A stretch of 48,803 nt of DNA, taken from NCBI GenBank assembly GCA_011045955.1, contig DSBV01000087.1, positions 1 through 48,803 of the forward strand, written 5' to 3'. Below are positions 1-48,803 of the stretch, one piece after another. The DNA is from Bacteroidales bacterium. Its GTDB lineage: Bacteria > Bacteroidota > Bacteroidia > Bacteroidales > Tenuifilaceae. Position 1 is the stretch's first letter. Each line of letters starts with the position of its first letter. A model generated the notes under the pieces. That model searched no databases. It was not told the DNA's origin and saw nothing but the letters and a program-made list of their open reading frames with translations. The position numbers were made by a program, and so were the translations under genes.

Positions 1-25
1 AAATTACCGTAAACCTCATTTCCAT
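1..25 (-). other. possible 5' end of a gene running off the left edge
   Basis: Two in-frame ATG codons on the minus strand (starting at 25 and 19) open a frame reading MEMRFTVI to the window edge. This could be the start of another gene of the polysaccharide cluster. The stretch is too short to identify, and no promoter is visible in the AT-rich gap between it and the upstream gene. The rest of the gap (26-119) holds TTTATCC-type heptamers and nothing else recognisable. Confidence 0.2.
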
Positions 26-119
26 CCTCAACAAAATCGATGTCCAATAGGCAAAAGAATTTTCGTTAAATTATATTATTATCTTCTTTTTATCCTTTAT
101 CCTTTAACCTTTATCCTTT

Positions 120-1505
120 TTAATAACTTTTTCCAATCGCCTTAACCTTAAAGCCAATTTCCATAAGTTTTTTATGGTCGAGGATATTGCGGCCGTCGAA
201 GATAAAGGCGGGTTTCATCATGTTATTGTATATGCGTTGCCAGTCGTAGGATTTGAACTCGTCCCATTCGGTGATAATGGCAATGGCATGGGCATTTTTG
301 CAGGCCTCGTAGGGGTCGCTAACAACTGTAAGGTGCTTGCAGTTCTCCTCGGGAGAGCGGGTTTCCAGGGAATCCAAATCGGCGTACATGCTCTTGGCGG
401 GTACCTTGGGGTCGTACACCCATATGTTGGCCATATCGTTAAGCAGGTAATCGGCCACGTAAATGGCAGCACTCTGGCGGGTATCGTTGGTATCCTTTTT
501 AAAGGCCCAGCCCAACATGGCTATCTTCTTGCCACTAATCGTATTGAACAGGGTGTGGATGATATTCTGTGCAAACCTGTGCTTCTGGTAATCGTTAAGG
601 GCAATTACCTGTTCCCAGTAACGAGCCACCTCAGGCAATCCAAAGTACTCACAAAGGTAAACCAGGTTAAGTATATCCTTTTGAAAACAGGATCCCCCAA
701 AGCCGACCGAGGCCTTCAGGAACTTAGGCCCAATTCGCGAATCGGTACCTACGGCGTAGGCCACCTCGTCCACATCGGCACCGGTTACCTCGCAAAGAGC
801 CGAAATACTGTTGATTGACGAAATACGCTGCGCCAGAAAAGCGTTAGCAGTAAGCTTTGAAAGCTCCGACGACCAGAGGCGGGTTTGAATGATGCGCTCA
901 CGGGGTACCCAAGCAGCATAAACCTGAGTTAGAGCCTCAATGGCGGCAAGTCCCTCAGGGGTTTGATCACCACCAATCAGAACCCTATCGGGTTCAAGCA
1001 AATCGTTAATGGCAGTGCCCTCGGCAAGGAATTCGGGATTTGAAAGCACCTGAAAACAGGCCTTATTGCCTGTTTCGGAAAGTATGGTTTTAACTGCCTG
1101 GGCCGTACGAACCGGCAGGGTTGACTTTTCAACCACAATCTTATTGGTTGTGGCCACCTCGGCAATCTGACGGGCACACAGCTCAACGTAGCGTAAATCG
1201 GCAGCTCTTCCCTTGCCTAACCCATAGGTTTTGGTTGGGGTGTTTACGCTAATGAATATCATATCGGCCTCGCGGATGCCTTTCTCAATGTCGGTATCGA
1301 AAAAAAGGTTACGACCGCGTGCCTGTTTAACCACCTCGAGCAATCCGGGCTCATATACAGGTAAATCGTCGGTGTTCCAGGCTGCAATGCGCTCAGCATT
1401 GATATCGACAACGTTTACCCTGATATGCGGATTTTTTAGTGCAATTACTGCCATTGTAGGACCACCCACATAGCCGGCACCGATGCAACAGATGTTCTTT
1501 ATCAT
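120..1505 (-). CDS. ugd: UDP-glucose 6-dehydrogenase (animal-type UGDH)
   Basis: The 461-residue cytoplasmic enzyme should oxidise UDP-glucose to UDP-glucuronate with 2 NAD+, supplying uronic acid for surface polysaccharide. An N-terminal Rossmann motif GAGYVGGPT lies at residues 9-17. The catalytic set K217, N221 and C273 (in [10 protein letters not shown]) aligns with human UGDH K220, N224 and C276. The NAD-binding C-terminal domain includes FKKDTNDTR near 336-343. Length and motifs such as NTPTKTYG (88-95) match the eukaryote-like branch more than the shorter bacterial TuaD type. It starts at an ATG and has TTTATCC/GGATAAA heptamer tracts on both sides. It is separated by 450 nt from the WbpA-like dehydrogenase upstream, so it may be a separate transcription unit. 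Function is assigned with high confidence from family motifs. Confidence 0.93.
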
Positions 1506-1955
1506 AACTTAAGGATAAAGCTTAATGGATAAAGGATAAAAGATTTAAAATTTTAGATTCGATTTTTGTCTTGTTGAGTCCCGATATATCGAGACAGACT
1601 AAGTTGATACATCTCAAAACGATAGATAAATAGAGATCCTTCGTTTCACTCAGTATGACAAAAGGAGTGTCTGTTTTGTTAACTAAACGACATTGATTTA
1701 AGATTTAAGATTCAAGTACCTGTCACGCGAAGCAAGATTTAAGGCTAACTTTTAACGACTAACGTTTAAGGGCTCACGTTTAACATTTCACGACCTTACA
1801 GCTTCGCCCTGTCAGTCACACCCAAGGGGGATGACCTACGAGAAATTATTCCACGAAAATAACATAATTAAAAGAAAAAAGACCATAAAAAAAGCCACTA
1901 AATATGAACAAAGCCCCACGTAGGGGCTTAATATTTTGAAAATCAATTGATTTTT
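1506..1955. repeat. gene-free repeat-rich spacer
   Basis: No gene is supported in this 450-nt gap. It contains GGATAAA heptamers (about 1511-1540), a short GATTTAA/GATTCAA heptad run (about 1697-1717), and an imperfect palindromic unit at 1633-1660 (GAGATCCTTCG...ATGACA). A related copy of that unit lies at 13570-13598. A terminator hairpin for the incoming operon is at 1911-1929. The patchy, low-complexity make-up looks like accumulated repeat debris rather than a regulatory leader. Confidence 0.6.
1905..1929 (-). terminator. intrinsic terminator after the WbpA-like gene
   Basis: A perfect 7-bp stem AAGCCCC/GGGGCTT (1911-1917 with 1923-1929) closes a 5-nt loop 27 nt beyond the stop of the nucleotide-sugar dehydrogenase. 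On the minus strand it is followed by TTTGTT, a weak T-tract. It probably ends the wbpEDBA-like transcript. Confidence 0.6.
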
Positions 1956-3248
1956 TTACAAACTCCAGTAGGTTAAATCATGGATTTTCCCTCGGTAGAT
2001 ACCCTTAACATCCATAAAAACGCAACCAGGGTTGGCAAGGTTTTTAAACCAATCCTCATTTAGGTTGATGTACTGTTTATGGCTAACGGCAACAATTATG
2101 GCATCGTACTTACCATTTGGATCTGAGGCCATTTCGAAACCGTACTCCTCCTTTACCTCGTGGTTATCGGCATACGGGTCAACCGCATCGATGTTTTGTA
2201 CTCCGAACGATTTTAACTCGTTGTAAATATCAACCACCTTGGAGTTACGGATATCGCTTACATTCTCCTTGAATGTAACGCCCATGATGAGAATGCGCGA
2301 ATCCTTTGGGTTTTTATCGGCAGCAATGATTTTCTTAACGGTTTGCTTAGCCACGTAAGCACCCATGGAGTCGTTAATAAAACGACCAGCAGTAATTATT
2401 TGAGGGTGATAACCCAGTTCCTTAGCCTTGTAAACCAGGTAGTAAGGATCGACCCCAATGCAATGCCCGCCCACAAGGCCGGGGAAGAACTTCAGGAAGT
2501 TCCACTTGGTTCCGGCAGCCTCAAGCACCTCGTAGGTGTTAATACCCATCCTATTGAAAATGATTGAAAGTTCATTCATAAAGGCGATATTGATATCGCG
2601 CTGGGTATTCTCAATAATCTTAGCAGCTTCGGCAACCTTTATTGAACTGGCACGGTGAATACCCGCTTTTATGATTAACTCGTATGTCTTGGCAATCTCT
2701 TCAGCCGATTCGGCATCGCAGCCCGAAGTTATCTTTTTAATTGTGGTTAAGGTGTGCTCCTTATCGCCGGGGTTAATACGCTCAGGCGAAAAGCCTACCT
2801 TAAAATCCTGTATGTACTTTAAACCCGAAATCTCTTCGAGTAAGGGTACACAATCCTCCTCGGTACAGCCGGGGTAAACAGTCGACTCGTAAACCACGTA
2901 ATCGCCCTCTTTCAAAACTTGACCGACTTTGCGGGTTGCTGCAAGTAGCAGCTCTAAGTCGGGCAGGTTATGCTCATCGATTGGTGTTGGAACTGCCACC
3001 ACATAGAATTTAGCTTCACGCAAGTCGTCGATATTGGATGTAAATGCAATATCGCACCCTTTAAAGGCTTCAGATTCCAGCTCACGGCTAGGATCTATCC
3101 CCTTTTTCATCAGTTCTACCCTTTCGGGTTTAATATCAAACCCAATAACTGAGAGTTTGTGGGCAAATTCAAGTGCTATAGGTAAACCCACATAACCCAA
3201 ACCTATAACTGCAAGTTTTTCCTTTTTTGAAACTAATTCGTTATACAT
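1956..3248 (-). CDS. wbpA: UDP-N-acetylglucosamine 6-dehydrogenase (WbpA/TviB type)
   Basis: The 430-residue nucleotide-sugar dehydrogenase should oxidise UDP-GlcNAc (or UDP-GalNAc) to the corresponding uronic acid. A Rossmann motif GLGYVGLP spans 16-23. The active-site block GLVGGHCIGVDPYYL places the nucleophile at C263, with K210 and N214 as partners and SPERINPGD at 154-162. GVDPYYL distinguishes the WbpA/WbpO/TviB branch from UDP-glucose dehydrogenases. The preceding three genes encode the next steps from UDP-GlcNAcA, so the UDP-GlcNAc substrate is favoured. Epimer preference cannot be read from sequence. The start is 10 nt after the WbpB-like stop, so it is the last gene of a four-gene operon ending at the 1911-1929 hairpin. 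Confidence 0.88.
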   Translation of the reverse strand: MYNELVSKKEKLAVIGLGYVGLPIALEFAHKLSVIGFDIKPERVELMKKGIDPSRELESEAFKGCDIAFTSNIDDLREAKFYVVAVPTPIDEHNLPDLELLLAATRKVGQVLKEGDYVVYESTVYPGCTEEDCVPLLEEISGLKYIQDFKVGFSPERINPGDKEHTLTTIKKITSGCDAESAEEIAKTYELIIKAGIHRASSIKVAEAAKIIENTQRDINIAFMNELSIIFNRMGINTYEVLEAAGTKWNFLKFFPGLVGGHCIGVDPYYLVYKAKELGYHPQIITAGRFINDSMGAYVAKQTVKKIIAADKNPKDSRILIMGVTFKENVSDIRNSKVVDIYNELKSFGVQNIDAVDPYADNHEVKEEYGFEMASDPNGKYDAIIVAVSHKQYINLNEDWFKNLANPGCVFMDVKGIYRGKIHDLTYWSL

Positions 3249-3258
3249 AGCCTAAAAA

Positions 3259-4200
3259 TTAAATAGTTTTACAAAAAGGGTGAAAATCGCCGGTTAACGC
3301 TACCGGTTCCATATTACGGATGGTATAAACAATTTCAATTGAAGTACGGGCATCGTTTAAGCCAAAACTATTACCTGCAAGAATCTCGCGGTAGCTTGCA
3401 GTATGCAAATCGGTAAAACCCTTGCTAAACTCGAGCTCCTTATCGGCTATGCGAATGGAACGGTACGTACGCTGCCCCTTCGCCTTAATGTCATTGGGGA
3501 TATCATTATAGTCAACACTTAAAAACCAGCGTACGCGGGCCTTTTCCAGTTCAAGGTAACCCGCAGCCTTGTCGGGACGGGAAACATGCACAATGCTCGA
3601 CTTAACATTACCAAATATCCATGAAAGCATATCGAAAAAATGCACCCCGATATTGGTGGCAACCCCACCCGATTTTTGAATATCGCCCTTCCATGAAATG
3701 AAATACCAACGGCCACGGCTGGTAATGTAGGTTAGGTCGATATCAAAAATCGTATCAGCGGGTGCAGCGTCAATCTGTTTTTTCAGTTCAATAATAGTGG
3801 GATGCAACCTGAGCTGAAGAATTGTGCTAATGCGTTTGCCGGTTTCCTTTTCGATCTCAGCCAGAGCATCAATGTTCCAGGGGTTGAGAACAATTGGTTT
3901 TTCGCAAATGGCATTAGCCCCTTGCCGAAGTGCAAAACGTATGTGCGAATCGTGAAGGTAGTTTGGGGTGCAAATGCTAACGTAATCAACCTTTACACCC
4001 TGACGTTTTAGCTTATCGATATGCCTATCGAACCTTTCGTACTCCACAAAAAAATCGGCTTCAGGGAAGTAACTGTCCATAATACCTACACAGTCGTGCT
4101 TATCGAGCGCGGCTAAAAGATTATTGCCAGTTTCCTTAATGGCTTTAAGATGACGAGGAGCAACAAAACCAGCCGCTCCGATAAGTGCAAAATTCTTCAT
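3259..4200 (-). CDS. wbpB: UDP-GlcNAcA 3-dehydrogenase (WbpB/WlbA, Gfo/Idh/MocA family)
   Basis: The 313-residue oxidoreductase probably oxidises C3 of UDP-GlcNAcA to the 3-keto sugar that the neighbouring aminotransferase uses. It has an N-terminal Rossmann segment (FALIGAAGFVAPRH, 4-17), the family EKP motif at 100-102 following TPNYLHD (78-84), and the substrate-domain segment GGVATNIGVHFFDML near 178-192, where H is the usual catalytic residue. The length fits WlbA/WbpB (about 315). It is packed 3 nt from the acetyltransferase stop and 10 nt from the WbpA-like start. The general family is certain. The exact reaction is inferred from the complete WbpA/B/D/E set around it. Confidence 0.85.
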   Translation of the reverse strand: MKNFALIGAAGFVAPRHLKAIKETGNNLLAALDKHDCVGIMDSYFPEADFFVEYERFDRHIDKLKRQGVKVDYVSICTPNYLHDSHIRFALRQGANAICEKPIVLNPWNIDALAEIEKETGKRISTILQLRLHPTIIELKKQIDAAPADTIFDIDLTYITSRGRWYFISWKGDIQKSGGVATNIGVHFFDMLSWIFGNVKSSIVHVSRPDKAAGYLELEKARVRWFLSVDYNDIPNDIKAKGQRTYRSIRIADKELEFSKGFTDLHTASYREILAGNSFGLNDARTSIEIVYTIRNMEPVALTGDFHPFCKTI

Positions 4201-4203
4201 TAT

Positions 4204-4788
4204 TTATTCAATTCTGAAAACCTGATTGTGTTCAAGTTTATACTTTTGCCCACTCTCGGGGCAAACTGCTACGCCATCGCTATTAAACTCAAGGCGATAG
4301 CCATACTCACTCATCCATCCTATCTGACGGGCTGGATTGCCAACCACAAGAGCGTAAGGTTTTACGTCCTTAGTTACCACAGCGCCGGCACCAACAAACG
4401 AGAATTCCCCCAAAGTTACTCCACACACAATGGTTGCATTTGCTCCAATGGTGGCGCTACGCTTAACAAGAGTTGTGAGGTATTCGCTTTTGCGATTAAT
4501 GGCGCTACGAGGATTAATAACGTTAGTGAAAACCATCGATGGGCCCAGGAAAACATCATCCTCGCAAATCACTCCGGTATAAATAGATACGTTGTTCTGA
4601 GCCTTTACGTTTCTACCCAACTTAACGCCAGGGAAAACCACTACATTTTGCCCAATATTACAGTTTTCGCCAATTTCACACCCGGTCATAATATGACTGA
4701 AATGCCAAATTTTTGTACCTGCACCAATCACACAACCCGGGTCGATAACCGCTGTTTCGTGGGCAAAGTAGCTCTTTTCCATAACCAA
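4204..4788 (-). CDS. wbpD: UDP-GlcNAc3NA N-acetyltransferase (WbpD/WlbB, left-handed beta-helix)
   Basis: The 194-residue protein consists mostly of hexapeptide repeats (for example [47 protein letters not shown]), the signature of trimeric left-handed beta-helix acyltransferases. In this family acetyl-CoA acetylates the 3-amino group of UDP-GlcNAc3NA. The length and the opening [11 protein letters not shown] resemble WlbB/WbpD. It lies 14 nt downstream of the aminotransferase start-side neighbour and 3 nt upstream of the dehydrogenase, so all are likely co-transcribed. The C-terminal tail (about 150-194) after the [11 protein letters not shown] motif is a short sheet-like extension. Confidence 0.87.
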
Positions 4789-4802
4789 AATTTAATCCAA
4801 AT

Positions 4803-5936
4803 TTACTCTTTTAAAACTTTCAAAAAATTATCGGCAATATATTTTATAACATCGTCGGTTAATTCGGTATGCATTGGGAGCGAAATCACTGAGCCGGAAA
4901 GGGAATCGGAAACCTGAAACGAACGACCAAGGTTAAACTTGCGATCTGGCTCAAAAGCTTTTTGCTTGTGAAGGGGTATTGGATAGTAAACCATGGTAGG
5001 AATGCCTTTAGCAGCCAATTCTTTTTGCAATTTATTGCGATCGACATTTACAAGTTTTAGGGTATACTGATGAAAAATGTGGCTGCTCCATTTGGCACGG
5101 GCAGGCGTAATAATCTTACTGCATGGTTTTAGCATTGCATCGTAAGCATTGGCAGCCTCAATACGAGCTTTATTGAATGAATCGAGGTGTTTCAGTTTTA
5201 CCCTTAAAATGGCTGCCTGAATGGTATCGAGACGGGAGTTTACCCCAATTCTATCGTGATGGTAACGCACCTTCATACCATGGTTGGCAATTGAACGGAT
5301 TTCAGCAGCCAGATCATCATCGTTGGTAAAAAGGGCACCGCCATCGCCATAGCATCCCAGATTTTTTGATGGGAAGAACGATGTTGTGCCAATGGTACCT
5401 AGGGTTCCTGCTTTAGCAACCCTGCCATCGGAATGGTAGTAATTGGCACCCAAGGCTTGGGCTGTATCCTCAATAACGTAAAGGTTATGCTTTTGGGCTA
5501 AACGCATCACCTCATCCATATTGGCACACTGTCCAAATAGATGAACGGGAATAATTGCTTTAGTTCTGGGGGTTATAGCCTCCTCTAACTTTTGAATGTC
5601 GATGGTAAAGGTATTTGGATCTACATCAACCAGTATAGGGGTTAACCCTAAAAGGGCCACAACTTCAACGGTAGCAATAAAGGTAAAATCGGGGGTTATT
5701 ACCTCGTCGCCCGGTTTCAGGTTGTGTGCCATTAGAGCAATCTGTAAGGCATCGGTTCCATTGGCGCAGCCAATTACATGCTTAACACCAAGGTACGAAG
5801 CCAACTCATCCTGAAATAAACCAACCTCTTTCCCTTTAATAAAAGCGGTACTGTCAATAACTTCCTGAATGGCAGCATCAATCTCATTCTTTATCCTACG
5901 ATACTGTCCCTTTAGATCACACATTTGGAGGTTCAT
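4803..5936 (-). CDS. wbpE: PLP-dependent sugar aminotransferase (WbpE/WlbC, DegT/DnrJ/EryC1)
   Basis: The 377-residue aminotransferase is predicted to convert UDP-3-keto-GlcNAcA to UDP-GlcNAc3NA using glutamate. The PLP lysine is K191 in TTSFFPSKNLGCYGDGG. Other fold-I landmarks are GCANGTDAL (56-64, phosphate-binding), the EDTAQ loop (156-160) and the HIFHQYTL segment that contacts substrate in VioA/WbpE-type enzymes. It is the first gene of the wbpE-D-B-A-like operon. Its start lies a few bases from an eight-copy heptamer repeat (5943-5998), which must lie in or next to its promoter. No clear TAnnTTTG box is visible there. Confidence 0.88.
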   Translation of the reverse strand: MNLQMCDLKGQYRRIKNEIDAAIQEVIDSTAFIKGKEVGLFQDELASYLGVKHVIGCANGTDALQIALMAHNLKPGDEVITPDFTFIATVEVVALLGLTPILVDVDPNTFTIDIQKLEEAITPRTKAIIPVHLFGQCANMDEVMRLAQKHNLYVIEDTAQALGANYYHSDGRVAKAGTLGTIGTTSFFPSKNLGCYGDGGALFTNDDDLAAEIRSIANHGMKVRYHHDRIGVNSRLDTIQAAILRVKLKHLDSFNKARIEAANAYDAMLKPCSKIITPARAKWSSHIFHQYTLKLVNVDRNKLQKELAAKGIPTMVYYPIPLHKQKAFEPDRKFNLGRSFQVSDSLSGSVISLPMHTELTDDVIKYIADNFLKVLKE

Positions 5937-5942
5937 AGATTA

Positions 5943-5998
5943 AAAGGTTAAAGGTTTAAGGTTAAAGGTTTAAGGTTCAAAGTTCAAGGTTAAAGGTT
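5943..5998. repeat. eight-copy heptamer tandem repeat (AAAGGTT type)
   Basis: Eight consecutive 7-nt units, AAAGGTT with variants TAAGGTT, CAAGGTT and CAAAGTT, fill the gap between the rny stop and the wbpE start. They sit directly upstream of the polysaccharide operon. Related GGATAAA/TTTATCC heptamers flank ugd (88-117 and 1511-1540). A 7-nt period cannot encode a regular peptide and would alter promoter spacing if copy number changed. Confidence 0.75.
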
Positions 5999-6037
5999 CA
6001 TACTAAACAATGTACACAGTTCACTAACCACTAAATA

Positions 6038-7573
6038 CTACTTAGCGTAGCTAATAGCTCGAGTTTCGCGGATTACAGTAATTTTCACCTGACCCGGGTA
6101 GGTCATCTCGTCCTGAATTTTTTTGGCAATTTCGAATGAAAGCTTGTTGGCTTCCTCGTCCGAAACCTTTTCGCTACCTACAATCACACGTAATTCCCTA
6201 CCGGCTTGAATAGCGAATGTTTTAAGTACACCGGGATACGAAAGAGCAAGGTCTTCCATCTCCTTGAGTCGTTTGATATATGATTCTACAACCTCGCGGC
6301 GTGCGCCGGGACGTGCACCTGAAATGGCATCGCAAACCTGAACGATAGGTGCAATAAGGGTGGCCATTTCCACCTCATCGTGGTGCGATCCAATGGCATT
6401 GCAAACCTCAGGTTTCTCCTTGTACTTTTCGGCCAACTTCATACCCAGGATAGCATGTGGTAGTTCCGGTTCATCATCGGGCACCTTACCTATATCGTGC
6501 AGTAAGCCGGCACGTTTGGCAATCTTGGGGTTAAGCCCAAGCTCTGATGCCATAATGGCACAAAGGTTAGCCACCTCACGCGAGTGCTGTAAAAGGTTCT
6601 GTCCGTACGATGAGCGATACTTCATTTTACCCACCAAACGGATAAGCTCGGGGTGTAAGCCATGAATACCCAAATCGATAGCGGTACGCTTACCAACCTC
6701 AATAATTTCCTCCTCAACCTGCTTTTGAACCTTTTGAACCACCTCCTCAATGCGGGCGGGGTGAATACGGCCATCGGTAACGAGCTGGTGAAGAGCCAAT
6801 CGGGCAACTTCACGACGTACGGGATCGAATGCCGATAGAATGATAGCCTCAGGGGTATCATCAACAATAATTTCAACACCTGTAGCAGCCTCCAGGGCTC
6901 TGATATTGCGCCCCTCGCGGCCAATGATACGTCCTTTAACTTCGTCGGAATCGATGTTGAAAACCGTTACCGAGTTTTCAATGGCTGTTTCGGTAGCAAC
7001 ACGTTGAATGCTTTGAACCACAATTCGCTTAGCCTCCTTGGTAGCAGTCATTTTGGCCTCATCAACAATCTCGTTGATATACGTCATGGCTTGTGTGCGA
7101 GCCTCGGCTTTGAGCAACTCAATAAGTTGAGCCTTAGCCTCCTCGGCCGAGAGGCCAGAGATAGATTCAAGACGCCTGATTTGGTCCTTGTGCATGCGCT
7201 CGAGTTCCTCATTTCGTTTTTCAACCAGTTCCATTTGGCTCGAGAGGTTTTCGCGAATAGCGTCAACCTCTTTCTGCTTGCGCTGAAGCTCCTCGAACTT
7301 TTGTGATAGCTGAAGCTCACGCTGTTTGATTTTGGTTTCGGCCTGTGCAATCCGGTTGTTCTTTTCCGAAATTACCTTATCGTGTTCAGCTTTAAGTTGT
7401 AAGAACTTTTCTTTTGCCTGTAAGATTTTCTCCTTACGGATAACTTCGGCCTCGGCTTCGGCCTCCTGAATAATCTTATTGCGCCTGGTGGCCAAAAGTT
7501 TACTCCACATGAAGTACGACAGTAATCCCCCCAGGGAAAAAGCTGAAACTGCAATTATTATTGTTAACACCAT
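6038..7573 (-). CDS. rny: ribonuclease Y
   Basis: The 511-residue membrane-anchored endoribonuclease initiates mRNA decay. One N-terminal membrane segment (about 2-23) is followed by a long charged coiled coil (about 30-180), a KH domain with [10 protein letters not shown] at 214-223, and an HD metal-dependent phosphohydrolase domain with GLLHDIGK (HD at 359-360) and the histidine-rich SHHDEVE downstream. Length is typical. The gene follows zapA and the 6S RNA on the same strand, an arrangement I recognise from other Bacteroidetes. It starts at an ATG 32 nt after the 6S terminator, so read-through or a promoter in that short gap must supply transcription. Confidence 0.97.
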
Positions 7574-7605
7574 ACTTAATGAATTTTAGATTTATATAAA
7601 TAAAA

Positions 7606-7800
7606 AACCCGCATTATGCCTTAATTTTATGTAGAAACCCCAGTCAAACATGGGTGGAGAGGCCATCCGATTCAGACTACCAGCGTCTCCCGGAAGAGAT
7701 CCCGAACAAGCGGTAAACAGGCCTGTCTTGTGCGGAGCAAGTCCTACTCCAATTTTTGTAATGTTGAGTTTCGCAAAAACGTTAAGGCGATAATGCGGGC
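7606..7800 (-). ncRNA. ssrS: probable 6S RNA (SsrS)
   Basis: Between zapA and rny is a 195-nt non-coding block whose ends pair: GCCCGCATTATCGCCTTAA (5' side, from 7800) with TTAAGGCATAATGCGGG (3' side, to 7608), interrupted by a single bulged base. The 3' arm runs straight into a T6 tract (7602-7607), giving an intrinsic-terminator end on the minus strand only, which fixes the orientation. The interior is G/C-richer and contains shorter complementary stretches, as in 6S RNA, which mimics an open promoter and binds RNA polymerase. Position downstream of zapA is the usual 6S location. The assignment rests on context and end-pairing; a covariance-model search was not possible. Confidence 0.68.
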
Positions 7801-7804
7801 AATG

Positions 7805-8113
7805 CTATTTGAAAGAACTCATGTTTTGCTTACCAATGAAAGAACCCAGCCATTCGTCCAGATCCTTCAATTCGCTAATAAACTCCGAGGTATCGGTTTT
7901 ATCCTCGCACTCAATCAGTTTTATAACGAACTGTAGTGCTGCCATAGCCAAATAATCCTGTACGTCCTTGTCACTATACCTTTGCTTGTACAGCATTACC
8001 TTGTCGTTTATCAATTTAGCGGCCCTACGGATCTTTTCCTCATCATCTCTGTTTATTTTGAGAGGATACAACCTTTCGGCTACATTTACATTAATTGATA
8101 ACTTTTCGTCCAT
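7805..8113 (-). CDS. zapA: cell division protein ZapA
   Basis: The 102-residue ZapA-family protein cross-links FtsZ filaments at the division ring. The N-terminal beta-sheet domain (SINVNVAERLYPLKINRDDEE, about 5-25, split across the family's Y/R-P-L motif) is followed by a helical coiled-coil half (about 30-100). The size is normal for Bacteroidetes. It overlaps nothing but ends only 5 nt before the 6S RNA closing stem. The coiled-coil gene upstream ends 16 nt before its ATG, so the two are probably co-transcribed. Confidence 0.9.
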   Translation of the reverse strand: MDEKLSINVNVAERLYPLKINRDDEEKIRRAAKLINDKVMLYKQRYSDKDVQDYLAMAALQFVIKLIECEDKTDTSEFISELKDLDEWLGSFIGKQNMSSFK

Positions 8114-8129
8114 TCGGCAGCGCTAGGTT

Positions 8130-8423
8130 CTATTTATTAAGTAAAGCAATACACCTGTCAATTTCCCGCACAATCCGGTTCACCTTAATTTTTGCCTCGT
8201 GCACATCGACATCGCTTGCTTTCAGTGCCTTGGCAATCTTCAACCGGGAATAACGTTCTTCTAGCTCGGCACACACCTGCTCTTTAGCTTTCAGCTTAGC
8301 TTCAAGCTGAGCAACCTGTGCTTTCAAACGATCGTTCTCCTGTTTCTCTCTTTCATACATAAAAACAAGAGTTTGAACCTTTTGGTTAATGTTGTCGATT
8401 ATATGGCTTGAAGAATCGTTCAT
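8130..8423 (-). CDS. small coiled-coil protein upstream of ZapA
   Basis: The 97-residue soluble protein is almost entirely predicted helix: NQKVQTLVFMYEREKQENDR, then a heptad-rich segment to about residue 70, then a short helix carrying VDVHEAKIKVNRIVREID. No enzyme motif, signal peptide or membrane segment is visible. A small coiled-coil gene in this position is common in Bacteroidetes. By analogy with ZapB, which binds ZapA in Proteobacteria, it may be a ZapA partner at the division ring; that is inference from context and shape only. The gene begins the operon at an ATG. The 209-nt gap to the divergent M23 gene (8424-8632) holds promoters. Confidence 0.8.
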   Translation of the reverse strand: MNDSSSHIIDNINQKVQTLVFMYEREKQENDRLKAQVAQLEAKLKAKEQVCAELEERYSRLKIAKALKASDVDVHEAKIKVNRIVREIDRCIALLNK

Positions 8424-8603
8424 ATCCCAGACAAAGTTTTACAAAGTTAAACAAACCAACAACAAAAAACAAATCTTTAAACATTTTTTAAAATCGATGA
8501 CCTAGCGCAATTAATCATCCTAGTAATGAAATATTTACGCTTTACGGTTCAATAATTTTGCTTTATTCACACGTTTTTAACCATCTCCAAAGGGTGGCTT
8601 TTA

Positions 8604-8611
8604 TATATTTG
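8604..8611 (+). promoter_or_regulatory. Bacteroidetes -7 element for the M23 gene
   Basis: TATATTTG matches TAnnTTTG exactly and lies 21 nt before the ATG at 8633. The upstream -33 region is only T-rich (around 8574-8580), so the -33 match is weak. Expected transcription start is about 8616-8618. Confidence 0.55.
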
Positions 8612-8632
8612 GAAAATTTAAAAAAGTAATCA

Positions 8633-10324
8633 ATGAGGTTTTACAGGGTTGCAATTCTACTGCTGATTTCAACGGCCAGTGTTGCTCAAACACAATCATT
8701 TAGATTGCCACTGGAAATACCACCCGCCTTTTCGGGAACCTTTGGTGAAATACGTTCGGACCATTTCCACTCCGGTGTTGACCTTCGGACCATGGGCAAG
8801 GTGGGTTTTAACGTTTTTGCTATTGAAAAGGGGTTTGTTTCACGAATCAAGGTAAGCCCAGTGGGTTTTGGTAAAGCAATTTACATTGACCACCCCAATG
8901 GTAAAACATCAGTATATGCTCACCTTGACAGGTTTACTGGAAAGATAGCAGAGTATGCTGAGAATGCCCAGTACCAAAAGCCATCGTTTGAAATTGAACT
9001 TTTCCCAAATCCGGGGGAACTACCGGTAAATAAAGGCGATATTATTGCCATATCGGGCAACAGTGGTAGTTCCGGTGGGCCACACCTTCACTTGGAGATT
9101 CGTGAAACAGTATCTCAACATATCTTAGATCCTTTCGAATTTTTTAATGAATGGAGGCAAACCGATATATATCCACCTGTCATTAACCGCTTGCTTGTTT
9201 TCGAAATTGACAGCTTAAGTTACTTGCTCAATAGTTTAACCTATAAAGCCTATGAAACTATCAAGCGGGGGAGTGATTTCACCCTGCCGTTTCCGGTTAA
9301 TGCGTCGGGTAAAGTAGGCCTTGCGCTCTATTACTACGATACAGTGAATCCTAACAGTTTTAGAGCAGGTATCAAAAAGGCTGAAATGAAAATTAATGGC
9401 ATCAAAACATTTACCTTTCAGGTCGATAAGTTTTCGTTTCTGGAAACCCGCTATGCCAATGGTTTTAATGGTATAACCGATAATGGATGGAGCGGATATA
9501 AAGCAATTCGACTATGGACATATCCAAATAATAAGTTTTCAGGCATCACTCACGTTATCGACCATGGTATTATAGATGTGGCGAAAGATAGCACATACAT
9601 TGTAGATATTAGGGTTTGGGATCATTCAGGAAACAGTAGTAAACTAACTTTCAAGATATTAGGCGTTGAAAACAAGGCTATTGCTGAAAGAATGCCTAAC
9701 CTTCCACTATTCAAGTGGAATGCTGAAAATACCTACAAGACCAGAAGTTATATGGTTAGGTTGCCCGAAAATGCATTATTCCACGATATTCTATTCCAAA
9801 TGTCAGAGAGCCAGCCGGATAATTTTCCCTACCCTATAGTCACTGTTCATAACTCTAAAACTAAACTATTCAAAAAGTTCACGTTGGAATACAATACCAG
9901 CAACATTGCCGAAAACCTTTTGGGAAAGCTCTACATAGCCAAAATTAATGGGAAAGGATTTACGTATGTTGGAAGCGAACCTGCTAAAAACAGCATTAAG
10001 GCAATATGCAACAGCTTTGGGAAATATACCGTGATGATTGATACAATTGCTCCGTCAATTATTGCCCAAAACCTAATACCTAACGCAAAAATCACCAGTC
10101 AAAGCAGCATAAGCTTTAAGCTAATCGACAACACGGGCATCAAAACGTATAATGGTTATATTGATGGGAAATGGGTGTTATTTGAATGGGATCCCAAAAC
10201 TGGCATACTATTACATAATCTTAACCCCAAAAGGACTAAAAGAGGTCAATGGCATAGCCTTAAAATTGTTGTTACCGATATGTTAAACAATAATTCGGAA
10301 TATTCCACCAAGTTTTACTGGTAA
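8633..10324 (+). CDS. exported M23-family peptidoglycan metallopeptidase, long Bacteroidetes form
   Basis: The 563-residue protein has a signal peptide (about 1-19, ending SVAQ). The LytM/M23 domain comes first (about 25-170). Zn ligands H46 and D50 (HSGVD) and H153, with catalytic H151 (PHLHLEIR) and H97 (YAHLD), are all present, so it should be an active endopeptidase cutting cell-wall cross-links. The remaining 400 residues, with beta-rich Ig-like character and many Asn/Thr/Lys, have no motif I recognise. They may position the enzyme on the envelope. Most M23 enzymes carry the catalytic domain C-terminally; this N-terminal arrangement with a long tail is a Bacteroidetes variant. It precedes the acyltransferase gene by 33 nt. 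Confidence 0.87.
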   Translation: MRFYRVAILLLISTASVAQTQSFRLPLEIPPAFSGTFGEIRSDHFHSGVDLRTMGKVGFNVFAIEKGFVSRIKVSPVGFGKAIYIDHPNGKTSVYAHLDRFTGKIAEYAENAQYQKPSFEIELFPNPGELPVNKGDIIAISGNSGSSGGPHLHLEIRETVSQHILDPFEFFNEWRQTDIYPPVINRLLVFEIDSLSYLLNSLTYKAYETIKRGSDFTLPFPVNASGKVGLALYYYDTVNPNSFRAGIKKAEMKINGIKTFTFQVDKFSFLETRYANGFNGITDNGWSGYKAIRLWTYPNNKFSGITHVIDHGIIDVAKDSTYIVDIRVWDHSGNSSKLTFKILGVENKAIAERMPNLPLFKWNAENTYKTRSYMVRLPENALFHDILFQMSESQPDNFPYPIVTVHNSKTKLFKKFTLEYNTSNIAENLLGKLYIAKINGKGFTYVGSEPAKNSIKAICNSFGKYTVMIDTIAPSIIAQNLIPNAKITSQSSISFKLIDNTGIKTYNGYIDGKWVLFEWDPKTGILLHNLNPKRTKRGQWHSLKIVVTDMLNNNSEYSTKFYW

Positions 10325-10357
10325 TAGATAACTTTGGCATCATTAACCGATTGAGAT

Positions 10358-11242
10358 TTGATAACCCTATTCTATTTCATACTATTTTTCATCTCTATAG
10401 TTATTGTGGCCATAATTCCATGGGGCTTGATTTACGGCTACAGCAATCTTATGGCTAAACTCTTGCACAAAGTAGTAAAATACCGAGTAAAGGTAACCCG
10501 AAGCAATTTACGATTGGCATTCCCCGAAAAAAGCGATGCGGAATTAGCGATAATTGAAAAAAAATCGTACCAGAACCTGGCCGATATTTCTGTGGAGGCG
10601 CTTAAGGGGTTTACCATGTGCAAATCAGCCATAAGAGAGCGCCATAAAATACTTAACCCTGAGTTACTCGATTTCTACTACAATCAGAAAAGGAGTATTA
10701 TTGGTGTTGCTGGGCATCTAAACAACTGGGAATGGGGTGCTCTATCGGCCGGCATTCAGCTAAAGCATCACCCGGTAGCAATATACAAACCACTAAGTAA
10801 CAAACTTATCGATTGGTTCATCAAGTGGAACCGCTCAATCAGGGGAACCGAACTGGTACCTCCACATCAGACCTACGATACCTTTCAGAAGTATAAACAC
10901 AAACCTTGCATATACATTCTGGTTGCAGACCAGAGTCCCTCGAACGTATCGAGAGCCTACTGGATAAACTTTTTCAATCAGGAAACTGCTTGCATTCATG
11001 GTCCTGAAAAGTATGCAAAAATGTACAACTATCCGGTTGTTTATATCGATATAAAAAGGGTAAAAAGAGGATACTATACTGTGGAGTTAAGCGTTTTATG
11101 CGATAAACCAAACGAATTAAAGGATGGTGAGTTAACGGCAGCCTACATGCACAAACTCGAAGAAAGTATAAGAAAAAGCCCTGAAAGCTGGTTGTGGACT
11201 CACAGGCGGTGGAAAAGGAAAAGAGTTCAAACAGCACAGTAA
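10358..11242 (+). CDS. lipid A biosynthesis-type acyltransferase (LpxL/HtrB family)
   Basis: The 294-residue inner-membrane acyltransferase starts at TTG. An N-terminal transmembrane anchor (about 4-24) precedes the acyltransferase core. The HX4E catalytic pair is H120 and E125 in GHLNNWEWG, the form common in this family. A second family block, ADQSPS, lies near 190, and WLWTHRRWK closes the protein, as in LpxL/LpxM. It should transfer a secondary acyl chain to Kdo-lipid A or a related lipid (serine- and ornithine-lipid acyltransferases share the fold). The alternative start is uncertain because no ATG is available before the membrane segment. It follows the M23 gene closely. Confidence 0.85.
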   Translation: MITLFYFILFFISIVIVAIIPWGLIYGYSNLMAKLLHKVVKYRVKVTRSNLRLAFPEKSDAELAIIEKKSYQNLADISVEALKGFTMCKSAIRERHKILNPELLDFYYNQKRSIIGVAGHLNNWEWGALSAGIQLKHHPVAIYKPLSNKLIDWFIKWNRSIRGTELVPPHQTYDTFQKYKHKPCIYILVADQSPSNVSRAYWINFFNQETACIHGPEKYAKMYNYPVVYIDIKRVKRGYYTVELSVLCDKPNELKDGELTAAYMHKLEESIRKSPESWLWTHRRWKRKRVQTAQ

Positions 11243-11249
11243 GAAAAGG

Positions 11250-11280
11250 TTTACTTTTTGCTAAGTTTTATGTATATTTG
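11250..11280 (+). promoter_or_regulatory. promoter for the exported unknown/anmK pair
   Basis: TATATTTG at 11273-11280 fits TAnnTTTG exactly. TTTA at 11250-11253, 19 nt upstream, is a three-of-four match to the -33 TTTG. The ATG at 11296 follows 15 nt after the -7 box, which supports that start rather than the upstream in-frame ATG at 11194. Confidence 0.5.
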
Positions 11281-11295
11281 AAAAAAAAGTCGGCC

Positions 11296-11991
11296 ATGAA
11301 AAGATTTATTCCAGTATTGTTGGCAACTGTAGTTTTCATCATTAATAATCAGGCATTTGCCCAAAAATACAGAAATAAAGAGGTAACACTCATAGCCTAT
11401 AAGGTAAACTTGGATCCAGAATATCATGCCAAATTCACTGAATATGCCCACCTTTTTAGGGACCCGGTTAAACCGAAGCACGATAGGATTATTGGACACC
11501 TAACAGCCGACATCTGGGATATTATTAAGCAACAGCTTACCAACGATGTTGGTATGATTATATTGCCCCTTGATGCCTACGGCAACAAGTTTTCATACGA
11601 CCAATATGGATTTCCCAATACTAGCATTAGTAGAGCCCTAAAAAAAGGCAATTCAAAGTTTTATATCAGCATTGATGTGGATATAAGCCCTGAATTCTCA
11701 TCGAAATACATCATCAAAACTTCAGCCGGCACCCCGCGTCAAGTTATTCAACTGGCTACCAATGAGATTAAGCCACGAGTTATCATTAAAATGAACATTT
11801 ACAACGATATAGGCATTATACCAGTAGCCAATACTAAAGGTGAAGCCATTGAAAGCAAAGTAATAACGCTGAACGATAAGTATTTTGACGGTTTTGTTAA
11901 CACTAATATTAACTCACCATACCAAACCCTTTATAAACTGGTTAACCAGGCTGTGAAGGAACTAGTAATAAGCGTGTATTCACGTAAGTAA
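11296..11991 (+). CDS. exported protein of unknown function
   Basis: The 231-residue protein has a clear signal peptide (MKRFIPVLLATVVFIINNQA, cut near FAQ at 23). I do not recognise the mature part. It is mixed alpha/beta with a conserved-looking early segment (LIAYKVNLDPEYHAKF) and a repeated pattern of long beta-strands around 115-190, and it has no cysteine and no catalytic motif. The frame extends upstream to 11194, but the ATG at 11296 gives the signal peptide and sits just behind a good promoter. Its TAA overlaps the ATG of anmK by one base, so translation is probably coupled. A periplasmic or outer-membrane-associated location is inferred. Confidence 0.78.
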   Translation: MKRFIPVLLATVVFIINNQAFAQKYRNKEVTLIAYKVNLDPEYHAKFTEYAHLFRDPVKPKHDRIIGHLTADIWDIIKQQLTNDVGMIILPLDAYGNKFSYDQYGFPNTSISRALKKGNSKFYISIDVDISPEFSSKYIIKTSAGTPRQVIQLATNEIKPRVIIKMNIYNDIGIIPVANTKGEAIESKVITLNDKYFDGFVNTNINSPYQTLYKLVNQAVKELVISVYSRK

Positions 11992-13070
11992 TGCATTTGC
12001 TAAACAAATCTTCAAGTTATAGAATGATAGGCTTAATGTCGGGCACATCGCTCGATGGTCTTGATATTTGTTACTGTTCTTTTCAGAACACTAACAGCAA
12101 ATGGCAATACTCCATATTAGCTGCCGAAACCATTAAGTACCCTATACAACTTATAAATCAACTAAAAGAAGCCCATAAGTATACCGCAGAGCAAATTACT
12201 GCTTTAGACTTTAGCTACGGGAAGTTTTTAGGCGAACAGGTTAAACGGTTTGTTTCGGAGCATGGCATTGAGGCCGATTACATAGCATCGCATGGGCACA
12301 CCGTTCTTCATAATCCTACACAAGGATATACCCTGCAAATTGGCAAAGGTGCAGCAATTGCTGCATCTTCAGGGGTACCCTGCATCTCCGATTTCCGTTC
12401 GGGCGATGTTTCACGCGGAGGACAAGGTGCCCCCCTAGTTCCAATTGGCGATAAGCTGCTTTTTCATGAATTTGACATCTGCCTAAACTTGGGTGGCATA
12501 GCCAACATTAGCTACAATAACACCAGAGGAAACCGTTTAGCATACGACATCAGCGTATGCAACATGCTACTTAACCACCTAGCAGGATTAGCAGGGAAAA
12601 AATTCGATTGTGGAGGGGCGATTGGAAAATCCGGTCAGATTATTCCTGAAATGCTTCAGGAACTAGAAAATTTAGAATACTACAATCAACCATCGCCAAA
12701 ATCGTTGGGTAGGGAGTGGTTCGAGAGCCATATCATCGCTATTCTAGGGAGATATAGCTCTTATAGGCTCGCAAACCTAATGCGAACGGCTTACGAACAT
12801 ATTTCCAGTAGAATAGCTTACGATTGCAACAAGTTGGAAAAGAAAAACATACTGGCCACTGGCGGAGGTGCAAAGAATGATTTCTTGATGGAGTTGATCC
12901 AAGAAAAAATCAAAGCATCAATTACCATCCCCGATAGCAATACAATCGATTTTAAGGAAGCCCTGATATTTGCATTCCTGGGCGTGCTCTACTTACAAAA
13001 TGAACCTGGCGCATTAGCCTCCGTAACAGGAGCATACTCCAACTCCATAACCGGTTGCTTGTACCATTGA
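11991..13070 (+). CDS. anmK: anhydro-N-acetylmuramic acid kinase
   Basis: The 359-residue cytoplasmic kinase opens and phosphorylates 1,6-anhydroMurNAc to MurNAc-6-P in cell-wall recycling. Landmarks are GLMSGTSLDGLD (14-25), HGHTV, the SDFRSGD block with the catalytic Asp, GGQGAPLVPIGD, NLGGIANIS, and ATGGGAKN near the C-terminus for nucleotide binding. Length is as expected. The ATG overlaps the preceding stop (TAATG). The neighbouring M23 peptidase and acyltransferase give the block an envelope-turnover theme. Confidence 0.95.
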   Translation: MHLLNKSSSYRMIGLMSGTSLDGLDICYCSFQNTNSKWQYSILAAETIKYPIQLINQLKEAHKYTAEQITALDFSYGKFLGEQVKRFVSEHGIEADYIASHGHTVLHNPTQGYTLQIGKGAAIAASSGVPCISDFRSGDVSRGGQGAPLVPIGDKLLFHEFDICLNLGGIANISYNNTRGNRLAYDISVCNMLLNHLAGLAGKKFDCGGAIGKSGQIIPEMLQELENLEYYNQPSPKSLGREWFESHIIAILGRYSSYRLANLMRTAYEHISSRIAYDCNKLEKKNILATGGGAKNDFLMELIQEKIKASITIPDSNTIDFKEALIFAFLGVLYLQNEPGALASVTGAYSNSITGCLYH

Positions 13071-13256
13071 TGTATTTTGGTACCGTTAAACCCAAGTTCA
13101 TCAATTTATAAAAACACTTGACGAATTCCCTCAAAAAAAAATTTTTCCACCTTCCTATTTTATTAGCCCGATAGAATTTGTTTATTAACCTGAGGACTTA
13201 TTTCAGGGCTAGACATTGCTATGTGCCAATAGCACTGATTATCCCCTTTGATTGGG

Positions 13257-13402
13257 TTTTAGGCAATCGCTCTTTACCTTGTTTTCCGGTTGCGATGCAA
13301 CCGATACTACCTGAGCTTTGGCCTATGCAATTTGTGTATTGCATAATATTTTGAATACCCCTATACCAAGGGTTAAAACCCTAGGCTAAAGCGATTTGCC
13401 CT
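13257..13402. repeat. cluster of nested hairpins, possible structured RNA or palindromic repeat element
   Basis: Within 150 nt there are three perfect hairpins: CGGTTGC/GCAACCG (13287-13303), TATGCAAT/ATTGCATA (13324-13345) and AGGGTT/AACCCT (13369-13382). There is also a GCCC/GGGC stem at 13397-13410. An 11-bp pairing, GCTTTGGCCTA (13315-13325) with TAGGCTAAAGC (13382-13392), has one G-U and encloses two of the hairpins, making a multibranch fold. A weaker outer pairing joins AGGCAATCGCT (13261) to AGCGATTTGCC (about 13390). No T-tract follows. Confidence 0.5.
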
Positions 13403-13569
13403 TACGGGGCGATTTGTATGGTGAATGCATGCGTCAGGTGACACGCGCAAACGAGGGGATTGATCTAATGGTTGACTATTGATGGTTAACTTGTGCCTTG
13501 TCCTCTCATGTCATACCTAACAGCGCTGAAGCATCGCTTTATACTTTCCACCCTTTACCCCCTTTCAAT

Positions 13570-13598
13570 GAGATTTCTCGCTATCGCTCGAAATGACA
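13570..13598. repeat. dispersed palindromic repeat, copy 2
   Basis: GAGATTTCTCGCTATCGCTCGAAATGACA shares its ends and centre (GAGAT...TCGCT...CTC...ATGACA) with the copy at 1633-1660. Such units recur in intergenic DNA of many bacteria and encode nothing. Confidence 0.5.
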
Positions 13599-13795
13599 TA
13601 GAGCTTTGGTCGTGTGACTAGCTAATCGTTTTTCGATTTCGTTTAATGGCTCACGCATAACTTTTTAACTTCATCATATTCTGTACATTCCGATTCATTC
13701 CGACTTATTCCTCTAAAAATCTTACTGTTTCCACATTCTTATCAACCCGTTTGGATTTGTTAACTCATGGCACTTGGGTTAAACTATCAACCTGG

Positions 13796-13824
13796 TTTAT
13801 AATCAAAAAAAAATATTAGGTTTG
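13796..13824 (+). promoter_or_regulatory. promoter of the C69 dipeptidase gene
   Basis: TAGGTTTG (13817-13824) is an exact TAnnTTTG match. TTTA at 13796-13799 lies 17 nt upstream as a partial -33. The ATG is 26 nt downstream. Confidence 0.5.
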
Positions 13825-13850
13825 TAAACTTAAATTAAACTAAAACGATT

Positions 13851-15605
13851 ATGAGAAAACTCACAATCCAGATTTTTGCTGTTATTGCATTACTGATTAA
13901 TGCCAATACCGGCAATGCCTGCACCAATTATCTTGTAACCAGGGGTGCATCGGTTGACGGCTCAACCATGATAACCTATGCCGCCGACTCACATTACCTG
14001 TTTGGCGAACTTTACTTTAAACCTGCGGCTGTTTACCCGGCTGGCACCATGATGAAAATTTACGAATGGGACACTGGAAAATTTTTAGGCGAAATCCCCC
14101 AAGCTTTACAAACGTACAGTGTTGTGGGCAATATAAACGAATATCAAGTTGCCATTGGCGAAACCACTTATGGCGGACGCGATGAATTACGGGATAGTAC
14201 CGGATTAATTGATTACGGCTCACTAATGTATATCGCCCTTCAGCGTTCAAAGAGCGCACGTGAGGCCATTAAAGTGATGGTGGAACTGGTTGAAAAGTAT
14301 GGCTACTACAGCTCAGGTGAATCGTTCTCGGTTGCCGACAAGAACGAGGTTTGGATTTTGGAACTGATTGGTAAAGGCATCGATATGAAGGTTGACAAGA
14401 AGACCAAAAAGGCCTACAATGCCAATCGCGGCGCCGTATGGGTAGCCATTCGTATTCCCGATGGTTATGTATCGGGCCATGCCAATCAAGCACGAATTAC
14501 CACTTTCCCGCTGGAAAACATGAAAACCTCAATCAGTTCAAAAAATATCGACAAGATTTTTGAACCCGATGTTGAGGTTGTTTATGCCCACGATGTAATA
14601 AGTTTTGCCCGCCAAAAAGGCTACTTCAACGGAAAAGATGAGGAGTTCAGCTTTTCCGATGTGTACGCCCCACTCGATTTTGGTGGAGCCCGATTCTGCG
14701 AAATGAGAGTTTGGACATTTTTTAAGGACGTTAACAAGGACATGTGGAATTACTTTGATTACGCTAAGGGGCACGACCTGAAAAATCGTATGCCCTTATA
14801 CATCAAACCTGAGCGCAAAATTTCGGTGAGGGATATGATGAACTTTATGCGAGATCACCTTGAGGGAACCAAACTCGACATGAGCAAGGATCCCGGTGCA
14901 GGCCCTCATGGACTACCCTACCGCTGGCGTCCTCTTACCTGGCAATACGAGGGCAAAACTTACTTCAACGAACGCACCACAGCAACCCAGCAAACCGGAT
15001 TCTCATTTGTTGCGCAAATGCGCAGCTGGTTACCCGATGCAGTTGGCGGAATTTTATGGTTCAGCGTTGATGATGCCGCATCAACCGTTTACTTCCCCGT
15101 TTACTGTAGCGTTACTGCTGTGCCCGAAGCCTACGCTGAGGGTAGAGGTGATATGCTTACCTACTGCCACGATTGTGCGTTCTGGGTGTTCAATAAGGTA
15201 TCAAACTTTGCCTACCTCCGCTACGACCTGATGATTCAGGATATTAAAAAAGTACAGGATGAGCTGGAAAACCGTTTCATCTCACAAACTGATGTTGTTG
15301 ACCAAACCGCTCTCAAGTTATTGGAAACCAACAAGGATGAAGCAGTGCGATTCCTTACCGATTATACCGTAAATACCGGAAACTATGTGGTTGCTCGCTG
15401 GGAAAAGCTATTCCAGTTCCTTTTGATGAAGTATATGGATGGGAACGTTAAGCAGGAGGACGGTAAGGGTGGACTTAAATACAACCAGTACGACTACTGT
15501 CCAGCCCCTGTCAAGAACCCTCAGTACCCCGACTGGTGGAAGAAGAATGTGATTGAAGCAACTGGCAATAAACTGGCCGTTCCTGAAGGTTCAGCAAGTC
15601 ATTAA
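13851..15605 (+). CDS. exported C69-family dipeptidase (PepD-like Ntn hydrolase)
   Basis: The 584-residue protein has a signal peptide (1-23, ending GNA) directly followed by C24 in CTNYLVTRGASVDGS. C69 peptidases use an N-terminal cysteine as nucleophile after maturation, so signal-peptide removal here would itself expose the active residue. Other family segments are GNINEYQVAIGETTYGG (93-109) and YGYYSSGESFSVADKNEVW (about 150-168). The predicted role is periplasmic or secreted hydrolysis of dipeptides. It has its own promoter and an intrinsic terminator (15631-15661), so it is a single-gene unit. Confidence 0.9.
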   Translation: MRKLTIQIFAVIALLINANTGNACTNYLVTRGASVDGSTMITYAADSHYLFGELYFKPAAVYPAGTMMKIYEWDTGKFLGEIPQALQTYSVVGNINEYQVAIGETTYGGRDELRDSTGLIDYGSLMYIALQRSKSAREAIKVMVELVEKYGYYSSGESFSVADKNEVWILELIGKGIDMKVDKKTKKAYNANRGAVWVAIRIPDGYVSGHANQARITTFPLENMKTSISSKNIDKIFEPDVEVVYAHDVISFARQKGYFNGKDEEFSFSDVYAPLDFGGARFCEMRVWTFFKDVNKDMWNYFDYAKGHDLKNRMPLYIKPERKISVRDMMNFMRDHLEGTKLDMSKDPGAGPHGLPYRWRPLTWQYEGKTYFNERTTATQQTGFSFVAQMRSWLPDAVGGILWFSVDDAASTVYFPVYCSVTAVPEAYAEGRGDMLTYCHDCAFWVFNKVSNFAYLRYDLMIQDIKKVQDELENRFISQTDVVDQTALKLLETNKDEAVRFLTDYTVNTGNYVVARWEKLFQFLLMKYMDGNVKQEDGKGGLKYNQYDYCPAPVKNPQYPDWWKKNVIEATGNKLAVPEGSASH

Positions 15606-15630
15606 TCGCTTATTTTACAATAAAAAAAGA

Positions 15631-15661
15631 AGAGCAATCGGTTAACGGTTGCTCTTTTTTT
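15631..15661 (+). terminator. intrinsic terminator after the C69 gene
   Basis: AGAGCAA (15631-15637) pairs with TTGCTCT (15649-15655), followed by a run of seven T. It lies 26 nt beyond the stop. Confidence 0.8.
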
Positions 15662-15792
15662 ATTCTAAGATCAAATTCCGACGCTAACACAATCTTAATT
15701 TTTATAATTTGTCCTTTGATTTATTGAAAGTCATGCAGCAGGTTTATCAATTTTATCGTACTTTTAGGATGTTAATCAAAACATCAACACAA

Positions 15793-16497
15793 ATGGAAAA
15801 ACAACCTAAAACCGATTATTCAAGACTGGTGATGGGGTTATTGCTGATTTTATTAGCTGGCTTACTGCTCATCGATAACTTCGATTTGTATCCTGTTGAA
15901 TGGGGTAAATACATTTTCACCTGGCAAACACTACTGATTGTAATAGGTATAATTCTATTTCCAAATCGTGGAAATAGAACAACGGGAACTGTGCTGATTG
16001 CCATTGGTGCATTTTTCCTTGCAGCAAAATTTTACGAGTTGCCAGTTTCAATTAGCAAACTTTTTTGGCCAGCAGTACTTCTGTTTATTGGCCTTTCATT
16101 GCTATTTGGGAGCCGCAAGCGGAAATGGCACCCCTACAAAACAGGAGAAGTAAATGACGATCTTATTGACTATGTATCAATTTTTGGGAATCTGGACCAA
16201 AAGTTTACCTCACAGCAATTCAAAGGTGGTAAAATAACCAATATTTTCGGTGGTTCAACCATCGATCTGAGTAATGCCAGGCCTAAAGCAGGGAGAAACG
16301 TTGTTGATTTGCTTTGCATTTTTGGCCGTTCAAAACTCATTATTCCTTCGGATTGGTTAGTAAAAGTTGAGGTAACCTCAATTTTTGGTGGCGTTTCCGA
16401 TAAACGGGTATTACATAAAGTTCTTCCTGACAATACCCCTGAATTAGTGCTAAAAGGATTGGTGCTCTTTGGAGGTGTTGAAATCAAAAACTATTAA
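15793..16497 (+). CDS. LiaF-like membrane protein (toast-rack/DUF2154-type C-terminus)
   Basis: The 234-residue membrane protein has about four N-terminal transmembrane helices (about 13-110: LLLILLAGLLLIDNF, LLIVIGIILF, VLIAIGAFFLA, LFWPAVLLFIGLSLL). A soluble beta-solenoid half follows, with repeated I-F-G-x motifs (SIFGNLDQ, NIFGGSTID, CIFGRSKL, SIFGGVSD, VLFGGVEI), typical of LiaF/YvqF C-termini that sense or modulate cell-envelope stress. In Firmicutes LiaF represses a two-component system, but no LiaRS pair lies nearby. The ATG at 15793 (MEKQPKTDYSR) is preferred over one at 15709 because it begins just before the first helix. Confidence 0.8.
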   Translation: MEKQPKTDYSRLVMGLLLILLAGLLLIDNFDLYPVEWGKYIFTWQTLLIVIGIILFPNRGNRTTGTVLIAIGAFFLAAKFYELPVSISKLFWPAVLLFIGLSLLFGSRKRKWHPYKTGEVNDDLIDYVSIFGNLDQKFTSQQFKGGKITNIFGGSTIDLSNARPKAGRNVVDLLCIFGRSKLIIPSDWLVKVEVTSIFGGVSDKRVLHKVLPDNTPELVLKGLVLFGGVEIKNY

Positions 16498-16584
16498 GAC
16501 TAAAGGCTAATTTTAGCGGGAGGCTGGCGGTGACGTTAGCCTTTTCCCATTATTCAAAAACAGCTTTCAAACACATTGCTTAAG

Positions 16585-16616
16585 CTTGCTACTTTTACAT
16601 AATTCCGTTACGTTTG
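16585..16616 (+). promoter_or_regulatory. promoter of the acyl-CoA synthetase gene
   Basis: CTTG at 16585-16588, a 20-nt spacer and TACGTTTG at 16609-16616 (exact TAnnTTTG). Transcription should begin near 16621, which favours translation from the ATG at 16654 over the one at 16630. Confidence 0.5.
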
Positions 16617-16653
16617 TGATTAATGCAAAATGTTAAACCATAAACGCATTAGA

Positions 16654-18714
16654 ATGATTACCAATGAGTTGATAAACCCTAGAAGCATAGTGGTTGTTGG
16701 TGGTTCCGACGACGTTCAGAAACCCGGCGGTAAAGTCCTAAAAAATTTAATCGACAATCATTTTAAAGGAAACCTCTATGTGGTAAATCCCAAAGCCGAT
16801 GAGGTTCAGGGAGTGAAATCGTTCCGCGATGTTGCCGATTTGCCTCAAGTTGATTTGGCCATATTAGCCATAGCGGCTAAGTTTTGCCCTCAAACGGTGG
16901 AGGTTCTGGCTACACAAAAAGATACCAAGGCTTTCATTATTCTCTCAGCTGGCTTTCACGAGGAGAGCGAGGAGGGAGCAAAGCTTGAGCAACAAATAGT
17001 TGATGCCATAAACCGCACCGGAGGTTGCCTTATAGGACCCAACTGTATTGGCGTAATGAATACCAATTATGCCGGTGTTTTTACAACCCCTATCCCAAAG
17101 TTCGACCCTAAGGGTGTAGATTTCATCTCGGGTTCCGGAGCCACTGCTGTATTCATAATGGAGTCGAGCATTCCACGGGGCTTAACCTTTAACAGCGTTT
17201 ACTCTGTGGGCAACAGTGCCCAAATTGGCGTTGAGGAGGTGTTGGAATATCTTGATAATACCTTTGACCCACAAAGCAGCTCACGGGTAAAACTGCTTTA
17301 CGTTGAAAGTATTAACAAGCCACAAAAACTTCTTAAGCATGCCCAATCACTCATAAGAAAGGGATGCAGGATTGCCGCTATAAAAGCCGGTAGCTCATCG
17401 GCAGGAAGCCGTGCGGCATCGAGCCATACCGGGGCACTTGCCAGTAGCGATGTGGCGGTTGATGCACTTTTCCGCAAAGCTGGCATTGTTCGGTGCTATG
17501 GCCGCGACGAGCTGGCTACCGTGGCATCAATTTTTATGCATCCCGAACTTCAAGGAAAAAATATTGCAGTAATCACCCATGCAGGTGGCCCTGCCGTTAT
17601 GCTTACCGACTCACTATCGAACAATGGACTTGAGGTTCCTCCAATTGAGGGGACTAAGGCAAAAGAATTGCTGACCAAGCTATTCCCTGGTTCATCGGTA
17701 GCAAACCCTATCGATTTTCTGGCCACTGGCACAGCCGAACAGCTGGGCTTTATTATTGATGCCTGCGAAAAGGATTTCGATAATATCGATGCCATGATTG
17801 TTATCTTCGGTAGCCCTGGCCTTTTCCCCGTTTACGATGTTTACGACCTGCTTGACCAAAAGATGAAAGAGTGCCGCAAACCCATATTTCCCGTTCTTCC
17901 ATCGGTAATGAATGTTAAAGATGAGATTGAGCACTTCATCGCTAAAGGACGCATATTCTTCCCCGACGAGGTGGCTTTAGGAACATCGCTTGCCAAAATT
18001 TACTACACGCCTAAACCTGCACCTGAAAAACTTACGTTACCTGAGGTTGATGAAAAAGCCATACGCGAGGTTATTGATACAAGCAACAATGGTTACCTAA
18101 CACCTAATGCCGTTCAGCAGCTACTCGATGCTGCCGGCATCCCCCGTGCAGGCGAAGCGGTTGTTACCACTGCCGATGATGCTGCCAGAGCAGCTGGTGA
18201 ATTAGGCTTTCCTGTGGTGATGAAAGTGGTAGGTCCCGTTCATAAATCGGATGTTGGGGGCGTGGTACTGAACGTGAAAGATTCCGAAGCGGTTCGTAAA
18301 GAGTTTGACCGTATGACTAGGATTAAGGATACTTCTGCTATCCTTATCCAGCCAATGCTTAAAGGGGTTGAACTTTTTGTTGGTGCTAAACGCGAGGATA
18401 AATTTGGGCACATGGTTCTATGCGGACTCGGTGGTATTTTCATTGAGGTGCTCAAAGATGTTAAGGCTGCCCTTGCACCAATTGATACCAAGGAGGCCAT
18501 TTGCATGATTCAAGGGCTTAAGGGTTACGGCATAGTGAAGGGTGTGAGGGGACAAGAGCCTGTGAATGAACCGATATTTGCCGAAATAGTTAGTCGTGTT
18601 TCAGCATTAGTTACTGTTGCCCCCGAGATATTTGAGATGGACCTTAACCCCTTGCTAGGTTCAAAAGATAAGGTAGTTGCGGTTGACGCCCGGATTAGGA
18701 TTGAAAAACAGTAA
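16654..18714 (+). CDS. ADP-forming acetyl/acyl-CoA synthetase, fused alpha-beta subunits
   Basis: The 686-residue enzyme makes ATP from ADP and Pi while converting an acyl-CoA to the free acid, a fermentative energy-conserving step. Domains in order: a CoA-binding Rossmann (SIVVVGGSDDVQKPGGKV, about 11-28), two succinyl-CoA-ligase-like domains with the phosphohistidine H258 in SSHTGALASSDVAVD, and a C-terminal ATP-grasp module (about 460-686) with GFPVVMKVVGPVHKSDVGGV and DLNPLL. The ATG at 16654 gives the usual family start; an in-frame ATG at 16630 exists but lies almost at the inferred transcription start. Substrate preference (acetyl, branched-chain or aryl) cannot be read. It fits an anaerobe that also carries an NAD-linked hydrogenase. 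Confidence 0.93.
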   Translation: MITNELINPRSIVVVGGSDDVQKPGGKVLKNLIDNHFKGNLYVVNPKADEVQGVKSFRDVADLPQVDLAILAIAAKFCPQTVEVLATQKDTKAFIILSAGFHEESEEGAKLEQQIVDAINRTGGCLIGPNCIGVMNTNYAGVFTTPIPKFDPKGVDFISGSGATAVFIMESSIPRGLTFNSVYSVGNSAQIGVEEVLEYLDNTFDPQSSSRVKLLYVESINKPQKLLKHAQSLIRKGCRIAAIKAGSSSAGSRAASSHTGALASSDVAVDALFRKAGIVRCYGRDELATVASIFMHPELQGKNIAVITHAGGPAVMLTDSLSNNGLEVPPIEGTKAKELLTKLFPGSSVANPIDFLATGTAEQLGFIIDACEKDFDNIDAMIVIFGSPGLFPVYDVYDLLDQKMKECRKPIFPVLPSVMNVKDEIEHFIAKGRIFFPDEVALGTSLAKIYYTPKPAPEKLTLPEVDEKAIREVIDTSNNGYLTPNAVQQLLDAAGIPRAGEAVVTTADDAARAAGELGFPVVMKVVGPVHKSDVGGVVLNVKDSEAVRKEFDRMTRIKDTSAILIQPMLKGVELFVGAKREDKFGHMVLCGLGGIFIEVLKDVKAALAPIDTKEAICMIQGLKGYGIVKGVRGQEPVNEPIFAEIVSRVSALVTVAPEIFEMDLNPLLGSKDKVVAVDARIRIEKQ

Positions 18715-18717
18715 ACC

Positions 18718-18867
18718 ATGAGCCTTAAGGATAAATGGAATAGCCTCTCGACTAATGAGAAAATGATGATTATACTTACCATTATCCTTATCATACTTAT
18801 TGCTACACGCTTTGAGTATATATGGGAACAGGTAAAGGCTGGCTTTGGCCGATATTTTAACCTCTAA
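18718..18867 (+). CDS. 49-residue single-span membrane protein
   Basis: ATG AGC CTT opens a 49-codon frame 3 nt after the synthetase stop and 11 nt before the next start. It encodes a polar N-terminus (MSLKDKWNSLSTNEK), one transmembrane helix (about 16-30, MMIILTIILIILIAT) and an amphipathic tail RFEYIWEQVKAGFGRYF. Tight packing between two genes and an unambiguous helix support it as real. I do not recognise a family. The C-terminal 'Y..Q...F..' pattern could interact with the next gene's membrane protein. Confidence 0.62.
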   Translation: MSLKDKWNSLSTNEKMMIILTIILIILIATRFEYIWEQVKAGFGRYFNL

Positions 18868-18878
18868 AACTGAACAAG

Positions 18879-19574
18879 GTGAAACGAATAGATTTATACG
18901 TATTAGCAGGAACCGTGTTGTTCCTGCTTCCCTTTTTTGTGTCGGAAACGATTTACAATTTTTATGCTGATTTTAATGCTAACCATGGAATGGTAACCAG
19001 CTTCATAAAGTTTGCCCTACTGGCAACATTTGGCGAAGCTATCGGGTTAAGGATTAGAACCGGTAACTATAACCAACCCGGATTTGGGCTTTTGCCAAGG
19101 GCAGCTGTATGGGGCTTTTTGGGACTTACCATAAAGTTAGCTTTTGTGCTTTTTGCAACGGGAGTACCGGCATTCCTAACCTACATGGGCATGGGAAATG
19201 CCTTGCAAGCAATCAAGGGCGATTTAACAGCGGCAAAAGTTTTAGTTGCTTTCAGCATCAGCCTATTCATGAATATAATATATGCCCCGGTAATGATGAC
19301 ACTTCATAAGGTTACCGACACCCACATAGCAAACAACGGAGGATCCCTTTCGTGCCTAGTAAAGCCCATTAATTTTGGCGAGATTCTTGCTTCAATTAAC
19401 TGGAAGGTTCAATGGAGTTTTGTTTTTGCCAAAACAATACCCTACTTCTGGATACCGGCTCATACCATAACATTCCTTTTGCCTGCCGATTTTCAGGTGC
19501 TTTTTGCCGCCCTGTTAAGCGTTGCTTTAGGCATATTCCTTGCCATTGCAAGCCTTAAAGGAAGCGGAAAATAG
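18879..19574 (+). CDS. polytopic membrane protein, possibly Mpv17/PMP22-like
   Basis: The 231-residue integral membrane protein has about five to six hydrophobic segments (near 7-24, 40-55, 70-100, 120-140, 175-195 and 205-225) and starts at GTG. The C-terminal part, with SFVFAKTIPYFWIPAHTITF then LPADFQVLFAALLSVALG, has the W-P-x-x-x-x-x-F then basic/helix pattern reminiscent of the eukaryotic Mpv17/PMP22 family, which has scattered bacterial members. This resemblance is tentative. It forms an apparent operon with the synthetase and the 49-residue protein, so a transport or leak function for a fermentation acid is conceivable but unproven. Confidence 0.7.
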   Translation: MKRIDLYVLAGTVLFLLPFFVSETIYNFYADFNANHGMVTSFIKFALLATFGEAIGLRIRTGNYNQPGFGLLPRAAVWGFLGLTIKLAFVLFATGVPAFLTYMGMGNALQAIKGDLTAAKVLVAFSISLFMNIIYAPVMMTLHKVTDTHIANNGGSLSCLVKPINFGEILASINWKVQWSFVFAKTIPYFWIPAHTITFLLPADFQVLFAALLSVALGIFLAIASLKGSGK

Positions 19575-19630
19575 TTGCATTTTAATCTCATTTTTATTAT
19601 TTTTACACAAAACGAAAAAATTTTAAAGAA

Positions 19631-20149
19631 ATGAAAAAAAGGATAGGAATTTTTTACGGGCCAACTGGTGGTTCAACTGAAAAGGTAGCAAAACTCATTG
19701 CACAAGAATTTGGTAGCAAAGCAGATATTTATCCCATAAAGGAGTCCACACCAAAACTGATTAATAACTACGACCTGATAATTTTTGGCTGCTCAACGCT
19801 TGGTAGCGAAACTTGGAATGGGGACTCTTCGAAATGCGACTGGGAAGCATTCCGACCCGAACTTTCAAAACTAAGAACTGAGGGTAAACTTTTTGCTTTT
19901 TTTGGTACAGGCGATTCGGTTACCTATGCACGTAACTTTGTGGATGCCATGGGTATCCTTGCCAAAGATTTATTAGAAATGGGCGCTAACGTTGTTGGTC
20001 AATGGCCAACAGACGATTATAGCTTTACAGAATCTGAAGCTGTAATTGATGGCAAGTTCATTGGTCTTCCCATTGATGAAGATTATGAGTCGGAAAAAAC
20101 ACCCACACGGGTAAAAGGTTGGGTTGAACTTCTTAAAAAATCACTATAA
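19631..20149 (+). CDS. fldA: flavodoxin
   Basis: The 172-residue FMN-binding electron carrier is of long-chain flavodoxin size. The phosphate-binding loop is GPTGGSTEKVA (10-20), slightly different from the common S/T-x-T-G-N-T. The second and third FMN loops are GCSTLGSETWNGDS (about 53-66) and FGTGDSVTYARNFVDAMG (about 93-110). It presumably accepts electrons in place of ferredoxin under iron limitation or serves pyruvate:flavodoxin chemistry. It lies 56 nt after the membrane protein and has a strong terminator, and the T-rich upstream region suggests it also has its own promoter. Confidence 0.93.
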   Translation: MKKRIGIFYGPTGGSTEKVAKLIAQEFGSKADIYPIKESTPKLINNYDLIIFGCSTLGSETWNGDSSKCDWEAFRPELSKLRTEGKLFAFFGTGDSVTYARNFVDAMGILAKDLLEMGANVVGQWPTDDYSFTESEAVIDGKFIGLPIDEDYESEKTPTRVKGWVELLKKSL

Positions 20150-20207
20150 GCCAAATACTTCATTTAAGAAAATTAATTGACTAATCTCAACTCAAGTAAT
20201 AATGTAC

Positions 20208-20245
20208 AAAAAAGGCTGTCAAAAAAAAAATTGACAGCCTTTTTT
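20208..20245. terminator. bidirectional intrinsic terminator
   Basis: A perfect 15-bp stem, AAAAAAGGCTGTCAA with TTGACAGCCTTTTTT around an A8 loop, lies between the convergent flavodoxin and M48 genes. Each strand has T-runs at its 3' side, so it can stop both. Confidence 0.9.
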
Positions 20246-20262
20246 AAATCGTACAACAACGC

Positions 20263-21063
20263 TTATGGTAAAGCATTTTTAAAGTTTTTATATCGATCTT
20301 CGTAGATATTTCCCACTTTACTACCCATACTCTTCCATACCTCTTCAATATTCTTAACCCTATTCTCATCCAATGGATGAGTGCTAAGGAATTCGGGGAT
20401 CTTATGGGTAGAACTCATCATCTTCTCAAAAAAGCCAGCGAGTTCGCGCGGATGATAATCAGTATCGTAAAGGTAGGTAACAGCAAACTTATCGGCCTCA
20501 TACTCGTTGTCGCGGCTATACTTGAGCATGGTTCCGCCAAGGGCTAACTGCGATAGTATTTGCTCGAGCTGTGAGGGATTGTCGCCCATGATAATGGAAA
20601 GCAATATGCTAAAGCCATACTGGCGGGTGAGCATTTGCGTACTATGTCGCCTGTCGGCATGGGCTATTTCATGTGCCATTACACCTGCCAATTGAGCTTC
20701 GTTGTCCAAAAACTTAATTAAGCCTGTATAGAAATAGAGGTAACCACCAGGGGCTGCAAAAGCATTTAAAACTTCATCATCATGAATAATCCTCACCTGC
20801 CAAGGGAAAATTTTGGTGTACCTTAAATCATCGGAATTTAGTATGGCATTCATTACCCTTTCGATATGGGTATAAGCCTCGGCATATTTTGCCCTGTCGA
20901 GAACCGGGTATTCATAAGGGTAAGCCAGTATTGCCGAGTCGAGCTGGGCACCAAACTGAATATCCTGCTCAAGGGTGAAAAAATTAATGCTATCGTCGGA
21001 ACAACCACTCAACCCAATAGCTAATACTAAAACTTTAAACAACTTGTTCATCATATCATCCAA
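20263..21063 (-). CDS. M48-family metalloprotease, lipoprotein
   Basis: The 266-residue protein has a lipoprotein signal (lipobox LSGC, C21), so it is anchored in the envelope facing the periplasm. The zinc motif HEIAH is at 131-135 with the third ligand Glu in NEYEADKFA (about 186-194). Architecture resembles LoiP/YcaL/BepA-type periplasmic proteases without TPRs. It probably degrades misfolded or unassembled outer-membrane proteins. Three candidate ATGs lie within 15 nt (21063, 21054, 21051); MNKLFKVLVLA from 21051 would give the most typical signal peptide. It is transcribed divergently from mtgA. Confidence 0.9.
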   Translation of the reverse strand: MDDMMNKLFKVLVLAIGLSGCSDDSINFFTLEQDIQFGAQLDSAILAYPYEYPVLDRAKYAEAYTHIERVMNAILNSDDLRYTKIFPWQVRIIHDDEVLNAFAAPGGYLYFYTGLIKFLDNEAQLAGVMAHEIAHADRRHSTQMLTRQYGFSILLSIIMGDNPSQLEQILSQLALGGTMLKYSRDNEYEADKFAVTYLYDTDYHPRELAGFFEKMMSSTHKIPEFLSTHPLDENRVKNIEEVWKSMGSKVGNIYEDRYKNFKNALP

Positions 21064-21138
21064 ATAAGATTTTCAAATGCAAAATTAAACTAAATGGTCA
21101 AAATATTACAAAATTAATATCTTAGCTTGTGAGTTTAA

Positions 21139-21888
21139 TTGGTTTTTGTGAAAAGCGGTAAAGAAAATCAGAAGTTTTTGCATCGAGATATGTGTAAAAG
21201 GATGGCAGTATACTCTATCCTCGCATTCTTTGTTGTGTCCATAACTACAACCCTTGTGTTTTCATTTATAAATCCGCGATATACATGGTTAATGGTTAAG
21301 AACTTTCATTCATCGAAGCCAAATGGCGACATTAAAACCTTCAAACAGAAATGGGTAGATATCGATAAAATTTCGCCAAACATGATTCTAGCAGCAGTTG
21401 CAGCAGAGGACAACAGGTTTATGGTTCATCGTGGTTTTGATTGGGAGTCAATAAGGCAGGCGTGGGAGTATAATCGCAAAGGGAAAAAGATTCGTGGCGC
21501 TAGTACCATTTCGCAGCAAACTGCAAAAAATGTTTTTTTGTGGCCGGAAAGGTCGTGGGTTCGCAAAGGGTTAGAGGCGTATTTCACGGTTCTAATTGAG
21601 TTTTTTTGGACTAAGGAACGTATAATGGAGGTTTACCTTAACGTGGCAGAAATGGGTAAAGGGATATACGGTGTAGAAGCTGCAGCAAGAGAATACTATG
21701 GTAAACCCGCATCGCACCTTACCCGTCACGAGGCAGCCATGATTGCCACTACCCTACCTGCACCATCAAAACGAAACCCTGCAAGGCCAAGCAGCTACAT
21801 GAAAAGATACCAACGAAGAATCCTTTGGAATATGAATAATCTGGGGGAAATCGACCTTAAAGAAACCAAACAAAAACCAACCCGATAA
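21139..21888 (+). CDS. mtgA: monofunctional peptidoglycan glycosyltransferase (GT51)
   Basis: The 249-residue bitopic membrane enzyme polymerises lipid II into glycan strands. One membrane segment (about 23-43) precedes the GT51 domain. The catalytic Glu is E90 in AAVAAEDNRFMVHRGFD, followed by the conserved GASTISQQTAKNVFL (near 120) and the KERIMEVYLNVAEMGKGIYG block with the second Glu. There is no transpeptidase domain. The start is unclear: TTG at 21139, GTG at 21148 or ATG at 21190 are all in frame, and none has a visible ribosome site. I chose the longest. The TPR gene follows 10 nt later. Confidence 0.92.
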   Translation: MVFVKSGKENQKFLHRDMCKRMAVYSILAFFVVSITTTLVFSFINPRYTWLMVKNFHSSKPNGDIKTFKQKWVDIDKISPNMILAAVAAEDNRFMVHRGFDWESIRQAWEYNRKGKKIRGASTISQQTAKNVFLWPERSWVRKGLEAYFTVLIEFFWTKERIMEVYLNVAEMGKGIYGVEAAAREYYGKPASHLTRHEAAMIATTLPAPSKRNPARPSSYMKRYQRRILWNMNNLGEIDLKETKQKPTR

Positions 21889-21898
21889 AATATTTTTC

Positions 21899-23839
21899 AT
21901 GCTCAAGCTCATACGATACCACGTTCTGCTAGCTGCAATTGTTTTGGCTTTGTTATTTATTAATACTACAAATGCTCAGTTCAACAAGGCATACTTTTTT
22001 TACAAAGGCGAGGAGTTAATTTCAAGAGGTAATTATGCTGAGGCCATACCCGTCCTCAATACCCTGTTAAATGTTGACTCAACCATTCACGAGGCATGGT
22101 TCCTACGGGGCGTAGCCCGCTACTACCAAAACGATTTAATTGGAGCAGGGGACGACTTCAGTAAGTGCTTAAATATTAACCCTTTATTTTCACAAGCCTA
22201 CCAGTATAAGGCAATGGTTCTGCAGCAGCTGGGGAAAAGCGCTGAGTCCATAGAGTACATCAATAAAGCCCTAGAGCTGCGTCCAGCATCGGCACAATAC
22301 CTTTTTACCTATGGAGTTATTCTATTCCAGCAGGAGCAGTACCACGATGCCCTTAACGCCTTCAACCAGGTGCTTAGAATTGATGACCGCATCCCTGATG
22401 CGTGGCTAAATCGCGGAACCGCTAGGTTAATGCTCTCAGATAGTTCCGGAGCATTAACCGATTACACTGCAGCCATTAACCTAAACCCCTTTAACGCAAA
22501 CCCTTACGTTCGAAGGGGTGCACTTTATGCCCAGCAATCGAACTACTCTCTTGCCTTGCAAGATCTTAATCAGGCTATTGGAATTGATAGCACACTTGCA
22601 CAGGCATATTTTACCCGAGCGCTGGTTTACTACTATCAAAAGCAGATGAACCAAGCATTAACAGATTTAAACAAGGTATTGCAGTATGAAAGCCGTAATA
22701 CACTTGCCCTCTTTAATAGGGCGATAATAAACTATGAGATTGGTAACGCCGAAGCAGCCATCGACGATTTGACCCGACTATCATCAATTATCCCTACAAA
22801 TGTGCTTGTTCATTACTACCTTGCATCAATCCGTTTTGAACGCGGCTACCTGCCTACTGCCCTTAAAAACATTAACAAAGCCATTGATATATTCCCACAG
22901 TTTGCCAAAGCTTACCTGCTAAGAGCCGAGATTAAATCCAAAAAGGGCGATTTAGAAGGCGCTGAAGCCGACATTGCCCAGGGCAATAGGTTGGCGCAGG
23001 AGTACCGAAGCAAGGCCGGCAACGATATAAATTCGATTATGGATTCTGCCGGTAAGCTAAAACGCTTACTCTCGCTCGATGAGGAGCTCGATATAACCTC
23101 GTCCATAAGCATGGAACAGCTCAGAAGCCGAATACTCACAATCATTTACCCAATAATTACCCTAAAAATTGACGCTGCGCAAAATGTTAAACCCCGGAAC
23201 TGGCAAAGCTCAAGCCTCAGACAAATGCTTGCCTCAGCAAGCTGCAATGGCTACACTCTTTACTTTGACTACGATAGCATTGACCAGCAGCTTAAACCCA
23301 AAACCATTAATGCCGATTCCCTGCCAGGGTTTTGTACAGCCTTGCTGAATCTTCAACGGAACCAGTATACCTTGGCTATGGGTAAACTCACAGAAATGGT
23401 AAACACCGATAGCACTAACACCCTGGTTAGGTTGGCCGAGACTTTAGCCCGAATCAGAATGACACAGTTTGTTGAGAGCGTAAGGAGCAAAACCCTACTA
23501 AGCGGGAGTAAAAATAGCGTTCACGGACAGAACATTAATGAATCGTTCACCCTTGCTGCCAACGACCTGAAAGAGATAGCAAAAGTCAACGACTTTGAAG
23601 GTATAGTTCCATACAATATAGGTGTAATATTAATGCATACTGAAAATAACGACCTTGCCAATGAATGGTTCTCCAAAGCTATCAGCTGCAACCCCCTTAT
23701 ACATGGTGCTTGGTATAATCGTGGTTTACTCTACCTTATCAGCAACGAAACCGTAAAGGGTTGTTCCGATCTCAGAAAAGCAGTTAACTTAGGCAATAAT
23801 CAGGCTTCAGAAGTTATAGCTAGATTCTGCAAAAAGTAA
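21899..23839 (+). CDS. exported TPR-repeat protein
   Basis: The 646-residue protein has an N-terminal signal peptide (about 1-26, ending NAQ) and then eight to nine tetratricopeptide repeats (about 28-375; for example AWFLRGVARYYQNDLIGAGDDF, split, and AYLLRAEIKSKKGDLEGAEAD). A less regular middle (about 380-540) follows, and a last TPR-like pair (about 560-640) containing GAWYNRGLLYL. No enzyme motif is present. It probably scaffolds a periplasmic or outer-membrane complex. Its gene is 10 nt behind mtgA, so a cell-wall synthesis role is suggested by context only. A weak 8-bp stem at 23839-23866 separates it from the convergent hydG. Confidence 0.85.
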   Translation: MLKLIRYHVLLAAIVLALLFINTTNAQFNKAYFFYKGEELISRGNYAEAIPVLNTLLNVDSTIHEAWFLRGVARYYQNDLIGAGDDFSKCLNINPLFSQAYQYKAMVLQQLGKSAESIEYINKALELRPASAQYLFTYGVILFQQEQYHDALNAFNQVLRIDDRIPDAWLNRGTARLMLSDSSGALTDYTAAINLNPFNANPYVRRGALYAQQSNYSLALQDLNQAIGIDSTLAQAYFTRALVYYYQKQMNQALTDLNKVLQYESRNTLALFNRAIINYEIGNAEAAIDDLTRLSSIIPTNVLVHYYLASIRFERGYLPTALKNINKAIDIFPQFAKAYLLRAEIKSKKGDLEGAEADIAQGNRLAQEYRSKAGNDINSIMDSAGKLKRLLSLDEELDITSSISMEQLRSRILTIIYPIITLKIDAAQNVKPRNWQSSSLRQMLASASCNGYTLYFDYDSIDQQLKPKTINADSLPGFCTALLNLQRNQYTLAMGKLTEMVNTDSTNTLVRLAETLARIRMTQFVESVRSKTLLSGSKNSVHGQNINESFTLAANDLKEIAKVNDFEGIVPYNIGVILMHTENNDLANEWFSKAISCNPLIHGAWYNRGLLYLISNETVKGCSDLRKAVNLGNNQASEVIARFCKK

Positions 23840-23866
23840 AGCCTTGTCAGGTAATTTGCAGGGCTT
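23839..23866. terminator. weak hairpin between convergent genes
   Basis: AAGCCTTG (23839-23846) pairs with CAGGGCTT (23859-23866), 8 bp including one G-U. No good T-tract follows on either strand, so termination efficiency is doubtful. Confidence 0.4.
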
Positions 23867-23886
23867 ACAAATAATTCAACACTATT

Positions 23887-25314
23887 TTAAAAGTATAAAT
23901 CGCGTTCTCCGGCTTTAATCCGATCGATTCGGCGGCGAATTTCATGGGTATTCTGATGACCCTCAAGTTCAGCAAGAGTTTTCTCAATCAGTTTATAGCC
24001 TTTCTGCTGAACCCCGGGAGTGGCATAGTCAACCAGGTATTCGGTAAGAGTAAGTAAGGCGTTGGGTGTGCAGTATCGCTTAATAAAACCCGGAACCGAA
24101 AATTCCATGAAATGCTCACCGGTTCGCCCTAGACGGTAGCAAGCCGTGCAGAACGAAGGGATGTAGTTGTGTTCGATTAGTTCATCAATTATCTCACCTA
24201 ATGAACGATTATCATTAATCTCAAATTGTTCCTTATTAAGGTCCTGCTGTTCATTCCTAGAGGCATGGTATGAGCCCAGCTCAAGCTTGGTTCCCCCATC
24301 AATTTGCGATACGCCAAACTGGATTACCTGCCTACGAATATCGGCCGGTTCGCGGGCAGTAAGAATCATTCCTGTATATGGCACAGCCAAACGAAGAATG
24401 GCAACCAGCTTTACAAAATCGTTATCGGATACAAAATACTTGTTGGTGATATTAAGGCCAGATGCCGACTTGATACGAGGGAACGAAATGGTATGTGGCC
24501 CAACATTGTAGCACGCCTCAAGGTGATTGGTATGACGAACCAAGCCTAAAACCTCGAAACGGCAGTCGTAGAGGCCGAAAAGGGCTCCAATGCCAACATC
24601 GTCCAATCCTGCTTCCTGCGCGCGATCGAGCGAGGTTAAACGCCACTCAAAATCTTTCTTTTTACCCGAGGGGTGATACCAGGTATAGGCCTCAGGGTGG
24701 TAGGTTTCCTGGAAGATTTGGTAGGTGCCGATACCTGCTTCCTTTACCTTACGGAACCCTTCGATATCGAGCGGGGCTGCATTGATGTTAACCCTACGGA
24801 TTTCACCATTTTTCTTCTTTATGCCATAAACCAACCTCACGGTATGGGCAATGTACTCAGCTGAGTATTCAGGATGTTCGCCGTAAACCAGAATTAAGCG
24901 CTTTTGCCCGTTATCCTCAAGAGCCTCAACCTCCTGCACTATCTCCTCATCGGAAAGAGTCATGCGCAGGGCATTCTTATTCGAAGCCCTAAAACCACAG
25001 TACTGGCAATTGTTGGTACACTTGTTCCCAATATAAAGTGGTGCAAACAACACAATTCTATTCCCATAGATACGCTCCTTGAGCGTACGGGCACCCTGCA
25101 GTATCTCCTCAACCAATTCGGGATCGGTAGTGTTCACAAGCGTAGCAACCTCTTCAAGGTTTAGCCTTTGCTTGTCGAGCGACTTGGCAATGATTTCACG
25201 AACCCGCTCCTTGGTGGGTTTTGCGTTGTTTATGTATTCCCAAATTTCATCGGCATCGATGAAAGGCTTCATGCGCTCATCGGGAATGCAGTACTTTTCC
25301 GGGTTAAATTTCAT
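23887..25314 (-). CDS. hydG: [FeFe]-hydrogenase maturase HydG (radical SAM tyrosine lyase)
   Basis: The 475-residue radical-SAM enzyme cleaves tyrosine to p-cresol, CO and CN-, and builds the Fe(CO)2(CN) synthon of the H-cluster. The radical-SAM cluster motif CX3CX2C is C99, C103 and C106. The C-terminal CX2CX22C motif that holds the auxiliary dangler-iron cluster is C389, C392 and C415, complete. That second motif separates HydG from ThiH. Length is as expected. It follows the TM1266-type gene by 84 nt on the same strand. The partner maturases HydE and HydF are absent from this window and must be encoded elsewhere if the hydrogenase is functional. Confidence 0.97.
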   Translation of the reverse strand: MKFNPEKYCIPDERMKPFIDADEIWEYINNAKPTKERVREIIAKSLDKQRLNLEEVATLVNTTDPELVEEILQGARTLKERIYGNRIVLFAPLYIGNKCTNNCQYCGFRASNKNALRMTLSDEEIVQEVEALEDNGQKRLILVYGEHPEYSAEYIAHTVRLVYGIKKKNGEIRRVNINAAPLDIEGFRKVKEAGIGTYQIFQETYHPEAYTWYHPSGKKKDFEWRLTSLDRAQEAGLDDVGIGALFGLYDCRFEVLGLVRHTNHLEACYNVGPHTISFPRIKSASGLNITNKYFVSDNDFVKLVAILRLAVPYTGMILTAREPADIRRQVIQFGVSQIDGGTKLELGSYHASRNEQQDLNKEQFEINDNRSLGEIIDELIEHNYIPSFCTACYRLGRTGEHFMEFSVPGFIKRYCTPNALLTLTEYLVDYATPGVQQKGYKLIEKTLAELEGHQNTHEIRRRIDRIKAGERDLYF

Positions 25315-25398
25315 GGTTCTTTATCAGTTTTATAAAATTTATACTACCAAACTTACCCGAGCCTGATATCGGTAGAGTAGAAAAGAGTTTATTGTAAA

Positions 25399-25647
25399 CT
25401 ACACGCCTTTTAGCATGAGGGTTTTAACCTGAACGCCGTTAAGCTTTCCGATTGGGCCAGTAAGAGCACCAATTGCATCGGATGTCCCTTCGAGCACAAG
25501 CGATATTACATGAATGCCTCGTTGGTGAAGCGGTATGCCCTGACGGGCAATAATAATATCGGCATGGGCCGAAAGGATCTGGTTTAGCCTTGAGGCGCTC
25601 TCTCGGTTCTCAACAAGAATAAGTGCAGTTCCGATTCTCTTTTCCAT
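25399..25647 (-). CDS. TM1266-type iron-only hydrogenase system regulator
   Basis: The 82-residue protein is a small ACT/NikR-C-like alpha/beta domain: MEKRIGTALILVENRES, a helix, IIIARQGIP, then HVISLVLEGTSDAIGALTGPIGKL and a final strand VQVKTLMLKG. This matches the family named for TM1266 and annotated as a putative iron-only hydrogenase system regulator, usually found beside hyd maturation genes. It has no DNA-binding helix, so it may act by binding a ligand and a partner protein. It has a good promoter (25768-25800) and heads the hydG transcript. The 85-nt gap to hydG has no terminator. Confidence 0.85.
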   Translation of the reverse strand: MEKRIGTALILVENRESASRLNQILSAHADIIIARQGIPLHQRGIHVISLVLEGTSDAIGALTGPIGKLNGVQVKTLMLKGV

Positions 25648-25767
25648 CAGACTATCTCCTTTGGATCAGACTCATTTTTCTGAATCCTTGGCGGCAAATG
25701 TTTGCCAACCTCAGATACAGGAATTGGATTTCAAAAAACCTAAATATTTATACGATTAACTATGCCC

Positions 25768-25800
25768 CAAAGATACGTTAAAATACAATTTATTAACAAT
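25768..25800 (-). promoter_or_regulatory. promoter of the TM1266-type gene and hydG
   Basis: On the minus strand ATTG (25800-25797), a 21-nt spacer and TATCTTTG (25775-25768, exact TAnnTTTG). The -33 box sits inside the left arm of a long palindrome that includes TTGTTAA, the Rex half-site. Confidence 0.55.
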
Positions 25801-25827
25801 GATAAATATCATCATTGTTAATAAATT
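25787..25827. promoter_or_regulatory. 17-bp perfect inverted repeat: ribF terminator and/or operator
   Basis: AATTTATTAACAATGAT (25787-25803) and its exact complement (25811-25827) flank a 7-nt spacer. The repeat covers the ribF stop codon and overlaps the -33 box of the hydG-operon promoter. Each arm carries one Rex half-site (TTAACAA/TTGTTAA). The right arm with its flank reads TTGTTAATAAATTAAC, the first 16 positions of a Rex operator. The very A/T-rich stem lacks a T-tract, so an operator is at least as likely as a terminator. Confidence 0.5.
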
Positions 25828-26762
25828 AACTCATCAACCTGCTTGGCAGCGTGTGTAAGCGGTTGAAATAACAAACGGCTATCGGAAAAGTCAATTACAC
25901 CGGCTACCTGCTTATGGAAATAGATGTAGGCATCGCTACTGTGAAGCTTACCATCAAAATTGAGGATATGAAGTTCAACATTCCTTGTCAAAGCTGGATT
26001 CAAATCGGTATTATTGCCATTTGACCAAATGATGACCATGGCACGATACGATGATTTATTCCATTCCAGCGATACGGCATAAATGCCCTCTGGGGGAATG
26101 AGTTTACCCGCCTCTTCAATTTGAACCGTTAGGGTTGGAAAGCCAACATCTCCGAAAAAGTGTGAACCTTTGCCTAGCGCCCCAACAATCATGTAGTAAT
26201 AATCGAGGTAAGCATTTGCCCGCTGAATTTTTCCCTCCAATAATGCCTTTCGGATAGTGGTTGAGCTTACCGTTTCCTGCTGAATATCCTGCTCGGGTAT
26301 CTCCTCAACCATAAAGTTGTATTCCGAACTCAATTTTTTGAGTTCCTCGTAATCGCCCTCGCGGTTGTGTCCAAAATGATGATTAAAGCCTACAACAATG
26401 TAATGCGCATTAAGCTTGCTAATCAAGTAATCCCTGATAAATTGTTCCGATGAGATTTTTGAAAATTCGAGCGTAAATTTTACTATGATTAGATGATCGA
26501 GGCCAGTTTTGCTAAGCAGCTCAATTTTTTCGCGCTGCGAGAGGATGAACATCAGGTTTTTGCCTGCAGTTGCAGGGTAAAGTACTTTGCGTGGATGAGG
26601 GTAAAAAGTAATAAGAACCGACTCACCGCCAATACTTCGGGCAATCTCATTTATCCTGTTAATAATTACCTTATGGCCTAAGTGAACCCCATCGAACGAC
26701 CCGGTGGTGACCACCGGATTGGCTATTTCTCCTATACCATCGAATCCGTAATGAACTTTCAT
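25818..26762 (-). CDS. ribF: bifunctional riboflavin kinase / FAD synthetase
   Basis: The 314-residue enzyme makes FMN and FAD from riboflavin. The N-terminal adenylyltransferase domain shows GSFDGVHLGHK (21-31, HXGH at 27-30) and FYPHPRKVL. The ETVSSTTIRKALLEGKI block (about 160-176) closes that domain. The C-terminal kinase domain contains GKGSHFFGDVGFPTLTV (about 194-210), variant from the usual G-x-G-R-x-x-G-x-P-T, and YLDYYYMIVG before it. It is 9 nt behind rex, so the two are co-transcribed. Flavin supply suits an island with FMN-dependent HydB and a flavodoxin, though ribF is a housekeeping gene and the linkage may be fortuitous. Confidence 0.92.
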   Translation of the reverse strand: MKVHYGFDGIGEIANPVVTTGSFDGVHLGHKVIINRINEIARSIGGESVLITFYPHPRKVLYPATAGKNLMFILSQREKIELLSKTGLDHLIIVKFTLEFSKISSEQFIRDYLISKLNAHYIVVGFNHHFGHNREGDYEELKKLSSEYNFMVEEIPEQDIQQETVSSTTIRKALLEGKIQRANAYLDYYYMIVGALGKGSHFFGDVGFPTLTVQIEEAGKLIPPEGIYAVSLEWNKSSYRAMVIIWSNGNNTDLNPALTRNVELHILNFDGKLHSSDAYIYFHKQVAGVIDFSDSRLLFQPLTHAAKQVDELIY

Positions 26763-26771
26763 TACTATCTT

Positions 26772-27407
26772 TTACCGGGAGTAGCCCTGTTTAACAAAGT
26801 AAGCCACCTTCTCCATGGAGGTAATCATATCGTACTCTTCCAGGTAAACATTCTCAGGAACAACTAAAGGAATAGTTGTGAAGTTAAGGATTCCCTTAAT
26901 ACCAGTAGCAACAAGTTGCTCTGCAACTTGATTAGCAGTATCGGGGGGCGAAGAAATTATGGCGATGGAAATATCGTTACGTTTTATTATATCGGGCATG
27001 TCCTTCATGTGGTAGCAGTTTACACCTGAAATCACCCGGTTAACCTTATTGGGGTCCACATCAAAAGCGGCAACAATATTAAGTTTAGGGCGCTTGCCAT
27101 TGAAATAGGTAGTGATGGCGCGTCCTAGATTACCCATACCAACAACAGCAACATTTAATCCTACTTGGTGGTCGATGATATCGCCAATAACCTTAATGAG
27201 TTCCTGGGCATCGTAGCCTTTCTTTTTCATGCTCGAGTAACCAATAAGCATTAAATCGCGCCTAACCTGAACTGCTGTTATGTTGTGTAAACCGGCAAGC
27301 TCATGCGAGTAGATGTGAGTTTTACCTTTTGCCAGGCAATTAAGCAATGTCCTACGGTACTCACTTAGCCGTTCAATGGTTTTCCCAGGTAGATATGCCT
27401 TATCCAT
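26772..27407 (-). CDS. rex: redox-sensing transcriptional repressor Rex
   Basis: The 211-residue dimeric repressor releases DNA when NADH/NAD+ rises. The N-terminal winged helix (about 1-80) contains the recognition segment QVRRDLMLIG (47-56). The C-terminal Rossmann domain has VVGMGNLGRA (88-97) and the acidic AAFDVDPNK that selects NAD(H) over NADP(H). A C-terminal domain-swapped helix (EKVAYFVKQGY) is present. Length is normal. It has a consensus promoter (27431-27461) overlapping a Rex-like palindrome, and its likely operator lies in the divergent hyd promoter region at 35350-35367. Targets therefore probably include hydCBA. Confidence 0.97.
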   Translation of the reverse strand: MDKAYLPGKTIERLSEYRRTLLNCLAKGKTHIYSHELAGLHNITAVQVRRDLMLIGYSSMKKKGYDAQELIKVIGDIIDHQVGLNVAVVGMGNLGRAITTYFNGKRPKLNIVAAFDVDPNKVNRVISGVNCYHMKDMPDIIKRNDISIAIISSPPDTANQVAEQLVATGIKGILNFTTIPLVVPENVYLEEYDMITSMEKVAYFVKQGYSR

Positions 27408-27430
27408 AGTTCAATTGTTTCAACTCAACA

Positions 27431-27461
27431 CAAAACTACTTAACTTTTTTCATTTAACAAA
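27431..27461 (-). promoter_or_regulatory. rex promoter
   Basis: TTTG (27461-27458), a 19-nt spacer and TAGTTTTG (27438-27431): a full match to the Bacteroidetes consensus. TTTGTTAAATG at the -33 box contains the half-site TTGTTAA, within the imperfect palindrome TTTAACAAACGGTTGTTTTAAA (27453-27474). Autoregulation is possible. Confidence 0.6.
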
Positions 27462-27484
27462 CGGTTGTTTTAAATAAAGTGGAT

Positions 27485-28633
27485 TTAAATGCCATCGTTT
27501 AGTGTATCGAAACCGGGTAAAGGGAATGTGATGGTAAAAGTTGAACCCACACCGGGTTCGCTGTGAACATCAATTCTAGCGCCATATAAATCTACCACTC
27601 GTTTAACAATCGAAAGTCCTAAACCGCTTCCGGTTACATTTTTGCTCTGCGGATTTTTGATTCGGGTAAACTCCTGGAAAAGTTTTGGTATATCTTCGGG
27701 CTCGATGCCAATTCCAGAATCGGATATTACAAGCGTAACCTCCGAGGCCGATCTACAGATACTACAATGAACCCACCCTCCAGGTATATTGTATTTGACA
27801 GCATTGGAAATGAGGTTGTTGAATAAAATCTCCATGTCGTCGGAATCGGCAAGCATGAAAACGGGATCGGAGGTTTGCAGGGTAAGGGTTACATCGCGTT
27901 GAATGGCAAGGGGTGTCATGGTTTCAATGGCCGAACGAGCCACAAGGGTTAAATCGATTTCACGAAGGTTTCGCTGTCGTTTGCCCAATTCGATATGTGT
28001 GAGGTCGAGTAGATCCATTATTAGGTTACGCATGGATTGGATTCGCGCTAGCGAACGGTCGATAAAATTCATGTAACTATCAATGCTATTGCCGGCCTGC
28101 TTTTCCTGCATCATCTTCAGGTAACCCTCAATTGCATTGAGTGGAGCCTTAAGCTCATGCGATAACACGGTGAGGAACTGAAATCGTACCTGCTTGCCCT
28201 CACGATGAAGCTTACGGGTCATGCGCCGCAGAAAATAATGCTTGGTAATATTTTCAATGGACGATTTAAGTTCCTGAGGGGTAAAGGGTTTGGGAACAAA
28301 ATTGTAGGCACCAATGTTAGTAGCCCTGACAGCAAGTTCCAGCGAGGCATAGGAGGTAATCATCATAACCAAGATATCGGGGTAGTTCTCGTTGATGAAC
28401 TGCAACACCTCAACTCCCTGAATACCAGGAAGCTTATTATCGAGCAAAACAATGGCCGGGCCAGAACGCTTGATGATATCGATAGCCTCCTCGCCTGTGG
28501 CTGCTTCAATCACATTAAAGCCTATATCGTCCTCAAGGAACGGATAGCTAACCACAAAATTCCGCAGAATACGAATTACACCGGAACGGATTCCAGGCTC
28601 ATCGTCAACAACTAATATATCCACAACTTCCAT
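27485..28633 (-). CDS. receiver-histidine kinase hybrid (REC-HisKA-HATPase)
   Basis: The 382-residue soluble protein has an N-terminal receiver domain (about 5-125; acidic pair D10-D11, phospho-acceptor D65 in LLDNKLPG, K115 in VPKPF). A histidine-kinase core follows, with H159 in TVLSHELKAPLNAIEG, N-box NNLISNAVKYN, and G boxes DSGIGIEPED and GSGLGLSIVKRVV. With no membrane segment and no input domain apart from the receiver, it should take phosphate from the upstream sensor kinase/receiver pair and relay it, or be switched by it. Its start overlaps the preceding receiver gene's stop by one base, so coupled synthesis is expected. No DNA-binding output domain is present. Confidence 0.9.
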   Translation of the reverse strand: MEVVDILVVDDEPGIRSGVIRILRNFVVSYPFLEDDIGFNVIEAATGEEAIDIIKRSGPAIVLLDNKLPGIQGVEVLQFINENYPDILVMMITSYASLELAVRATNIGAYNFVPKPFTPQELKSSIENITKHYFLRRMTRKLHREGKQVRFQFLTVLSHELKAPLNAIEGYLKMMQEKQAGNSIDSYMNFIDRSLARIQSMRNLIMDLLDLTHIELGKRQRNLREIDLTLVARSAIETMTPLAIQRDVTLTLQTSDPVFMLADSDDMEILFNNLISNAVKYNIPGGWVHCSICRSASEVTLVISDSGIGIEPEDIPKLFQEFTRIKNPQSKNVTGSGLGLSIVKRVVDLYGARIDVHSEPGVGSTFTITFPLPGFDTLNDGI

Positions 28634-29028
28634 TATACCTTAAGCAATTTCAATATTTCACGATGCATCTGATCGGGGCGAATTCCTTTTTCGAGGTATA
28701 AATCGGCTTTAATCCACTGGCGTTCCTGTTCGCTTGAAATACCAAACGACATGCCAGTCTCAGCCGATACGGCAGTGGCTATTATAACGGGGGTATCGGG
28801 ATACATTCGTTTTAGCTTGTAGCTAAGTATGAAACCGCTATCCTCGTTTTCCATCATAAGATCGAGTATGGCTAAATCGGGCTTAATATTCTTTAAAATG
28901 TTCTCCGCTTCACGCTGGCTTTGGGCAGTTACTACATCAAAACCCATTTTTTCAACATGAAACTTGAGCTGAAACAGGTAGTCGGGATCGTCATCAACTA
29001 TCAGAATAGTTTTTCGTGCACTAGCCAT
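28633..29028 (-). CDS. stand-alone receiver-domain protein
   Basis: The 131-residue CheY-like protein has acidic residues D12-D14, phospho-acceptor D56 in AILDLMME, and conserved Lys in YLEKGIRP (about 113). There is an insert-like stretch (SFGISSEQERQWIKADLY) between alpha-4 and beta-5 that is longer than in CheY. It has no output domain, so it acts by protein contact or as phosphorelay intermediate. It sits 17 nt after the hydrogenase-like sensor kinase and overlaps the REC-HK hybrid, which makes the most likely order sensor kinase to this protein to hybrid. Confidence 0.88.
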   Translation of the reverse strand: MASARKTILIVDDDPDYLFQLKFHVEKMGFDVVTAQSQREAENILKNIKPDLAILDLMMENEDSGFILSYKLKRMYPDTPVIIATAVSAETGMSFGISSEQERQWIKADLYLEKGIRPDQMHREILKLLKV

Positions 29029-29045
29029 GACTGTCGTATTATTAG

Positions 29046-31058
29046 TTAATCATTATCATTGTTGCCAAAATCATTATCGGCATAACGGGGCAGGGTTATC
29101 CTAAAGGTTGTACCGGTAGGTCCTTTTTGGGGATCAGTATTGGATTCCACATCAATTTTACCTTTGTGCATTTTAACAATACCGTAGGTAGTGGCTAGTC
29201 CTAATCCGGTTCCCTTGCCAATTCCCTTAGTGGTGAAAAATGGGGTGAAGAGCTTATCCATATTCTCCTCGGGGATCCCATCGCCAGTATCGATTACACT
29301 AATCGAAATCTGACTATCATCGCCGTCGATGACAACTGTAAGATCACCGCCATTGGGCATGGCTTCAATTGCGTTTTTATTCAGGTTGGTAAGCACCTGC
29401 ATCATCTGCTCGTAATCGAGACTAGCCATCAGGTTTGATGCTCTGCAAATCACATTGGAGGTAATATTCTTTGGGATAACAATCCCGGCAATGCTATCCT
29501 CTGCCAATTTCTTTACATTAACCTTTTCCACCTTGACCTGATTCTTGCGGGCAAAATTTAGCAAACCGCTAACAATTTTCTTGCACCGCTCCGCCTGCGA
29601 CAATATCAACTCCAAATCCTTACGCAGGGGATCGTCGGGTTTACACTCATCGAGCAGTATGTTGCTGTACATCAAAACAACACCCAAAGGGTTGTTTAGC
29701 TCGTGGGCAATACCGGCCGATAGCTGCCCCATATGGGCAAGTTTCTCGGAATGCTTGAGAGCCTGTTGCATTTTTGCCAATTTCTCATTTGAAATGGCGA
29801 GGTCGTTGATGGATTCATGCAGTTCCTCAATGGCATATGGCAAACACATTTCCACCTCGGCAAGTCCCTCAACAATAGCAATGGCATGTTCGGTACAAGT
29901 ATCGTAACCACATGCACCACAGTTCAGATGGTCGCGAGGGGTAAACTTGCCCATCTTAGCCAATACCTTGTTGATTTGGTCGTCGGTTGGTTTTGAAATA
30001 CGTTTATCGTCGGAGGAAAACCTATGCGTGAGGTCAAGGTCTTTAAATTTTGATATGGCTAGCTCCCACTCTTTAAGCTGATCGGGAGTTACCTTGTTAC
30101 GGGCATAGGAGCTGATGTACGTTTTGCGCTCAAAACGTTTGCCTCCGGGTGACATGCCAGGCCCCATGATGCAACCCTCGCAGCAAAGTAGCTCTAGGTT
30201 TTGCCCCTTCAGGTTACCGGATTCCCATTCCTTTATGGCTTCCTGAAAGCCTATTCGACCTTCGGCTACAGTGATGTTGCCCTCAATTAGGTCATCAAAT
30301 ATGTTAACGGTTTGCATTAACCCCCTACTAACCGGGAATATCGCCCCGCGGCCAGCATGGGGTGGGTCAAAATCAAATGGTTCAACGCTATCGGGCGTTA
30401 TACTGGCCTGTTCAAAAAGAACCCGCAACTCCCGAAAGGTTATTGCCTCGTCAATATCAACGGATTCATCCTTTTTGGCTATGCAAGGGCCAATAAAAAC
30501 CTGTTTAAGGCTACTGTCAATTTGCCTTACCACCCTGCTTATGGCCACCATAGGCGACACTAGGGGTGCTAAATTCTCTACCAAATCGGGATGGTAGTAA
30601 CGAATGTAAGTAACAATAGCAGGACAATCGCTCGAGATATAACCCTTACTCGATCCATCCTCCAGTAACGATTTGTAACGGCTGGCCACCAAATCGGCTC
30701 CAAAAGCTACCTCAAAAACGTGGCTAAATCCCAACGCTCTGAGCATTCCAACGAAACGACGGTAATCGTCAATCTCAGCAAACTCTGCGGGGAAACTGGG
30801 AGCTACCAGTGCAGCAACCTTTTCGTTGCTTTGAAGTATACTCTTTACCTCGTTTCGGGTAAGCAGAAACACCTTAGCATCCTGGCTGCAAACCTTAACG
30901 CAATTGCCACATCCTATGCACCTTTCAGGGATGACCTCAGCCTGACCATTGACAATTTTAATTGCCTTAGCTGGGCATTCTCTAACACAGGTGTAGCAAA
31001 CCCTACAAAGTTCCTTTATGGTATAAACCAATTTTCTTTTTTCCCGATTTGTTACCAT
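29046..31058 (-). CDS. hydrogenase-like iron-sulfur sensor histidine kinase
   Basis: The 670-residue cytoplasmic protein contains, in order: a 2x[4Fe-4S] ferredoxin domain (C18-C64 region, CX2CX2CX3C twice); an [FeFe]-hydrogenase large-subunit-like domain (about 80-320); an Fe-S domain with C380, C383, C388 and C405; a coiled coil (about 410-440); and a histidine kinase (H452 in [14 protein letters not shown]-box [10 protein letters not shown] boxes DTGDGIPEE and [11 protein letters not shown]). Of the H-cluster motifs, L1 is SSDCPA (D144 replaces the proton-transfer Cys, C145 kept), L2 is GPCIAKK (C192) and L3 is CCEGC (C293, C296), so the [4Fe-4S] ligands are conserved. Sensory group-C-type hydrogenases are known to have such changes. 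It follows hydA by 17 nt and presumably senses H2, CO or redox state. Confidence 0.9.
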
Positions 31059-31075
31059 TCTCCGGTCAAATTATA

Positions 31076-32800
31076 TTAAAGTAAAACCTCCCTTTTTGAA
31101 TATCGGGTGTAAAGAAACTTTTTCGATTTTTCGCCGCCAGTTTCTCCTAAAAAATCATCGTAAATGGCTTTAACCAAGGGGTTACGGGCAGCACACTTAA
31201 TGCCTTCAGCCTCATCAATTTCAATAATTGCTTTGGTACGCAACTTAACATACTTATCCTCGTGAACATAGGGTTGGCCACCGCCATTTACGCAACCACC
31301 GGGGCAAGCCATTACCTCAATGTAGTCCAGTTTAACATCGCCTTCCATCAAAACCGGGAGAATTGAATGTATGTTTTTTAACCCATTAACAACTGCAAAG
31401 GTGAATGTTTGGCCAGCGGCATTGAAAGAGAATGCCTTTACTCCAGATATTATTTTCACCTCGGTTATTTTGCTGTCGTTAAGTTCTTTTGATGTGAGTT
31501 TATGGTAAACCACCCGGGCCAGTGCCTCGGCTGAACCTCCTGATATTCCAAATAGTTTTCCGGACGAACTACGGATATTAAATGGTTTATCGGGATGTTG
31601 CGGTTCAATTCCCTGGATATCGATGCCGTAAAGTTTAATCAGTCGAACCAGTTCGCGTGTCGATAAAACCGTATCCACGTCGGAAAGGCCGCGGGTAGTC
31701 ATCTCCTCCCTTTGAGCTTCAAACTTTTTGGCCAAACAGGGCATTACAGAAACAGAGAATATTTTTGACAAATTAATCTCATTTTCTGCAGCAAAGTAGT
31801 TCCTAATTAGCGATCCCATTACCTGCTGAGGCGATTTAACGGCACTCAGTGCCGGGATATAATCCGGATACCACTGTTCAACAAACTTAACCCATGCGGG
31901 GCAACACGATGAAAACATAGGTAGATTGTTGCCATTTCCCTTTCGGGCAATCAGCTCAGCAGCCATTTCAACTGCAGCGATATCGGCAGCAACGGCCGTG
32001 TCAAATACATACTTAAACCCGATTTTCCGTAATGCATTGTATAGCAATTTGTTAACATCCTTACTGGCTTTAAGCCCAAACTCAGTAGCTACTGAAACCG
32101 AAATTGAAGGGGCAATTTGAACGACAGGGATTAAATCGGGGTTGCTAAGTGCATCCATAACCTCGGCAAAATTTTGGCGTTCATGTAAGGCGCCAGTGGG
32201 GCAAACCAGCACACACTGACCGCAACCTATACAGCTGGAGAAGTTCAAGTCGCGCGACATGGTGGTTCCCACATACATGTTGCAGCCCCTATTAACAAAC
32301 TCAAAGGTTGATACCGATTGAACCTCATCGCAAACTCTAATACATCTGCCACAAAGAATACACTTAGCAGGGTCGCGAACAATACTTGGGCTGGAAAGGT
32401 CAAGCTTTTGGGTGAAAGACTTACGTAAAACCTTACGTTCACGAATATGCAGTTCTGCTGCCAAATCCTGTAGCTCACAAAAACCGTTTCGCTCACAGTA
32501 TAAGCAGTCGTCGGGATGGTTGGCAAGAAGTAACTCAACCAGGGTTTTGCGGGCGCGCACCACCCGGGGCGAATGGGTCATAACACGCATACCATTCTCC
32601 ACTATGTGTGAGCACGAAGTCACTAGTGTATCGCGGCCCTCAACCTCAACAACACATAATCTACACGCCCCCGATGGAGTTAAATTGGTCATATTGCAAA
32701 GTGTAGGTACTCTGATACCGTTACGGTTTAAGGCCTCAAGAATAGTATCGCCTTTATGAGCCTGAATTGTTCTATTATTCACTTCTATTGTAATGTTCAT
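31076..32800 (-). CDS. hydA: [FeFe]-hydrogenase catalytic subunit HydA
   Basis: The 574-residue enzyme has an N-terminal [2Fe-2S] domain (C35, C46, C49 and C63), a His-Cys3 [4Fe-4S] site (H95, C99, C102, C108), a 2x[4Fe-4S] ferredoxin domain (C147-C157 and C190-C200) and the H-cluster domain. All H-cluster motifs are intact: L1 SSCCPAW (C299 proton relay, C300), L2 MPCLAKK (C355) and L3 EVMACPGGCVNGGGQP (C499, C503). Length and numbering coincide with Clostridium pasteurianum CpI. With HydB and HydC it forms the NAD-linked trimeric type (group A3-like), which can couple H2 to NADH and ferredoxin. HydG nearby supplies cofactor. Confidence 0.97.
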   Translation of the reverse strand: MNITIEVNNRTIQAHKGDTILEALNRNGIRVPTLCNMTNLTPSGACRLCVVEVEGRDTLVTSCSHIVENGMRVMTHSPRVVRARKTLVELLLANHPDDCLYCERNGFCELQDLAAELHIRERKVLRKSFTQKLDLSSPSIVRDPAKCILCGRCIRVCDEVQSVSTFEFVNRGCNMYVGTTMSRDLNFSSCIGCGQCVLVCPTGALHERQNFAEVMDALSNPDLIPVVQIAPSISVSVATEFGLKASKDVNKLLYNALRKIGFKYVFDTAVAADIAAVEMAAELIARKGNGNNLPMFSSCCPAWVKFVEQWYPDYIPALSAVKSPQQVMGSLIRNYFAAENEINLSKIFSVSVMPCLAKKFEAQREEMTTRGLSDVDTVLSTRELVRLIKLYGIDIQGIEPQHPDKPFNIRSSSGKLFGISGGSAEALARVVYHKLTSKELNDSKITEVKIISGVKAFSFNAAGQTFTFAVVNGLKNIHSILPVLMEGDVKLDYIEVMACPGGCVNGGGQPYVHEDKYVKLRTKAIIEIDEAEGIKCAARNPLVKAIYDDFLGETGGEKSKKFLYTRYSKREVLL

Positions 32801-32812
32801 AGCAGCATAACT

Positions 32813-34762
32813 TTACTTGAAGAAAACAGCACCAAACTTGCATGTATCCTGGCATATACCGCATCCAATACAACGCTCCTCCACAATAAAGTAGGAGGAA
32901 CGAGGCGTTCCGTATATGGCCTGTGTTGGGCACTTCTTGGCGCAGGCTGTGCAACCCTTGCAACGCTCAATATCGATATAAAATGTTCTTAAATCGCGAC
33001 AAACACTAGCCCTGCACTTACGGTCAAAGATATGCTCCTCAAACTCATCGCGAAACGATTTTAAGGCCTTCAGGATTGGCTTGGGTGCTGTTTGACCTAA
33101 CCCACATAGCGATGTGTCGCGCATAACCTCAGCCAGGGTTTCGAGCTGAATAACCCCCTTAAACCGTTCCAGGGTATTATGCCCTTCGTTACTAACCGGT
33201 CGTTTCGATATGTTATCGAGTATTTGGTACATCCGGTTCGAACCCTCACGGCAAGGAATACATTTACCGCAGCTCTCATTGCGTATAAAATGCATGAAGT
33301 ATTTTACCAGGTCAACCATACAAACAGTATTGTCGAGAACCTGAACACCACCCGAGCCAAGGCTTATTCCTCGCCTTGGAAGTTCATCAAAGTCAATGGG
33401 AGCATCTAGTTCATCGGCAGTAACGCTCACCCCCGAAGGACCTCCCAGGTGCAATGCTTTAAAAGTTCTTCCATCCTTTACCCCGCCAGCTAGGTCGAGC
33501 AAAGTTGCAAGTGGCTCACCAAAGGTTAACTCTACCCAGCAGGTTTGAGATGCGTGACCATTAATGGAGAATATTTTCGTTCCCTTCGACCCCTCGGTTC
33601 CAAAAGCGGCAAACCATTGAGGCCCATTACTGATAATTTCAGGTATATTGGCTAGGGTCTCAACATTATTAATAACGGTGGGCTTGCCATTTAGTCCAAA
33701 TTCAGCAGGGTAAGGCGGTTTAATGGTAGGCATCCCACGTTTACCCTCAAGGCTTTTAATCAAAGCAGTTTCCTCGCCGCAAACGTAAGCGCCAGGGCCC
33801 TTATGCACCTCAACATCGAGAGAATAGCCACTTCCTAGTATATCATAGCCAAGCAGCCCTACCTCATAGGCCTGTTCAATAGCATTCTGAATGCGTTGAA
33901 TGGAAACCTTATACCTATCGCGAATATAAATTAAGGCCTTACTTGCCGACACGGCATAGGAGCTTAGAATAATTCCTTCAACAACCTTATGCGGATCGCT
34001 TTCTATAAGCAAACGATCCATGAATCCACCAGGATCACTCTCATCGGCATTACAAATCAGGTAGCGATCGCTGGTGGCAACCTGTAACGCTTTACGCCAC
34101 TTGGCGCCGGTGTGAAAAGCTCCACCACCCCTACCTCGTAATCCACTCTCCTCTACTATACGGCAAATATCGTCGAAAGTGTATTCCCTGATGGCTTTAG
34201 CCAAAGCACTGTATCCGCCATAAGCAATATACTCGGCTATGCTATCGGGGCATAAAATGCCAGCATTCTTTAGCAGTAAACGGTTTTGTCGTTTAAAAAA
34301 AGGGAGTTCGTTTTTAAACGGGATTCCGTGCCATGGCTCATGAATTTCGGAATGGTACTGGAAAATGGCATACTCAGGCTGAATAAAACCATTAAGTACT
34401 CCATCGAGTATGGAGTTAACCCTGTCAGGAGTTACATTGGTAAAAGCCACTCTTGTCTTGCCGGGTATCTGCACCTCAACAATTGGTTCCAGGGAGCATA
34501 GACCATGGCTACCAACACAAATTACATCGGCATCAACAGCATAATCATCCAAATACTGTTCAATTGCCATTTTGGTTTTAAGTGCACCAGCAACTATAGA
34601 CGATGTAGTAACGCCAACATATATCACTGGCTGCCTAACCCGTTCGTGCCTTAATGCGCTAAATTTATCACTTACCTCGGTAGGCCAAACCCCATAGTGA
34701 AGATTTGGAACAACAGCATCTTTTATAAAAGCTAATTCCGCTTTGGAATCGCACCGAGCCAT
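32813..34762 (-). CDS. hydB: NADH-binding flavoprotein subunit HydB (NuoF-like)
   Basis: The 649-residue subunit carries FMN, NAD(H) and Fe-S clusters. The NuoF core has the NADH/FMN motif GLRGRGGGAF (207-216) and NADESDPGGF (238-247), then the [4Fe-4S] site ESCGKCIPCREG (near 490). A C-terminal 2x[4Fe-4S] ferredoxin domain (about 595-645) completes it. The N-terminal thioredoxin-like domain (about 45-100) normally binds a [2Fe-2S] cluster, but three of its four cysteine positions are replaced (G50, S55 and S85, with only C89 kept). It starts 2 nt after the hydC stop and ends 12 nt before hydA. Confidence 0.95.
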   Translation of the reverse strand: MARCDSKAELAFIKDAVVPNLHYGVWPTEVSDKFSALRHERVRQPVIYVGVTTSSIVAGALKTKMAIEQYLDDYAVDADVICVGSHGLCSLEPIVEVQIPGKTRVAFTNVTPDRVNSILDGVLNGFIQPEYAIFQYHSEIHEPWHGIPFKNELPFFKRQNRLLLKNAGILCPDSIAEYIAYGGYSALAKAIREYTFDDICRIVEESGLRGRGGGAFHTGAKWRKALQVATSDRYLICNADESDPGGFMDRLLIESDPHKVVEGIILSSYAVSASKALIYIRDRYKVSIQRIQNAIEQAYEVGLLGYDILGSGYSLDVEVHKGPGAYVCGEETALIKSLEGKRGMPTIKPPYPAEFGLNGKPTVINNVETLANIPEIISNGPQWFAAFGTEGSKGTKIFSINGHASQTCWVELTFGEPLATLLDLAGGVKDGRTFKALHLGGPSGVSVTADELDAPIDFDELPRRGISLGSGGVQVLDNTVCMVDLVKYFMHFIRNESCGKCIPCREGSNRMYQILDNISKRPVSNEGHNTLERFKGVIQLETLAEVMRDTSLCGLGQTAPKPILKALKSFRDEFEEHIFDRKCRASVCRDLRTFYIDIERCKGCTACAKKCPTQAIYGTPRSSYFIVEERCIGCGICQDTCKFGAVFFK

Positions 34763-34764
34763 GT

Positions 34765-35229
34765 TTACTCTTGTGTTAAATCGTTTATAATGTGTTTAAG
34801 CTTTTCAGGATCAACTTCCCGGTAATACTCCTCGTTAATGGAAATTACCGGGCCGTGGTCGCATGCGCCCATACAGGTTACCACCTCAAGGCTAAACTGG
34901 CCATTCCGGGTTGTTTGGCCATTTTTCAACTTCAAATTTTCCTCTAAGTAAACCATATTCCACTTGGCCCCCTTAAGCCTACACGAAGTGCCATTACATA
35001 GACAGATATGATTTTTCCCTTTAGGTTCAAACTTAAACTGGTTATAGAATGTGGCTAAGCCATAAATTTTAGAAGTAGGCAAGTTTAACCTTTGCCCTAC
35101 CAGAACAATTGCTTCCTCGTTCAGACTACCCAACTCGCTTTGAATATCCTGAAGAATTGGTATAAGGCTCTTGGAATCTAGGTAGCTGTAACGTTCCAGA
35201 ATTTCCTCAATTTTCTCAGCTTTCGACAT
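34765..35229 (-). CDS. hydC: NuoE-like subunit HydC
   Basis: The 154-residue thioredoxin-fold subunit holds a [2Fe-2S] cluster with C78, C83, C119 and C123 (CNGTSC and CMGACDHGP). The helical N-terminus (about 1-60) is standard. It delivers electrons between HydB and the HydA chain in the trimer. I start it at the ATG at 35229 (MSKAEKIEEILERY), the usual length. An in-frame ATG at 35298 would add 23 hydrophobic residues not found in the family, although transcription from the inferred promoter would include it. It is the first gene of the leftward operon. Confidence 0.94.
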   Translation of the reverse strand: MSKAEKIEEILERYSYLDSKSLIPILQDIQSELGSLNEEAIVLVGQRLNLPTSKIYGLATFYNQFKFEPKGKNHICLCNGTSCRLKGAKWNMVYLEENLKLKNGQTTRNGQFSLEVVTCMGACDHGPVISINEEYYREVDPEKLKHIINDLTQE

Positions 35230-35338
35230 ACCTAAAGTAAAATAGAAATTAAATCCATTTGCCAAGGAAACCACTAATTCAACCCATCTGTTAAACAACT
35301 ACCAACCACATATCTGACTAGCTTTCAACTTGTTGAAG

Positions 35339-35368
35339 CAAATAAAAACTTGTTAATCAGGTAACAAT
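35339..35368 (-). promoter_or_regulatory. hydCBA promoter
   Basis: On the minus strand ATTG (35368-35365), an 18-nt spacer and TTTATTTG (35346-35339), seven of eight bases to TAnnTTTG. Transcription is expected near 35333, leaving about 100 nt of leader before hydC. A Rex operator fills the spacer. Confidence 0.55.
35350..35367. promoter_or_regulatory. Rex operator in the divergent hydrogenase intergenic region
   Basis: TTGTTAATCAGGTAACAA fits the Rex consensus TTGTTAAnnnnTTAACAA with a single mismatch (G for T at position 12). It lies between the -33 and -7 elements of the leftward hydC promoter, where bound repressor would block polymerase. It is 130 nt upstream of the rightward promoter, too far to block it directly. 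The rex gene is in the same island. Confidence 0.7.
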
Positions 35369-35476
35369 TTAATAAAACATTGTAAAAATTGTTCGCTTAC
35401 TCTCAATATTTTATCTATTTAAAACGATTACAGATAAGTGTTTTGATTTAAAAAAATGATTAAATTTCAGACTTAA

Positions 35477-35505
35477 ATTGCAAACCAAAACCTATCTTAG
35501 CTTTG
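35477..35505 (+). promoter_or_regulatory. promoter of the ferredoxin/sensor/phosphatase operon
   Basis: ATTG (35477-35480), 17 nt, TAGCTTTG (35498-35505, exact TAnnTTTG). The ATG of the ferredoxin gene is 30 nt downstream. Confidence 0.6.
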
Positions 35506-35535
35506 TAAATATAGTGTTATACCGATAACATTTAG

Positions 35536-35781
35536 ATGAATAAACGAGCCGAACTAATTATATGCTTGGGGAGCTCCTGCTTTGCAAGGGGTAATAAGGC
35601 CACACTCAAGGCAATAATGAAATTTTTGGACGATCACGATTTGAAGGAAAAGGTAAACTTTCATGGGGGGCATTGTTTTGGTAACTGCGCCGAGGGTCCT
35701 AACATCTCAATAAACGGTAAGCTTTTTACCGAAGTTGATGAAAATGGAATTATTGGCATTCTGACAAATGAGTTACTTTAG
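35536..35781 (+). CDS. thioredoxin-like [2Fe-2S] ferredoxin
   Basis: The 81-residue protein is equivalent to the C-terminal half of NuoE/HydC. Cysteines C10, C15, C47 and C51 (CLGSSC and CFGNC) provide the [2Fe-2S] site and the C-terminal beta-hairpin NISINGKLFTEV follows. There is no other domain. It is the first gene of the rightward operon, 8 nt before the sensor gene, so it is likely an electron donor or acceptor for that sensor. It is distinct from HydC in the neighbouring operon, which has the helical N-terminus. Confidence 0.9.
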   Translation: MNKRAELIICLGSSCFARGNKATLKAIMKFLDDHDLKEKVNFHGGHCFGNCAEGPNISINGKLFTEVDENGIIGILTNELL

Positions 35782-35789
35782 GGAGTCAT

Positions 35790-37661
35790 ATGTCGCAACT
35801 GTTTAGAATAGACGAGCAAACATGTATTAACTGCTACGCATGCGTAAGGGTTTGTCCTGTAAAAGCCATTGAGGTAAAAGCAGGGCAAAACTACGCACGA
35901 ATAATTGATAGCCGTTGTGTAGGATGTGGAAGCTGTTTAAATATCTGCCCGGTTAATGCAGTAAACTACAGATCCTCAAAAAAAGAAGTTTTGGAACTGC
36001 TTAAGGGTAACGAACCCGTTGCAGCTATCTGCTCCCCAAGCATTTCGGGTGAATTTGCCGATATTACCGATTACCGGAAATTTGTGCAGATGATAAAGCA
36101 ACTTGGTTTTACCTACGTATGCGAGGTAACCTTTGGAGTTGATCTGGTTGCGCGGGAATACAAGAAACTTTTTGAAAATTTTAAAGGCAAGTACTTTATT
36201 ACCAGCATGTGTCCGGTGGTGGTATCGATGGTTGAGAAATACCACCCCGAAATTGCTCAAAACCTTGCCCCTATTATATCACCAGTCGTGGCAACCGCCA
36301 TGGCCGTTAGAAAGGAATACGGATCCAACGTAAAGGTTGTCCTCATAGGCCCTTGCATTCAAAGCAAGGAAGAAATCAAACTTTATGATGACGACCGGAG
36401 AATTGATGAGAACCTAACGTTTGTTGAGCTAAGGGAACTTTTTGAGGAGATCAACATCAAGGAAAGCAACCTGGAATACTCCGAATTTGACGAACCCATT
36501 GGATACAAAGGATCGCTATTCCCTATAGGGCGTGGAATACTCCAAGCTGTTGATATAAGCGAGGATCTGCTTACCGGAACGGTAATCAGCACCAATGGCC
36601 CTAATAACACCCTTCAGGCGCTTGAGCAGTTCGAAACCAGTATCGATTTAATAAACCGACACTTCAACCTGTTTTACTGTGAGGGTTGCCTCATGGGGCC
36701 AGGAACCTCACGCGGCGGGAAAAAGTTTATTAGGCGAACCATGGTGGTTAATTATGCCAAAAAGCGACTAAAAACCTTTGATCGCAAAAAATGGGAAGAA
36801 GATATTGCTAAAAACAGCCTTGGAGATTTCTCAAGAAGTTTCACCATTGATGACCAACGCCTCCCCACACCCAACGAGCATAAGCTTGAAGAGGTTTTAA
36901 AGGTGATTGACAAAGAGTTTGTTGGGCGCGATTCGGGGTGCGAGGCATGCGGCTACTCATCGTGTTACGATTTTGCATCAGCCGTAGCATCGGGCCTTGC
37001 CCATACTGACATGTGCTTGAACTTTACTCTTAAAAAGCGACAGGAATACATAAAAACCCTACAGGCCACCAACGAAAAGTTCGCTAAAACTCAGGAAGCC
37101 CTCAGGGAATCAGAAAAGAAAGCCAGAACCGAGCAAGAGGCAGCCCGGGAAGCTACTGAAACCATTACCGCCATGCTTAAAAAACTGCCTTCGGCAGTAG
37201 TGCTTATCGACAAAAAAATGAAAATACTCCAGAGCAACCAAAGCTTTATTGATTTATTGGGCGACGATGCTTTGGAAATTAACGATATAATCCCCGGGCT
37301 GATTGGCGCCGACCTTAAGACCCTGCTCCCCTACAATATCCACAACCTTTTTACCAGCGTGCTCCACAATAACACCGATATTCTAAACCGCGATGTGATG
37401 TATAAGGATAAGCTACTAAATCTTTCAGTATTCACCATTAAACCCAATAGCATTGTGGGGGCTGTTATCCGCGACATGTATGCACCCGAAGTTCAAAAGG
37501 AGGAGGTTATTAAACGAATAACCGAAGTTGTTGATAAAAACCTGGCCATGGTTCAAAACATTGGATTTTTGCTGGGCGAAGGGGCATCGGAAACCGAAAA
37601 GATGCTCAACTCAATAATTAAAACCTACCGCGAGGGAAAAAATATCGACGATAAAGCATAG
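35790..37661 (+). CDS. hydrogenase-like iron-sulfur sensor with PAS-like domain
   Basis: The 623-residue cytoplasmic protein has the same Fe-S front end as the sensor kinase: 2x[4Fe-4S] ferredoxin (C12-C53 region), hydrogenase large-subunit-like domain (about 75-325), and an Fe-S domain (C384, C387, C392, C409). A coiled coil (about 415-460) and a PAS-like domain (about 463-565, LPSAVVLIDKKMKILQSN) follow, then a short helical tail. There is no kinase. L1 is TSMCPV (M140 replaces the proton-transfer Cys, C141 kept), L2 GPCIQSK (C189), L3 YCEGC (C297, C300). So an H-cluster-like or [4Fe-4S]-only site is possible, with impaired H2 turnover. It ends 12 nt before the phosphatase gene. Confidence 0.9.
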   Translation: MSQLFRIDEQTCINCYACVRVCPVKAIEVKAGQNYARIIDSRCVGCGSCLNICPVNAVNYRSSKKEVLELLKGNEPVAAICSPSISGEFADITDYRKFVQMIKQLGFTYVCEVTFGVDLVAREYKKLFENFKGKYFITSMCPVVVSMVEKYHPEIAQNLAPIISPVVATAMAVRKEYGSNVKVVLIGPCIQSKEEIKLYDDDRRIDENLTFVELRELFEEINIKESNLEYSEFDEPIGYKGSLFPIGRGILQAVDISEDLLTGTVISTNGPNNTLQALEQFETSIDLINRHFNLFYCEGCLMGPGTSRGGKKFIRRTMVVNYAKKRLKTFDRKKWEEDIAKNSLGDFSRSFTIDDQRLPTPNEHKLEEVLKVIDKEFVGRDSGCEACGYSSCYDFASAVASGLAHTDMCLNFTLKKRQEYIKTLQATNEKFAKTQEALRESEKKARTEQEAAREATETITAMLKKLPSAVVLIDKKMKILQSNQSFIDLLGDDALEINDIIPGLIGADLKTLLPYNIHNLFTSVLHNNTDILNRDVMYKDKLLNLSVFTIKPNSIVGAVIRDMYAPEVQKEEVIKRITEVVDKNLAMVQNIGFLLGEGASETEKMLNSIIKTYREGKNIDDKA

Positions 37662-37673
37662 CAGCTAAAAACC

Positions 37674-38855
37674 ATGTCGAGTAAGTTTTTCATAGAGGTA
37701 AACTGCCAGCAAAAGAATCATGACGAGGAACGTATTTGTGGCGACGTTTTCTACTCGCGTAGATTACAGGACGAAGAGCGCACTATTATTGTCCTGTCTG
37801 ATGGCATGGGGCATGGTGTAAAGGCAAATATTCTGGCCACCCTCACCTCAACCATGGCGCTTAACTTCACCATTGAGCACAAGGAGGTTAACACCATTGC
37901 CGAAATCATCATGAATACACTGCCAGTTTGCTCGGTTCGAAAAATGAGTTACTCAACCTTTTCCATAGTTGATATTGACCACAACGGCGAAACCCGCATA
38001 CTGGAATACGACAACCCACAATGCCTGATCATGCGCGGGACCGATGAGCTTGAACCCGAGTGGCAATGCATAATCCTTAACAGCGAAAAAAACGCAGGAA
38101 AGGAATTAAAGTTCTGTTCGTTTGTTCCGCAAAAGGAAGACCGAATAATACTTTGGACGGATGGAGTGACACAGTCCGGGCTGGGCTCAGCCGATTACCC
38201 TTTCGGCTGGGGCGACGAGGCTCGCGAATTTGTGAAACGAATAGTTAAAAATGAACCCGATATTTCGGCCCGAAAACTAAGCACCAAGGTGGTAAATATG
38301 GCTAGCCTCAACGATGGGTATCATCCAAAGGATGACACCTCGTGCGTAACAATATACTTCCGTAACCCTAGAAAACTCCTTATTTGCACCGGCCCACCCT
38401 ACGAAAAGGAGAACGACACAAAGCTTGCCAAGATATTTGAAGCCTTTGATGGGAAAAAGGCAATTTGCGGCGCAACCACTGTTGACATTATTGCCCGGGA
38501 ATTAAAACGAAGTGTTGAGGATAGCCTGGAATTTACTGATCCCGATTTACCTCCAATCAGCCAGATGGAGGGTGCCGATTTGGTTACCGAAGGAATTCTT
38601 ACCCTGAGCAAGGTTAACACTATTCTTGAAACATACAATGAGAATACTAATCTTAGCAAAGGCCCTGCCGATGAACTGGTAAAACTGATTCTGGAAAGCG
38701 ATAGCATTGAATTTGTGATTGGCACCTGCATAAACGTTGCACACCAAGACCCAAACTTGCCTGTTGAACTGGAAATCCGTAGGACTGTGGTAAAACGAAT
38801 TGCCAACATATTACAAGATAAATTTTTAAAGGAAGTAAAACTTCAGTTCCTTTAG
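37674..38855 (+). CDS. SpoIIE/PP2C-type serine phosphatase with unknown C-terminal domain
   Basis: The 393-residue soluble protein has an N-terminal PPM phosphatase domain (about 1-230) with metal-binding aspartates D24 and D43 (VLSDGMGHG), WTDGVTQSG (about 159-167) and HPKDDTSC (about 218-225). The C-terminal 165 residues start KLLICTGPPYEKENDTKLA, are alpha/beta and match no domain I recognise. Unlike RsbU-type proteins it carries no sensor module, so the hydrogenase-like PAS protein encoded 12 nt upstream is its likely regulator. Its phosphoprotein target is not in the window. The association of SpoIIE/PP2C phosphatases with sensory [FeFe]-hydrogenases is known from other anaerobes. Confidence 0.88.
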   Translation: MSSKFFIEVNCQQKNHDEERICGDVFYSRRLQDEERTIIVLSDGMGHGVKANILATLTSTMALNFTIEHKEVNTIAEIIMNTLPVCSVRKMSYSTFSIVDIDHNGETRILEYDNPQCLIMRGTDELEPEWQCIILNSEKNAGKELKFCSFVPQKEDRIILWTDGVTQSGLGSADYPFGWGDEAREFVKRIVKNEPDISARKLSTKVVNMASLNDGYHPKDDTSCVTIYFRNPRKLLICTGPPYEKENDTKLAKIFEAFDGKKAICGATTVDIIARELKRSVEDSLEFTDPDLPPISQMEGADLVTEGILTLSKVNTILETYNENTNLSKGPADELVKLILESDSIEFVIGTCINVAHQDPNLPVELEIRRTVVKRIANILQDKFLKEVKLQFL

Positions 38856-38986
38856 GATTTATCGAACATCTAAACCTTGAAAAGGCTACTACAAGGAAAA
38901 CCATATTTAAATAATCAGCTCGTATGTTGACTTTTACCAACATTTTTACAATATTTACGTTAAAATTATTGCTAAAAATTAAAACC

Positions 38987-41251
38987 ATGCACTGCTTTAG
39001 GTTTTACCTTTTGAACATGCTTATTGTAACTTACTTTTCAGCTGTAAGCTACGGCCAGGATTGGAATACAATTTTCACTTTGGAAACCGACGCTGAATAC
39101 TACATGGCTGAGGGTAACTTTTCTAAGGCAGCAGATACCTATGCAAAAGCCCTAAAAAAATTTCCTGAAAGTGCCAACCTTAAATTTAAGATAGGATACT
39201 GTTTGCTCAAAACCCCCGACAGAAAATCGGAAGCCATCAGCCATTTGGAAGAGGCTATAACGAAAATTTCGGAAACATTCGATGCTAAATCGCTTAAAGA
39301 ACCCAACGCTCCGCCTGAAGCCTATTATCACCTTGGAATGGCCTATATGTATCAAAACGATTTTGACAATGCCCTTAAATCATTCCAGGAATACAAGAAA
39401 TACATTAAACCTAAAGATGAGCAAGCCCAACGAATGGCAGAACACGCCATTGTCAGCTGCGAAAATGCAAAGAAATTTCAAAAAAGCCCAATAGGCATTA
39501 AATACAACTGGTTAGGTCCTGATTTCAATGATGAAAACGACAACTTTAACGCTGTGATATCGGGCGATGGTAGCACACTTGCATACACAACCCGAACCTC
39601 CACCGGGAATAAAATATTTGTTGCTAAAAAGGATGAGGATGGCTCATGGGCTAAACCGATTGACATAACCCGCGACCTTGGTAGTAAAAAACTGACCACC
39701 TCATTCCTTTCGTATGAGGGAACTGAGCTATACCTTATAAAAAATTATCCTAAAAAATCAGATATTGTTGTTAGCTTTTTTCAGAAACGTAAATGGTCAT
39801 CGCCCGTAAAGGTGGCCAAACCAATAAACTCTAAATTCAACGAAACTCATGTTTGTGTTACCCGCGATGGCAATACAGTTTACTTTACCAGCGACCGCAA
39901 GGGCGGCCAGGGTGGATACGACATATGGGTTTCTACCATCATTAACGGCAGATGGAGCGATCCTATAAACCTTGGCCCCAACGTTAATACCCCGTTCGAT
40001 GAGGCAACCCCTTTCCTCTCTCCCGATGAAAAGTATCTCTTTTTCAGCTCACAAGGGCACAATACCATGGGCGGATTCGATGTGTTCTATACCAACCTTC
40101 AAGGAAACCCCAACGTTAGGAATATTGGGTATCCTTTAAATACCACCGACGACGAAATCTTTTACTTTCCTACAAGCTTATCATCGGGCTACATTTCAAA
40201 GTTCAATCCCGATGATTTTGGTAAGCTAGATATTGCCGAAGTTGAAATAATTCCTTTGGTTGATGTTAAGCTGAACCTCATGCTTGCCGACAATGCACCC
40301 CTTGATAAGTATTACAGCGTGAATGTTATAAACAGCTCCACTGGTGAAGTAGTTGAAAAACAGTCAGCAAAAGGTAAAACACAACTTAGCCTAAAAGTAA
40401 AACCCGGCAATTATACTGTAACAGCACAAGGCGAAGGTTTTGAGGAAACTAAAACAACGTTGAACATACCTGCCAAGCCAGACAGATCGGAATATCAGGC
40501 AAGTTTAATGTTAAATTCGAGGTTAACTCAGCAGCCTGTTGCCCAACTTGAGCCCTCAAAAGAAGAACCTAAACCCGAAGTGAAGCCTGAGCCCATGCCC
40601 GAGGTGAAACCAGAGGCAAAACTAGTCGAAAAGCAAAAGGTTAGTGAACCCGAACCCAAAAAGGTGGAGGTTATACAACCTACAAAGAAAGAGCCCAAAC
40701 GTGAAACAGAAAAGCCAAAGCCTGAGCCAAAACCTGCAAAAGCATTGCCTCCCACACCACCCCAAACAGCAGCGCCAACACCCAAAATGGACTTCAATAA
40801 AACCTCAGCAACTCGAAAGCTTGCTAAACCTACATACTCAGTGCAACTATTGGCATCACTCTATCCTGTTGACTATAATTACTTCGAACTCGACAGCATT
40901 AGAGTAACTATTTCACCCGACGGGTATTATAGGTATAGCGTAGGAAATACTAATAATATCATGGAAGTTGAAGAATTACAACAAAAGGTCCGCAGCCACG
41001 GGTATAGCAATGTGTGGGTAAGAATAAACCGGCAACATCCGGGATACACCATTCAATTCCTTGCTTTACAGAAACCTAAAAGCATCAAGCAGTTTACTGA
41101 CCTTTCCGATGTAATGGTTTACCGCGGACACGATGGAATATATCGCTACTGTGTTGGCAAATACTCCACACCCGAAGAGGCTAATGCCGATTTGGCAAAG
41201 ATTGTGGAATTAGGCTACTCCGGTGCATTTGTCCGCGAATTAGGAAAGTAA
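38987..41251 (+). CDS. exported TPR/PD40 protein with Pro-Glu-Lys linker and SPOR-like C-terminus
   Basis: The 754-residue envelope protein has a signal peptide (1-24, ending SYGQ). A TPR domain (about 30-165) follows, then a PD40/WD40-like propeller (about 175-395; for example DGNTVYFTSDRKGGQGGYDI, DEKYLFFSSQGHNTMGG), then a CNA-B-like beta domain (about 410-500). A disordered P/E/K-rich linker (524-604) leads to two SPOR-like repeats (about 615-754). Similar proteins in Bacteroidetes often end in OmpA instead. The SPOR-like end would bind denuded peptidoglycan, with the propeller held away from it. The ATG at 38987 is favoured over one at 38924 because it gives the signal peptide. It follows the phosphatase by 131 nt and is probably separate. 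Confidence 0.88.
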   Translation: MHCFRFYLLNMLIVTYFSAVSYGQDWNTIFTLETDAEYYMAEGNFSKAADTYAKALKKFPESANLKFKIGYCLLKTPDRKSEAISHLEEAITKISETFDAKSLKEPNAPPEAYYHLGMAYMYQNDFDNALKSFQEYKKYIKPKDEQAQRMAEHAIVSCENAKKFQKSPIGIKYNWLGPDFNDENDNFNAVISGDGSTLAYTTRTSTGNKIFVAKKDEDGSWAKPIDITRDLGSKKLTTSFLSYEGTELYLIKNYPKKSDIVVSFFQKRKWSSPVKVAKPINSKFNETHVCVTRDGNTVYFTSDRKGGQGGYDIWVSTIINGRWSDPINLGPNVNTPFDEATPFLSPDEKYLFFSSQGHNTMGGFDVFYTNLQGNPNVRNIGYPLNTTDDEIFYFPTSLSSGYISKFNPDDFGKLDIAEVEIIPLVDVKLNLMLADNAPLDKYYSVNVINSSTGEVVEKQSAKGKTQLSLKVKPGNYTVTAQGEGFEETKTTLNIPAKPDRSEYQASLMLNSRLTQQPVAQLEPSKEEPKPEVKPEPMPEVKPEAKLVEKQKVSEPEPKKVEVIQPTKKEPKRETEKPKPEPKPAKALPPTPPQTAAPTPKMDFNKTSATRKLAKPTYSVQLLASLYPVDYNYFELDSIRVTISPDGYYRYSVGNTNNIMEVEELQQKVRSHGYSNVWVRINRQHPGYTIQFLALQKPKSIKQFTDLSDVMVYRGHDGIYRYCVGKYSTPEEANADLAKIVELGYSGAFVRELGK

Positions 41252-41271
41252 CAATTCAAAAACCAAGTAAT

Positions 41272-41297
41272 AAGGCTGCTCGGATTTGGACAGCCTT
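41272..41297. terminator. terminator between convergent genes
   Basis: AAGGCTG (41272-41278) pairs with CAGCCTT (41291-41297) around a 12-nt loop. TTCTT follows on the plus strand and ATTATT on the minus strand. It ends the PD40 gene and probably the metal-efflux operon. Confidence 0.7.
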
Positions 41298-41303
41298 TCT
41301 TAT

Positions 41304-43589
41304 CTAACGCATTGAAGCCTGGAAAGGTATTCTCAATGCCAATGAAACATTACGCCCCGGGTTATAAAAATCAACCTCCTTCAATAATGAAAAGTGGTCC
41401 ACATATTTTTTGTCGAATAGGTTTTGAACAGCCAAGTTTAATTCCAAAGGTTGATTGCCTAAACTAAAACTAGCACCCAACGATAGGTTTACCAAAACAT
41501 ATCCTGGTGTAGTAGCTTCATCGTCGGCTATTTTGTTTTGTGGAAAGGCGGAGTCAATTTTAACCAGAAAATATGGATTACTGAAAAAGCCTAATTTATT
41601 TCCCATGACACCGGTTTCAAAAGTAAGTTTACTTGCCGGAATATAGGGTAAGTACTCACAATTCTGTTTTTGACCAAAAACCATGGAATAGTTTGTCTCA
41701 AAATGAAGCCACTGAACCGATTTGGGATGAAAATGCAATACAAATTCTCCACCATATAAGTAAGCATCATCCTGTGTATATCGGAATTCAGGCAAGCCAC
41801 TATTAAACAATCCGATTGGTGCAATGTAAATGTAATTGGTAATGGAATTGAAAAAACCTGCAACATCAACAAGTAGGTTATCGATATGGTAATGGGCACT
41901 AATATCGTACTCAAACGATTTTTTGGTTTAAGTGCAACATCGCCAACCTCATAGCGTGCTTCATGAGGGCCATTTGATGTTAGCTCTGCAAGATTTGGAT
42001 TTCGGTATGCAGCCGCACCATTTACCCTAAATATAAGGTTCTCATTACCCCTATAAGTTGCTCCAAGCGAACCCGTTACATTATCAAACTTCCTGTTTGC
42101 GCACAGCCTATAATAAGGTTGACTTGTGATGCCCGCCTCATCGAACTCCAGTTTTCTTGCATCGAACCTCAGTCCGGTTTGAAAGCTAAATTTCCCAACG
42201 GTTTGCTGCGCTAATCCAAAAAGCGAGTAACCTACGGTTATAGCATCAGGTAACAGGATAGTTTCGCGATTGTTAATATTGGTATTCCATTGATTGATTG
42301 ATTCCCTGAACACCCAAAATATAGTCGTTGCCTGGCTTTGAGGGAAGCAACACCTTAGCCTCGTAGATTAACGTTGTTAGCCGCATTTGCAATTCATACT
42401 CATTAGGTTCACCAAAGTGAGTAAGCTCAGTAGATTGCAACGAGTTGTTAACATCAACTTTTGTTTTACCAAGAAATATCTTTGATTGGGATGACACCAA
42501 ATGGGTTCCCAGCTGCTGGTAAAAAATTGAAGGTTTTCGACCCCTACCAGCTATTTCATTAATTGCTTCCTCTTCCACAAGACCTAAGTTTTGTAGGTTG
42601 AAGTCGTATAAAAGATTGGTTGTCATTACCTTACCATTAAATCCACCATTAAACTTTACAGAGTGCTCGGTAAATCTTGAAATAGGGACAAAAGTACCTC
42701 CCCCTTGAAGGTAATCGGCATGAGTTCTTTGACCAAACCTTGCCCCTCCATGAAATTTACTCCCCGAAGCCTTAATACCAATATTATTGACCATCCCGAG
42801 TGAATTTGAGAATAGTTGAAGATTATAGTCCCCCTCCACCTTCCCTTCAGCGGCAGGTCGTTCCTTAATGAAGTTAATCACTCCACCAATGGCATCGGAG
42901 CCATAAAGTAGCGAGGCTGGCCCCTTGATGACCTCAACCGATTCAATCCCAAACTCATCGATTCCTAAAAGGTGATGACTGGAATACTGGTAGTTCTCAA
43001 AACGAACGCTATTGCTTAGTACCAGCACATCGTTCATGGAAAGGCCTCTGATAACAGGCTTAGTAACACCATTCCCCTTGCTAATCATGTCAACTCCAGG
43101 CAAACTAGTCAGCATTTCCATGAAGTTTGGTGAAAGCAATCGGTGGTGTTCGTTTAACCTCAGAATATCAATCTTTACAGCATTCTGATACTGGGTTGTA
43201 TTATAACCAGCTGAAACTACAACCGCTTCGGCTTCAATACTTGCATGTGTGAGTTTTACAATTAAATTCTCCTCTCCCCCAGCCAGATTTACTGATACTA
43301 TTTGATTGGCATATCCAATATGGGAAACCTGCAAATCGAACCTTCCGTTAGGTAAGTTATTAAGTTCAAACTCCCCCCGTGAACTTGTTGTGGTGCCTTT
43401 TACCAACATCGGAATAAAAACATTGGCACCCCCAACAGGAACATTATTCTCATTTAAAACAGTCCCTTTTATGACGTTTTGAGCAAATAGTTTGGTTGCA
43501 ACTAGCGTTGCTATAATTAAAAAATATTGTTTGTAATCGCATACTAAACAAATTATTAGATTTAAAACCAATAAAAACGAATTACACAA
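41304..43589 (-). pseudogene. TonB-dependent receptor, frameshifted at two or three sites
   Basis: The receptor should have about 750 residues: a signal peptide, CarboxypepD_reg-like domain (NVIKGTVLNENNVPVGGANV), TonB plug (VTKPVIRGLSMNDVLVL, IDEFGIESVEVIKGPASLLYGSDAIGG) and a beta-barrel ending LALRIPFQ. It is read in three frames. The first break is at 42289-42303, where ATTG occurs three times plus ATT; two copies would restore QGINQWNTNIN. The second is at 41919-41924, where A6 on the coding strand must be A7 to give KPKKSFEYD. A third possible one is at 43519-43524: one base fewer in the T-tract would join MRLQTIF (ATG at 43542) to LIIATLVATKLFAQ as a normal signal peptide. The barrel is otherwise intact. 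Confidence 0.85.
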
Positions 43590-43752
43590 GAGAAAATGTG
43601 CAATAGAATAACCCCGAAAACCATATTCTCAGGATAAAACCCTCTGAATGATCAGGGCTAATCAAAATAATACCTTCAAGCAATCAATGCTTAACTTCCA
43701 CTACTGGTTTGGTATTTAAACTTTGGAAGTCAAAAGAAGTATAAAAAGTGAG

Positions 43753-44076
43753 TTAGGTTTTACAAAACGGTGGCGCTTGCAGGTTCTTTACATCAAGGTT
43801 GTCAGTATAAAAATTGGAAATTACTAAAACCGATATTCTTGTGATAGTATTAAAATAAGCCTCCGTTTTAGGAATTGTGGTTTGGGGCTCAAAAACAACC
43901 AGTTCTCACTGAAAAACTAAACACTTGGGGTGTTGTGGAGTTAGATTTGCTGCTTGGTTGACGTGCTCAATTTCATGGTGGTGATGATGAAAATAGGCAT
44001 CGAGCACCTTTGATACGAGCGGTAATACGAAAAGGACTAAAAGATTAAATGAAAGAAAAGCCCTAACCTTTTTCAT
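43753..44076 (-). pseudogene. small His-rich exported protein with an in-frame TGA
   Basis: From ATG at 44076 the frame reads a signal sequence (MKKVRAFLSFNLLVLFVLPL), then VSKVLDAYFHHHHHEIEHVN, then TPQHPKCLVFQ and a TGA at 43908-43906 (codon 57). Beyond that stop the same frame stays open for 50 more codons to TAA at 43753, reading ELVVFEPQTTIPKTEAYFN and ending LQAPPFCKT. The continuation has protein-like composition, so the original product was probably 107 residues with a sense codon such as TGG at position 57. The His5 cluster and its place in a metal-efflux operon point to a periplasmic metal-binding protein; this is inference. Confidence 0.72.
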
Positions 44077-44126
44077 GAAATTGAAAAATTTTCTTTTAAA
44101 CCAACAAAAAAGCAAATTGTTTAAAG

Positions 44127-45245
44127 CTACTGCTCAATTGTAAGCTCGTGTTCGCCCCTCAAAAGCACATTGGTTAGTGTTGAGTCAAATATTTGAACAA
44201 TGGTATCCTGAACCAGTCCAACCTGTAGGGGAACCTTTTTAAACCAATAGCCATGGGAATCGCTTTTTTTCAAAGCAAAAACATGATGGTCATTATCCGA
44301 TTCGTGCAATGCGGTTACTGGCAATGCCCAACCATTAACTATTTCGGTAATAACTTTGGCAGAAACCCTCATACCGCTTACCAAAACCGCATTTGAAGGT
44401 TGACTGATTGAAGCAAAACACTCAACTGCTTTATTCTCAGTATTTGCATCGAGCCCTACTGAAATTACATTTCCATAAATGGTATTGGTACTTCCGGGTA
44501 GAACGATTTCAACTTTTTGGCCAAGTTTTACCAAATTCACTTGGTTCATGAACACGTAAAACTTTAATAAAAGGTTTTTGTGATCAATTACCTCGGCAAC
44601 CGGTTCATCGGTTGTTACGGGTTTACCCATAGCTGTTTCAATTCTAGAAACTACACCCTCGATTGGTGAAACAAGATAGGCATCGCCTGAAAAGTCACCT
44701 TTAAGAATAACATCGGGGTTTAATCCAATTCGAGTAAGCAAAATTTTATAGGAATGCAATTTAGCATCAAGTATGCGGTACTCGCCTTCGGCTTGTATGA
44801 GTTCCCTTTGCGAAGTTATTCCGTTTTGAGCCAACTGAGCTAAGCGCTCATAGTTCGACTTGGCCACCAAATGCTGATTGAATGCCTCTACAAAAGCCGT
44901 TTGCGCATTCATAACCTCTGGCCCTTCAATAACTATAAGCACTTGCCCCCTTTTTACTGGTGACGAGGATGTAACTTTTACCATTTTTATTACTCCACCT
45001 ATAGGCGATGATATGTAGGCTTTCGCATTGGGACTTGGTTCAATAATACCCTGAACAGTTAAATCGCTGGCAAAAGTTACCTTTACAGGATTTCCAATGG
45101 CCATATTCATGGCCTTAAATTGCTCAGCTGACACGGCAATCAAACTATCGGCAATTTGATTTTCCTCGCTTTGATTGTTTTTTGCAGAGCATGATACTAG
45201 TATAACTGCAAAAATTGTTAATGAAATAAAACTAATCTTTTTCAT
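44127..45245 (-). CDS. RND efflux periplasmic adaptor lipoprotein (CzcB/CusB-like)
   Basis: The 372-residue membrane-fusion protein has a lipobox at VSC (C19), so it is lipid-anchored facing the periplasm. It has lipoyl-like halves (SSPIGGVIKMVKVTSSSPVKRGQ and SPIEGVVSRIETAMGKPV), a hairpin of about 60 residues between them, a beta-barrel and the membrane-proximal domain with VSGMRVSAKVI. It couples the CzcA-type pump to an outer-membrane channel. There is no CusB-type Met-rich N-terminus and few His residues, consistent with a divalent-cation system. It lies 50 nt upstream of the broken His-rich gene and 196 nt downstream of the pump gene. Confidence 0.9.
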   Translation of the reverse strand: MKKISFISLTIFAVILVSCSAKNNQSEENQIADSLIAVSAEQFKAMNMAIGNPVKVTFASDLTVQGIIEPSPNAKAYISSPIGGVIKMVKVTSSSPVKRGQVLIVIEGPEVMNAQTAFVEAFNQHLVAKSNYERLAQLAQNGITSQRELIQAEGEYRILDAKLHSYKILLTRIGLNPDVILKGDFSGDAYLVSPIEGVVSRIETAMGKPVTTDEPVAEVIDHKNLLLKFYVFMNQVNLVKLGQKVEIVLPGSTNTIYGNVISVGLDANTENKAVECFASISQPSNAVLVSGMRVSAKVITEIVNGWALPVTALHESDNDHHVFALKKSDSHGYWFKKVPLQVGLVQDTIVQIFDSTLTNVLLRGEHELTIEQ

Positions 45246-45305
45246 CTGTACAAAATATTTATACTTTTGATTACCTACACGTTACTATCTTACTTTTAAC
45301 AAACT

Positions 45306-45413
45306 TTATTGAGCAGATGGAACACCCATATCCTGTTCAAGTGTGTTTACCTTCGGTGAACTCGCAAGTTCGGTTGTGCAAACTGCCTTACATGGGTATT
45401 TCATATTAAACAT
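45306..45413 (-). CDS. doubtful short frame between pump and adaptor
   Basis: A 35-codon frame from ATG at 45413 reads MFNMKYPCKAVCTTELASSP and ends DMGVPSAQ. The two cysteines and its place in the operon make a tiny metal-binding peptide conceivable, but it matches nothing I know and lacks a secretion signal. The 196-nt gap is where an outer-membrane factor gene or a pump C-terminal extension often lies in related operons, so it may be a remnant. I see no other feature in the gap. Confidence 0.2.
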   Translation of the reverse strand: MFNMKYPCKAVCTTELASSPKVNTLEQDMGVPSAQ

Positions 45414-45441
45414 TGAATCTTTGTTTAACAAAATCTCATAG

Positions 45442-48400
45442 TTACTTGCGCTTAAAGGGCCAAAACTTAACTCCCTCAAAGTTTTCGAAAACTGCATAAA
45501 GTAGCGGTAGGGCGACCATGGTAAGCATGGTTGATGTAATTAGTCCACCAATAACCACCGAAGCAAGAGGGCGTTGCACCTCGGCACCAGCTGATGTGGA
45601 AATTGCCATGGGCAAAAATCCCATTGCAGCAGCCGATGCAGTAAGCAAAACAGGCCTTAACCTATCGCGCGTTCCCCTCATTATGCGTTCTCTAAGGTTA
45701 TCTACACCCTCCTCCTTGAGTTCCTTTAAATGTTCAATCAGTACTATTCCATTAAGCACCGCCACACCAAAAAGGGCTATGAAGCCCACAGCAGCCGATA
45801 TGCTAAAGGGCATGCCTCTAAACCATAACATCAGTATTCCACCGATTACCGATAGTGGAACTGCGGTATAAACCAATATGGCATCTCTAAAGGAATGAAA
45901 CGCAAAATATAAAAATATAAAAATAAGGGCTAATGCTACTGGCACTGCCACAAGTAATCGGTTGCGGGCATTTCGTAAATTCTCGAACTGTCCACCATAT
46001 TCTATGTAATACCCGGCAGGTAATTTAAGCTTGCTATCGAGAATTTTTTGAATATCCTTAACTACCGATTCCAAATCACGGTTACGCACATTCACGCTAA
46101 CCACCACACGCCGATGGGTGTTATCGCGCGAAATTTTTGCAGGGCCCTTGGTGAACTCAACCTGAGCCAGTTCGCTCAAGGGCACCAATCCACCGCCGGG
46201 AACAGTAACCAAGAGGTTCTTAACATTATCAATATTATGCCGATAATCCTCAGCTAAACGAACCACCAGCTCAAAGCGCTTTTCGCCTTCAAAAATACTC
46301 CCGGCTGCAGTTCCGGCAAATGCAGCTGAAATCAGTCTATTTAACTCATCAACCGATATTCCGTAAACCGAGAGCTTATCACGATTGTATTTTATGCTGA
46401 TTTGCGGTAAGCCTACCGTCTTTTCCATAATGATATCGGCTGCACCCGGCACCCCATCAATTAACCTCTTGATTTCAAGGGCTTTGTTATTCAACACCTC
46501 TAAATCCTCCCCGAATACTTTTATGGCCAAATCGGCCCTTACCCCGGTTATCAACTCGTTAAAGCGCATCTCAATGGGTTGAGTTAACTCATACTCCACA
46601 TTAGGAATTACCGAAAGGGCATCCTTGAACATAGCCGCCAGTTCCTCCTTGCTTTTAGCACTAACCCAATCCCGTTTAGGCTTGAGCTTAATAATCATAT
46701 CAATTTCTTCCATAGACATGGGGTCAGTTGGGACTTCCGCCGCACCAATTCGGCTAACAATCTTATCAACTTCAGGAAATTTCTCCATCAAAATTTTTTC
46801 CATCATGGTGGTTAGCTCGGTGGTGCGGGTAAGCGATGTTCCGGTTTTAAGAACTGGTTGTATCACAAAATCCCCCTCATCAAGGGTAGGAACAAACTCA
46901 GCACCTAAACGGGTGAAAACCCATCCGGAAAAAAACAACATGATAAAAGCCAAGCCCAATACCCATCTTTTATGATTATAGGCCCATTCAATTACTGGCT
47001 TATACGATGTCTGCATAAGCCACATAATCCATTGTGAAACAACCCAATTCCTTTTTTGCGGACGCAAAAAAAGTGAAGCTGCTACTGGCAACCACGTAAA
47101 TCCGAAAAACATGGCCCCAAGCAATGCGAAGCTGAACGATAAGGCCATTGGTCTAAACATCTTTCCCTCTATTCCCGCAAGCGAAAGGATTGGAATAAAA
47201 ACTACAAGAATTATGATTTGTCCAAATATGGCAGAATTCATCATTTTTGATGCGCCTTCAAACGATATCGCATCAAGTAATCGTTTCCGCTCTGTTCCAC
47301 CACTATTTGAAATTTCATCGGCTTTCAGAGTGAACTTTAAAACAATAAATTCGATGATAATAACGGCACCATCGATTATAATACCAAAGTCAAGTGCACC
47401 TAAGCTCATAAGGTTAGCATCTATTCCAAAGACGTACATTGCAGAGATGGTGAATAGGAGTGCTAGCGGAATGAGCGAGGAGATTACCAGGGCCGCTCTC
47501 AGGTTGCCCAGTATAAGCAAAACGACCAGGAAAACAATTAAAAATCCAAATATCAAGTTCTCCAGAATAGTGAACGTGGTTTTTGAGATCAACTCGCTGC
47601 GCTCAACTATGGGGTTAATGTAAACGCCCTCGGGTAAATGCTTTTGAATCTCAGCAATACGTTGCTTAACCGCTTCAATAACCTTGTTTGAGTTGGCGTT
47701 TTTAAGCATCATTACTTGCCCCATTACCTTTTCGCCTTGTCCGTTGGCTGTAATGGCCCCAAATCTATTGGCATATCCTTCCCTAACCTTTGCCACATCG
47801 GCAATACGAACCGAAATCCCATTAATGGTGAGAATTGGAATATTCTCAATATCAGTAATTGATTTAAGTAAGCCCTCGCCCCGTACAAAGTAACTCTGAT
47901 TGTCACGTTCAATGTATGCTCCCCCAGCCACTCCATTGTTCTGTTCCATGGCATTCAGGATATCGATTATTGATGCTCCATACTGGGCTAACCTTTGCTG
48001 GTCGACAGCCACCTCGTATTGTTTAAGGTGGCCTCCCCATGTGTTTACCTCCACAACCCCGGGAATACCAGACAATTGTCGCTTAACAAACCAATCCTGA
48101 ATGGTACGCAAATCGGTGCTGGAGTATTTGCCTTCGTAACCGGGCGTAACATCGAGTACATACTGGTAAATCTCTCCCAATCCGGTAGTTATCGGGCCCA
48201 TTTCGGGCTCACCAAAACCTTGCGGAATATTAGCGGTGGCGGCGTTTAGCTTTTCAGCTATAAGCTGGCGTGGAAGGTAGGTTCCCAGCTTATCGTCGAA
48301 TACAATGGTTACTACCGATAAACCGAATTTTGAAATCGAACGAATTTCTTTAACACCTGGAAGATTCGACATCTCAAGTTCAACGGGGTAGGTTATGAAT

Positions 48401-48588
48401 TGCTCCACATCCTGGGTCGAAAGATTCCGGCTGGTGGTTATTACCTGAACCTGGTTGTTAGTAATATCAGGAACTGCACCAACAGGAATTTCAGTTATGG
48501 CATATATTCCAAATAGCGCCATGGTCAATGTGAGCAATATTACAATAAGCTTGCTTCCAATGCTAAATCGTACTACTCTTTCGATCAT
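45442..48588 (-). CDS. heavy-metal efflux RND pump (CzcA family)
   Basis: The 1048-residue inner-membrane proton antiporter has twelve predicted membrane segments with two large periplasmic loops. Transmembrane segment 4 has the charged set D400, D406 and E413 in LDFGIIIDGAVIIIEF. This DFG...DGA...E pattern belongs to the HME1/HME2 branch (Co, Zn, Cd, Ni) and differs from that of Cu/Ag pumps. Other landmarks are EIPVGAVPDITNNQVQVIT (33-51) and the conserved end GGLITSTMLTMVALPLLYAVF. It is the first gene of the operon. Its promoter is not obvious, since the transposase-bearing element begins within about 120 nt upstream. Some relatives carry a fused TolC-like tail; this one does not. Confidence 0.93.
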   Translation of the reverse strand: MIERVVRFSIGSKLIVILLTLTMALFGIYAITEIPVGAVPDITNNQVQVITTSRNLSTQDVEQFITYPVELEMSNLPGVKEIRSISKFGLSVVTIVFDDKLGTYLPRQLIAEKLNAATANIPQGFGEPEMGPITTGLGEIYQYVLDVTPGYEGKYSSTDLRTIQDWFVKRQLSGIPGVVEVNTWGGHLKQYEVAVDQQRLAQYGASIIDILNAMEQNNGVAGGAYIERDNQSYFVRGEGLLKSITDIENIPILTINGISVRIADVAKVREGYANRFGAITANGQGEKVMGQVMMLKNANSNKVIEAVKQRIAEIQKHLPEGVYINPIVERSELISKTTFTILENLIFGFLIVFLVVLLILGNLRAALVISSLIPLALLFTISAMYVFGIDANLMSLGALDFGIIIDGAVIIIEFIVLKFTLKADEISNSGGTERKRLLDAISFEGASKMMNSAIFGQIIILVVFIPILSLAGIEGKMFRPMALSFSFALLGAMFFGFTWLPVAASLFLRPQKRNWVVSQWIMWLMQTSYKPVIEWAYNHKRWVLGLAFIMLFFSGWVFTRLGAEFVPTLDEGDFVIQPVLKTGTSLTRTTELTTMMEKILMEKFPEVDKIVSRIGAAEVPTDPMSMEEIDMIIKLKPKRDWVSAKSKEELAAMFKDALSVIPNVEYELTQPIEMRFNELITGVRADLAIKVFGEDLEVLNNKALEIKRLIDGVPGAADIIMEKTVGLPQISIKYNRDKLSVYGISVDELNRLISAAFAGTAAGSIFEGEKRFELVVRLAEDYRHNIDNVKNLLVTVPGGGLVPLSELAQVEFTKGPAKISRDNTHRRVVVSVNVRNRDLESVVKDIQKILDSKLKLPAGYYIEYGGQFENLRNARNRLLVAVPVALALIFIFLYFAFHSFRDAILVYTAVPLSVIGGILMLWFRGMPFSISAAVGFIALFGVAVLNGIVLIEHLKELKEEGVDNLRERIMRGTRDRLRPVLLTASAAAMGFLPMAISTSAGAEVQRPLASVVIGGLITSTMLTMVALPLLYAVFENFEGVKFWPFKRK

Positions 48589-48625
48589 CGCAAAAAATTA
48601 TATTTAAATACACTACTGACCGATT

Positions 48626-48683
48626 AAAATTTCAGAAAAAATAGGGCTACCGCCACAAGGTTTCGCCCTAATGTTGAAATTTT
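48626..48683. repeat. imperfect palindrome next to the transposase gene
   Basis: AAAATTTCAG (48626-48635) and TAGGGC (48642-48647) are mirrored by GCCCTA (48665-48670) and TTGAAATTTT (48674-48683). The hairpin sits directly before the transposase ATG. It could protect the element from incoming transcription, or be part of its terminal repeat. The end of the element cannot be fixed because the right end is outside the window. Confidence 0.5.
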
Positions 48684-48707
48684 TTTTATTACTAAAAAAA
48701 TTGCAAT

Positions 48708-48803
48708 ATGGGCAAAGATACAAAAAAGTATTTAGTCGGTCAGCCGATTTTCAAACAGGTTATAAAAATTCTTCCGCGAGAACAATTTGACCTTTTAGTA
48801 AGG
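48708..48803 (+). mobile_element. 5' end of an IS4-type transposase gene (DUF4372-like N-terminus)
   Basis: ATG at 48708 opens a 32-codon frame to the window edge that reads MGKDTKKYLVGQPIFKQVIK and continues ILPREQFDLLVR. The opening GQPIFKQ followed by a short helix is the start I recognise from Bacteroidetes IS4-family transposases with a DUF4372 N-terminal domain. Only the first 32 residues are visible, so the DDE catalytic residues and the state of the gene cannot be judged. It runs divergently from the metal-efflux operon. Confidence 0.68.

Follow-up and report, generated by a model that had tools for sequence, protein, structure and literature searches.

A hydrogenase-like sensor and a SpoIIE-type phosphatase as a proposed modular signalling unit in Bacteroidales

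Analysis of a 48,803-nt stretch of Bacteroidales DNA (contig DSBV01000087.1, hereafter the window) identified adjacent genes for a small ferredoxin (FDX), a [FeFe]-hydrogenase-like sensor (SENS), and a SpoIIE-type phosphatase (PHOS). Comparison of the encoded proteins with their relatives makes likely a modular SENS–PHOS unit in which a Ser/Thr phosphatase answers to an exchangeable input, redox or H2. The FDX–SENS–PHOS arrangement is beyond chance and is kept within the order Bacteroidales. Because publications on HydDB group C3, on Ruminococcus albus, and on hfsB–hfsC already propose that such a sensor may act via a Ser/Thr phosphatase, the pairing is supported but not new; what is added here is the order-wide synteny, a swap of the input domain, losses of the H-cluster site, a conserved C-terminal domain in PHOS, and co-occurrence with an RsbW-like protein.

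Gene arrangement and encoded proteins

The three genes were intact, all on the plus strand and separated by gaps of 8 and 12 nt, exactly where a first-pass annotation of the same DNA had placed them (Table 1). Their divergence from hydCBA was likewise confirmed, with hydC, hydB, hydA, and the gene for a kinase-linked sensor (HK sensor) all identified in the window, and this layout supports the suggestion of a second output beside the His-kinase sensor. HydA scored 434.4 bits against TIGR02512 (cut-off 405.95). The start of hydC is likely the ATG at 35229, the listed open reading frame extending to 35298. A promoter scan of positions 35299–35560, limited to the sigma-70 type, gave a sole match, on the minus strand; the single promoter suggested earlier for the three genes is putative.

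Table 1. Positions of genes, domains, and sites in the window
Feature	Coordinates	Strand	Basis
Rex redox repressor	26772..27407	-	NF003995 200.9 bits, cut-off 126
Receiver + histidine kinase	27485..28633	-	Pfam
Response regulator, receiver domain alone	28633..29028	-	Pfam
HK sensor: H-domain fused to HisKA + HATPase_c (kinase branch)	29046..31058	-	Pfam
hydA, group A [FeFe]-hydrogenase	31076..32800	-	PF02906 E 1e-82
hydB (NuoF-like)	32813..34762	-	Pfam search
hydC (NuoE-like)	34765..35229	-	PF01257 spanning nearly whole profile
Palindrome TTGTTA-N6-TAACAA, probable Rex operator	35350..35367	.	Perfect match, divergent region
FDX (81 aa): thioredoxin-like [2Fe-2S] ferredoxin with Cys 10, 15, 47, 51	35536..35781	+	PF01257
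SENS (623 aa): [FeFe]-hydrogenase-like sensor lacking a kinase	35790..37661	+	PF02906 E 3.2e-39
SENS residues 12-53: two [4Fe-4S] ferredoxin-type clusters	35823..35948	+	Conserved Cys
SENS residues 76-304: H-domain; M140, Cys 141, 189, 297, 300	36015..36701	+	Pfam, alignment
SENS residues 384-409: Fe-S motif with four Cys, located between the H-domain and the PAS module	36939..37016	+	PF04060
SENS residues 446-623: PAS-plus-helix module at the C-terminus, proposed to face the phosphatase	37125..37658	+	
PHOS: SpoIIE-type PP2C phosphatase, 393 aa	37674..38855	+	PF07228 44.9 bits
PHOS residues 33-228: PP2C catalytic domain	37770..38357	+	Pfam
PHOS residues 233-393: conserved C-terminal domain, no Pfam family	38370..38852	+	33-row alignment

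The palindrome in the divergent region (allowing up to two mismatches) was present in 39/39 divergent hydC/FDX regions, compared with 3/27 FDX operons without a divergent hydC. In 87 further loci it occurred upstream of SENS (within 640 nt) in 53 and inside SENS in none. Because the palindrome tracks the divergent hydC and is rare without it, the operator probably belongs to hydC, and the idea that Rex governs the sensor operon was rejected. A predicted Rex site is also described for hfsABCD (PMC5886521).

FDX matched the Pfam family 2Fe-2S_thioredx (PF01257) at 32.7 bits, above the cut-off of 24.8, and the four cluster-ligand Cys expected of a thioredoxin-like [2Fe-2S] ferredoxin were invariant in 67/67 aligned copies. 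These ligands favour its proposed role as the electron partner of SENS; against this, FDX lay upstream in 74/98 long-sensor loci with room but was missing in the other 24, making it a usual rather than universal companion.

PHOS was assigned to SpoIIE by Pfam, and Foldseek matched it to 5mqh, the phosphatase domain of SpoIIE (E 8e-13). Residues D24, D43, D163, D220, and D221 were invariant (11/11), the metal-binding Asp presumably being among them. The PP2C fold and the conserved metal-site Asp of the catalytic domain mark PHOS as a putative Ser/Thr phosphatase. The initial view that it has no sensor domain of its own proved too strong, as the protein carries an additional conserved C-terminal domain. 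This domain (161 residues, model pLDDT 91.4) retained GPP, TEG, and AHQD stretches across the 33 aligned rows. The window copy matched no Pfam family, with single weak matches in other copies, and Foldseek returned no match at E ≤1e-3. The best VIA match (Z 9.5), over 113 residues at 2.8 Å, was an FhcABCD complex chain, followed by formylmethanofuran dehydrogenase and complex I chains (Z 7.7 to 8.1); these scores were too weak for a family claim. Assignment as a phosphoheptose isomerase (profile match E 0.017) was also rejected.

Conserved pairing and exchange of the input domain

A test for co-occurrence of the gene families did not refute the first-pass reading. In an even draw of 148 genomes of the order Bacteroidales, SENS was directly upstream of 61/65 PHOS (a count that includes loci with only a matched part of SENS), and 4/65 had no adjacent SENS. 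Among the 71 best relatives with 2.5 kb of upstream sequence, SENS directly preceded PHOS in 64, 63 of which also had FDX. In 6/71 loci with room PHOS occurred without SENS or FDX and can thus function by itself or with a different partner. Viewed from the sensor, PHOS was directly downstream of 92/99 long SENS with room and not of the remaining 7. The gaps between the two genes were short or overlapping across the order. No SENS–PHOS fusion was seen; one candidate, a 1026-aa open frame in genome G122, was resolved into a separate 619-aa SENS ORF followed by a 395-aa PHOS ORF.

Three genomes of one family (L140, L147, and L148) encoded, before PHOS, a 308-aa protein made up of PAS and the SENS C-module, with no hydrogenase domain and no adjacent FDX. 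The PAS domains of these proteins were of the ordinary kind (best E 1.5e-18, 5.4e-16, and 1.6e-16). The C-module itself was detected in 131/393 genomes of the order versus 1/392 drawn from the phylum. Since it stays before PHOS despite the swap of input, the C-terminal module of SENS is probably the phosphatase-facing part. The earlier proposal of a functional sensor–phosphatase pair gained ground from this retention together with the 61/65 synteny.

The relatives also bear on the origin of the sensor. In a tree built without HydDB references, long SENS and HK sensors were separated from short phosphatase-linked sensors (98; 97), although a clade of long and short sensors was not rejected (AU p 0.195). 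Mean identity of the long H-domain was 0.40 to HK sensors and 0.27 to short sensors; for the C-module, long to short identity was 0.40. The tree and the identities favour long SENS as a chimera, in which a kinase-type H-domain would sit on a short-sensor PAS module, but do not prove it.

The H-cluster site and the nature of the signal

By Pfam, SENS comprised Fe_hyd_lg_C, a ferredoxin portion with two clusters, and an Fe-S motif towards the C-terminus; neither HisKA nor HATPase was found, in agreement with its description as a sensor without a kinase. The PAS match was weak in the window copy (PAS_8, E 0.0078, below cut-off). Cys 12, 18, 22, 43, 46, 49, and 53, as well as Cys 384, 387, 392, and 409, were kept in 151–152 of 152 distinct long sensors, and residue 15 was Cys in 106 and Ser in 43.

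The assignment of M140 to the proton-transfer position, numbered C299 in CpI (PMC8163306, PMC10055695), was sound: in the alignment the residue took the place of the group A motif's first Cys, immediately preceding ligand C141, and SENS thus lacks the prototypical catalytic Cys. This position was Asn in 100 and Met in 5 of the 152 long sensors, and Asp in the HK sensor. Sensory members are reported to have Cys there in just 17% of cases (PMC10055695). The cluster ligands, previously noted as kept, were indeed present as four Cys (C141, C189, C297, and C300), but the last pair was spaced C-x2-C and not C-x3-C as in the window HydA and the short sensors.

All four H-cluster Cys were found in 13/13 short sensors and in 109/152 distinct long sensors. 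Two to four were lost in 15 of the latter and one, C297, in 28 more; residue 297 was non-Cys in 43/152. The Fe-S Cys outside the H-cluster were retained in nearly all 152 despite these losses. Parsimony placed three changes for ligand loss, of which well-supported branches require only one. For one ligand-less pair dN was 0.11 and dS 2.7, a saturated value; none of the three such pairs yielded a dS that was both computable and unsaturated. FDX accompanied 15/15 ligand-less sensors and 107/134 others, a difference that was not significant (p 0.074). There is some precedent for losing H-cluster motifs: they are described as hardly found in group C1 proteins of Hydrogenedentota, whose H2 sensing is doubted (PMC11406978). 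That doubt concerns group C1 and not the PAS type, and the word phosphatase is missing from the main text of that paper.

As the window SENS retains its four H-cluster Cys, H2 and redox sensing are both possible for this copy. With the H-site lost, or the sensor swapped for an ordinary domain, in some relatives, H2 need not be the signal, and given the ligand losses H2 is not supported as a general one. For sensors without the site, the model is reduced to redox sensing via the clusters still present.

Under the published C3 idea taken unchanged, H2 at the SENS H-cluster alone would set PHOS throughout, FDX being a redox accessory. We regard this as possible but less probable than an exchangeable input; the intact site in the window and in most long and all 13 short sensors, the adjoining hydCBA, and the proposals already published are in its favour, but sensors that lost ligands while keeping their other clusters, the three genomes with a replaced hydrogenase part, and the frequent Asn (more rarely Met) at the proton-transfer position are not. 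Independent action of SENS and PHOS, in separate pathways answering the same redox state, is improbable: either gene does occur without the other directly adjacent, but order-wide short or overlapping gaps and a C-module–PHOS pair that survives the input swap speak against co-regulation only.

A partner switch modelled on RsbU/RsbW/RsbV, in which an RsbW-type protein phosphorylates a Ser/Thr partner (STAS or other) and PHOS reverses this, can be compatible with the modular SENS–PHOS model, though on balance it appears unlikely. No RsbW-type kinase or STAS antagonist was found in the operon, whereas an RsbW-like and three STAS proteins are encoded on other contigs of this genome. The former, a HATPase_c_2 protein (G000:C8:1374-1799), lies beside a 455-aa [FeFe] protein in a second hydrogenase cluster, and a relative is divergent from the PAS–PHOS operon in L140. 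RsbW-like relatives were present in 41/55 PHOS genomes versus 10/93 others; among hydA-positive genomes only, the counts were 41/54 with PHOS and 9/41 without (Fisher p 1.6e-7, ancestry ignored). They were, however, missing from 13/54 hydA-positive PHOS genomes, and this putative kinase may merely travel with its own hydrogenase cluster.

Proposed mechanism and related systems

In the modular SENS–PHOS model, SENS would read electrons or H2 with its iron-sulfur and hydrogenase-like part, FDX being the likely electron donor or acceptor. The C-terminal PAS-plus-helix module would receive the signal by way of the four-Cys Fe-S motif and switch PHOS in trans, and PHOS would dephosphorylate Ser/Thr residues on a partner involved in setting the expression of hydrogenase or fermentation genes. 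We infer the SENS–PHOS binding, direction of the switch, electron path, substrate, and signal. A more far-reaching version, which we consider doubtful, makes the sensory hydrogenase of Bacteroidales just one among several exchangeable inputs to a dedicated PAS module driving PHOS; in one to three lineages it would no longer be an H-cluster protein and would read redox via its ferredoxin-type clusters and partner ferredoxin. PHOS, carrying its extra C-terminal domain, would oppose an RsbW-like kinase to set H2 metabolism, and the HK branch (Asp, ligands intact) would be the true H2 sensor.

The closest published class is the HydDB entry "C3 phosphatase-linked (putative)", whose members may sense H2 and regulate via serine/threonine phosphatases, with their role given as undetermined (PMC5037454). 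SENS has the same layout, an H-domain followed by a (weak) PAS, no kinase, and an adjoining PP2C phosphatase, but long SENS differ in C-x2-C, in loss of the H-cluster site in some, and in having their own small ferredoxin. BfuT of Hydrogenedentota occurs as a PAS type and a histidine kinase type beside group A3 bifurcating hydrogenases, both described as C3 (PMC11406978), which agrees with long SENS and HK sensors falling together in the present tree. Pairs of a PAS sensor and a serine phosphatase are reported in R. albus (HydS; PMC6776011) and Thermoanaerobacterium (HfsB–HfsC; PMC11837493). By description both resemble the window pair, also having a hydrogenase, but in the window a small ferredoxin gene precedes the pair, which lies divergent to hydCBA. 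In deletion strains of T. saccharolyticum, loss of hfsA or hfsB shifted flux to ethanol and that of hfsC or hfsD to lactate, which the authors read as regulation (PMC5707799). The PAS-linked HydS of Thermotoga maritima also has a replaced proton-transfer Cys (Ala; Met in the window), but the H-cluster Cys described as conserved in sensory enzymes (PMC10055695) are not always so in long Bacteroidales sensors. In RsbP of the sigma-B pathway a PAS-type input likewise controls a PPM/PP2C phosphatase (PMC3183031), whereas in the window the PAS module belongs to a different protein from the phosphatase, and PHOS carries its extra domain.

Onward signalling from group C [FeFe] sensors was called unknown in a 2024 review (PMC11376134). 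The input swap singles out a module of 160–180 residues as the candidate phosphatase-binding part, and the sensors that are ligand-less by nature offer ready-made controls for separating H2 from redox sensing. With two related sensors at one locus, one linked to a kinase and the other to a phosphatase, a division of labour between them is testable.

Organization and conservation of the operon

The genes for a [2Fe-2S] ferredoxin (FDX), a 623-aa [FeFe]-hydrogenase-like PAS sensor (SENS) and a 393-aa SpoIIE/PP2C phosphatase (PHOS) lie in a 2.77-Mb genome of 129 contigs, of which the window is contig C15. ORF coordinates place them on one strand with gaps of 8 nt (FDX/SENS) and 12 nt (SENS/PHOS), confirming the tight packing proposed in the first-pass annotation; SENS was also described there as kinase-less, and a Pfam search of the window protein found no kinase domain. 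Neighbours on the - strand are hydC, hydB, hydA, an H-domain histidine kinase, a response regulator, a receiver-kinase and rex.

Features of the operon and its upstream region
Feature	Coordinates	Strand	Assignment
Palindrome	35350-35367		TTGTTA-N6-TAACAA, putative Rex site
FDX	35536-35781	+	thioredoxin-like [2Fe-2S] ferredoxin (Pfam)
SENS	35790-37661	+	two ferredoxin clusters, hydrogenase H-domain, further Fe-S motif, weak PAS match (Pfam)
PHOS	37674-38855	+	SpoIIE-type (Pfam)

With up to two mismatches allowed, the palindrome was present in 39/39 divergent hydC/FDX regions versus 3/27 FDX operons without a divergent hydC, and for this reason the putative Rex site most likely serves hydCBA. 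It matches the putative Rex motif of T. saccharolyticum in PMC5886521, according to which the hfsABCD operon of that organism carries a predicted site of the same kind.

A pattern scan of genome contigs gave at least 587 matches; among the matches listed, 574 were PHOS relatives, and the 80 best of these were retained (by record title, 77 from Bacteroidota or a bacterium without phylum label, 2 from Verrucomicrobia and 1 from Nitrospirae). Where at least 2.5 kb lay upstream (71 of these 80), the arrangement was FDX-SENS-PHOS in 63, SENS-PHOS without FDX in 1, PHOS-SENS in 1 and PHOS alone in 6; the other nine, with less than 2.5 kb, comprised three FDX-SENS-PHOS, three SENS-PHOS, two PHOS alone and one PHOS-SENS. 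PHOS without SENS or FDX was seen at L090, L093, L099, L100, L101 and L104, and also, with less upstream room, at L089 and L098. The hosts are some Bacteroidales, several from gut samples according to record titles, and a guanylate-kinase-like frame lies up to 2.6 kb upstream of PHOS in four of the eight loci (L098, L099, L101 and L104).

Of 148 genomes drawn evenly from the order, 59 had a PHOS match at E 1e-3 or better. Sixty-five matches above 90 bits were taken in and six below 31 bits left out; 61/65 had SENS, or its listed part, immediately 5' in the same orientation, so that the anticipated co-occurrence of the families in other genomes was borne out. The SENS-PHOS gap reads about 500 nt in seven of the 61 because the H-domain part alone is listed there. 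When the flanks of 100 long SENS (the window type) from 100 genomes were examined, PHOS was directly 3' in 92/99 loci with room and FDX 5' in 74/98. The SENS C-terminal module (residues 446-623) was present in 131/393 genomes of the order and in 1/392 drawn across the phylum, namely the window's own.

State of the H-cluster site and origin of the long sensor

After copies were merged, 162 rows of long sensors gave 152 distinct sequences. All four H-cluster ligand cysteines (Cys 141, 189, 297 and 300) were kept in 109/152. In 28 only C297 was substituted, by Asn (15), Asp (7) or His (6), and another 15 lacked two to four of the ligands, with patterns varying by group. PMC10055695 describes the ligands as conserved in sensory enzymes, which does not always hold for the long Bacteroidales sensors; all four were kept here in 28/28 histidine-kinase (HK) sensors and 13/13 short phosphatase-linked sensors. 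The residue equivalent to the proton-transfer Cys of CpI (C299; M140 in the window) was Asn in 100, Cys in 8 and Met in 5 of the 152; it was Asp in 27/28 HK sensors, including that at 29046-31058, and PMC10055695 names Asp as the one C299 replacement that does not cripple prototypical enzymes.

The remaining Fe-S cysteines were kept in all 15 ligand-less sensors bar one with Ser at residue 15. In the window this position (35832-35834) holds the second cysteine of ferredoxin cluster 1; Ser is common there (43/152 long sensors), so many members may have an altered first cluster. All 15 ligand-less sensors are open frames of about 600 aa, each in a different genome, and thus look maintained. One pair gave dN 0.11 with a saturated dS of 2.7; two others gave dN 0.20 and 0.38, with dS not computable. 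Parsimony placed the losses in three changes, of which strong branches force just one. The novelty of ligand loss is not full, given that PMC11406978 reports H-cluster motifs as hardly found in Hydrogenedentota proteins; those belong to group C1, whereas the Bacteroidales losses are in the PAS type.

A tree of 73 H-domains united long and HK sensors (98) and set the short sensors apart (100). A smaller H-domain tree recovered the same long-HK grouping (97), with the alternative of long plus short not rejected (AU p 0.195). The long-HK kinship fits the classing of both PAS and kinase types as C3 in PMC11406978. The long sensor may be chimeric, combining a kinase-type H-domain with the short sensors' PAS module. 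In Marinifilum (L080, L081, L085, L091), the FDX-long SENS-PHOS operon is immediately preceded by a short SENS-PHOS pair, a tandem of two phosphatase-linked sensors with different H-domain types. At L106, L110, L111, L112, L114 and L115, the gene after the short SENS-PHOS operon encodes an [FeFe] protein of 473-489 aa whose H-cluster motifs resemble those of group A.

The phosphatase and a putative opposing kinase

Foldseek gave a clear SpoIIE fold for PHOS, and D24, D43, D163, D220 and D221 were invariant in 11/11 aligned relatives at identities down to 34%. Residues 233-393 form a second conserved domain (mean model pLDDT 91.4), for which Pfam and structure searches returned no family and no firm structural relative; its candidate roles are reception of the SENS signal and substrate binding.

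Two proteins of the genome exceeded the HATPase_c_2 cut-off, one of them RsbW-like (141 aa) and encoded directly before a 455-aa [FeFe] protein on contig C8. Among the 148 genomes, a relative occurred in 41/55 with PHOS versus 10/93 without, two weak hits (E 2e-8 and 9e-7) being left out; among 95 hydA-positive genomes the counts were 41/54 versus 9/41 (p 1.6e-7, a value that ignores ancestry). This co-occurrence suggests that the RsbW-like protein and PHOS form a putative opposing kinase-phosphatase pair. The C8 genes belong to a second hydrogenase cluster (L136:1023-9462) with the RsbW-like ATPase, the 455-aa protein (bearing a C-terminal Fe-S motif), another HATPase, a 2Fe-2S ferredoxin-like gene, hydB, hydA and a nuoE-like gene. 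Two more genes there resemble the DRTGG-type gene of L140, and a further fragment looks PHP-like; these names go by likeness.

Exchange of the input domain

The sensor-phosphatase idea is already published for HydDB group C3, for R. albus and for hfsB-hfsC with gene deletions. Within the part of the open-access literature searched, no report was found of ligand loss in the PAS type, of an input swap or of the second PHOS domain.

In three genomes of one family (G090, G677, G588), the gene before PHOS encodes a 308-aa protein in which an ordinary PAS domain is joined to the SENS C-terminal module (Pfam), with no hydrogenase domain and no adjoining FDX; hydrogenase-related genes lie nearby on the opposite strand (L140, L147, L148). 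From gene context, this swap is the strongest sign that the part of SENS turned towards PHOS is residues 446-623, with the hydrogenase-like portion serving as an exchangeable input.
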